IMG/VR virus record: IMGVR_UViG_3300017991_000259
Span: 1 to 34,235 of that record
Direction: 5' to 3' (one strand)
Length of the DNA: 34,235 nt
From: a virus
Shown: one piece after another, positions 1 to 34,235 of the stretch
Layout of the letters: each line of letters opens with the position of its first letter
Position numbering within the stretch: position 1 is the stretch's first letter
The notes under the pieces: generated by a model
What the model saw: the letters and a program-made list of their open reading frames with translations, nothing else
Databases searched by the model: none
What the model was told of the DNA's origin: nothing
Position numbers and translations under genes: made by a program

Positions 1-591
1 AGCGTACCCGCAACGCTCTATAGAGCGGAGGACCCGCAAAGTCCCCAGGGGCCACACGTTACACGCTCCGTCCGTGAACGTGGGCCGGCCGGCCGCGGCA
101 ATGCCCTCCAGCTGGTCCCGCAGGCGCAGCCGGTCCTCAGGGAACATCGACGCCAGGACACCGTGCAGCCGGATGCTCCGGGCCACCACGGAATCCGGCC
201 GCACGGGCACGTGCTCCAGCGCCGGCAGCTCCAGCAGGTGCCACTCCCCGTCCGTGCCCTCCACCCACCGCAGCTGGGTGCCCTGCATCCAGCCGCGGAC
301 GTGCGCCTCCCGGCGCGCGTGGTCCAGCACCAGCTGAAGGTCCACCCAGCTGCTGTCCGGGAGCGCCGTGGCCAGACGCCCCAGGGCCGTCAGGTACACC
401 AGGCCCGGGTCCACCGCGGTGGTGTCAGGTTCAAAGCCGGTGCTGTCCACCAGCTGGCCGGATGCCTGGCCCGTCCATGCGGACAGGATGAAGGCCACGG
501 CCAGCGCCAGCCACAGCGCCAGCGCGCGGGCGGCAGTCAGGCGCGGCGGCCGCCAGGCGCGCGGGCGGTAGCGGTGCAGACTACTCCTCAT
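1..591 (-). CDS. Membrane-anchored or exported protein, cut by window edge
   Basis: I translated this frame by hand: it opens with ATG at 591 and stays open for 197 codons to base 1 with no stop, so the 3' end lies outside the window. A GGAGG sequence sits about 5 bases upstream, and the start overlaps the end of the preceding gene by 11 bases. Residues about 20-42 form a hydrophobic stretch rich in Ala and Leu after a basic N-terminus, which fits a signal peptide or membrane anchor. The rest is a mixed soluble sequence with repeated Trp and Leu. No family recognised. It is the last gene of the leftward early unit seen here. Confidence 0.65.
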   Translation of the reverse strand, partial: MRSSLHRYRPRAWRPPRLTAARALALWLALAVAFILSAWTGQASGQLVDSTGFEPDTTAVDPGLVYLTALGRLATALPDSSWVDLQLVLDHARREAHVRGWMQGTQLRWVEGTDGEWHLLELPALEHVPVRPDSVVARSIRLHGVLASMFPEDRLRLRDQLEGIAAAGRPTFTDGACNVWPLGTLRVLRSIERCGYA

Positions 592-979
592 GGTCCTCCA
601 CCTCCTGCGCAGGCATCTGGCCGGACAGAATGGCGCGCACCACGGACAGTGCCGTATCAATCCCCCTGCGCTCCAGCGCGGTGTCCAGGTTGGTGCTGCG
701 CGGCTTCTGGCTGCGCAGGTCCGCGGCCAGCCTGTCCTCCCACGCGCGCGCCAAGTCCCACAGCGGCGGCAGCGCCACGCGCGTGCCATGCTCACTGTCC
801 GCGGAACCGTACTCCAGGTCCTGTGTGGCCTGCTCCACCTCCCGCAGCGCCAGCACCGCCTGGAGGAGCTGCGCCTGCGTGTCCAACTTCCTGCGCGCGC
901 GGCGGGCCTCCCACCAGTGCAGGACGATCAGCAGCGCGAACAGCGCAACTATCAGCCAGTCCATCGGGCTGTGTTCCAT
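581..979 (-). CDS. Small membrane protein with coiled-coil stalk
   Basis: 132 residues. Residues about 7-23 are a single transmembrane segment (WLIVALFALLIVLHWW), followed by an Arg-rich stop-transfer and a helical, probably coiled-coil region to about residue 65. I chose ATG at 979 because GGAGG lies 8 bases upstream; an in-frame GTG at 994 would place the site inside the gene. The upstream gene stops at 981, two bases away. The topology resembles small phage membrane proteins such as spanins or exclusion proteins, but nothing identifies one of these. Function unknown. Confidence 0.65.
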   Translation of the reverse strand: MEHSPMDWLIVALFALLIVLHWWEARRARRKLDTQAQLLQAVLALREVEQATQDLEYGSADSEHGTRVALPPLWDLARAWEDRLAADLRSQKPRSTNLDTALERRGIDTALSVVRAILSGQMPAQEVEDHEE

Positions 980-980
980 G

Positions 981-1220
981 TCATCCACCTCCACGGTTCA
1001 GGCTCACCGCCAGGGCCACCAGCAGCCCCAGCGCGGCCACACCCAGCACCAGCAGCGCCAGCCACAACACCTGGGCCAGCGGCCGATGCCGGCGCGGCAG
1101 CGGCGCCGCCGGCGCCAGCTTGATCTCACACTCCTCACACAGCAGGCTGCCCTGCACCGCGGAACGGTGACAGCCAGGAGCTGCACACGTCTCCCCGGGT
1201 GCCGGCGGCCGGTAGCGCAT
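981..1220 (-). CDS. Zinc-binding single-pass membrane protein
   Basis: 79 residues. Four cysteines at C12, C17, C28 and C31 form a small zinc-ribbon-like knuckle before a Pro/Arg-rich linker, and residues about 49-74 are one strongly hydrophobic transmembrane helix at the C-terminus. The predicted arrangement is a cytosolic metal-binding head on a tail anchor. ATG at 1220 overlaps the upstream stop by one base (TGATG); GTG at 1223 is the alternative. Function unknown. It lies in a run of three consecutive membrane-type small genes (581-1220 and the truncated one at the edge). Confidence 0.65.
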   Translation of the reverse strand: MRYRPPAPGETCAAPGCHRSAVQGSLLCEECEIKLAPAAPLPRRHRPLAQVLWLALLVLGVAALGLLVALAVSLNRGGG

Positions 1221-1555
1221 CACCGTGGCCTCACGGTCACGGACAGCCTGCCGGACTTGCTCTGGTCCACGTGGAACGTGGACGCCAGCTCCGTCAGCTC
1301 CGGCGTCACATCCCCCAGGTGCTCATCCTCGCGCGGCTCCAGGTGCAGCTGGCCCCTGCCGTGTCCCACCTCCGCCACGGCGGCCACGTGGCCCAGGCGG
1401 ATGCCGGTGTCCCCGCGGAAGACGGGAGCATTCAACAGCAGCCGGCCGCGGTGGCCGGCGAGGTGCGCCGTCACCACGCAGCGGTTGACACTCCGCACCT
1501 GCGGGACGTAGGCCGCGCCCCTCCTCATTGCGGATCGTGCGTTGTGAATCGCCAT
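1220..1555 (-). CDS. Hypothetical protein, 111 aa
   Basis: Begins MAIHNARSAMRRG with an excellent ribosome binding site (AAGGAGGAGGAGACC before ATG). The sequence alternates short beta-like stretches (VVTAHLAGHRGRLLL, GQLHLEP) and has no membrane segment or recognised motif. It follows a 236-base non-coding gap that carries a CTCGAG repeat element about 23 bases upstream of the start, so it may be the first gene of a sub-operon. No family recognised. Confidence 0.7.
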   Translation of the reverse strand: MAIHNARSAMRRGAAYVPQVRSVNRCVVTAHLAGHRGRLLLNAPVFRGDTGIRLGHVAAVAEVGHGRGQLHLEPREDEHLGDVTPELTELASTFHVDQSKSGRLSVTVRPR

Positions 1556-1791
1556 GGTCTCCTCCTCCTTCTGAAAACTCGAGCTCCGCCCCGCGCGGCC
1601 AATTCTCGAGCTACGCGCCGCGCAGGAATTGACCAGGCCGGGGTGGCGGCAACATCAGGACGTGTGTGGTCCGGCGAGTCCCGCGGCCCTCTGCTCCCGC
1701 GGAACGGGATGGCCGCCCTGAGTTTCCCGCCAGGTCAGGCCCCGGACACCTCCGGCAGGCATCCAGCCCCGGCCCGGTCGTCCAGCAGCTG
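1556..1791. promoter_or_regulatory. Non-coding gap with CTCGAG element
   Basis: A 236-base gap in an otherwise tightly packed gene row. It holds repeat element A (1578-1626), an inverted repeat GGCCAATTC...GAATTGACC (about 1597-1633, one mismatch) and a short self-complementary pair CCGCGG (1681-1686 and 1697-1702). A 35-codon frame starting near 1762 has a weak ribosome site and looks like chance. Regulation of the gene starting at 1555 is an inference from position. Confidence 0.4.
1578..1626 (-). repeat. CTCGAG element, copy A
   Basis: Contains two CTCGAG sites (1578-1583, 1605-1610) and the segment CTCGAGCTCCGCCCCG, which is identical at 19706-19721. It also has CGCGCCGCGCAG, shared with copies B and D. 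In the sense of transcription the end of the element is followed by TTTTC and then the GGAGGAGG ribosome binding site of the gene starting at 1555. Confidence 0.7.
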
Positions 1792-2514
1792 CTACGCCAG
1801 GACCTTGGCCCCGGGCACCAGCTCCAGCAGCTTCTCCTTCACGTTCTGCATGGCCTCCAGCTGCCAGGCACCTCCGTCCGCCTCGAACAGGGCCACCTGG
1901 ACACACCTGCGCTCGCCGGTCACGCGCAGCACGAACTCCGACGCCGGCTGCTCCACCTCCCGGAAGGTCCGGAAGGGGCGCAGCGTCACAGGGCTGGGCA
2001 GCTCCACGCGCTCCGCCAGGGCCACGCCAGCGCGCGCCGTCACCTTCTGCGTCACGCCATCGTCCCCCAGGGTGGCCTCCTCATCCATGGTGACCAGGCC
2101 CAGGCACTTCAGCAGCTGCGCGCGCTCCGGGGTGTCCACGAACATGGATTGCAGGCCGATCATGGCCTCCTCATGCTCATACCAGTGGCCGAAGTTGAAC
2201 GCCTTGCCCATCAGCTCCGCGCCGGCCAGGCACTCCCGCTGCCGGTCCTGATTCAGCGGCCCCAGCAGGAGCACCGCGTCCGGCTTGCAGACGTGCAGCA
2301 CCACCTCCTCCGCCTGCACCGCGTCCAGGCCGGACATCAGATAGTCCACCAGGCCGGTCAGGCTGCCGAACCGCAGACCCTGCGCCAGCGGCTGCTTCAC
2401 CAGCGTCAGCTTGCGGGCCGTGTACGTGTGCTCCACGCCATCGGGTCCGGTCAGGTGATACTCCGGGTCATCCGCCAGCCCCACCATGTATTGCAGGGCC
2501 TCCTTGTCCAGCAT
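1792..2514 (-). CDS. DUF2303 family phage protein
   Basis: 240 residues. The order of motifs matches the DUF2303 family known from phage early regions: a mid-protein segment with LTGLVDYL, a GPLNQDRQREC segment, FNFGHWYEHEEAMIGLQSMF, and a C-terminal LRPFRTFREVEQPASEFVLR segment. The biochemical role of the family is not established; it usually sits among replication or recombination genes. ATG overlaps the upstream stop (ATGA at 2514), so translation is probably coupled to the 109-residue gene before it. Full length for the family. Confidence 0.8.
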   Translation of the reverse strand: MLDKEALQYMVGLADDPEYHLTGPDGVEHTYTARKLTLVKQPLAQGLRFGSLTGLVDYLMSGLDAVQAEEVVLHVCKPDAVLLLGPLNQDRQRECLAGAELMGKAFNFGHWYEHEEAMIGLQSMFVDTPERAQLLKCLGLVTMDEEATLGDDGVTQKVTARAGVALAERVELPSPVTLRPFRTFREVEQPASEFVLRVTGERRCVQVALFEADGGAWQLEAMQNVKEKLLELVPGAKVLA

Positions 2515-2843
2515 CAGGTCTGTCCCCCTTCCACCGTCGTGAATGCATCCATTTGATTCGGGCTCTTGCCAAGCGCAACACGCTTGCCATCGTGCTCCGC
2601 CAGGTGGACCACTCCATCCACCACCTTGGCCTTGCCCAGCTTGGACTTGCAGCTGATCCGGATGGCAGCGGCCTCCCGGCTTTCGGCCGGCGCCAGGGTC
2701 ACGGTCAGCGTGATGGTGCGCTCCGCCGTGGCCAGCGTGTTCACGTCGTCCACGTCCAGCAGCACCCGCTCCAGCTCGCGCTTGAACAGCTCCAGCGCGG
2801 CCCCGTCAGCCAGGGTGTCCAGGCCCACGGGCTCCAGCTTCAT
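2514..2843 (-). CDS. Small early protein paired with DUF2303 gene
   Basis: 109 residues starting MKLEPVGLDTLADG, with GGGAGG about 5 bases upstream and an ATGA overlap with the preceding gene at 2840. The N-terminal half is a predicted helix (ALELFKRELERVLLDV) and the second half is strand-rich (TITLTVTLAP, AAIRISCKSKLGKA). I do not recognise a named domain. Its coupling on both sides suggests it acts with the DUF2303 product. Confidence 0.75.
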   Translation of the reverse strand: MKLEPVGLDTLADGAALELFKRELERVLLDVDDVNTLATAERTITLTVTLAPAESREAAAIRISCKSKLGKAKVVDGVVHLAEHDGKRVALGKSPNQMDAFTTVEGGQT

Positions 2844-3385
2844 GGCGTCCTCCCTTCTCCGCGCGCTTGCGCGGTCTCCAGCTCCTCCTCCCGTGCGGTC
2901 ACCTCCTGCATCCGTGGTGACCGCGTGATGGCGTCTACCAGCTCCGCACAGCGCGCCTGAGCGCCTGGCGGCAGCTCCGCATGGAAAGACACCGGGGACC
3001 CCGGTTGGTCTGCGTAGGCGTCCGCGAACAGCCACACAGCTGCCACCGCCTCCGCGTGCACAGGCTCCGGCATCGGCAGCGGCTCCGCGTCCAGGTCCAG
3101 CTCCCCCTGGCCGGCAGCGTGCCGCCAGGACACCCACACGATAGCCTGCCGGCCGCTGTTCGTCCGCCGGCGCCGGCCAGAGTCCAGCACCAGGCCGGAC
3201 TTGGACAGCCGGGTGAGCGCGCCGCTGACGGTCTGGTGTCTCATGTCCAGGTCCAGCTCCGTGCGCTCACACGTCAGGCCGTACCGTCCCGCGCCATCGA
3301 CGTGGCGCAGGATCTTCCCGTCCATCTGCGGGAGCTGCGCTTGCAGGCTCTCCCACGCCTCCCGGCTGGTGTCACGCACCTCCAT
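2840..3385 (-). CDS. Winged-helix DNA-binding protein
   Basis: 181 residues. Residues about 23-80 read as a MarR-like winged helix: a helix ending ILRHV, a recognition helix region RHQTVSGALTRLSKSGL, then the wing LDSGRRRRTNSGRQAIVWV. The C-terminal half is helical and acidic. ATG at 3385 has GGAGGAGGTGACC directly upstream; the longer GTG at 3400 overlaps the site. It overlaps the end of the replication initiator gene by 14 bases. Likely role is binding phage DNA in replication or early regulation, inferred from fold and position. Confidence 0.7.
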   Translation of the reverse strand: MEVRDTSREAWESLQAQLPQMDGKILRHVDGAGRYGLTCERTELDLDMRHQTVSGALTRLSKSGLVLDSGRRRRTNSGRQAIVWVSWRHAAGQGELDLDAEPLPMPEPVHAEAVAAVWLFADAYADQPGSPVSFHAELPPGAQARCAELVDAITRSPRMQEVTAREEELETAQARGEGRTP

Positions 3386-4421
3386 GGTCACCTCCTCCAC
3401 GTGTGTCCACCAGGTCCGCCTCCGTCACGCCGGCGGCCGCGGCCATGTCCTCCCGCAGCTCCTCCGCAGAAGGGCCAGGTGCCGGCCGCTGCGGCGCCTG
3501 TCCGTCCCACGTCTCACCCACGTGATTGACCACGGCCTGGAGGCTGGGATCCGTGTATCCCTTGCTGACCAGGCCGCGCATGGTGCGCCTGAACTCCTCC
3601 ACCAGGTCCGCGTCTGCCCAGCGCAGACAGGTGCCGTGGGTGGAGGCCGTATCAGCAGCATCCACCTCCCGCGGCTTCAGGCCGCCACCACTCGCGCGGG
3701 GGTACGCCTCCGGGTCGTCATGTGATTCCGCCTCCATGGCCGCCATGAACGCCATGCGGATCCGCAGGGACTCCCGGCCATGCTCCGTGTGCACATCCTG
3801 AGGCCGCACCGGGGTGAAGCACCCCGCCACCACGTTGTCCGGTGGGGGGGGTGAGGGTGGCGCCGGCGGCGCCTTTCCCCTTCCCCTTCCTTTCTGTTCT
3901 ATTCCCTTCATTTGGGTGGAGTCCTCCGGCTGGCTGCCGGACTGATCCGGCTCGCTGCCGGAGTGGTCCGGACCACTCCGGACTTGTCCGGAGTCCTCCG
4001 GATCTGCCGGCGCGCGCTCACCGCCCTCCGGGTCCGGGCCGCGCGTCCCGGGAGGACTCCCCGGTGCCGGAGGCGGGCCGAACCTGGACGGGGCCTCACG
4101 GTCATAGCGCATCCCACGCTGATGCTTCTCCCAGCGCAGGATGGCCGCCACCTCCCGCTCCTGGTGGTCCACATAGAACAGCCACAGCTGCGCGCGGTGC
4201 AGCTCCTCCCGCAGGCCGGTCACCATGTCCACGTCCCAGCCCTTGTCACGCGCAACCGCCGGCACCACCTCATCCAGGATGTCATCAGGGTCGGCGCTCA
4301 GGCGGCCATCACGGTCACCGTGCGCCAGCGCCAGGGAGTACAGCACCTCCGCCTCCAGGGACACCCGGCCAAACCGGCTGTTTCCGGACAGGCACTTGCT
4401 TATCATCCTGCGCTCCGCCAC
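3372..4421 (-). CDS. Replication initiator / replisome organizer-like protein
   Basis: 349 residues. The N-terminal 110 residues match the pattern of phage replication proteins with a winged helix: RRMISKCL, then a helix with LYSLALAHGDRDGRL, a DPDDILDEVVP segment, and ILRWEKHQRG. Residues about 110-210 are a Pro/Gly/Ser/Asp-rich linker, and the C-terminal third is helical (DADLVEEFRRTMRGLV). GTG at 4421 is preceded by GGAGGAGGAGCAC; ATG at 4406 is an alternative. The linker is encoded by a phased CCGG array (3926-4010) that may be a replication origin, an arrangement like lambda O. The longer frame to 4511 has no good start. Confidence 0.7.
   Translation of the reverse strand: MAERRMISKCLSGNSRFGRVSLEAEVLYSLALAHGDRDGRLSADPDDILDEVVPAVARDKGWDVDMVTGLREELHRAQLWLFYVDHQEREVAAILRWEKHQRGMRYDREAPSRFGPPPAPGSPPGTRGPDPEGGERAPADPEDSGQVRSGPDHSGSEPDQSGSQPEDSTQMKGIEQKGRGRGKAPPAPPSPPPPDNVVAGCFTPVRPQDVHTEHGRESLRIRMAFMAAMEAESHDDPEAYPRASGGGLKPREVDAADTASTHGTCLRWADADLVEEFRRTMRGLVSKGYTDPSLQAVVNHVGETWDGQAPQRPAPGPSAEELREDMAAAAGVTEADLVDTRGGGDHGGA
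3926..4010. repeat. Phased CCGG array (origin candidate)
   Basis: Nine CCGG tetranucleotides begin at 3926, 3937, 3947, 3958, 3968, 3978, 3988, 3998 and 4007, a spacing of 9-11 and mostly 10 bases, about one helical turn. The period is not a multiple of three, so it does not come from a repeated peptide even though it lies in coding sequence. The middle is a 24-base perfect palindrome. Iterons inside an initiator gene are known from lambda O; that this is an origin is my inference. Confidence 0.6.
3958..3981. repeat. 24-bp perfect palindrome
   Basis: The two 12-base halves (left half CCGGAGTGGTCC) are exact reverse complements. It sits at the centre of the phased CCGG array inside the initiator gene. 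A dimeric DNA-binding protein site or a cruciform-forming origin element are both possible. Confidence 0.75.
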
Positions 4422-4614
4422 GTGCTCCTCCTCCCGTGTGAACAGGATGGGTGGGCCGCCACCCAGCACGTCACCACCCCGGTGCGGCCCTGCCCATCCT
4501 GTCTGGAGCACCAGGGGAAGCGGGGAGAGTCAGCTGCCCCGCGCCACTCTCCCGGACACGTTTGGTGCTCGCGCACACTCCACGCGCCCCTGGTCGCCTC
4601 CTCCTGGCCCCGGC
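4422..4614. promoter_or_regulatory. Non-coding gap upstream of initiator gene
   Basis: 193 bases with no credible gene. It has an 8-bp inverted repeat, GGGAGAGT at 4523-4530 and ACTCTCCC at 4546-4553 with a 15-base loop and no T-tract. It may carry a leader or promoter for the replication genes, but I see no convincing promoter hexamers. Confidence 0.3.
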
Positions 4615-5442
4615 CTACTTCCGCTTGAAGTTGTCTCCCGGCATCACCACACCGGGCAGCTGCATGGCGCACTCCCACGCCACGTTGCACGTCCGGGACA
4701 GATCATCCCGGGACCCGCGCCGCTCCGCCATGTCCATGAACAGGTGGAAGTCCCGCACGTCCGGCTGCTCGACGGTCACACCGTCCAGGAGTTGCAGCAG
4801 CTCGCACGGCAGCTCGGACTCCCCACCCATCACGCCGGCCAGCTCCTCCAGCCTGAACCGGCTGCCGCCCCAGGTGTTGGCCACCAGCATGAACGGCGCC
4901 GGCACCAGCGTGCGCAGCGTCTTCAGGAACACACGCAGCCACGCGCGCGCCACCACCTGCTCCACCCACAGCAGCGTGTTGGGAATGCCCAGCGCCTCCA
5001 GGCGCCAGGGCGGGATGCCCCACGTGCAGTCATCCAGGTAGAGGCCGCCGGCGCCGGCCGGCCAGTCCCCCAGCAGGTCAGCGATGGACTGCGCGTAGGT
5101 CACCGCCCCGTCCAGGTTCCACGGGTTCAGCTCCCAGGTGTTGTATGTCCCGCCACCACCCTTGACGCCAGGTTGGCGGCCGCCGTCCGCACCGATGCGA
5201 TAGTAGGTGTCGTCATCCATGTCCGCGCGCAGCAGCTCATAGAAACCGCCCACCGCCGTGCCGTACCGCGGCACCTGCCGGCAGTTGACGCCGGCCAGGA
5301 GCACCGCGCTGTCCTTCGTGCGCTCCCGGATGGCCTCCGCCTCCAGGCCCGCGTTGCACACCAGCAGGTCATAGTTGCCCAGGATGTTCACCGGGTTCCG
5401 CAGGTCCTGCCCCTGCACCTTGTGAAACGCCTTCACGTTCAC
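4615..5442 (-). CDS. TIM-barrel glycoside hydrolase-like protein
   Basis: 275 residues with alternating strands and helices typical of a (beta/alpha)8 barrel: NYDLLVCNAG, AVLLAGVNC, GGLYLDDCTWG, PFMLVANTWGG and GVTVEQPD. The strand ends carry D137/D138 and E225, where barrel glycosidases place catalytic acids. The layout recalls hypothetical glycosyl hydrolase families such as GHL15 or GH114. Whether it is enzymatically active, and on what substrate, is unknown. GTG at 5442 overlaps the upstream stop (GTGA); a second GTG at 5436 has better spacing from GGAGG. It has no signal peptide. Its place beside replication genes is unusual. Confidence 0.6.
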   Translation of the reverse strand: MNVKAFHKVQGQDLRNPVNILGNYDLLVCNAGLEAEAIRERTKDSAVLLAGVNCRQVPRYGTAVGGFYELLRADMDDDTYYRIGADGGRQPGVKGGGGTYNTWELNPWNLDGAVTYAQSIADLLGDWPAGAGGLYLDDCTWGIPPWRLEALGIPNTLLWVEQVVARAWLRVFLKTLRTLVPAPFMLVANTWGGSRFRLEELAGVMGGESELPCELLQLLDGVTVEQPDVRDFHLFMDMAERRGSRDDLSRTCNVAWECAMQLPGVVMPGDNFKRK

Positions 5443-5750
5443 CTCCGTGTGTCCGTGACAGCAAAGGGGGTGGCACGCAGCGCCGGCTCCGCGTCCGGCA
5501 ACGCGCGCGCGCTGCGCACCAGCTCCGCCTCTACCTTGGTCTGAAACACCTGCGCCGCCCCCGGCCCCATCACCCAGTCACTGCCGGACCAGAACAGGAA
5601 CCGCGCGCGGCTCTCGCTCCACCTGCGCAGCACCCAGCCGCCGCGCTTCTCCTCCGTGCTCACCTCCAGTGCTCCCGCCGTCTCCTCCGCCAGCCGGGAG
5701 CGTGCGCGTCTCACGTGATTGCCCCACCGGCGGCGCTTGCCTTTCTTCAC
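5439..5750 (-). CDS. Basic hypothetical protein, 103 aa
   Basis: Starts with GTG in a GTGA overlap with the upstream stop at 5747. The first 22 residues are very basic (VKKGKRRRWGNHVRRARSR), suggesting nucleic acid contact, followed by a Trp-rich strand region (GGWVLRRW, ARFLFWSGSDWV). No recognised family. Coupled on both sides to its neighbours. Confidence 0.6.
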   Translation of the reverse strand: MKKGKRRRWGNHVRRARSRLAEETAGALEVSTEEKRGGWVLRRWSESRARFLFWSGSDWVMGPGAAQVFQTKVEAELVRSARALPDAEPALRATPFAVTDTRR

Positions 5751-6016
5751 GGCTGCTCCTCCCGCTCCGTGTCCAGCTCAGGGTGCGTCACCAGGTCCCC
5801 CGTGCAGTCTGCCAGGCGCAGCAGCGCGGACCCCACGCACGTCATCACGTGCACGTCCAGCTGCTCCGTCAGCCACTCCAGCAGCTGCGGGTCCTCCGGC
5901 AGGCGCGGCGGCATGATGTGCTCCAGGATCTTGCGCGCCAGCGCGCGGTGCACATCCCGGCTGGGGACAATCTCCGCGCCGATGCGCGCAGCCGCCTCAC
6001 TCGGTTGCCGCGCCAC
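5747..6016 (-). CDS. Hypothetical helical protein, 89 aa
   Basis: Mostly helical: RALARKILEHIM, DPQLLEWLTEQLDVHVMTCVGSALLRLADC. The GTG start at 6016 overlaps the end of the preceding gene by 20 bases and has only a weak ribosome binding site, so the start is uncertain. No membrane segment and no recognised motif. Confidence 0.55.
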   Translation of the reverse strand: MARQPSEAAARIGAEIVPSRDVHRALARKILEHIMPPRLPEDPQLLEWLTEQLDVHVMTCVGSALLRLADCTGDLVTHPELDTEREEQP

Positions 6017-6266
6017 TGCTCACACCAGGATTGGTGGCGGCCTCCAACACCTCCTCCATCTGCTCACGGAGCGCCGCCAGCTCCGCCTCCAGCGCACGGA
6101 TGCGCTGCCGGCCCACGGCACCGTTGCCCTGGTCCAGAACATCCTCATAGCGCGCCTTGAATGCCGCCTCCACCTTCGGCTTGCGGAACCGCAGCGCGCC
6201 ACCCTTCACCTGCTCCAGCTCCAGCACCAGATTCACCAGGACGCCAACCGCCTGGCACACGTCCAT
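5997..6266 (-). CDS. Coiled-coil hypothetical protein, 89 aa
   Basis: ATG at 6266 (GTG at 6272 also possible). Two hydrophobic helices at the N-terminus (VGVLVNLVLELEQV) precede a long coiled coil (RIRALEAELAALREQMEEVLEA). The start lies inside the 3' end of the previous gene by about 34 bases and has no clear ribosome site. The frame is open upstream of the start, so it could instead be the second half of a frameshifted gene with the 80-residue product. Confidence 0.55.
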   Translation of the reverse strand: MDVCQAVGVLVNLVLELEQVKGGALRFRKPKVEAAFKARYEDVLDQGNGAVGRQRIRALEAELAALREQMEEVLEAATNPGVSSGAATE

Positions 6267-6475
6267 GAACACGTCCCCGCGCGGACTTGCCTGGGAATCC
6301 CCTGCGCCAGCCGCGCGCGGTCATGCGGCGCCAACATCGGCCGCACCATGTCACACACCAGGTCCGCCACCTTGAAGTTGAGGGACACGCGCGAACGCTT
6401 GCCGGCCAGCGCACGCTTGAGCGTGTTGGTCAGCTCCCGCCGCTCCGCCACGGACTGCTTTGCTTCCTTCGCCAT
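6233..6475 (-). CDS. Hypothetical protein, 80 aa
   Basis: Starts MAKEAKQSVAERREL after GGGGGAG and overlaps the upstream stop (ATGA at 6475). The first 60 residues look like a real helical protein (ELTNTLKRALAGKRSRVSLN, VADLVCDMVRPMLAPHDR). The last 20 (RAGTCSWTCARRLASW) look like frame noise, which raises the possibility of a frame change into the 89-residue gene that overlaps its end. Confidence 0.55.
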   Translation of the reverse strand: MAKEAKQSVAERRELTNTLKRALAGKRSRVSLNFKVADLVCDMVRPMLAPHDRARLAQGIPRQVRAGTCSWTCARRLASW

Positions 6476-6750
6476 CACTCCCCCTCCGTGTGAACCGTGT
6501 AGACGGTCACCGTCTGCCAGGACGCCAGGGTGTCCGCCTCCGTGATGATGTAGAACCCGCGGCGCAGCGCGGCCTCCGTGCGCGCGCGCTCCTGGCGCAG
6601 CTCCCACTCCTCCAGGGCCGCCTCCCCGAACACCAGCCAGAGTCCCATGGACAGCAGGACAATCACGCCATACTCCACCAGGCGCTCCTGCGCCGTCTTG
6701 CGCACGCGGCCCGTGGGCACGCCGCGCTCCCGCCGGGACGTGCGTGCCAT
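6475..6750 (-). CDS. Small single-pass membrane protein
   Basis: 91 residues. A basic N-terminus is followed by a transmembrane segment at about residues 26-45 (YGVIVLLSMGLWLVFGEAAL), then a charged helix (WELRQERARTEAALRRG) and a short strand-rich end. ATG at 6750 overlaps the upstream stop; GTG at 6753 is the alternative. Function unknown. Could be an inner-membrane exclusion or lysis-related protein, without direct evidence. Confidence 0.65.
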   Translation of the reverse strand: MARTSRRERGVPTGRVRKTAQERLVEYGVIVLLSMGLWLVFGEAALEEWELRQERARTEAALRRGFYIITEADTLASWQTVTVYTVHTEGE

Positions 6751-7163
6751 CACCGCGTCCCCGCGTCTGCCAGCTGCTGCACCTGCTCCTCACCCTCCAC
6801 ACCCCACAGCCGGCCGATGGACTCGGCATCCACGAACCGATGCCCCCCGGGATTGGACAGGCTCCCAAGTTGCAGCTGCTCCCAGGTCTCCCGTGGGCTC
6901 CACGTGCGCAGGTGTCCCACCCACGCGCTGCGCAGCTCCACGCGGCCACTGGTCTTGACGGCCACCACCACCCCGTGCACCTTCCGCCGCGCCGGCGTCA
7001 CGCACACCTGGCCGATGGCGGGCCGCTTGGGAACCCACTGCCGGCAGGTGCACATGGCCGCCTCCGCACCACAGCTGTGACACCGCACCGCGTCCTCCAG
7101 AATGAAGGCCGCACCCGGCGGCACGCGCGGCGCCTCCCCCGGCTCCACCTTCCGCTCCTTCAT
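6750..7163 (-). CDS. Cysteine-rich hypothetical protein, 137 aa
   Basis: Cysteines C28, C31, C38 and C40 form a compact CxxC...CxC cluster near the N-terminus, probably a zinc site. A strand-rich middle follows (VHGVVVAVKTSGRVELRSAW) and a helical C-terminus. ATG at 7163 has GGAGGAGTGACC directly before it; GTG at 7169 overlaps the upstream stop. No family recognised. Confidence 0.65.
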   Translation of the reverse strand: MKERKVEPGEAPRVPPGAAFILEDAVRCHSCGAEAAMCTCRQWVPKRPAIGQVCVTPARRKVHGVVVAVKTSGRVELRSAWVGHLRTWSPRETWEQLQLGSLSNPGGHRFVDAESIGRLWGVEGEEQVQQLADAGTR

Positions 7164-7165
7164 GG

Positions 7166-7420
7166 TCACTCCTCCCCCACGTTGCGGGGACGGCCACCCC
7201 GGCGCACGCGGCGCAGGCGGTGCCGCGTTGCCGTGAACAGCTCACCCCCGTTGTGCTCCAGCTCCAGGCGCTCCAGCTCCTGGCGCAGTCCCGCGTCCAC
7301 GATGTCAGCCAGCGTCACCTGGGTGTCCCCGTAGACGCGCCGGCCGGTGAGCGCGGCCACAGCAGCCAGCGCGCGCCGGTGCAGCGCCGTGTCCTTTCCC
7401 CGGTACGCCGGCCGCTTCAT
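7166..7420 (-). CDS. Basic helical protein, 84 aa
   Basis: Starts MKRPAYRGKDTALHRR with an ATGA overlap at 7417-7420. That overlap shows that the methyltransferase C-terminal frame ending at 7417 is the one ribosomes reach. The body contains a long amphipathic helix (DIVDAGLRQELERLELEH) and an Arg-rich tail (RHRLRRVRRGGRPR). Possible DNA-associated accessory protein; function unknown. Confidence 0.6.
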   Translation of the reverse strand: MKRPAYRGKDTALHRRALAAVAALTGRRVYGDTQVTLADIVDAGLRQELERLELEHNGGELFTATRHRLRRVRRGGRPRNVGEE

Positions 7421-7890
7421 GGCAGCGCCTCCCCGTGCAGCCTCTCCCACAGGACCCGCAGCGCCAGCTCCGCCTGCGGTGGGCTCACCGCGTTGCCCAG
7501 TGCACGCACCTGGTCAGCCCAGTCCGCCGTGCCGTCACGCATCATCGTCCACCCCAGGGGAAACCCCATCAGCCACTCCGCAAACCTGGGATTCAGCCGG
7601 CGCGGGGAGTCCGGGGCACAGGTCCGGGTGCTGTTCGATGATGGCCGGCCACCGCGGGTCATCGGGTCCTGGTGGCCATGCCGGCGGACAGCTCCCGTCA
7701 GTGTGTCCGGCTTCCCCTCCTGGCTGGTAGTCTGGTGTGCGTCTCGCGCGGTGGCCGTGGGCCACCAGCTGCGCGCCATCGTCTCCAGGGACGGACGCAC
7801 TGGCCCGGCCCTCCCGGCCGCGCCTCCGCGGTTGTGGCCCACGTGCTCCGCCGCCGGCGTAGGCCAGACAGAACCACCGCCGGCGCCGCT
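7417..7890 (-). CDS. C5 methyltransferase C-terminal part, in +1 frame
   Basis: This frame lies +1 relative to the methyltransferase start at 8350 and stays open to 7417. It reads SVWPTPAAEH, WWPTATARDAHQ, then LNPRFAEWLMGFPLGW and RALGNAVSPPQAE, the usual C-terminal signatures of phage cytosine-C5 methyltransferases, the last being motif X. It ends in an ATGA overlap with the next gene, so it looks translated. The exact join is somewhere near 7865-7880, just after the QRRRRWF segment. A sequencing indel, a decayed gene or programmed frameshifting would all give this picture. Confidence 0.6.
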   Translation of the reverse strand, partial: SGAGGGSVWPTPAAEHVGHNRGGAAGRAGPVRPSLETMARSWWPTATARDAHQTTSQEGKPDTLTGAVRRHGHQDPMTRGGRPSSNSTRTCAPDSPRRLNPRFAEWLMGFPLGWTMMRDGTADWADQVRALGNAVSPPQAELALRVLWERLHGEALP

Positions 7891-8350
7891 GCGGGCTTCC
7901 AGCGGCTGCCGCGCTGAACACGCACCACTCCGCATCATACCCCAGGCTGGCCAGGGTCCCGAGTATGTGTCCAATCCCTCCGTAAAGGATCCCTGGCACG
8001 TTCTCCAGGAACACGTGCGCGGGTCCCACCTCGCAAAGGATGCGCGCAATGTCGGGCCACAGCCAGCGCGCGTCCGCAGTCCCGCGGCGCCGGCCGGCGC
8101 TGCTCCAGGGCTGGCATGGGAAACCGGCAGTGAGTAGATCCACACGTCCGCGCCAAGGCAGGCCGCTGAAGGTCTCCAGACTGTCCCACACAGGCGCGCG
8201 ATCCAGGGCCGCGTGTCCCATCCGCGCCACAAGGGTGCACGCTGCGTAGGCTTCCCTTTCAACGTAACCCACAGTCCTGTGCCCCGGGATGGCTGCTCCA
8301 GCGGCCAGCTCGATTCCGCCAATCCCGGCACATAGAGCCAGCCCATTCAC
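7535..8350 (-). CDS. C5 cytosine DNA methyltransferase, N-terminal frame
   Basis: Starts with GTG at 8350 (GTGA overlap with the upstream stop, GGAGGTCAAC before it). It transfers methyl groups to cytosine C5. Motif I is ALCAGIGGIELA (residues 5-16), motif IV GFPCQPW with catalytic C79, motif VI FLENVPG (E117), and motif VIII GSPQRRRRWF (about 151-160). This frame continues to 7535 but there lacks motif X, which lies in the +1 frame ending at 7417. The active protein of about 310 residues probably joins the two frames. Likely protects phage DNA from host restriction. Confidence 0.75.
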   Translation of the reverse strand: MNGLALCAGIGGIELAAGAAIPGHRTVGYVEREAYAACTLVARMGHAALDRAPVWDSLETFSGLPWRGRVDLLTAGFPCQPWSSAGRRRGTADARWLWPDIARILCEVGPAHVFLENVPGILYGGIGHILGTLASLGYDAEWCVFSAAAAGSPQRRRRWFCLAYAGGGARGPQPRRRGREGRASASVPGDDGAQLVAHGHRARRTPDYQPGGEAGHTDGSCPPAWPPGPDDPRWPAIIEQHPDLCPGLPAPAESQVCGVADGVSPGVDDDA

Positions 8351-8613
8351 GTTGACCTCCGCGCCGGCCGCGGTGCCAGTCCGATGTAATAGCCGTTCAA
8401 CGTGCGGCCACTCTTGAATGGTGACGTGGGACTGGTGCAGTGCGCACCGCGGTGCGTGACATCGTGGCGGTGCAGCCGGTGGTCCCACCCGTGGTAGTGG
8501 TACGCTACGCAGAAGGGACACCAGACGGCAATCTCCTCACTGTGCTCCCCGATCTTCCGGCCGGTCAGCACTCCCACCAGCACCGGGCGCGCGTTGCGGT
8601 TCCAGCGGCGCAT
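8347..8613 (-). CDS. Putative metal-binding protein, 88 aa
   Basis: Starts MRRWNRNARPVLVGVL in an ATGA overlap at 8613. It has WCPFC (C32, C35), a His-rich stretch (HYHGWDHRLHRHDVTH) and a later C59, followed by a short GYYIGL segment. This order of CPFC, histidines and AHC is a pattern I associate with small phage and actinobacterial proteins of unknown function. A zinc site is likely. Precedes and is coupled to the methyltransferase. Confidence 0.65.
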   Translation of the reverse strand: MRRWNRNARPVLVGVLTGRKIGEHSEEIAVWCPFCVAYHYHGWDHRLHRHDVTHRGAHCTSPTSPFKSGRTLNGYYIGLAPRPARRST

Positions 8614-8894
8614 CAGTCCATTCCCCGCAGTCCACTCCGCGGGACGTGGACGCCACCCAGGCTGGCCACCTCCCGCCGCACGTCACGCACGAACAGCCGC
8701 CACCTGCGGCTGCTGTCCTCATACGGGTCCATCCGGTCCAGCAGGTCCTCCCCCATCCACCCGCACCCCAGCAGGTCATTCAGTGTGGTGGTGCACGCGT
8801 CCACCTGGCGCCGGTAGAGGCGGCCCCACACCTTCAGGGCCACCTCCTCCACCAGCTGCCGCCGCGCGGTTTTGAACATCGGCAGCGCGGACAT
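8613..8894 (-). CDS. Hypothetical protein, 93 aa
   Basis: Starts MSALPMFKTARRQ with an ATGA overlap with the upstream gene at 8894. Helical throughout (ARRQLVEEVALKVWGRLYRR, MDPYEDSSRRWRLFVRDVRR). No recognised motif. The second gene of the leftward unit that begins at 9631. Confidence 0.65.
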   Translation of the reverse strand: MSALPMFKTARRQLVEEVALKVWGRLYRRQVDACTTTLNDLLGCGWMGEDLLDRMDPYEDSSRRWRLFVRDVRREVASLGGVHVPRSGLRGMD

Positions 8895-9631
8895 CACTCC
8901 ACCCCTGCCTGGGCCGCGTCCCACACCAGTCCGCGCTCATCCGCCATCAGCTCCATGGGCAGGAACGCCTGGGACCCCCACGCGCGGCCACCGCGCGCCG
9001 GGTTGTGTCCCTCCCAATCCCATTCCAGCGGCAGACGCAGGCGCTTGCCGTGGCACGCATCCGGCCGGCCATAGGCAAGCGCAATCCCCAGCTCCACGGT
9101 CACGCGCGTGCGGTGGATGGCCACCACCTCCGCGCGGTACAGAATGCCGCGGTAGCGGGCCAGCCCCCACGGGAAGGTGAACAGGTCTTCGCGCCGGGCC
9201 TGCACGTCCAGCTGATTGCGGTGGCCCTGCTCCGGCGGGATGCAATAGCAACGGCGGTATTCGTCCGTGTCTTCCGTCACCTCCCAGCGCACAGCCGCCA
9301 TCAGCGTGGGCAGCTGCTCCCGCGGTCCACACGCAACCATGCGCACCTGTTCATCCTCACTGCTACCCATCAGCGCACAGATGAACGTGGAGGACCCGCG
9401 CCGGAATCCCTCCACGCAATAGGTGTGGCCATTGACTCTGATGAAGGTGTAGCCAGTGGCGCCGTCCAGTGTCATCACGCCAGTGTAGGCGACCACGTAC
9501 CGGCGGCGGCTGTCGTCCTGCACCCGCACGATGGCAGCCGTGAACAGTGCCGACTCCACGCACGTGCGGCCCGGCTCACTCTCCGCGCCCCGGGCCACCT
9601 CTTGCTGCGTCCTGCTCGGGTCCTCTGCCAT
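8894..9631 (-). CDS. Hypothetical protein, first gene of early unit
   Basis: 245 residues. ATG at 9631 has GGAGG 8 bases upstream; the longer TTG frame to 9703 runs through the putative promoter region and is rejected. Predicted to be strand-rich (YVVAYTGVMTLDGATGYTFI, RVTVELGIALAY) with a CYC pair mid-protein. No family recognised. It is the first gene after the strong terminator at 9727-9775, so it probably leads a separately transcribed set of genes. Confidence 0.7.
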   Translation of the reverse strand: MAEDPSRTQQEVARGAESEPGRTCVESALFTAAIVRVQDDSRRRYVVAYTGVMTLDGATGYTFIRVNGHTYCVEGFRRGSSTFICALMGSSEDEQVRMVACGPREQLPTLMAAVRWEVTEDTDEYRRCYCIPPEQGHRNQLDVQARREDLFTFPWGLARYRGILYRAEVVAIHRTRVTVELGIALAYGRPDACHGKRLRLPLEWDWEGHNPARGGRAWGSQAFLPMELMADERGLVWDAAQAGVE

Positions 9632-9726
9632 TCTACCGTCCTCCACGGTTGGGGTAGTGTCCTGTGACCCCCGGACTGTCTCACACCTCCCTGGTATCGT
9701 CAACGTATTCAGCGGCCTTGAGCGCG
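9632..9726 (-). promoter_or_regulatory. Leader of the leftward early unit
   Basis: This stretch follows the terminator and precedes the gene starting at 9631. On the minus strand it has TTGACG (9703-9698), a perfect-looking -35 hexamer apart from the last base, but the -10 at 17 bases (GACAGT) is poor. A promoter here is likely from position; the hexamers alone would not prove it. Confidence 0.4.
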
Positions 9727-9775
9727 AAAAAACGAAAACGGCCCCAGGGGCCTCCAGGGACCCGCTGGGACCGTT
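9727..9775 (-). terminator. Intrinsic terminator ending the late unit
   Basis: Minus-strand stem of 11 bp, AACGGTCCCAG (9775-9765) with CTGGGGCCGTT (9747-9737), containing one G-U pair, followed by TTCGTTTTTT. The T-run is exceptional in such GC-rich DNA. It separates the structural/lysis genes from the early-type genes further left. Confidence 0.9.
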
Positions 9776-9826
9776 CTGCGTGCTGCGCCTGGCGCAGGAT
9801 CGGCCAGGATCAGGCCACGCCTGCGC

Positions 9827-10138
9827 CTAGCCAGGCGCCTCCGCGGTCAGCTCCACACCGTTGGCGGCCTTGCTCACCTGCTGCATCAGCAGCGGAAGGC
9901 CCTTGCTCTGCATGAAGGACAGGCCGGCGTCCGTGCCGGCCTCCGCCACGCCGGTGAACTTCAGTTGATGGTCCACCAGGTCACGCGCGTAGCTAGCGAA
10001 CCGGGCCGCCGCTTTGCCGCGCTCATCCGGCGCCACCGCCGGGTCCATGCTGGTGCCCAGCGCGCCCAACAGCTGCGCCGGCGTCACCTGATACTTTTTC
10101 CCCACGTTCATCACCTCCCCGGCCAGAGGCCGTGCCAT
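9827..10138 (-). CDS. Hypothetical protein, 103 aa, last gene of late unit
   Basis: Starts MARPLAGEVMNVGKK with GGGGAG 8 bases upstream. It is helical (TPAQLLGALGTSM, KAAARFASYARDLVDHQLKF, GLPLLMQQVSKAANG) and soluble. An internal GTG after GGGGAGGTGATGAAC is an alternative start. It sits between a hydrophobic 88-residue protein and the terminator at 9775. Function unknown; a lysis-cassette accessory is possible. Confidence 0.6.
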   Translation of the reverse strand: MARPLAGEVMNVGKKYQVTPAQLLGALGTSMDPAVAPDERGKAAARFASYARDLVDHQLKFTGVAEAGTDAGLSFMQSKGLPLLMQQVSKAANGVELTAEAPG

Positions 10139-10177
10139 GTGGTCAGCTCCCCCACGCACGCACCGCGGTGGTGCGCG

Positions 10178-10444
10178 TTACTTCACGCTCCCGTTGATGT
10201 GCTGGCCCAGGCGCCGCGTGCTCTTGCTGCCGGCCAGTCCCAGCTCACTGGCCGCGGACACCAGCAGTCCGGTGCCGATGGCAGCCAGGGAGAACTCCCC
10301 GCCGGCGGCCACCTGCGCGCACGCTTGCCCCAGGATCAGATTGACAGGGACACCCAGCACCTTGTGGTCAGCGCGCGTCTTGTGCTTCAGCGCAGCGCCG
10401 GCGGCCCACAGTGCCGGCAGTCCGATCATGGCACCCCAATCCAT
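10178..10444 (-). CDS. Hydrophobic small protein, possible holin-type
   Basis: 88 residues starting MDWGAMIGLPALWAAG, with GGAGGTGAAGCA before ATG and a 19-base overlap with the DUF5675 gene. Residues 5-20 and about 28-68 are rich in Ala, Gly, Leu and Val (PVNLILGQACAQVAAGGEFS, AAIGTGLLVSAASELG), with an Arg/Lys tail. Two weakly hydrophobic helices beside a DUF5675 gene would fit a holin, but hydrophobicity is modest and no family was recognised. Confidence 0.55.
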   Translation of the reverse strand: MDWGAMIGLPALWAAGAALKHKTRADHKVLGVPVNLILGQACAQVAAGGEFSLAAIGTGLLVSAASELGLAGSKSTRRLGQHINGSVK

Positions 10445-10911
10445 TGCTTCACCTCCGCATGGTCCGTGGCGCTGGGGTTCGGGTGGAAGTCGTGCAAGAC
10501 CAGCTCCGCCTCCCGAACCCCTCCCATCACGTCCATGAAGTTGCTGAATGCGGCGGTGCTGCGCACCACTGCCGGCAGCTGCCGCACCAGTCCGATTGCC
10601 TCCCCCAGGACGATGCACCCCAACACGTCCGTGTAGGTGTTGCCCCGGTGGATCTTGATAAGGCTGCGCCCAGGGACCCGCAGCAGCTCGTAGGCCGGGT
10701 AGCCACCGCGGTGGTAGCGCCCCAGGCGCAGCGTGTACGTGCCAGCCGGCACGCGCGAGACGCGCACCGCATTCTCCTCCACCCATGGGAACCCCGGCCG
10801 CTCCATGGTCCAGCAGGTGAACCCGTCACGCGCAGCGCCGTGCACCTCCAGGTGTCCGAACGTGCCACAGGCTCCCGTTGCCCAGCGGTTGACGACCACC
10901 AGCGTCTTCAT
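10426..10911 (-). CDS. DUF5675 family protein
   Basis: 161 residues. The family signature is clear: TMERPGFPW near residue 38, VPAGTYTLRLG, then VPGRSLIKIHRGNTYTDVLGC and IVLGEAIG. The IH-x-GN...GC pattern recalls L,D-transpeptidase active sites (His and Cys), and the family is common in phages near lysis genes, but its enzymatic role is not established. ATG at 10911 lies two bases after the upstream stop. A role at the cell wall is inference. Confidence 0.75.
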   Translation of the reverse strand: MKTLVVVNRWATGACGTFGHLEVHGAARDGFTCWTMERPGFPWVEENAVRVSRVPAGTYTLRLGRYHRGGYPAYELLRVPGRSLIKIHRGNTYTDVLGCIVLGEAIGLVRQLPAVVRSTAAFSNFMDVMGGVREAELVLHDFHPNPSATDHAEVKQWIGVP

Positions 10912-10913
10912 GG

Positions 10914-11468
10914 CTACCAGCTCTGCGTGTCGCGGTGCAGGAAGGCCGTGACGCCGCGCAGGTAAGCATAAGCGTGGCTGTTCGTGTCGTCATATCCCAC
11001 AACGTCACAGAACACCTGGCCGAACACGGACAGGTAGCCGTTGCCCATGGCCTTCCACTTGTAGAGGCGGACGGACGCCACCACTCCCACGCTCACCCAG
11101 CTGCCACTGCCGTTGGGCTGCACCTTGCCCTCCAGCTCCAGCGTGTGCAGTTGCTCACTGGTGGCGGCGCTGATGCTCAGATCCCGCACACCACTGCCGA
11201 AGTCCACCCAGCCCCCGGACTCGCTCACGCTGGCCGTGTCCCAGGAGAGTCCCCCCAGCTTCACCGTGAACTTGGCATTACACAGCGTCATCAGCAGACC
11301 CTGCACGGAATACGCGCCGGCCTGCGCAGCCTGGCCGCCGGCCACCCGGATGCCTACCTCCTCATAGTTGAAATGGCCGTTGTTCACCATCTGGTCCAGC
11401 TTGGTCTCCGTGATGGTGTCATCATGTGCCCACGGAACGCTGGTGGTGTAAGTGTATGGGTTGCTCAC
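10914..11468 (-). CDS. Minor tail / fibre-like protein
   Basis: 184 residues from GTG at 11468, with CGAGGAGGTGAGCAC before it. The N-terminus (PWAHDDTITETKLDQMVNN) resembles the attachment segment of phage tail-fibre proteins. The rest is strand-rich and Gly/Ser-rich (LHTLELEGKVQPNGSGSW, SVGVVASVRLYKWKA), as in jelly-roll receptor-binding or decoration domains. It is the last tail-region gene, where receptor-binding proteins are often found. Element B occupies its upstream gap. Confidence 0.6.
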   Translation of the reverse strand: MSNPYTYTTSVPWAHDDTITETKLDQMVNNGHFNYEEVGIRVAGGQAAQAGAYSVQGLLMTLCNAKFTVKLGGLSWDTASVSESGGWVDFGSGVRDLSISAATSEQLHTLELEGKVQPNGSGSWVSVGVVASVRLYKWKAMGNGYLSVFGQVFCDVVGYDDTNSHAYAYLRGVTAFLHRDTQSW

Positions 11469-11475
11469 GTGCTCA

Positions 11476-11528
11476 CCTCCTCGAGCTGCGCGCCGCGCAG
11501 ATTCTGGCCGGCCCGGGCGGAGCTCGCG
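11476..11528 (-). repeat. CTCGAG element, copy B
   Basis: Reverse complement of copy D at 27481-27533 over 53 bases with a single mismatch. It nearly fills the gap between two tail genes and includes the GAGGAGG ribosome binding site of the gene starting at 11468. CTCGAG lies at 11480-11485; the core CTGCGCGCCGCGCAG is self-complementary except for its centre. Confidence 0.85.
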
Positions 11529-11532
11529 GCCA

Positions 11533-13170
11533 TCACCACACCTTGTCCGCGCTGTCCACCAGGGACGTGTCCACCTTGGCGTAGGTGCTGGACACGTTGG
11601 GGTCCTCCCAACAGCGGAAGGTCACCGTGTTCGTCATCAGGTCAACGGTCTGCCGCGTCACCTGGCAGGTCACGCCGGCCTCATCCAGCGCCGGCTCCAC
11701 CAGAGCCACCAGGTCCGTGATGTCAGCATCTAGCGCGTTGGTCAGTGTGCCGTGCACCTCGAACTTGGGACGCGGGACACTGAAGCGGGACAGGAAGATG
11801 TTGGCCTGGCTCTCCATGTGCGCGGAGCTGATGGCCCACGGGATGTCCACCACCTTCACAACTTCCGGATCGAACGGCGCATCAGAGTCCGCCGCGTCCA
11901 TGGTGGCCTCCGCAAACGGACTGTCGATCTCACCGTCTACGGTCTGCTGCGCGGACTCCGCCAACAGATAGTTGTAGATGATCCGGGACGCGCACCCCGC
12001 GCGCTCCTCCGTCCGCTTGGCGTACAGGATGCTGGGGTCATCGTGGTCCGGGTCCCCCGTCACCACGGCCTTGCCGCTGCCGGCCTCCGCCGGCCCGACC
12101 ACCCACAGCGCCAGCTGCCCCGTGGGGGTGGGGTAGATGGAGCCACCGATGGCGCGCAGGATCCCCTGCACCATGTCCACCAGCCGGGTGCCCTTGGGAA
12201 ACAGGCCCTTGCACAGCACGCTGCTCAGGGCGGATTTCTGTGTCAGCCACTGGCCGCTCAGGTCATACAGCACGTCCTGGCTGGCACCGGACAGCACGTT
12301 GTAACTCTGGAAATCAGCATAGCCGCCGCCGGTCAGCAGCTGAATCAGGATCCCCACCGGGTTCAGGTCCGATGCCGCCACCTTGGGGGACGTGTAGAAC
12401 GTGAAGGTGTCCCCGGTGGAGTAGGCGCCGCCGGTCTGGTCCCATCCCGCCGTCATCACCTGCACCACGTTCTGGCTGTTGTGCAGGGACTTGACGTTGA
12501 GATTGGCGTTGATGTTGAACGGGCCGCCGGACTGCGTGGTGCCGTCCTCATAGACCACATCGAAGGTGGTGGCGGACTTGAACTCCAGCACGAAGGTCTC
12601 CCAGGCCACCAGCGCATCATCCGCGGCAATCACGGCCAGGGTGCCGTTGGTGTTGTCGTACTCGCTGGAGCCGGCGGCCTTGCTGGTGGTGTAGACGGGG
12701 GACACCCAGGCACCGGCGTCAAGGGACAGGTCCCGCGGCAGCTCGTAGGCAATCACGTCCAGCAGCGGGTCCGCAAACTCCAGCGTGACCTCACTGCGCG
12801 TGTCCACCTCCGCCGTTTGCAGCTTGCCCTGCGCCCCGACCTCCCACTTGTCTGCCGCAGGAAAGCCAATCTCAAGGCACCCCCAGGCTTCCACCGGGGT
12901 GTCCTGCGTGGTCAGGTACGCCTCACTGTTGGGATTCCAGGAGCTATTCTGATGGTCCAGGCGCACCTGCCAGGTCTGCGCCTGCACCACTCCCCACTTG
13001 CGCTCCCGCCGGCGGTCCAGTGGGGACACGTCCAGCAGACCGTCCAGGTTCGTGACGGTCACCAGCTGTCCACTGCCACCGTCCGTGTCCAGGCGCATCT
13101 TGAGGCGGGCCATCATGGCCTCACCCCAGGGGTCATTGCACAGGTCCAGGAAGTCCTGTGAGAATGCCAC
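11533..13170 (-). CDS. Large minor tail protein, hub/baseplate-like
   Basis: 545 residues starting with GTG at 13170. Strand-rich throughout, with many Asp, Thr and Gly residues. Segments such as GKLQTAEVDTRSEVTLEFAD, GTRLVDMVQGILRAIGGSIY and FEVHGTLTNALDADITDLVA fit the domain pattern of phage tail hub proteins, with a C-terminal part about tangent spaces of loops that often contacts the tail tip. I do not recognise a named family. Position after the tape measure and distal tail genes supports a baseplate role. Confidence 0.6.
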   Translation of the reverse strand: MAFSQDFLDLCNDPWGEAMMARLKMRLDTDGGSGQLVTVTNLDGLLDVSPLDRRRERKWGVVQAQTWQVRLDHQNSSWNPNSEAYLTTQDTPVEAWGCLEIGFPAADKWEVGAQGKLQTAEVDTRSEVTLEFADPLLDVIAYELPRDLSLDAGAWVSPVYTTSKAAGSSEYDNTNGTLAVIAADDALVAWETFVLEFKSATTFDVVYEDGTTQSGGPFNINANLNVKSLHNSQNVVQVMTAGWDQTGGAYSTGDTFTFYTSPKVAASDLNPVGILIQLLTGGGYADFQSYNVLSGASQDVLYDLSGQWLTQKSALSSVLCKGLFPKGTRLVDMVQGILRAIGGSIYPTPTGQLALWVVGPAEAGSGKAVVTGDPDHDDPSILYAKRTEERAGCASRIIYNYLLAESAQQTVDGEIDSPFAEATMDAADSDAPFDPEVVKVVDIPWAISSAHMESQANIFLSRFSVPRPKFEVHGTLTNALDADITDLVALVEPALDEAGVTCQVTRQTVDLMTNTVTFRCWEDPNVSSTYAKVDTSLVDSADKVW

Positions 13171-13193
13171 GCCCTACCCTCCCCGGCTCAGGA

Positions 13194-13508
13194 TCAGGGC
13201 CAGCTCTTTGACGTGCCCAGCCAGCTCTTTTGGGTGGCGCTCAGATACTCGTAGTCACCCAGGCCGGACAGGTGCGACACCACCGCGGCATCCAGGATGG
13301 TGGTGGCGGTGCCGGTGGTGTACTCCGCGATCAGGCCGGTATGGTCATCCTCCGTGAAGACCACATCCAGCATCCGCCGGCCATCGTTGTCCAGGTCCAG
13401 GGTTACCACCAGGTACTGCGCGTTGACCTTCTTCCCGCTGGGTGCGTCCCCCCCGGCAGCCATGTCCGCAATGCGCGGCCGCCGCACGTCTTTGATGATT
13501 GCAGCCAC
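13194..13508 (-). CDS. Small tail-region protein, 104 aa
   Basis: Begins VAAIIKDVRRPRIADM from GTG at 13508. It is strand-rich (AQYLVVTLDLDNDGRRMLDV) and ends with a helical segment. No motif recognised. It lies between the beta-helix protein and the hub-like protein, so a structural or assembly role at the tail tip is likely. Confidence 0.65.
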   Translation of the reverse strand: MAAIIKDVRRPRIADMAAGGDAPSGKKVNAQYLVVTLDLDNDGRRMLDVVFTEDDHTGLIAEYTTGTATTILDAAVVSHLSGLGDYEYLSATQKSWLGTSKSWP

Positions 13509-13517
13509 GTGCCCCTC

Positions 13518-14531
13518 CTAGAAGGCGTCCGCGGAGACGCCAAACATATTGTGCATCACGGTGTCAGTCTCATTGCTGTCATGGAATCCGCGCGTGCTGT
13601 TCCCCGTCCCGCCACCGCTCTCCTTCGCGTTCTCGCTGGACAGGTTGCAGATACTCCGGATCAGGGAAGTCTGCACGCGGTTCGAGTAGTACACCGCACG
13701 CAGCGCCGGCGCGCCGGTGCCGCCAATCGTGTCCAGCACGCTATTGAGAATGTTGAGCGTGAAGGTCTTGCTGGCGCCGGCATCCCCCTCCACCTCGAAC
13801 AGCCGCCGCACGTACCCCACAAGGGTGCCGCCGGAGTTGCTGTAGGCGCCGATCTGCGAGCGCCGCACGTTCAGCGTCCAGTAGCCGCTGCCGTAAATGC
13901 CCATCTGCCATTTGTTGTCCACGCCCCAGGTCTGCATCCGGATGGCGCAGTCCTCCACCACCACCACATTCTGCGCGCTCCCCCAGGAATACATGGCGGA
14001 CTTATCCGCCAGCTTCAGCGCGTAGGGCTCTGCCGTGATCTCCGAAGCATTGTTGGTGTTATACCTGTTGTCAATCGCCAGCCCGATCAGGCCGCACCGC
14101 ATGATGGTGCCATCACCCGGGACGAACTTGATGGCCGGCTCCGCGTTGCCGTTGCCGCGGATGTAGACGGGGCCACCGATGTAGAACCCACTCGAGCCTG
14201 CCCCCACGTTGGCCAGGGTCAGGGACTGGTCCGTGATGGTCACCTGTTCATTGTAGGTGCCGGGGTAGATCAGGACCCGCGCTCCCACCACGTCATAGGA
14301 CTTGGCGGCCGCCGCGTCCACCGCGCCCTGGATGGTATCGAACAGACGCCGATCCGTGGCGGAGGCCAGCCCCGGCAGGTTGGTGTTGTTGAAGTAGGGG
14401 GACACCAGGAAGGTGCGCGTGGCCTGGTAGACGCCGGCCAGCGCCGTCCAGTTGTCATTGATCTCCGCGTCCCAATTCTGGTCACCCTTCGCCGGCTTGG
14501 ACAGGCGAATGCCGCTTGTGTAGCTGCTCAC
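13518..14531 (-). CDS. Parallel beta-helix tail protein (tailspike-like)
   Basis: 337 residues from GTG at 14531, with AGGAGG 7 bases upstream. The N-terminus (SGIRLSKPAKGDQNWDAEIN) matches the anchor segment of phage tail fibres. The segment DTIQGAVDAAAAKSYDVVGA followed by RVLIYPGTYNEQVTI is the classical opening of a pectate-lyase-type right-handed beta-helix, and the later sequence has many short strands with Asn and Gly turns. It may bind or degrade surface polysaccharide; catalytic residues cannot be assigned. Confidence 0.75.
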   Translation of the reverse strand: MSSYTSGIRLSKPAKGDQNWDAEINDNWTALAGVYQATRTFLVSPYFNNTNLPGLASATDRRLFDTIQGAVDAAAAKSYDVVGARVLIYPGTYNEQVTITDQSLTLANVGAGSSGFYIGGPVYIRGNGNAEPAIKFVPGDGTIMRCGLIGLAIDNRYNTNNASEITAEPYALKLADKSAMYSWGSAQNVVVVEDCAIRMQTWGVDNKWQMGIYGSGYWTLNVRRSQIGAYSNSGGTLVGYVRRLFEVEGDAGASKTFTLNILNSVLDTIGGTGAPALRAVYYSNRVQTSLIRSICNLSSENAKESGGGTGNSTRGFHDSNETDTVMHNMFGVSADAF

Positions 14532-14533
14532 GG

Positions 14534-14980
14534 TCAGACCTCCTCAAGGGTAAGTTGGAGGCTGAAGACCCCCGTGCCGCGTTTGCTCCTGGGTGCAAAC
14601 CGTCCTTCCACCCAGTGGACCAGCCAGTAGGTGGTCTCATCCGCCACGTCCGGCAGCAGCCGGAAGCGCCGTGCATTGAAGTAGGTGCGGAACCCCTCCA
14701 CCTGTGTGCGGTTCAGGTTGTCATAGATCAGGCGCCAGTGCTGGGAGTCCCCGAACACGCGCGCGCCGATCAGCACGCCATCCCGGCGGTGCTCCAGCTC
14801 CCCCACCAGCAGGTGGTCCTGTTGCGTGGGGTCATCACTGCCGGGCTGTGCCACCGGCAGCTCCCACACGCTGTAGTCCGATCCGCCGTAGGGCGTCTCG
14901 CCGTAGCCGTCACCGCTTCCCGTGCCGCCGTAGCCGCCAGGATCGTACTGCGCTTCATCCAGCTGGAGTCCTGCACCCAT
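14534..14980 (-). CDS. Distal tail protein, 148 aa
   Basis: ATG at 14980 lies four bases after the tape-measure stop. The first 45 residues are Gly/Tyr/Asp-rich and flexible; the rest is strand-rich with GVLIGARVFGDSQHWRLIYD and TYWLVHWVEGRFAPRSKR, the kind of sequence seen in distal tail or tail-tip proteins. Lambda gpM-like placement directly after the tape measure supports this. No specific family assigned. Confidence 0.6.
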   Translation of the reverse strand: MGAGLQLDEAQYDPGGYGGTGSGDGYGETPYGGSDYSVWELPVAQPGSDDPTQQDHLLVGELEHRRDGVLIGARVFGDSQHWRLIYDNLNRTQVEGFRTYFNARRFRLLPDVADETTYWLVHWVEGRFAPRSKRGTGVFSLQLTLEEV

Positions 14981-14983
14981 GTC

Positions 14984-17632
14984 TCACTCCGCGTCCGGAT
15001 CCCGGAAAGTCCGCGCCACCTTCTCCTGGATGATCTCCCCCACCTTCTCCCCGAACCGCCGCAGGCTCATGTCATCATCCGTGAAGATGGTGCTGCCGCG
15101 CGGCACCTGGATGGGAGCGTATACCGTGACCCCGCCGGCGCCGGCCAGCGCGGCCCCCATGCGCCCGCTGCGCAGCGCCTCCAGGAGTCCCAGGTGCTCC
15201 CGCGTCTGGCGCGGCGGCATCACATACTCCCCGTCCGTCAGCCACGCCAGGTTGCTGTCCCGCCCCGGCCGGCCGCGGAACAGGCCGCCCTCCGCCATGC
15301 CGGGCAGATTCTTCAGGATGGCGTACATGGAGCCGATGGCCGCGATGGCCAGCGCAATGCCGATGAACGGGATGCCACTGAACGCTTTGAAGAACCCCGT
15401 GGCCGCGGTGGTGATGTTGCTTCCCTGCTGCGCCTTGTCCACGGCCATCTCCGTGCCGGCCGCTGCAATCCGGCCGGCGGCGCCCTGCACGGACGCCTGC
15501 GTCTTCAGCTGTTCGTTGGCCTGGTGCGCGGCCTGGTCCGTGGTGTATGCCGCCAGCTGCTTCATCAGCCACTGGCCGATGGCGCTCCATCCCACGCGCG
15601 CCATGTTCAGCGCAATGGCGCCCCACTTCTGGCTGCCGGTGCGGGACTTGTCCAGGATGCTCTCCCAGGCGGTGCCCATGCTGTTGGACAGGTCGCCGGT
15701 GAACTCCTCCCACACGGTGCGCGCCTTGTCCGTCTCCGTGTCCAGGCTGCCGGCCAGATTCTCCCAGGGCGGTTGCTCCAGGTATGGCGCCGCCGGCACG
15801 GTCTGGCCGCCGGGGAATTGCTCATAGGGTCCAGCCGCCTCCTGGCCGCCGGCCTCCGCACGCAGGGCGGCAATGCGCGCCTTCGTGTCATCCACCAGGC
15901 GCTGCACGTCCGCGCCGGCACGCGCGGTGGCATCACCCATGGCGGCCCCGAACCCGCCCCCGAATCCCTCCCACACGCCGGCCACGCGCGCCGCCAGGTT
16001 GCTGGTGACGTCCCCCCAGCCTTCCGTCAGGGCGGCCTTGAGATTGGCCACGGCCTTGGCGCCGGCTAGCGGGTTCCGGATCAGCTCCCACACGCTGCTG
16101 AAGATGTCCGCCATCTTGCTCCCGAAGGCGCGCAGCGTGCCCCACAGCTCCTCCGCCACCGCGGCAACGGTCAGGCCCACGCGCGTCCACAGGTCCCCAA
16201 TGGCGGTGCCGATGGCGCCGAAGTAGTCACCCAGCAGCGCGCCCCACCGGCCCAGGATGCGTGCACCCGTGATGATCCACGCCAGGGCCGCGCGCCACGT
16301 GTTGCCCCAGCCTCCCATGTGCTGGATGACCTTGACGATGGCGACACCCAGCGCGACGACGGCGGCCACCACCCACGTCCACGGGTTCAGTGCGGCCACG
16401 GCATTCCAGACGGCGGTGGCCGTGGCCACGGTGTAGATGACGCCGGCCAGCACCCCCAGCGTGGTCACCACGTAGTCCAGGAGCGTGCGGTGCTCACCCA
16501 TCCAGCGGAAGACGTCCACCACGCGGCCGCCCAGGGACACCACTGCATCCTTCACGCGCGTCAGGTGCTCCACGATGGTGGCACTGTTGTCCTGCACCCA
16601 GGTGGACGCGCGCGTAATGGCCTCCTTCAGCTGCACCCTGAACGTGTCGAAGAATTGCAGCGCCAGCTCCTCCAGCGCGCTGCGCAGGATCTTGGCCTGG
16701 CCCTGCACCGTGTCCATCTGCCGGTCATACGCTTCCCACGCCGCGTTGGTCCCCGTGATACTTCCCGTCAGCTGCTCCAGCCGGTCACGGTTGTCCCCCA
16801 GGATGGCAATGGCATTGGCGCCGCGGACGTTGAATTGCTTGAAAGCCTCCTCACCCACCAGGTGCCGCGCGCGCAGGTGGTCCAGCGTGCCGGCCAGGCC
16901 CTGGCCGCGCAGGTCCACGTTGCCCAGGTGTCGCGCCAGGTCACCGCTGGGTGCAATCAAGTCCTTCAGCGCCGCGCGCAGGTTCGTGCCGGCCTGGCTC
17001 GCCTCCATCCCGTTGTCCACCAGGATGGACATGGCCGCCGTGACCTCCGCGAAGGACAGGCCCAGCTGCTTTGCAATCGGCGCGCCGTACTTCAGGGAGT
17101 CCGCCAGGCGCTCCACGGACATCCGGGACTGCTGCGCGCTGGCGGCCAGGGTGTTGGCCACCATGGCGGCCTCAGAGAAGGGTATGTCAAAGGCGCGCAT
17201 CGTGGAGACCATCAGCTCCGCGGTGGTGGTCATGTCGGCCATCTCGCTGCCGGCCAACTTCAGCACCGCCTCCACCGCGCCGATGTTCTCCTCCACCGTC
17301 AGGCCGGACTTGGCCAGGACGGTCATGGCGTTGGACACCTCGCGCGCGCTGTAGGCCGTGGTGGACCCCAGCTCCCGTGCGCGATCTTCCAGCGCCGTCA
17401 GCTGCGTCTCCGTGGCATGAGACACAGCCGCAATGTTGGCCATCCCCTGCTCAAAACTGCCACCGATCAGGCCGGCAGCGGCGGCCACCGCCGTGAATCC
17501 GATGACCAGCCCACGCATGATGCGATTGGCGGAGCTACGGAATTGCCGCAGATCCCGCTTCGTGCGTGCCAGCTGCGTCCTGAACTGGCGACCGTTCAGG
17601 CGCAGATAGGTCTGGATGGTCTTGCGCGCCAC
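14984..17632 (-). CDS. Tape measure protein
   Basis: 882 residues from GTG at 17632. It sets tail length and is injected at infection. The N-terminal region carries the core domain of phage tape measures (residues about 85-240: STTAYSAREVSNAMTVLAKS, QQSRMSVERLADSLKYGAP, NGMEASQAGTNLRAALKD). Hydrophobic segments lie at about 38-58, in the middle (NPWTWVVAAVVALGVAIVKV) and near residue 765 (IPFIGIALAIAAIGSMYAIL). By the usual 1.5 angstrom per residue this predicts a tail of roughly 130 nm. It follows the G/GT chaperone genes as in other siphoviruses. Confidence 0.92.
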   Translation of the reverse strand: MARKTIQTYLRLNGRQFRTQLARTKRDLRQFRSSANRIMRGLVIGFTAVAAAAGLIGGSFEQGMANIAAVSHATETQLTALEDRARELGSTTAYSAREVSNAMTVLAKSGLTVEENIGAVEAVLKLAGSEMADMTTTAELMVSTMRAFDIPFSEAAMVANTLAASAQQSRMSVERLADSLKYGAPIAKQLGLSFAEVTAAMSILVDNGMEASQAGTNLRAALKDLIAPSGDLARHLGNVDLRGQGLAGTLDHLRARHLVGEEAFKQFNVRGANAIAILGDNRDRLEQLTGSITGTNAAWEAYDRQMDTVQGQAKILRSALEELALQFFDTFRVQLKEAITRASTWVQDNSATIVEHLTRVKDAVVSLGGRVVDVFRWMGEHRTLLDYVVTTLGVLAGVIYTVATATAVWNAVAALNPWTWVVAAVVALGVAIVKVIQHMGGWGNTWRAALAWIITGARILGRWGALLGDYFGAIGTAIGDLWTRVGLTVAAVAEELWGTLRAFGSKMADIFSSVWELIRNPLAGAKAVANLKAALTEGWGDVTSNLAARVAGVWEGFGGGFGAAMGDATARAGADVQRLVDDTKARIAALRAEAGGQEAAGPYEQFPGGQTVPAAPYLEQPPWENLAGSLDTETDKARTVWEEFTGDLSNSMGTAWESILDKSRTGSQKWGAIALNMARVGWSAIGQWLMKQLAAYTTDQAAHQANEQLKTQASVQGAAGRIAAAGTEMAVDKAQQGSNITTAATGFFKAFSGIPFIGIALAIAAIGSMYAILKNLPGMAEGGLFRGRPGRDSNLAWLTDGEYVMPPRQTREHLGLLEALRSGRMGAALAGAGGVTVYAPIQVPRGSTIFTDDDMSLRRFGEKVGEIIQEKVARTFRDPDAE

Positions 17633-17635
17633 GTC

Positions 17636-18013
17636 CTATGCCCTCGCAAAGGTGATGGCGCGAGAACGCTGCCCCGCGCCGGCACCCGGTTCCGGTGTTG
17701 GCGGATCCTTCCGGCGGCGCTTCTCATGCGCCGTCACCAGCTCATGGATTCTGTCCAGGGTGTCCATCACGCGCTCCTCCTGGTCCAGGATCCCGCCGGC
17801 GTCCGGCAGGTGGCCATACGTCACGGTTCTGCGGTACAACTTCAGCAGGTACTGGGCCGCGGGCATGAGCACCGGCTGCTCCCCGGTCTCCAGGGGACAC
17901 CCAGCACAGAAAGGCCCCCGGTCATCCGCCGGCACGTCACACGTGTCACAGTCCGCCGGCTGGTCCCCACGCGCCTCCAGCTCCAGCAGGTATGTGACGG
18001 CCCGCGTTATTCC
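17636..18013 (-). CDS. Tail chaperone GT-type extension, read by -1 frameshift
   Basis: This frame is open from the end of the gpG-like gene and lies -1 relative to it. Reading GGA ATA ACG from 18013 gives 125 residues starting GITRAVTYLLELEARGDQ. It holds a zinc-ribbon-like CxxC...CxxC (C22, C25, C36, C39 of the extension) and a basic tail. It has no strong start of its own (only GTG at 17935, mid-motif). In lambda and many siphoviruses a -1 shift joins G and T; here the join would give a product of about 268 residues. Confidence 0.7.
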   Translation of the reverse strand, partial: GITRAVTYLLELEARGDQPADCDTCDVPADDRGPFCAGCPLETGEQPVLMPAAQYLLKLYRRTVTYGHLPDAGGILDQEERVMDTLDRIHELVTAHEKRRRKDPPTPEPGAGAGQRSRAITFARA

Positions 18014-18441
18014 CCCAGCTCCTCCTCCCCGGTGTCATCCTCACCGTTGATGATGTTGATGCGCTCCAGCAGCTTGGTGACCATGAACCCCGGCAGCAGC
18101 GCATAGGTGCTGTAGTCCAGCCGCTCCACAGCCTTCCCGTCCTCCGTCGTCAGGCCGTTGGCGCCGTCCTGGTCCCCCACCTGCCAGACGGAGCGCACCA
18201 CGCGCTCCCGGGCCACGTCCCCGGTCATCCACTGGCCGCTGCCCTTCCGATCCATCCGCGCCATCAGGTTGCTGATGTGCCGGTTGTCCTTCCCCAGCAG
18301 CGGCTTCAGGTAGAACACCACCAGGCCGGCGGTGTCCGCCTCCCCCTCCGCCTCCAGCTGCTGCTCGTTGTATGCGATCTCCAGGCGGTCACAGCTCTCC
18401 AGGGCCTCAGGCTTGGCCCGGAGTACAAAGGTTCCCTGCAC
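18007..18441 (-). CDS. Tail assembly chaperone (gpG-like)
   Basis: 144 residues from GTG at 18441. It lies between the tail tube gene and the tape measure, the conserved place for the tail chaperone, and has an acidic C-terminus (GEDDTGEEELGE) like gpG homologues. The last codons read CTG GGG GAA TAA, with a run of five G at 18012-18016 as a plausible slip site into the -1 frame. It would keep the tape measure soluble during tube assembly. Confidence 0.75.
   Translation of the reverse strand: MQGTFVLRAKPEALESCDRLEIAYNEQQLEAEGEADTAGLVVFYLKPLLGKDNRHISNLMARMDRKGSGQWMTGDVARERVVRSVWQVGDQDGANGLTTEDGKAVERLDYSTYALLPGFMVTKLLERINIINGEDDTGEEELGE
18011..18016 (-). other. Candidate -1 frameshift site
   Basis: GGGGGA just before the gpG-like stop. 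A P-site tRNA on GGG can re-pair with GGG after a one-base backward slip, while GAA to GGA pairs imperfectly, so this is not the canonical X-XXY-YYZ heptamer. Support comes mainly from the open -1 frame with a zinc motif and from the conserved gene order. Confidence 0.55.
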
Positions 18442-18461
18442 GTCTCACTCCTGCGTGTCCC

Positions 18462-18483
18462 AGCCGGCCCCGGCTTGCCGGCT
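18462..18483 (-). terminator. Stem-loop after tail tube gene
   Basis: AGCCGGC (18462-18468) pairs with GCCGGCT (18477-18483) around an 8-base loop, starting 8 bases beyond the tube stop. There is no T-run, so partial termination or mRNA 3'-end protection is more likely than full termination. Confidence 0.45.
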
Positions 18484-18490
18484 AGATGGC

Positions 18491-19477
18491 CTACGTGAAC
18501 GCCGAGCCGGCCGGCTCCGTGTACTGCACATCCACCAGATAGCTGGCGGCATTCTTGAACGCCTTGCACTTCAGGGTGCTGGTGATGTGCTCCGCGCCCT
18601 GGCCCACCTCGCCGGGCACGTTGTCCGTGATGCGCGCTTCCTCGATGATGAGCTGCATGACGCTGCTGCCGATGGTCCAGCAGATTTCCACGCCGATGTC
18701 CTGCCCCGCCACCCAGGCATCATAGTCATCCCGCGCGCCTCCGGACTTGAACTCCCGTTCCACCTCGAACGTCAGCGTGCGTGCGCCTTCGTTCAGCGCC
18801 GTGGGCTGCTCCGTGTCCAGCTCGATCCCAGCGCCCTCCAGCTCCTGCGTCAGGTCCAGCTTGATGCCCCGGATGGCGTTGTCCTGCGCGACGGCGCCGC
18901 CGTTGTATCCGATCTTGAACCCGCCACCACTGGTGGCGGCCAGGCCGGCCCAGGACAGCGGTGCGTTGTTCGCGCCGGACAGGAAGGACGGGGAGAGGAC
19001 CGTTTCCGGGGTGCCCAGGTCGCACCCGGGGCCGGACACGTTCAGCTTGGCGTAGTCGTTCACCCGCTGCTCCAGGGACAGGCTCTGGACCTTTGCCCCC
19101 ACCAGGTTCTGTGTGACCTTGGCGCCGGTGTCCAGGTCAACACCCCGGCCCACCTTCAGGTTGAGATACTGCGCGGCCTCCGCCGGCCGGATGTCGTGGT
19201 GGTCGGTGTCCCAGGTGTCACTCCCCAGGAACAGCCACAGCAGGTAGCCGAAATCGAAACAGGACGGCGCCATGCCCTGGATGTTCCACGTGAAGTCAAA
19301 GCCGTGCTCCTGGATGTTGTGCACATCCCGGTCCTGCGCGTTGGGCTGCTCGCTCAGGTTGGGCACGCCCTCGATGTTGGCGGACTCGTAGATGGGCCAC
19401 ACCTGGACGGTGGCGGTGCTGCTGGCGTCCGCGGCCTTGGCCAGCCCCACCTTGCCCTTACGCTTGGGCAGGCTCAT
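18491..19477 (-). CDS. Major tail tube protein
   Basis: 328 residues starting MSLPKRKGKVGLAKAADASS. It polymerises as hexameric rings into the tail tube. It sits between gpU/small gene and the G/GT chaperones, the fixed place of the tube gene. Recognisable tube-like features are WPIYESANIEGVPNLSEQ near the N-terminus, a strand-rich body and a C-terminal HITSTLKCKAFKNAASYLVD segment similar to Phage_tube_2 type proteins. The gene starts 20 bases inside the end of the preceding 76-residue gene and is followed by a stem-loop. Confidence 0.8.
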   Translation of the reverse strand: MSLPKRKGKVGLAKAADASSTATVQVWPIYESANIEGVPNLSEQPNAQDRDVHNIQEHGFDFTWNIQGMAPSCFDFGYLLWLFLGSDTWDTDHHDIRPAEAAQYLNLKVGRGVDLDTGAKVTQNLVGAKVQSLSLEQRVNDYAKLNVSGPGCDLGTPETVLSPSFLSGANNAPLSWAGLAATSGGGFKIGYNGGAVAQDNAIRGIKLDLTQELEGAGIELDTEQPTALNEGARTLTFEVEREFKSGGARDDYDAWVAGQDIGVEICWTIGSSVMQLIIEEARITDNVPGEVGQGAEHITSTLKCKAFKNAASYLVDVQYTEPAGSAFT

Positions 19478-19688
19478 GGTCTGCTCCTTTCCTCCGGCTC
19501 CGGGCCGGCTTCACGCCCTCACCGGGCTGGTCCGCGTCCTCGAAATAGCCAGCGCCCGTGCGCCGCGCCAGGTGCTGCCGCGCTGCTCCCGGGGTCACCT
19601 CGATGGTCTCCCCAGGCTTCACGCCGCGGCCGTCCACGTGCACGGTGCTGCCTTCCTCGCTCACCCACCTCAGGGTCCTGGTCTTCAT
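19458..19688 (-). CDS. Small protein before tail tube, 76 aa
   Basis: Starts MKTRTLRWVSEEGSTVHV after GGAGGAGCTGTG. The first 50 residues look like a small beta barrel with a DGRGVKPGETIEVTPGAARQ segment. The C-terminus is basic. Such short genes before the tube gene are frequent in siphoviruses and may be tube or tail completion accessories. The gap upstream (19689-19740) carries CTCGAG element C. Function unknown. Confidence 0.65.
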   Translation of the reverse strand: MKTRTLRWVSEEGSTVHVDGRGVKPGETIEVTPGAARQHLARRTGAGYFEDADQPGEGVKPARSRRKGADHEPAQA

Positions 19689-19705
19689 CACAGCTCCTCC
19701 GAAAC

Positions 19706-19721
19706 CTCGAGCTCCGCCCCG
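19706..19721 (-). repeat. CTCGAG element, copy C
   Basis: The 16 bases CTCGAGCTCCGCCCCG are identical to part of copy A (1578-1593). On the minus strand the element is followed by GTTTCGGAGGAG, the ribosome binding site of the gene starting at 19688, exactly as in copy A. Confidence 0.7.
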
Positions 19722-19740
19722 GCTGGAAACATCCCGGCCA

Positions 19741-20199
19741 TCACGGCAGCGTGAGAATGGTCTCCGGGTCGTCCGCGGCCACGCTGTATTGGCACGTGAA
19801 CGTCATGCGCATCCGCCCGCGCGGCTTCTCCTGCTCCCCAGTCAGGTCCGGCTCCGTGTTGGCAATGATGATGTGGTCACAGTAGCCAGCCAGGGTGTTG
19901 TCCGCGGCTATGGCCACTTCCACCTCCGCACACAGCGTGTTGAGCTGCGTGACCACGTTGGTGGTGTCCTCATCCAGCGCGTCAATCACCACGCTGAACA
20001 CCCGCACCTGCTGGCTGTCCAGGTCGCTGATTTCATCCGGGTCCACATCCTCCGGGCCGTGGCCCAGGATCAGCGCCGGCAGCGCCGACGGGGCCACCGG
20101 GTGCACGCGCGCCTCATAGATGCGCTCACTGGCGGAAGTCCCCGCCGCCAGGAGGACCGTCTTGATCTTCGTGAGAATCTGCGTCCGCGCGTGTGCCAT
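19741..20199 (-). CDS. Minor tail protein U (tail terminator)
   Basis: 152 residues starting MAHARTQILTKIKTVL. It resembles gpU-type tail terminators: an N-terminal helix with RTQILTKIKTVLLAAGTS, a strand pair PALILGHGPEDVD, RVFSVVIDALDEDTTN, then a long helix LNTLCAEVEVAIAADNTLA and a final strand RMRMTFTCQYSVAADDPET. gpU caps the finished tail tube and joins it to the head. Located between gpZ and the tube gene as in lambda. Confidence 0.8.
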   Translation of the reverse strand: MAHARTQILTKIKTVLLAAGTSASERIYEARVHPVAPSALPALILGHGPEDVDPDEISDLDSQQVRVFSVVIDALDEDTTNVVTQLNTLCAEVEVAIAADNTLAGYCDHIIIANTEPDLTGEQEKPRGRMRMTFTCQYSVAADDPETILTLP

Positions 20200-20202
20200 G
20201 CC

Positions 20203-20775
20203 TTACGCCCTCTCCATCCGCCAGACCACCTGGCGCGGGATCTCCTCATCTACCATGCGCTGCGCCTCCCGGTCCGCCACCGTCCGGATGACCTCCATGG
20301 CCAGGTCATGCATGAAGATCCGTTTGGCCGTCACCGGCAGCCGGTTCCGTCTGGGCCGCCCCTTGCTGTCCTTCCCCGTGGACACGCGCGCCCTGGGGGA
20401 CCGTTTCACCACCAGCAGCTTGCCGCTGTTGCGGCCGTTGATGAGAAACGCCCCAGGGAACTTGTGCGCGCCGGTGGTCACGCCGGTGGCCGTCTCAACG
20501 GGGGTGGCAATGCGCACCGGGTTCAGGCTTTTGCTGTAGACCCGCACCTCCGCCACCATCCGGCGCCGGTGCGCGCGGCGGATATAGTACCGCTGGCGGA
20601 TGTGCTTCTGCGCCACGTGGAGCCGGCGGGCCGTTTCCCGGACGGACTTGGTGCGGATCTTCCCCGCCGTCTTGTTCAGGGCACCGGCCACGGCCAGCTC
20701 CATCACCTTGTCCCCGCGGTTCAGCATCTGCACCACCGTGCGATCATTGATGACCAGCTGCGGCCCGTCCTGCAT
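20203..20775 (-). CDS. Minor tail protein Z
   Basis: 190 residues starting MQDGPQLVINDRTVV, in an ATGA overlap with the upstream stop at 20775. It matches the gpZ family layout: AGALNKTAGKIRTKSVRETA (residues about 30-50), HVAQKHIRQRYYIRRA, then basic strands, GAFLINGRNSGK and a C-terminal helix. gpZ connects tail and head. The upstream frame to 20835 lacks a good start. Confidence 0.85.
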   Translation of the reverse strand: MQDGPQLVINDRTVVQMLNRGDKVMELAVAGALNKTAGKIRTKSVRETARRLHVAQKHIRQRYYIRRAHRRRMVAEVRVYSKSLNPVRIATPVETATGVTTGAHKFPGAFLINGRNSGKLLVVKRSPRARVSTGKDSKGRPRRNRLPVTAKRIFMHDLAMEVIRTVADREAQRMVDEEIPRQVVWRMERA

Positions 20776-21449
20776 CACGCTGCCTCCTGGAGCCGCAGGT
20801 CCAGCAGTCCCGTGCCGTCCGGCCGGCGGCCGCACACCGTCCAGGAGTCGTCACGCTCCGCGAACACCGCGGAGTGGCCGTGCTCCACACCAGTAGCCAG
20901 GGCCGCCTCCACGGTCACCGTGGGCTGCGTCCCCGCCATGCCCAGCGCCGGCCGGGACGGATCCCGGAAGATGCCCCACAGGGACAGCTCCCCGTTGAAT
21001 GTCACCACCTCACCGTGGTCCTTCAGGAAGATGGCCGCGTCACCTTCCTGAACCCCCACGGATGTGACGGTCAGCACGCTGGAATACATGACATCCCCGC
21101 AGGCCGTCACCTTCAGTCGAGTCCCCCACACCTCCCCGACCTGTGGAAAGTCCAGGCTGAAGTCCACCCATTGCGGCACGTGCACCTGGCCACCGCCAAA
21201 CCATCCCGGCTCCACGTCCTTCCCGTACTGGCCCGGCCAGTCCTCCCAGCCGGCGCCGTCACGGTTGCGCTGCACCTGAAGGTGCCCCGTGCTCACGGGG
21301 CCGTCACCGTTCACGATGTAGTAGCCTCCGCGGAAGACGCGGGAGACCACGCTGGGCTGGTCGAATGCCCCCGGCGCCACCACCCCGATGGGTGGGGACA
21401 TGGCGCGCCACACGCGGTTGCCGATTTCCCAGCCGTACTGGTCACCCAC
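20775..21449 (-). CDS. Head-tail connector with gpFII-like C-terminal domain
   Basis: 224 residues from GTG at 21449 (overlapping the upstream stop). The C-terminal 90 residues (DAAIFLKDHGEVVTFNGELS, WGIFRDPSRPALGMAGTQPT, DGTGLLDLRLQEA) follow the pattern of small phage head-tail joining proteins. The first 130 residues are an extra strand-rich domain (GWEIGNRVWRAMSPPIGVV...) not seen in the minimal joiners. Position between two joiner-type genes and gpZ supports the role. I cannot assign the N-terminal domain. Confidence 0.65.
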   Translation of the reverse strand: MGDQYGWEIGNRVWRAMSPPIGVVAPGAFDQPSVVSRVFRGGYYIVNGDGPVSTGHLQVQRNRDGAGWEDWPGQYGKDVEPGWFGGGQVHVPQWVDFSLDFPQVGEVWGTRLKVTACGDVMYSSVLTVTSVGVQEGDAAIFLKDHGEVVTFNGELSLWGIFRDPSRPALGMAGTQPTVTVEAALATGVEHGHSAVFAERDDSWTVCGRRPDGTGLLDLRLQEAA

Positions 21450-21742
21450 TAGAATGGATCCTCCAGGATCAGGACCAGTCCGCCGTCTCCCGTGGGGTGC
21501 AGCTCGCGCACCACGAACAGCTGCACCCCGGTCACGGTCAGGATGGTGCCCTGCACAATGCTGGCAGCATCCGCGGCGGCCTTCTCACACAGGAACGTGT
21601 AGGCCACGCCCTCCACGTCCACGTCCTCCACCCACTCCCCGTCCCCCAGGATCCCGGGGACGCTGTTGGCTCCCACGTTCGCTGCGTGCGCGTGTTCGTC
21701 CGTGCGCAGGAACAGGGACCAGTCCTCAGTGAGTGGCGGCAC
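21449..21742 (-). CDS. Head completion protein (gpFII-like)
   Basis: 97 residues from GTG at 21742, preceded by GGGGAGTAGGAC. The C-terminal pattern ILTVTGVQLFVVRELHPTGD ending GLVLILEDPF matches the end of small head-tail joining proteins, here with the shared joiner layout of an acidic EHAHAANVGANSVP N-terminal part. It likely closes the portal vertex for tail attachment. The neighbouring 224-residue gene has a second copy of the same kind of domain. Confidence 0.65.
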   Translation of the reverse strand: MPPLTEDWSLFLRTDEHAHAANVGANSVPGILGDGEWVEDVDVEGVAYTFLCEKAAADAASIVQGTILTVTGVQLFVVRELHPTGDGGLVLILEDPF

Positions 21743-21745
21743 GTC

Positions 21746-22129
21746 CTACTCCCCGCCGGTGTCCGGCGTCTCCTCCGGCGCCGTGGCGGCCTCCTTGTTC
21801 GTGCGCCGGCGGCCGCGCTTGCCCTGCGCCTTCTTCAGCGCCGCCTCCAGCTCCGCCACCCTGTCCTCCAGACTGGCCCCGGCCGCCGGCTTCACCTTGG
21901 CCTCCTTCAGCGGGCCGGGCTCGCTCAGCTCCACGCCCTTCTCCGCCTCCTCCGCCTTGCCAATCCGGATCAGGAACTCCGCGTCCTCCTCCGGCACCAG
22001 CTTCTCCCCGTCCCCGACCTTGTAGCTGCGCGAGTCCAGCAGCAGCAGCTTGCCGAACTTGGCCCGCGTCTGCGCCAGCATGGTGATGGCAGCCACCTTG
22101 TCCTTCTTCTTCTTGCGGGTCCCGGCCAT
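21746..22129 (-). CDS. Head-region accessory protein, 127 aa
   Basis: Starts MAGTRKKKKDKVAAITMLAQ with GGGAGG 8 bases upstream of ATG at 22129. The longer GTG frame at 22219 would run through the stem-loop that follows the capsid gene. The C-terminal half is a charged coiled coil (SLEDRVAELEAALKKAQGKR) with an acidic tail. Lambda gpFI sits at this place and has a similar charged, partly disordered character; FI-type function is an inference from position. Confidence 0.6.
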   Translation of the reverse strand: MAGTRKKKKDKVAAITMLAQTRAKFGKLLLLDSRSYKVGDGEKLVPEEDAEFLIRIGKAEEAEKGVELSEPGPLKEAKVKPAAGASLEDRVAELEAALKKAQGKRGRRRTNKEAATAPEETPDTGGE

Positions 22130-22175
22130 GTCCCGGTCCTCCCATTTCTGGCGCATCTCGCGCCGGTTCTGGATG

Positions 22176-22205
22176 TGGCCGGGGACGAGTGAACGCCCCC
22201 GGCCA
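22176..22205 (-). terminator. Stem-loop after capsid gene
   Basis: TGGCCGGGG (22176-22184) pairs with CCCCGGCCA (22197-22205), a perfect 9-bp stem with a 12-base loop, starting 24 bases beyond the capsid stop. It lacks a T-run, so partial termination or transcript-end protection is likely. Confidence 0.55.
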
Positions 22206-22228
22206 GTGGTCGTCAGCACCGTGTCACG

Positions 22229-24355
22229 CTACGTGGTCACACAGTCCTGCTTGGCCGCGAAGGACTCCACGTGGCGCACGGTCACATCCGCGTCCTGGTA
22301 CACGTGCAGCGCCGTGGTCCCGGCCGTGGCATCCGAGTACGGGTCCACCAGGATGTCCAGAATGCCCCACAGCCCAATGATGACATCCTCGAAGTTGCCG
22401 TACAGGATGGCGGACAGCGTGGTGCCGCTGGCCCCCTGCTCCAGGTTGGACGGCACGCTGGTGGTCACCGCGGTGGGGTAGCCGTTCATCGGCGCATCCA
22501 CCGGGTCCGAGTCCCACACGAACCGGCCGGACAGGTTGACCTTCTCCGTCTGCTTCAGCTTGCCCCGGCACTTGGGGTTGGTCAGGTACGCCAGGCGGCC
22601 GGTCTCCGCGTTGTCCACGGCCACCTCCTGCTCCAGGTCACAGATGTCACCCCAGTCCGGAGCCGTGCCGTTGCCGCCACCGTTCACGTCCCCGATGCCG
22701 GACGTGTTCAGGATGCCGGTGGGCTCACCGGAGCCGGACCCCTGGATGCCGGCCCGGTCCACCAGGACGCTGATACGCCGCGTCATGTCCCGCCGCAGGA
22801 TCCAGTCCGCGGCCGGGGTGGACTGGCGCAGCAGCTTCCGGCTGATCTTGGCGTAGCTGGTGGCCGTCAGCGGGGACATGGTGGCCTGGCCCGGGTCCAC
22901 GGTGCTGTCCTCCGTGGCATCCCCGCCGTCCCCCGTGATCCACTCCCCGGCCACGCCGGCGTCCAGGCGCGGGATGGCCACGTCCCCCACCAGGCCATCC
23001 ATCACGATGGCGCCCAGGGACCCCAGCACCACGGTCTCATAGAGCGCGTCGATGAAGGACCCGGCCAGGTGGTCCGTGGCAATCCAGTCCGCACCGGACC
23101 CCACGGCACTGGTCAGCACGCGCATGAGCGCGTCCGCCGGCCGCCCGTTGTGGCGGTTGCTCCACCGCGGCGGCAGCCAGTGCCGGCTGCCCAGGACATC
23201 CCACGGCACCCCGACGCCGCGCAGGTCCACGCCCACGGCATCCGCGGCGGCCCGGCTGCACTCCATCTCGAACGTGTCCGTGCGGCCCTTCTCCGCGTCC
23301 AGGATCAGCTTGCGCAGGGACCACCGCTTGATGTCCTTCTCCGTCATCCCGATGGTGGCCTGCTCGCGCGCCGCCTCGACGGAGCGCACGGGCTTGTCCT
23401 CCTCCGCGTTGCCGCGCGCGTCCAGAAGCGCGTCCTTGAACGCCTCCACGGTGCTGCCGTCGTCCACGAACTTCTCCGCCAGCTCCGTCTGGTCGTGCTT
23501 CCGGCCCAGGCCCAGGATGGTATTGACGCGCTTGCGCTCCGTCTGCACCCCCTGGTCCACCCCGGCCGTTGCCGTTCCGGCACCTTCTCCGCCGCGCGCC
23601 TCCGCGGCAGCGGCTTCCGTTCCCTTCGCCATGCCCTGCTCCTCATGCGCGGCCTGCGCGCGGTCGGTGTCCGGCGGCAGCTCCGGGGACGTGGCCTCTC
23701 CACGCTCCCCCGCCTCCGGCTCCTCCTCCACCTCCTCCGTCTCCACCTGCACGTCCGCAGCGTCCCCGGCGTCCGCGCGCGTGCACTCGACGGGCACGCT
23801 CCACGTGCGCTGCGCCCCGCTGTGCTCCTCCTCCTCCGTCAGCGCACCGCGGCCCACTCCCACCGTCAGGTCCGCGGCCGGCCCCACAAAGGACACCTCG
23901 TAGGGCTCCCAGTCCACGGCCTCATAGCGGTCCAGGCCCTCGTCTACCTCCTCCACCAGGACCAGGCGGTGGATGCGATACCCCACGGACACGTTGCCCA
24001 TGATGCGGTCTTCCAGATCGTTCAGCAGGTCCTCCCCGGACTGCTTCCTGGACACCTTCACCACGGCATGATTGCGCTTGTCCTTCCCCAGCTTGGCGGT
24101 GCCCTCGCGCACCGCCCCCACCTGCTCCCTGAACTCATGGTGCAGCAGCGCCGGGCCAAGGGTGTTGATGCGCTCCAGCCGCACGGCGTCCGGCGTGTGG
24201 CGCAGCACCTCGATGCCCCACCACCTGTCCACCGGCTCCTCACTGCTGAAGGTCAGGTCCACCGTCCTGTTTTCACGGTCAACGGCGGAGACCGTTGCCT
24301 CCCGCCACTGGAGGCCCAGGCGCACCGCGCGCTCCTGGTCCACCTTCGCCATCAT
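22229..24355 (-). CDS. Prohead protease-major capsid fusion
   Basis: 708 residues. Residues 1-165 form a prohead protease of the HK97-like S78/U35 type, with candidate triad H72/H73 (LLHHEF), S123 (GNVSVGYR) and E150 (WEPYEVS). Residues about 165-390 are a charged, partly coiled linker rich in Glu and Ala that could act as scaffold. Residues about 395-708 are an HK97-fold capsid (DVAIPRLDAGVAGEWITGDG, RKLLRQSTPAADWILRRDMT, GSGSGEPTGILNTSGI, LYGNFEDVIIG). The ATGATG start overlaps the upstream stop. The protease would cut itself off during maturation, leaving the shell protein. Confidence 0.88.
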   Translation of the reverse strand: MMAKVDQERAVRLGLQWREATVSAVDRENRTVDLTFSSEEPVDRWWGIEVLRHTPDAVRLERINTLGPALLHHEFREQVGAVREGTAKLGKDKRNHAVVKVSRKQSGEDLLNDLEDRIMGNVSVGYRIHRLVLVEEVDEGLDRYEAVDWEPYEVSFVGPAADLTVGVGRGALTEEEEHSGAQRTWSVPVECTRADAGDAADVQVETEEVEEEPEAGERGEATSPELPPDTDRAQAAHEEQGMAKGTEAAAAEARGGEGAGTATAGVDQGVQTERKRVNTILGLGRKHDQTELAEKFVDDGSTVEAFKDALLDARGNAEEDKPVRSVEAAREQATIGMTEKDIKRWSLRKLILDAEKGRTDTFEMECSRAAADAVGVDLRGVGVPWDVLGSRHWLPPRWSNRHNGRPADALMRVLTSAVGSGADWIATDHLAGSFIDALYETVVLGSLGAIVMDGLVGDVAIPRLDAGVAGEWITGDGGDATEDSTVDPGQATMSPLTATSYAKISRKLLRQSTPAADWILRRDMTRRISVLVDRAGIQGSGSGEPTGILNTSGIGDVNGGGNGTAPDWGDICDLEQEVAVDNAETGRLAYLTNPKCRGKLKQTEKVNLSGRFVWDSDPVDAPMNGYPTAVTTSVPSNLEQGASGTTLSAILYGNFEDVIIGLWGILDILVDPYSDATAGTTALHVYQDADVTVRHVESFAAKQDCVTT

Positions 24356-24708
24356 TCACCCTCCGGCGTTGTGTGGCCGCGGCCAGCGCGGTCCACCTCT
24401 GTCTGCAATCGGTCCACACGGCGCATCAGCTCTGGCCCCATACACCCGGCGGGATTCTCCCCGCGGTCCAGCTTCCTGCCATCCAGCTCCGCAACGTCCG
24501 CGCGTAGCGCGTGTATCTCGCGCCACACTTCCAGCGCATCGTGCACCGTGAACTCCCGGGCCTGCATGGCGGCCACCTGTTCATTCAAGGTCACAACCTG
24601 CTGCATCCCCCAGCTGCCCAGGGCCAGGCTTCCCGTCAGCATCACCACCAGCAGACCATCCAGCAGCTTCCGCAACACGGCCCCCTTCCCCCCGGCTGCC
24701 TTGTCCAC
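24352..24708 (-). CDS. Single-pass membrane protein with coiled coil
   Basis: 118 residues from GTG directly after the portal stop (TAG then GTG). A transmembrane segment covers residues about 13-33 (LLDGLLVVMLTGSLALGSWG) and the rest is a long helical, probably coiled-coil region ending with a LMRRVDRLQTEVDRAGR heptad. It sits between portal and protease-capsid genes, where lambda has scaffold-type genes, but a membrane anchor is odd there. Spanin-like topology is possible; function unknown. Confidence 0.6.
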   Translation of the reverse strand: MDKAAGGKGAVLRKLLDGLLVVMLTGSLALGSWGMQQVVTLNEQVAAMQAREFTVHDALEVWREIHALRADVAELDGRKLDRGENPAGCMGPELMRRVDRLQTEVDRAGRGHTTPEGE

Positions 24709-26286
24709 CTAGTCCTCCTCCGTCTTCCCCGTCTCGAGTTTTGCGGACCCCGGCACGTCCGGCAGGTCCGTGGACAGGCCCAGCTGCTCCATCAGCTGCT
24801 CCTCCTCCAGCACCTCCTGCCAGACGGTCTCCGCTTCCTCTCCCAGGCTCTTGGCGATGATCCGGCGCCGGCTGGTCAGCCGCGCCTTGATGGCCAGCAC
24901 GTTGGCCTGCATATCCTTCAGCGGGTCCACCCAGTCCCAGCCGCGCGTCTGCCACAGCACGTTGTGGTAACGCTCCACCAGCAGCGGGTCCAGGCCCGGC
25001 AGCTTGCCGGCCAGCAGCGCCATGTCCAGCCACTCCTGATAGATCCGCTGGCAGAACGCGCGGGACAGCCACCACTGGAGACACTGCCAGTTGACGCGCT
25101 CCTCCTGGATGCCGGCGCGGCCGGCGCTGTAACTCTCCTGGCGCCGGTCACCGGACAGGCCGGCGTAGGACATCCCCAGTCCGGCGGCAATCCCCATGAG
25201 CTGCATCCGCACAAAGGCGTCATACATCTCATGGGGGTAGTCCGGCATCCAGCCCTCCAGCTTCATGCCGTGCGGCAGCTGCTCAAAGCTACCGGCCTCC
25301 GCCTCCATGATGACCTCGCCGGCGTCCCCCTCCTCCTCCTGCTCACTGCCGCCCTGCACGTCCGCGCCGGTGTATTCCTCGCCTTCATCGGTGTAGAGCA
25401 CTCCCATCTTGGAAGCACCCACGTCCGCGTTGACCAGGGCGGCCTCCTCATAGTGGTCCATCCGCAGGCCGCGCGTGATGGTGGGGGTGCACCACGGCAG
25501 GCCGCGCTTCTGGCCCACCACCTCCGGGATGAACACGTGCACGATGTCCGCGGCAGGGATGCGCAGGAAGTCCCGCGCATTGAAGTAGCTGGAGAAGTAG
25601 CCGGCGTGCGGGCTGACCGTGGTGGGGTCCATGATGTGGTAGGCCAACGGACGCTCCCAGGCATCGTATTCAATGCCCATCCGGATGAAGCTACCGTTGC
25701 GCAGCTCGCGGTTGTACGACACATCCAGCAGCTGCGGGTCCAGGAGCTGCACCTGCATGGCGTACTCCCCGGCCGCGCGGCCGCGGCGGATGCGCGCCAG
25801 CAGCTCCCCGTCCACGTTGGTGCCGGACACTCCCAGCGTCTGCTGCTGTTGGAAGGTCAGCCGGCCGGCCGGGTCACAGTGCATGGGACTGCCGGCCCAG
25901 CGTGCCCACTCCGTGCGGATCGTCTCACGCGCGTAGGTGTCCGGCTTCCCGTCCGCGTCCTTCACCAGAGGGTGCAGGCCCATGCCGCGCGGCCCCACTA
26001 CGTTGTTCCGCACGGCCATGTCAAACCGGCGGAACCATTCGTTATTCATCCGCAGGTCCCGGGAGCGCGCGCGCACCGTGGACAGCTGGGACATCACCTC
26101 CTGGTCAATGGACACCGGGCTGGTGGGCCAGTTGTGTGTCAGCCGGCTGTTGGTGGCCCCCTTGATGCTCCGGCGCTGCTTCCCCGTGGGGTGCCGGCGG
26201 ACCACCACCACCTTGCGCTTCACCTCCGCGCGCGGCCCAGGCGCGCGGCCCAGGATGCTGTTGACCAGCCGGAGAGGACTCTGCAT
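24709..26286 (-). CDS. Portal protein, lambda type
   Basis: 525 residues. Forms the 12-subunit DNA gate at the packaging vertex. It matches lambda gpB/phage_portal_2: NNEWFRRFDMAVRNNVVGPR (residues about 81-100), LLDPQLLDVSYN (181-192), RIPAADIVHVFIPEVVGQKR (242-261), and SYAGLSGDRRQESYSAGRAG (373-392), followed by a QCLQWWLSRAFCQRIYQEWL segment. ATG overlaps the upstream stop (ATGA at 26286). The first 44 bases of the gene are repeated, inverted, at 30980-31023. Confidence 0.92.
   Translation of the reverse strand: MQSPLRLVNSILGRAPGPRAEVKRKVVVVRRHPTGKQRRSIKGATNSRLTHNWPTSPVSIDQEVMSQLSTVRARSRDLRMNNEWFRRFDMAVRNNVVGPRGMGLHPLVKDADGKPDTYARETIRTEWARWAGSPMHCDPAGRLTFQQQQTLGVSGTNVDGELLARIRRGRAAGEYAMQVQLLDPQLLDVSYNRELRNGSFIRMGIEYDAWERPLAYHIMDPTTVSPHAGYFSSYFNARDFLRIPAADIVHVFIPEVVGQKRGLPWCTPTITRGLRMDHYEEAALVNADVGASKMGVLYTDEGEEYTGADVQGGSEQEEEGDAGEVIMEAEAGSFEQLPHGMKLEGWMPDYPHEMYDAFVRMQLMGIAAGLGMSYAGLSGDRRQESYSAGRAGIQEERVNWQCLQWWLSRAFCQRIYQEWLDMALLAGKLPGLDPLLVERYHNVLWQTRGWDWVDPLKDMQANVLAIKARLTSRRRIIAKSLGEEAETVWQEVLEEEQLMEQLGLSTDLPDVPGSAKLETGKTEED
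26242..26285 (-). repeat. 44-bp inverted repeat, portal copy
   Basis: Covers bases 2 to 45 of the portal gene, encoding MQSPLRLVNSILGRA. It is identical, base for base, to 30980-31023 read on the other strand. The natural copy is here since it encodes the start of a conserved protein. Confidence 0.85.
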
Positions 26287-26903
26287 CAGCCTAGCCTCAC
26301 TTTCACCGTGTTGCGCGTGGGCCAGCCGCGGCGGACCCGCTCCGCGCGCTGCTCCTTCAGCACCAGCCGGCGGAACTTGCCGCGCGCGCGCAGCAGCTCA
26401 TCCAGGGACATCCGCGCCAGGCTCCGGCCACCGATGGAGTAAGACAGCTGGTCGTGGTCTGCGCGGCCCTCTATCGTGGCTTCAATGGCGTCCAGGCACC
26501 GCTTGGCCCAGGTGCGATGCTCGTAGCCGCTGCCAGCGCCGGCGCCATCCAGCGCCGGCTTGACCACCAGGGTGCCGCTGCGCAGCGTGACCCGGCCCAC
26601 GTTGTCAGACTTGTTGACGTACTCCGTCCAGGCATAGTCACCCACGCCCCAGTCCTGGGTGTTCGGGCTGTTGGAGTCGTCGCCGGAGCCGTTGACGGTC
26701 ACGGTCCAGACGCCACTGCCGGCGTCCGTCACGGTGGCCTCCCCGGGCTCACCGGCCAGCGGCACCAGGTGCTGCTCCGTGGTGCTCACAAAGGCATAGC
26801 GCAGCTGGTAGCCGTCAGCGGCGGGATAGTCAGGCAGGGTCACCGTCCAGGTGATCGTGTCACCAGGGCGGAAGAATGCGGGCGGCAGTAGCAGGTCAGG
26901 CAC
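26286..26903 (-). CDS. gpW-like head-tail protein with N-terminal Ig-like domain
   Basis: 205 residues from GTG at 26903 with GGAGGCCGCC upstream. The C-terminal part (AKRCLDAIEATIEGRADHDQ, SYSIGGRSLARMSLDELLRA) is the gpW/DUF6148-like helical adaptor, which plugs the portal. The first 115 residues form a strand-rich domain (DTITWTVTLPDYPAADGYQL, SGVWTVTVNGSGDDSNS) resembling an immunoglobulin-type fold. gpW itself is about 68 residues, so this is a fusion. Located between TerL and portal, as in lambda (W-B). Confidence 0.7.
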   Translation of the reverse strand: MPDLLLPPAFFRPGDTITWTVTLPDYPAADGYQLRYAFVSTTEQHLVPLAGEPGEATVTDAGSGVWTVTVNGSGDDSNSPNTQDWGVGDYAWTEYVNKSDNVGRVTLRSGTLVVKPALDGAGAGSGYEHRTWAKRCLDAIEATIEGRADHDQLSYSIGGRSLARMSLDELLRARGKFRRLVLKEQRAERVRRGWPTRNTVKVRLG

Positions 26904-26918
26904 GGCGGCCTCCGTGGG

Positions 26919-27329
26919 CTACTGCTTCTGGTAGATCAGAACATTCCCGTAGCCGGCGGCGCTGTCCGCGTCCTGGATGACCCGCAGGCCAAACCCCTGG
27001 TAGTCATCCCCCAGGTCTCCGGTGGATTCGATGACGCCGGCCGTCACCGTGTCCTTGTCGATCTGCCACCACCGGGTGCCATCCCAGGTGATCTGGATGG
27101 TGTAGACCATGGCGCTGTCACACATGGCGATGCCCCACATGGCGCTGTGCGTGCGGTCCAGGAACATGGTGGAGGACGTGTCCGGCGCCGCGGTGGCACT
27201 GTCGGACGTGGCCCCCACGGACTTGATGACCTTGGTGATGGTCGTCTCCGCCTGCGCGAAGGCGGCGCTGGGCAGCATCAGCAGGGAGACGATGAACAGA
27301 GACAGCAGCATGAGAATGGTGCGCTTCAT
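26919..27329 (-). CDS. Exported protein between terminase and gpW-like gene
   Basis: 136 residues from ATG at 27329, with GGAGGATCGGAA before it. It begins with a textbook signal peptide (MKRTILMLLSLFIVSLLMLP then SAAFAQA), cleavable after A25 or A27. The mature part has strand-rich segments (AMVYTIQITWDGTRWWQIDK) and two cysteine-poor loops; one cysteine (MCDS) is present. Cargo exported from the cell is not expected between terminase and portal, so it may be an accessory (moron-type) gene or a conserved phage exported factor. Function unknown. Confidence 0.7.
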   Translation of the reverse strand: MKRTILMLLSLFIVSLLMLPSAAFAQAETTITKVIKSVGATSDSATAAPDTSSTMFLDRTHSAMWGIAMCDSAMVYTIQITWDGTRWWQIDKDTVTAGVIESTGDLGDDYQGFGLRVIQDADSAAGYGNVLIYQKQ

Positions 27330-27480
27330 TTCCGATCCTCCCGGGCCAGTGGCCACTCTGTGCACAGGGTCCTGCGCTCCGGATCGACCACTGCCACATC
27401 CGGGCCGGAAGGGGAAGGGGGTGCACGCCGGCGAGATACCTGGACGCACCTGGCGGCACTTGGTGTTGTGGGTTTTCCCG

Positions 27481-27533
27481 CGCGAGCTCCGCCTGGGCCG
27501 GCCAGAATCTGCGCGCCGCGCAGCTCGAGGAGG
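27481..27533 (+). repeat. CTCGAG element, copy D
   Basis: 53 bases matching copy B (11476-11528) in inverted orientation with one mismatch (CCTGGG here, CCCGGG there). The GAGGAGG end faces the plus strand, where no gene follows. CTCGAG lies at 27524-27529. Confidence 0.85.
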
Positions 27534-27559
27534 CGCGCGCGCCGCGCGTGGCTGCGCGT

Positions 27560-27584
27560 TTTCCCCACACCAGTGTTGGGGAAA
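27560..27584. repeat. Near-palindrome TTTCCCCACAC / GTGTTGGGGAAA
   Basis: An 11-bp inverted repeat with a single bulged base, in the only A/T-flanked stretch of the gap. It could be an operator or a weak bidirectional terminator; neither strand has a long T-run. Confidence 0.5.
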
Positions 27585-27612
27585 TTCTTGCCGGACGTGC
27601 GCCAGGCGCAGG

Positions 27613-29523
27613 TCAGTGCCGGCGCCGCCAGGATGGTGTGAAGGAGTCACGGCGCTTGATGCGCTTGCGCTTGCGCGGCGGCGCCGCGCGCCGCGTGCGT
27701 TTGGCCTGGTCCTCCTCCTCCGGCTCCCGCACCTCCGCCATGACCTTAGCCAGCGCGCGCCAGTTGGGATTCACCAGGTGGAGCGCAGCCATCGAATACA
27801 CCCGGATGTCCAGGGCTTCATTGCGCTCCCGTTTCTTGATCCACTTCTCCTGCGGGATGCCTCTGGTGTAGGTGCGCACCCGGCGCTCCGCGGTCAACTG
27901 CTCGAAATACTCCGGGTCATACCCAGGCGCCATGGGGAAATGGCAATAGCCAGGGCCTGGCGTGTTCAGGTTCAGCCGGCCATACAGGGCGGCCTTGGCC
28001 TCATCCACCCCAACCGTGTAGAGAGGGACGCCGCGCTTCCACTTCCCCAGGCGCACCTGCCGGCCGGCGGACAGCAGCGGCACGTCCTTCCCACCGCGGC
28101 CCTTCACGCAGAACATCCGGCCACCGCCGCGCTTGCGCACGTACTCATAGACCCGATGGCTCATAGCGCCGGCGTCGATGGCCACGCCCCGGATGGACAG
28201 GACGTGGCCATTCTCATGGCGGTACGTCCCGGCCATGGTCTCCGTCAGGTTGTTCCACACCGGGTCCTGGAGCGGGTCACCGTGCAGCACCCCGTATTCA
28301 ATGCCCCAACACTCCTCCCCCAGGCCGTACCCCGTTACCTCATACTCCAGCCGGTCCGCCTGCACATCCACCGCGGCCACCAGCAGCAGCGCGCCGGCCG
28401 GCACCTCCGCGGGGTACTGCTCCCGGCGCGCGTACAGTGGGGCATCCTTCGCATCATATCCAGGATCCTCGAACGTCTCCCCGGGGACCGTGTTGGTCCA
28501 CGTCTTCATGGCCTCGCGGCCCTTGCGCCTGGCGCGCAGGAAGTCCCGCCCGGCCTTCAGCCAGCTGTACCACCCCAGCGGGGAGTAGAGGCTGGACAGG
28601 TGATAGCCGCGCACGCCGGGGTCCTTTGGCTCCGCCGTGGGCCGCCACTCCCCGCTGGCCAGCAGCTCCGGCTTCCGCCATTCCGGGATCTTCCGGCCAC
28701 AGCTCGCGCACTCCAGCCACACCTCACTGTCCTGCGCCTCCAGGTCCTTTGGCTTCCACTTGATGTTGCGCCACTGGATCCAGTCCCAATCACCGCAGTG
28801 TGGGCACATGACGTAGTGTTTGCGTTGGTCGCTCTCCTGGTAGGCCCGCTCGATGGGGGACAGCTCCCGGATGGTGGGGGTGGACACCAGGAACACCTTG
28901 CGGTTGCGCTCATAGGTGGCGGTGCGGCGCTCCGCCAGGTCCATGGGGTCCCCTTCCCCGTCCACGTCCGGCGGCCAGCTGTCCACCTCATCCCCGAACA
29001 GATACCGCACCGGCGTGGAGCGCAGGCCCGTGGAGCTGTTGGCGCCGGTCATCACCAGGATGCCGCCTGGAAACTCCTTCACCAGCATGGTGTTGCCACT
29101 GTCCCGCTTGCGGGCCGCGCGGATCCGCGCCCGGAGCACCGGCGTTTCATTGATGGTGGGCTGAATGCGTTGCTTGCTGGTGCGCATCACCAGGTCCACG
29201 GTGGGCATCACGTACAGCATGGCGCCGGGGACGTGGTGGACCACGTATCCCATCCAGTTGTTGCCGGCCTCTGTGGCGCCGATCTGCGCACCCTTCTGCA
29301 TCACCACCGTGTGCACGTCACTGTCCGCGGAGAGGCTGTCCATGATCTCCCGCAGGTACGGGGTGCGCTCCGTGCGCCACCGGCCGGGCTCCGCGGAACC
29401 CACGCCGGCCAGGTAGCGGTAGCGGTCAGCCCATTCCGATACGGTCAGCTCCGGGTCCGGACGCAGGCCCGCGCGGGCCGCGTCCAGCACCACGGTCTCA
29501 GCTGGTGCCGTCCCCAGGACCAT
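27613..29523 (-). CDS. terL: Terminase large subunit, gpA family
   Basis: 636 residues; the packaging ATPase and nuclease. Walker A-like KGAQIGATE (residues 77-85), Walker B YLFGDE (174-179), coupling motif VSTPT (213-217), two CxxC pairs (MCPHCGDW, ECASCGRK) and nuclease-domain acidic segments (AAVDVQADRLEYEV, GVAIDAGAMS, GVDEAKAALYG). The basic C-terminal tail (RRAAPPRKRKRIKRR) may bind DNA. The length fits lambda gpA (641). It overlaps TerS by 26 bases, with GGAGG upstream of ATG. Confidence 0.94.
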   Translation of the reverse strand: MVLGTAPAETVVLDAARAGLRPDPELTVSEWADRYRYLAGVGSAEPGRWRTERTPYLREIMDSLSADSDVHTVVMQKGAQIGATEAGNNWMGYVVHHVPGAMLYVMPTVDLVMRTSKQRIQPTINETPVLRARIRAARKRDSGNTMLVKEFPGGILVMTGANSSTGLRSTPVRYLFGDEVDSWPPDVDGEGDPMDLAERRTATYERNRKVFLVSTPTIRELSPIERAYQESDQRKHYVMCPHCGDWDWIQWRNIKWKPKDLEAQDSEVWLECASCGRKIPEWRKPELLASGEWRPTAEPKDPGVRGYHLSSLYSPLGWYSWLKAGRDFLRARRKGREAMKTWTNTVPGETFEDPGYDAKDAPLYARREQYPAEVPAGALLLVAAVDVQADRLEYEVTGYGLGEECWGIEYGVLHGDPLQDPVWNNLTETMAGTYRHENGHVLSIRGVAIDAGAMSHRVYEYVRKRGGGRMFCVKGRGGKDVPLLSAGRQVRLGKWKRGVPLYTVGVDEAKAALYGRLNLNTPGPGYCHFPMAPGYDPEYFEQLTAERRVRTYTRGIPQEKWIKKRERNEALDIRVYSMAALHLVNPNWRALAKVMAEVREPEEEDQAKRTRRAAPPRKRKRIKRRDSFTPSWRRRH

Positions 29524-30076
29524 CTGCGGTCAGCTCCTCCAGGGCCGTGCGCAGCTCGCGCGTGATGACCCTTTCAATGCTGCGTGCACTGCGCAGCGGG
29601 ATACACTCCGCAGCCACGCGGCCGGCTGTAGCCAGGATCTGCTCCCGGAGTGTGCGGTGGAAGTTGAACGTGGCTCGCTCCACCTCCGCCACACTGGTCA
29701 GCTCTCCGGCCAGCCGGCGGTACTCCAGCTCTGCCTTGCGTGCCTTCCATTCCTCAAGACGCGCGCGCGCGGATGCGTAGGTGAACCGCTTGCCCTCCGG
29801 GGAAGGGGCAGCCGGTCCCGATTCGGCACCAGGGGGGTCCGCTGGCTGGCTCTTGCCCTGCCCCTTCCGCTTGCCGGACCCGCGGCCCGGGTGCGTGTTG
29901 GCCTCCCACTCCGCGTCCGCGCGCTCCGGGTCAATGCTCCCGTCCGGCAGCCGGCTGATGCGTCCCTCGCGGAGCGCCTTCTGCACGCTCCACGCCGATC
30001 CACCGTCCAGGCTCAACTCCCGGCGGTGCGCGGCATAGCCGCGGATGCTCATGCCCTTGCGCTTCCTGGCGGCCAC
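29498..30076 (-). CDS. terS: Terminase small subunit
   Basis: 192 residues from GTG at 30076, two bases after the upstream stop. ATG at 30052 (MSIRGYAAHRRELSLDGG) is an alternative. The N-terminal segment IRGYAAHRREL...SAWSVQKALREGRI fits the winged-helix of Nu1-type small terminases, followed by a Pro/Gly/Lys linker, and a helical C-terminus (SARARLEEWKARKAELEYRR, HRTLREQILATAGRVAAECI). It recognises the packaging site and recruits TerL, which is the next gene. The longer frame to 30178 overlaps the upstream gene. Confidence 0.8.
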   Translation of the reverse strand: MAARKRKGMSIRGYAAHRRELSLDGGSAWSVQKALREGRISRLPDGSIDPERADAEWEANTHPGRGSGKRKGQGKSQPADPPGAESGPAAPSPEGKRFTYASARARLEEWKARKAELEYRRLAGELTSVAEVERATFNFHRTLREQILATAGRVAAECIPLRSARSIERVITRELRTALEELTADGPGDGTS

Positions 30077-30077
30077 G

Positions 30078-30464
30078 TCAGCCCCTGGTCCATTCCCTGG
30101 TGCGGCTGGCCACGTAGGCGTCCAGGTCGGACACGCGGTATCGGATGGCACGCCCCAGCTGCACGTAGGTGGGGCCACCGCCCTGTGAGCGCCAGTTGCG
30201 CAACGTGTAGCGGGAGACTGCCAGCCGGCGTGCGGCCTGGTCCTCAGTCAGCAGGCGCGCCTCCTCGCGCGCGCCGCCAGCGCCCCCATCGGACGCATGA
30301 AAAAGAACCGGCCAGCCACCGCTTGCGCGGCGCCGGCCGGCCCCCGTGGAGGAGTGTGCGGGGTGGCGCCCCGCAACATCATCATTGTCCACGTCCGCCC
30401 CCATCCCGTCAACACCAGACACACCATCGGCCACCGTCCTCCACGCCGGCGGCCGCGCGCTCAT
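30078..30464 (-). CDS. Helix-turn-helix protein (excisionase/MerR-type fold)
   Basis: The last 60 residues are a clear helix_turn_helix_17 domain: LLTEDQAARRLAVSRYTLRN, then WRSQGGGPTYVQLGRAIRYR, VSDLDAYV. The ATG at 30464 overlaps the upstream stop, but the residues before the domain (about 70) look non-protein-like and contain a Rho-independent terminator (30300-30340). The real start may be a CTG at 30254 or 30251, after GAGGAGG. It may act in lysogeny or regulation; it could also be part of the packaging-site reading machinery. Confidence 0.6.
   Translation of the reverse strand: MSARPPAWRTVADGVSGVDGMGADVDNDDVAGRHPAHSSTGAGRRRASGGWPVLFHASDGGAGGAREEARLLTEDQAARRLAVSRYTLRNWRSQGGGPTYVQLGRAIRYRVSDLDAYVASRTREWTRG
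30300..30340 (-). terminator. Rho-independent terminator inside annotated HTH frame
   Basis: On the minus strand, GGCCGG (30340-30335) pairs with CCGGCC (30313-30308), the stem extending inward with a G-U pair and a second 4-bp stem around a TTGC loop, followed by TTCTTTTT (30307-30300). T-runs are rare in this DNA, so I judge it real. It would close the unit of small genes before the terminase. Confidence 0.65.
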
Positions 30465-30880
30465 CCACTGCCATTGCCGGCGTTGCCGGCGTCCCCCTCC
30501 TCCAGCTTGCGCAGCATCTTGATGACGTGGCCCAGGTCCTCCCGCGGCAGGTTGATGGCCAGGTGCGGGCCACTGGTGAACGTGAACGTCAGGCGGAAGG
30601 TCTCATCCGCATTGCCGCGAGCCGTGCCCACCTGCGTCACGCCATACAGGTCCACGTGCGCGTCCTGCCGCGGGATGGTAGGCCACGGCGCCGCCATCAT
30701 GGTGGTGCGGTCAACTCCGCGCGCCAGAATCCTCAGGATCGGCAGCAGCAGCTGCTCCGCCGTTGGCGCTCCCTGCGCCGTGAATCGGTTGCGCTGCCCC
30801 GCCGTCAGCAGCCGCTCCACCTCCGTCTCCGCCGGCCCCATCGGCCGGTCCGGTCCCCGTGCGATCTCCGTCATCATCAC
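30461..30880 (-). CDS. Hypothetical protein, 139 aa
   Basis: The start is MMMTEIARGPDRP with GGGGAGG upstream; spacing best fits the third Met (30874). Middle part is helical (EQLLLPILRILARG), then strand-rich (QDAHVDLYGVTQVG, FRLTFTFTSGPHLAINL), ending in HVIKMLRKLEEGD. It looks like a genuine protein, though its first 170 bases overlap the end of the coiled-coil gene in another frame. No family recognised. Confidence 0.65.
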   Translation of the reverse strand: MMMTEIARGPDRPMGPAETEVERLLTAGQRNRFTAQGAPTAEQLLLPILRILARGVDRTTMMAAPWPTIPRQDAHVDLYGVTQVGTARGNADETFRLTFTFTSGPHLAINLPREDLGHVIKMLRKLEEGDAGNAGNGSG

Positions 30881-32114
30881 CTCCCCACAGCTCTCTGATG
30901 ATCGCCTCCAGAGCGGCCTGGCCGGCGTCCGCCACCTTCTGAGGATTCACGCCGGCCGGCGCTTGCCCACGGTTGCCCTTGCAGAGTCCTCTCCGGCTGG
31001 TCAACAGCATCCTGGGCCGCGCGATCCACCCAGCCGCCACCACCTTCTCCAGCCGGCGGCAGCGGAGCCGCAGGTCCGCCAGCTCCTGGAACATCCGGCG
31101 GCCGTCTGCCGTCACTCCTCCGGGCAGCCCTATGACCTCAATGGCCGCCACGTGCTCCCGCAGCTCCGCAATGCGGTCATTCACGTCCGGCATCACGGCG
31201 GCCCACGCCTCCAGCTCCTGCACGCGGTCCGCCAGTTTACACGTGCCGTCCACCAGAGGACGGTCCCCCACCGCACCCTCCAGCCGCTGCACGCGCACGG
31301 TCAGGTCCGCCTCCAGGTCCTCCTGGGCTCTGGAGAGTCCGGACACCTGCCGCGTCAGGCCCAGGCCATCATCCGCGCCGATCAGGGCCGCGTGGACACC
31401 CACGATGGTCCGCAGGTCCGGGCTGTCCAGCTCCGGGCGGTCACCCACCTGGCGCTCCAGCTCCTGCACACGTGCGGCCAGGGCCGTGGTGCGCCGGGCC
31501 TGCGCTTCCAGCGCCTCCATGATGGCGCCCGTGCGCGCAGCCGGGCCATGCTCCGCCATCCTGCGCAGTGCACCCACCAGGTCCCGCAGCCACGCACGGA
31601 TGCGCACGCGCCAGTGCTGGTCCAGCTCTCCCATCTGCTGCTCCCACGCAGAGTCCACGCTGGCCAGCAGGTGGTCCCAATCCTCCAGGGACGGCGCCCC
31701 CTCCATCGGCCGGGGCACGTTGCTGCCGTGGATCCGGATGCGCCCGGCGCCGGCCACAGTGGCCACGGTCTCCGGGTCCTGCTCCAGGGCGTCCACGCGA
31801 TTCTCCAGGCGGCCCACGCGCGTCTCCACGGCGCTGGCGTTTCTCTCGCGGTTGTCACAATCCCGGGCCTGGGCGGCCAGGCGGCGCTTCAACAGCGCGA
31901 TGTCCCCCTTCAGGTCAGCTGTGATCTGACGCAGGCCGCGCTCCGCCACCACCAGGCCATCCATCTTGGCGGCCAGTGCGGTGTCCATCACCCCTGCCAG
32001 CGTCTCCTCCAGACGCCGCACCAGGTTGGTGATGGCCACCGCGATCTCCTCCGGCACCGCACCAGGCTCCAGGGACGTGGCCTCCTTCTCCTCCACGCTT
32101 CCGCTCATGCTCAT
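30711..32114 (-). CDS. Long coiled-coil protein, possibly altered at its end
   Basis: 467 residues (ATG at 32114; ATG at 32108 is better spaced from GGGAGGG). Residues about 25-340 are nearly all helical with coiled-coil heptads (AKMDGLVVAERGLRQITADL, VETRVGRLENRVDALEQD, TALAARVQELERQVGD). The end is odd: around residues 365-380 the frame crosses the inverted 44-bp repeat, and after about residue 410 it becomes Gly/Ala-rich and overlaps the next gene by 170 bases. The original end was probably near the strong ribosome site at 30885. No family recognised; its length suggests a structural or DNA-associated role. Confidence 0.65.
   Translation of the reverse strand: MSMSGSVEEKEATSLEPGAVPEEIAVAITNLVRRLEETLAGVMDTALAAKMDGLVVAERGLRQITADLKGDIALLKRRLAAQARDCDNRERNASAVETRVGRLENRVDALEQDPETVATVAGAGRIRIHGSNVPRPMEGAPSLEDWDHLLASVDSAWEQQMGELDQHWRVRIRAWLRDLVGALRRMAEHGPAARTGAIMEALEAQARRTTALAARVQELERQVGDRPELDSPDLRTIVGVHAALIGADDGLGLTRQVSGLSRAQEDLEADLTVRVQRLEGAVGDRPLVDGTCKLADRVQELEAWAAVMPDVNDRIAELREHVAAIEVIGLPGGVTADGRRMFQELADLRLRCRRLEKVVAAGWIARPRMLLTSRRGLCKGNRGQAPAGVNPQKVADAGQAALEAIIRELWGGDDDGDRTGTGPADGAGGDGGGAAADGGAAQPIHGAGSANGGAAAAADPEDSGARS
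30980..31023 (+). repeat. 44-bp inverted repeat, second copy
   Basis: Identical to the first bases of the portal gene (26242-26285) but on the opposite strand. Here it interrupts the coiled-coil gene. The perfect identity of a coding segment that has no function in this place suggests a recent copy event or an assembly join. Confidence 0.8.
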
Positions 32115-32308
32115 CCCTCCCTGGTCATCAGGTCAATGTCAGCCGCGGTCCCATACCCCGGCTTCAGCTGGTACTCACACCGGGGACACTTCCACACCGG
32201 CGTCATGGGCTGCGCTACCTTCGTGGGGCCGGGGGTAGCGGCCTTCTGTGCCAGCACCTCCGGCTCCATCAACGTCCCGCACGCGGGACACGGTTGCTGC
32301 TGCTTCAT
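32111..32308 (-). CDS. Zinc-ribbon protein, 65 aa
   Basis: Starts MKQQQPCPACGTLMEPEVLA with an ATGA overlap with the HNH gene at 32308. CPAC (C7, C10) and CPRC (C41, C44) form a zinc ribbon. Short acidic C-terminus. Function unknown; coupled to the HNH gene upstream. Confidence 0.65.
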   Translation of the reverse strand: MKQQQPCPACGTLMEPEVLAQKAATPGPTKVAQPMTPVWKCPRCEYQLKPGYGTAADIDLMTREG

Positions 32309-32751
32309 CAGCTCCTCCTGTCGTGGTCCACCGCACGGTGGCACAGCTCGAACAGGTCACCGCAGCCACGCCGGCGGTGCAGGTTTCTCCGCCGCGTCTG
32401 CCGGTGGTGCTCCGCGTCGTGGGCCAGGTGGCACTTCTGGCACATGGCGCGCAGGTTGTCCTCCCTCACGTTCTCTGGCTGGTGGTCCAGGTGCGCAATG
32501 GTCAGCACCACCCGCGTCACCGGCGCGCCGGCCACGAAGTCCCACCGCTTGTGCGGCTGCCCCGGCCGCGGCTCCACGTGTTCGTCCGGCACTGCAATCC
32601 AGTCCTCCGGCCGCTCCCGGTCAGCATAGATGAAGGTGCCGTTGGGCACGCTGCACGCCTCACAGCAGTTGCTGGCGCGCTCCAGGATGCGCGCGCGGAT
32701 CTGCGGCCAGTCCTCAGGATAGCGGCGCCGGTTCTCAGGACGTATCGGCAT
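32308..32751 (-). CDS. HNH endonuclease
   Basis: 147 residues starting MPIRPENRRRYPEDW (GTG at 32757 is possible). A zinc-supported HNH fold is clear: CEAC (about 30-33), then AHLDHQPEN (HxDH) with H87/H90, N99, and MCQKCHLAHD (C104, C107, H108). HNH proteins beside terminase genes are required for DNA packaging in some cos phages (HK97 gp74), so this one probably works with TerL. It could also be a free-standing nuclease of the phage. Confidence 0.88.
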   Translation of the reverse strand: MPIRPENRRRYPEDWPQIRARILERASNCCEACSVPNGTFIYADRERPEDWIAVPDEHVEPRPGQPHKRWDFVAGAPVTRVVLTIAHLDHQPENVREDNLRAMCQKCHLAHDAEHHRQTRRRNLHRRRGCGDLFELCHRAVDHDRRS

Positions 32752-32753
32752 GG

Positions 32754-32942
32754 TCACCGCCGCGGCAGGTGGCCGAAGTGTTCAGCTATCACGCGCGCAC
32801 GCAACTCCGCCTCCGTCTCCTGCGCCGGCGGCGCCGGTGGACGCCACGGAGGAGGCGGTGGCACCGCAGGGGGGTCCGGCTGATACCTGGTCTCGCGCAT
32901 GGCCTCCCACGCACGGGCGCAGGTTGATCTGTCACTGCTCAC
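32754..32942 (-). CDS. Proline-rich small protein, 62 aa
   Basis: GTG at 32942 overlaps the upstream stop (GTGA). Two short helices (STCARAWEAMRE and ETEAELRARVIAEHFG) flank a Pro-rich linker (PPAVPPPPPWRPPAPPA). No recognised domain. It precedes and nearly abuts the HNH gene. Confidence 0.55.
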   Translation of the reverse strand: MSSDRSTCARAWEAMRETRYQPDPPAVPPPPPWRPPAPPAQETEAELRARVIAEHFGHLPRR

Positions 32943-33118
32943 AGCTCCTCCATGTCATGGATTCTGAACATGATACCGGCCCGGCCGGTCTCCGGGGTGA
33001 TGCTGATGGACAGCACCTCCCACCGCTTCACCCGGAACATGGGCCGCCAGCGCCGGCGGATCCACGGCCCCACGATGGGCACACGCACCAGCACGCGGCG
33101 CAGGTGCCACACCCACAT
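32939..33118 (-). CDS. Basic small protein, 59 aa
   Basis: Starts MWVWHLRRVLVRVPIVG, followed by an Arg-rich patch and a strand pair (EVLSISITPETG). The same frame is open upstream to ATG at 33373 (MLAEALLAVIGGALL), so a longer 144-residue protein is possible; the middle of it looks like noise and overlaps a nested 36-residue gene. The ribosome site for the short start is weak. Confidence 0.45.
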   Translation of the reverse strand: MWVWHLRRVLVRVPIVGPWIRRRWRPMFRVKRWEVLSISITPETGRAGIMFRIHDMEEL

Positions 33119-33168
33119 GGGGCGGACCCGCGCGCGAGTCACGCGCGGGTCCCGGCGCGCCGGCGGCG

Positions 33169-33279
33169 CTACATCGGCAGGGTCACCCCCACCTTGTCCG
33201 CCAGCGTGTACCACAGCTGCCAGGGCCAAAGGATCTTCCACCCCAGCACCCCGTAGAGCGCCAACAGCTGCACCTTCAC
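33169..33279 (-). CDS. Membrane-type micro-protein, 36 aa
   Basis: GTG at 33279 with a very strong site (AGGAGG then 7 bases). The product VKVQLLALYGVLGWKILWPW continues QLWYTLADKVGVTLPM and is hydrophobic and Trp-rich, probably a membrane peptide. It lies in another frame inside the open frame that begins at 33373. Confidence 0.5.
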   Translation of the reverse strand: MKVQLLALYGVLGWKILWPWQLWYTLADKVGVTLPM

Positions 33280-33362
33280 GGTCCAGCCTCCTGCTGCGGT
33301 GGTGACACAGGGACGCGGTGGCGCTCCGCAGCAGCGCGCCACCGATGACTGCCAGCAGGGCC

Positions 33363-33674
33363 TCAGCCAGCATGGGACTCTCCGCGCGCCGGCAGCTGGA
33401 GTGGCGGAAGGACGGCGGCCACCACCGTGGGCACCAGGTCCCGCGCCAGCTTGCACATCCGCTCCTCCAGCCACACTATGTCCTCCGGCTTGACCACGCG
33501 CTCCGGTGGCACGTTGCTGCCGAGCGCCACCCAGCTGAACCCCGGCCCGATGCGCTCCGCCGGCCAGTTGCCGGCCGGGAGGGACGGCCAGGCCAGCCAG
33601 TCATCCGTGACGCCGCGGGCCGCGTCCTCATCCAGCAGCACGATGTCATCCGGGCCGATGTGTGCTCTGACCAT
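33363..33674 (-). CDS. Hypothetical protein, 103 aa
   Basis: Starts MVRAHIGPDDIVLLDED with an ATGA overlap with the upstream gene at 33674. Predicted mixed fold with a Trp-rich middle (WLAWPSLPAGNWPAERIGPG) and a helical end (ERMCKLARDLVPTVVAAVLP). No motif recognised. Confidence 0.6.
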   Translation of the reverse strand: MVRAHIGPDDIVLLDEDAARGVTDDWLAWPSLPAGNWPAERIGPGFSWVALGSNVPPERVVKPEDIVWLEERMCKLARDLVPTVVAAVLPPLQLPARGESHAG

Positions 33675-34108
33675 CAGCCGCGCCTCCGTGAGCGCACCAG
33701 GCGCAGCAGTCCCAGGAGCCCCAGGACAACGGCCCCGATGCCAACGGTGAGGCGGCCCACCATAATTGCGCCCTCCCTGCGCTGCCATTTGTCGCGCGCG
33801 GCCTGGGCCGCCTTGATGCTGTCCGCGTCCGATGTCAGGTTTGCCGCCAGGGTGGTGTCCGCCAGCGCCTCCTCCCGCGTCAGCTCCGGCGGACGGCCCA
33901 CGCCCCACAACCATTCACAGTGGGGACAGCGCAGGCCCAAACCGCCAGCCAGGAGCTGCACCGCACTGCCGCAGTCCGGACACCCCTGCGTCCGCGCGGT
34001 CACGGAGTCTGCCAGGCGCCAGCCTTTCAAGGTGAACTCCGGCAGCTGCCACCCATCCACCACAGGGCCGCCGCCGGCGTCACGCAGGTGGGACACGTGC
34101 TCCGGCAT
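33674..34108 (-). CDS. Zinc-ribbon membrane protein, 144 aa
   Basis: ATG at 34108 (TTG at 34111 also open). CPDC (C43, C46) and CPHC (C61, C64) form a zinc ribbon, followed by a helical region, and residues about 116-138 make a C-terminal membrane anchor (VGRLTVGIGAVVLGLLGLL). First intact gene of the window on the minus strand. Its upstream region holds the second CCGG array. Function unknown. Confidence 0.6.
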   Translation of the reverse strand: MPEHVSHLRDAGGGPVVDGWQLPEFTLKGWRLADSVTARTQGCPDCGSAVQLLAGGLGLRCPHCEWLWGVGRPPELTREEALADTTLAANLTSDADSIKAAQAARDKWQRREGAIMVGRLTVGIGAVVLGLLGLLRLVRSRRRG

Positions 34109-34132
34109 CAATCCGCGAACGGCCCCCGCACT

Positions 34133-34184
34133 CCGGACTCCTCCGGAGTCCTCCGGACCGGACCGGACCGGACCGGACCGGACC
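34133..34184. repeat. Second CCGG array upstream of first gene
   Basis: CCGG at 34133, 34143 and 34153 (10-base spacing), then at 34158, 34163, 34168, 34173 and 34178 (5-base spacing, GGACC units). It shares TCCGGAGTCCTCCGGA (16 bases) with the array inside the initiator gene. A binding array for the same protein is one explanation; a slippage-prone microsatellite is another. Confidence 0.6.
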
Positions 34185-34212
34185 TGTGCAACCGTCCCCC
34201 CAGGATCGCACG

Positions 34213-34235
34213 CTAGACCTTTTCGGCAATCAGCA
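34213..34235 (-). CDS. Possible 3' end of an upstream gene
   Basis: The minus strand from the right edge reads codons ending LIAEKV then TAG. A helical C-terminus is plausible, but six codons cannot prove a gene. Confidence 0.2.

Follow-up and report, generated by a model that had tools for sequence, protein, structure and literature searches.

The locus studied here raises the question of why a phage gene should hold a regular, helically phased row of CCGG tetranucleotides. It lies in the window, one viral contig that is 34,235 bases long and has a GC content of 0.685. An original prediction, made from the DNA alone, had held that nine CCGG sites recur here every 9 to 11 and mostly every 10 bases, and that the coding frame does not explain such a period, and had suggested that the array serves as an origin inside an initiator gene. 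The sites start at 3926, 3937, 3947, 3958, 3968, 3978, 3988, 3998, and 4007 (span, 3926 to 4010), giving spacings of 11, 10, 11, 10, 10, 10, 10, and 9 bases, and the complete palindrome TCCGGA is present at 3967, 3977, 3987, and 3997, in exact 10-bp steps. CCGG is common in the window anyway because the DNA is GC rich (68.5%), with 552 sites or about 1.6 times the dinucleotide expectation. The longest 9- to 11-bp chain formed by any other tetramer in the window has five members, and the longest CCGG chain in Markov sequences (60 of third order and 60 of fourth order) has four. When the peptide was held fixed and its codons were redrawn from the phage's own usage, a chain of nine arose in 6 of 20,000 trials, and four or more TCCGGA arose in 1 of 20,000. 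The CCGG sites of the array also occupy all three codon positions. Thus, the array is genuine and is not accounted for by the peptide that it encodes; both the spacing and the argument from the coding frame, as originally put forward, are confirmed by these site positions and controls.

The open reading frame that contains the array (3372 to 4511, minus strand) is open from 4511 and encodes 379 aa; the strand had been absent from the original prediction. Homologs begin with MAxGRMLSK, and the counterpart in the window, VAERRMISK, starts with a GTG at 4421 that is immediately preceded by a GGAGGAGG stretch. Judging from this alignment of starts and the upstream stretch, the gene therefore probably extends from 3372 to 4421 (Table 1). 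An AlphaFold model of the initiator, for which relatives found by the DNA motif served as the alignment, has a pLDDT of ~90 to 98 over most of the N-terminal domain. The linker encoded by the array and the adjoining purine run is mostly of low confidence and is predicted to be disordered, and the C-terminal region is predicted to recruit the replisome. The top PDB matches of the model in Foldseek were 4pql and 4pt7, which we take to be structures of staphylococcal RepA_N initiators; the match is weak, given E values of 0.02 to 0.03 and a TM score (target) of 0.45.

Table 1. Features of the window and their coordinates (strand: -, minus;., not assigned)
Feature	Coordinates	Strand	Remarks
Replication-initiator gene (probable extent)	3372..4421	-	349 aa from likely GTG start at 4421; homology and upstream GGAGGAGG
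N-terminal winged-helix-like domain, predicted to bind iterons	4062..4406	-	Residues 36-150 of the 379-aa ORF; AlphaFold
C-terminal helical region, predicted to recruit the replisome	3399..3785	-	Residues 243-371; moderate-confidence helices; function by analogy with pSK41 Rep
Putative iteron array	3925..4011	.	Nine CCGG, 4/9 full TCCGGA, 9-11-bp steps; linker-coding
Purine-rich, lower-GC stretch; candidate unwinding/loading element	3872..3913	-	Directly 3' of array, coding strand
Second TCCGGA array; candidate second binding site	34132..34184	.	Three TCCGGA, exact 10-bp steps, into (CCGGA)n

Searches with the protein sequence gave little. The initiator had no Pfam match at an E value of 0.1 or better (RepA_N PF06970 and Phage_rep_O included) and no match among PDB sequences, and no relatives were found with the full protein in viral contigs, with an N-domain query (its first residues inexact) in viral contigs, or by tblastn in phages. 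A later protein scan of viral contigs returned two loci only, one of them identical to the query. The recognizable genes of the window all lie on the minus strand, with PHROGs matches to the terminase small and large subunits, portal, major head protein, tape measure, DNA methyltransferase, and HNH endonuclease. The gene after the initiator (2840 to 3400, minus strand) matched phrog_1123 (unknown function) as its sole PHROG, and nine genes located 3' of related initiators included no match to it. No recognizable helicase-loader gene was found beside the initiator in the window, and the relatives of the nearby gene at 1792 to 2514 (L004 to L025) showed no recognizable homologous initiator by tblastn.

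Relatives emerged from a blind DNA scan of 2.9 million IMG/VR viral contigs for three TCCGGA at fixed steps, which yielded 30 stretches at 10-bp steps and 97 at 11-bp steps. The control AGGCCT, a palindrome of the same composition, gave 0 stretches at 10 bp in the same contigs, and 30 records contained no stretch with the reversed pattern. The ORFs over the 10-bp matches include PHROG replication-initiation or primosomal proteins (loci L064/L079, L065, L069, L072, L074, L078, L081, and L086). Proteins were grouped by homology as connected components of blastp matches at an E value of 1e-4, with array-coded residues masked. One component unites ORFs from 57 loci, namely 54 viral loci found by the motif, the window protein, ORF11 of phage r1t, and the initiator of a Rhodobacteraceae phage. 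Among loci found via the DNA motif only, the N-domain of the window protein matched L215 (E, 6e-19), L177 and L193 (both 1e-15), and L152 (9e-11) by blastp, and 24 of 30 aligned homologs matched phrog_1408, a replication initiation protein. The placement of the array in the linker part of an initiator-like gene is thus upheld by the PHROG families of the N-terminal homologs and by the predicted disorder of the linker. A second initiator family, phrog_2509 (L139 and L203), bears such arrays too. About half of the 11-bp matches and most of the 10-bp matches fall outside the homology group; some of these fit other initiator families, and others have no PHROG match.

The relatives allow the spacing to be compared with the peptide. 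In 49 distinct arrays, whose median start is 45% of the way along the gene and whose loci have a GC content of 0.39 to 0.70, the steps were 11 bp (117), 10 bp (30), or 12 bp (2), and the 11-bp arrays start in all three codon phases (21/14/9). Because the same DNA word is read at different steps, the order of residues differs: 10-bp arrays encode SGxxRxxPxxSG and 11-bp arrays SGxxPxxxRxxSG. A sample chosen by protein alone, comprising 36 homologous genes, was drawn from prophage initiators found by profile (in the phylum of a Rhizobacter genome and that of a Polyangium genome) and from named phages found by tblastn. Chains of at least three 5-mers at 10/11 bp were present in 15 of these 36 genes (synonymous shuffles: mean, 0.6; maximum, 3), and 21 failed the strict array test. 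Chains at 7/8 bp were present in 18 of the 36 (mean, 1.3; maximum, 5), and steps of 6, 9, and 12 bp showed no clear excess over shuffles in this sample. Likewise, pairs of identical palindromic hexamers in a 23-gene linker set peaked at 10 and 11 bp, with 12 pairs versus 0.35 in shuffles.

The word itself differs between phages. It is TCCGGA in the Rhodobacteraceae phage, of the TCGCGA type in Fishburne, Bernal13, Bipper, PFR2, Sparky, and L246, CACGTG in L231, ACCGGT in L235 and L239, and CCGCGG in L244. The classes of word are not scattered over a tree of the DNA-binding domain but clustered, requiring 8 changes versus 13.3 when shuffled, with none of 200 shuffles as low. This would be expected if the DNA-binding domain reads the word, and shared ancestry contributes in part. 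What relatives keep, then, is the 10- or 11-bp spacing; they vary in residues, in reading-frame phase, and even in motif. The proposal that the linker is shaped by DNA needs is supported in that relatives conserve spacing at the DNA level, the opposite of a pattern in which the peptide is kept and the spacing is lost.

Beside the array, purine content on the coding strand reaches its highest value for any 40-mer of the window at 3872 to 3911 (92.5%), and the 40-mer at 3874 to 3913 ranks second in AT content (57.5%). In most homologs, the array is followed on the coding strand by short repeats rich in purines, such as AAGTTT, ACAGAG, GGGAACA, GGAACAGG, and GAGAAG. The GC content of the downstream region was below that of the gene in 38 of the 49 arrays, and the purine excess was larger downstream than upstream of the array (Wilcoxon p, 0.003). 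Such a stretch would fit an unwinding or loading element. As a separate observation, near-identical tandem repeats of 8-bp GGAACAGG units (or of 7-bp GGGAACA units) come after the putative iterons in L248, at about 1932 to 1966, and in the linkers of L249, L250, L253, L254, L255, L256, and L257. This non-triplet repeat is thus common to initiators from phages of Mycobacterium, Gordonia, Propionibacterium, Bifidobacterium, and Marinomonas.

We consider it highly probable (roughly 85%) that the array is the iteron set of the initiator and that, with the purine run, it forms the origin of the phage; binding, melting, and the start of replication at this site are what we infer from these features. 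The binding sites of the initiator would be embedded in the DNA that encodes its own flexible linker. Its N-terminal winged-helix domain would bind the palindromic CCGG-centered sites, and steps of 10 to 11 bp would put these on one face of the helix, allowing a multicopy complex of initiator dimers or oligomers. The adjoining purine-rich, lower-GC stretch would then be opened, and the C-terminal region might bring in helicase/primase machinery of the host or the phage. The residues of the linker would largely be a by-product of the DNA code.

The alternatives are best weighed with a second array in view, which lies near the right end of the contig, upstream of a gene at 33674 to 34111 (minus strand) and outside the initiator gene. 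It has a 16-mer, TCCGGAGTCCTCCGGA, in common with the linker array, and its (CCGGA)n run at 34153 to 34184 resembles a slippage product; as a whole, the second array may be another site for the initiator, an operator, or a product of slippage. More than one array is also present in a few other records. A search of genome contigs for four phased TCCGGA returned mainly decamer repeats outside initiators, which calls for caution and is no support. In bacterial chromosomes, these tandem decamers are mostly near perfect and outside initiator genes; slippage can therefore produce such arrays. That the linker array itself is a neutral, functionless minisatellite left by replication slippage is nevertheless very unlikely in our view, since in the initiator arrays the spacers have diverged and the hexamer and phase are kept, the location in initiator linkers recurs across phages, and the composition-matched AGGCCT gave no arrays. 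Even more doubtful, and disfavored by us, is the reading that the array only reflects how a disordered S/G/P/D linker of low complexity is encoded in a GC-rich phage. The predicted disorder of the linker and the overrepresentation of CCGG across the window would suit it. It is at odds with the rarity of such chains after synonymous recoding, with a period that is not a multiple of three, and with the same DNA word occurring in all three phases in relatives with a GC content of about 0.4 to 0.5.

Short phased repeat arrays are also typical of centromere sites, and the second array fronts another gene cluster. The linker array might accordingly be bound by proteins in another role, as a parS/parC-like partition site or as an operator with which the initiator, or a regulator, governs its own operon. 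Its recurrence inside the linker of the initiator itself, beside a purine-rich, strand-biased element, and the clustering of the motif with the DNA-binding domain of the initiator argue against this, and we regard it as very improbable. Likewise, no ParA/ParB-like gene was found among the window ORFs scanned, a set that covered part of the small ones.

The preferred reading, that of iterons within an origin, may extend well beyond this phage. We lean, with some reserve, toward a large group of winged-helix phage initiators that share one origin layout inside the initiator gene, in which palindromic hexamers phased every 10 to 11 bp precede a purine-rich tandem repeat on the coding strand whose short units often measure 7 to 8 bp. 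In keeping with such a superfamily, TCCGGA recurs across phages of very different GC content and changes of word follow the DNA-binding domain. The periods are mostly not multiples of three, and the peptide would therefore be a by-product.

Lambda O, with which the original prediction had compared the locus, has its iterons, four repeats of ~18 to 20 bp, inside the initiator coding sequence and beside an AT-rich element. PMC7157519 likewise cites the lambda origin as lying within o. The parallel is apt as to layout, but the repeats of lambda are longer than the 9- to 11-bp spacing of the window, whose initiator has no Phage_rep_O match, and the r1t-type replisome organizers and staphylococcal RepA_N plasmid initiators are closer relatives than lambda O. 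The lactococcal P335 replisome organizers (r1t ORF11/Pro11, Tuc2009 Rep2009, and TP901-1 ORF13) have repeats inside their own initiator genes, as in the window, and according to PMC8965321 the TP901-1 and Tuc2009 initiators bind direct repeats within their own genes that serve as the origin. ORF11 of r1t belongs to the same homology group as the window initiator and has its array inside the gene, where the linker-coding part contains GGAACC four times in 11-bp steps and short AT-rich repeats come next. It differs in its word (GGAACC versus TCCGGA/CCGG), its steps (11 bp versus mainly 10 bp), and its AT-rich host, and only 45 residues of the N-domain align with it (blastp E, 3e-5 in a small database; 40% identity).

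In pSK41, the N-terminal domain of Rep binds four Rep boxes located centrally in rep, the linker encoded by the origin is dispensable as protein, and the C-terminal domain binds DnaG (PMC5703833). The RepA_N plasmid initiators of pSK41 and pTZ2162 may resemble the predicted layout of the window protein in their winged-helix N-terminal domain, central origin within rep, origin-encoded linker, and separate C-terminal domain (PMC5703833). They are also its best, albeit weak, fold matches in the PDB, although it has no match to PF06970, and their Rep boxes include an A+T-rich tract where the window has short phased palindromes instead. The "RepA-like replication initiators" of the actinobacteriophages Fishburne, Bernal13, Bipper, PFR2, and Sparky belong to the same N-domain superfamily as the window protein and have 11-bp linker arrays followed by GGAACAGG repeats, with a word that differs from that of the window. 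For other mycobacteriophages with RepA-like proteins, no repeated motifs were reported in the regions examined (PMC7157519).

The general design of an origin within the initiator gene is already known from r1t, Tuc2009, TP901-1, pSK41, and lambda. The apparent novelty lies in a short, helically phased palindrome code that many phages have in common and in its combination with a purine-rich repeat tract. No earlier description of TCCGGA iterons was found in the literature searched, a scope without the key r1t and TP901-1 papers, and priority is uncertain. Few phages, to our knowledge, have a known replication origin. If our reading is correct, a DNA signature in the initiator gene could serve to predict the origin in this phage and in many others, including laboratory phages such as the mycobacteriophages Fishburne and Bernal13. 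Origins, and perhaps initiator specificity, might then be readable from sequence in hundreds of phages. The arrays would also represent a widespread case in which the binding demands on the DNA shape a protein linker, and the initiator/iteron pairs would form a natural set from which to learn how winged-helix initiators choose their sites.

In Streptomyces, Polyangium, Planctomycetota, and others, tandem decamers of the TCCGGANNNN form lie outside initiator genes (L091 to L122). L160 (record G716) has ten three-site TCCGGA matches at 11-bp steps at about 20570 to 20847, and the ORF over its longest chain has no PHROG match. A 180-aa ORF with an 11-bp TCCGGA array recurs in L155 (5933 to 5960), L132, and L167, in L132 without a PHROG match. 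An array identical to that of these three loci is present in record G698 (53,933 bases), the record behind L217, where it is separate from the array of the initiator.
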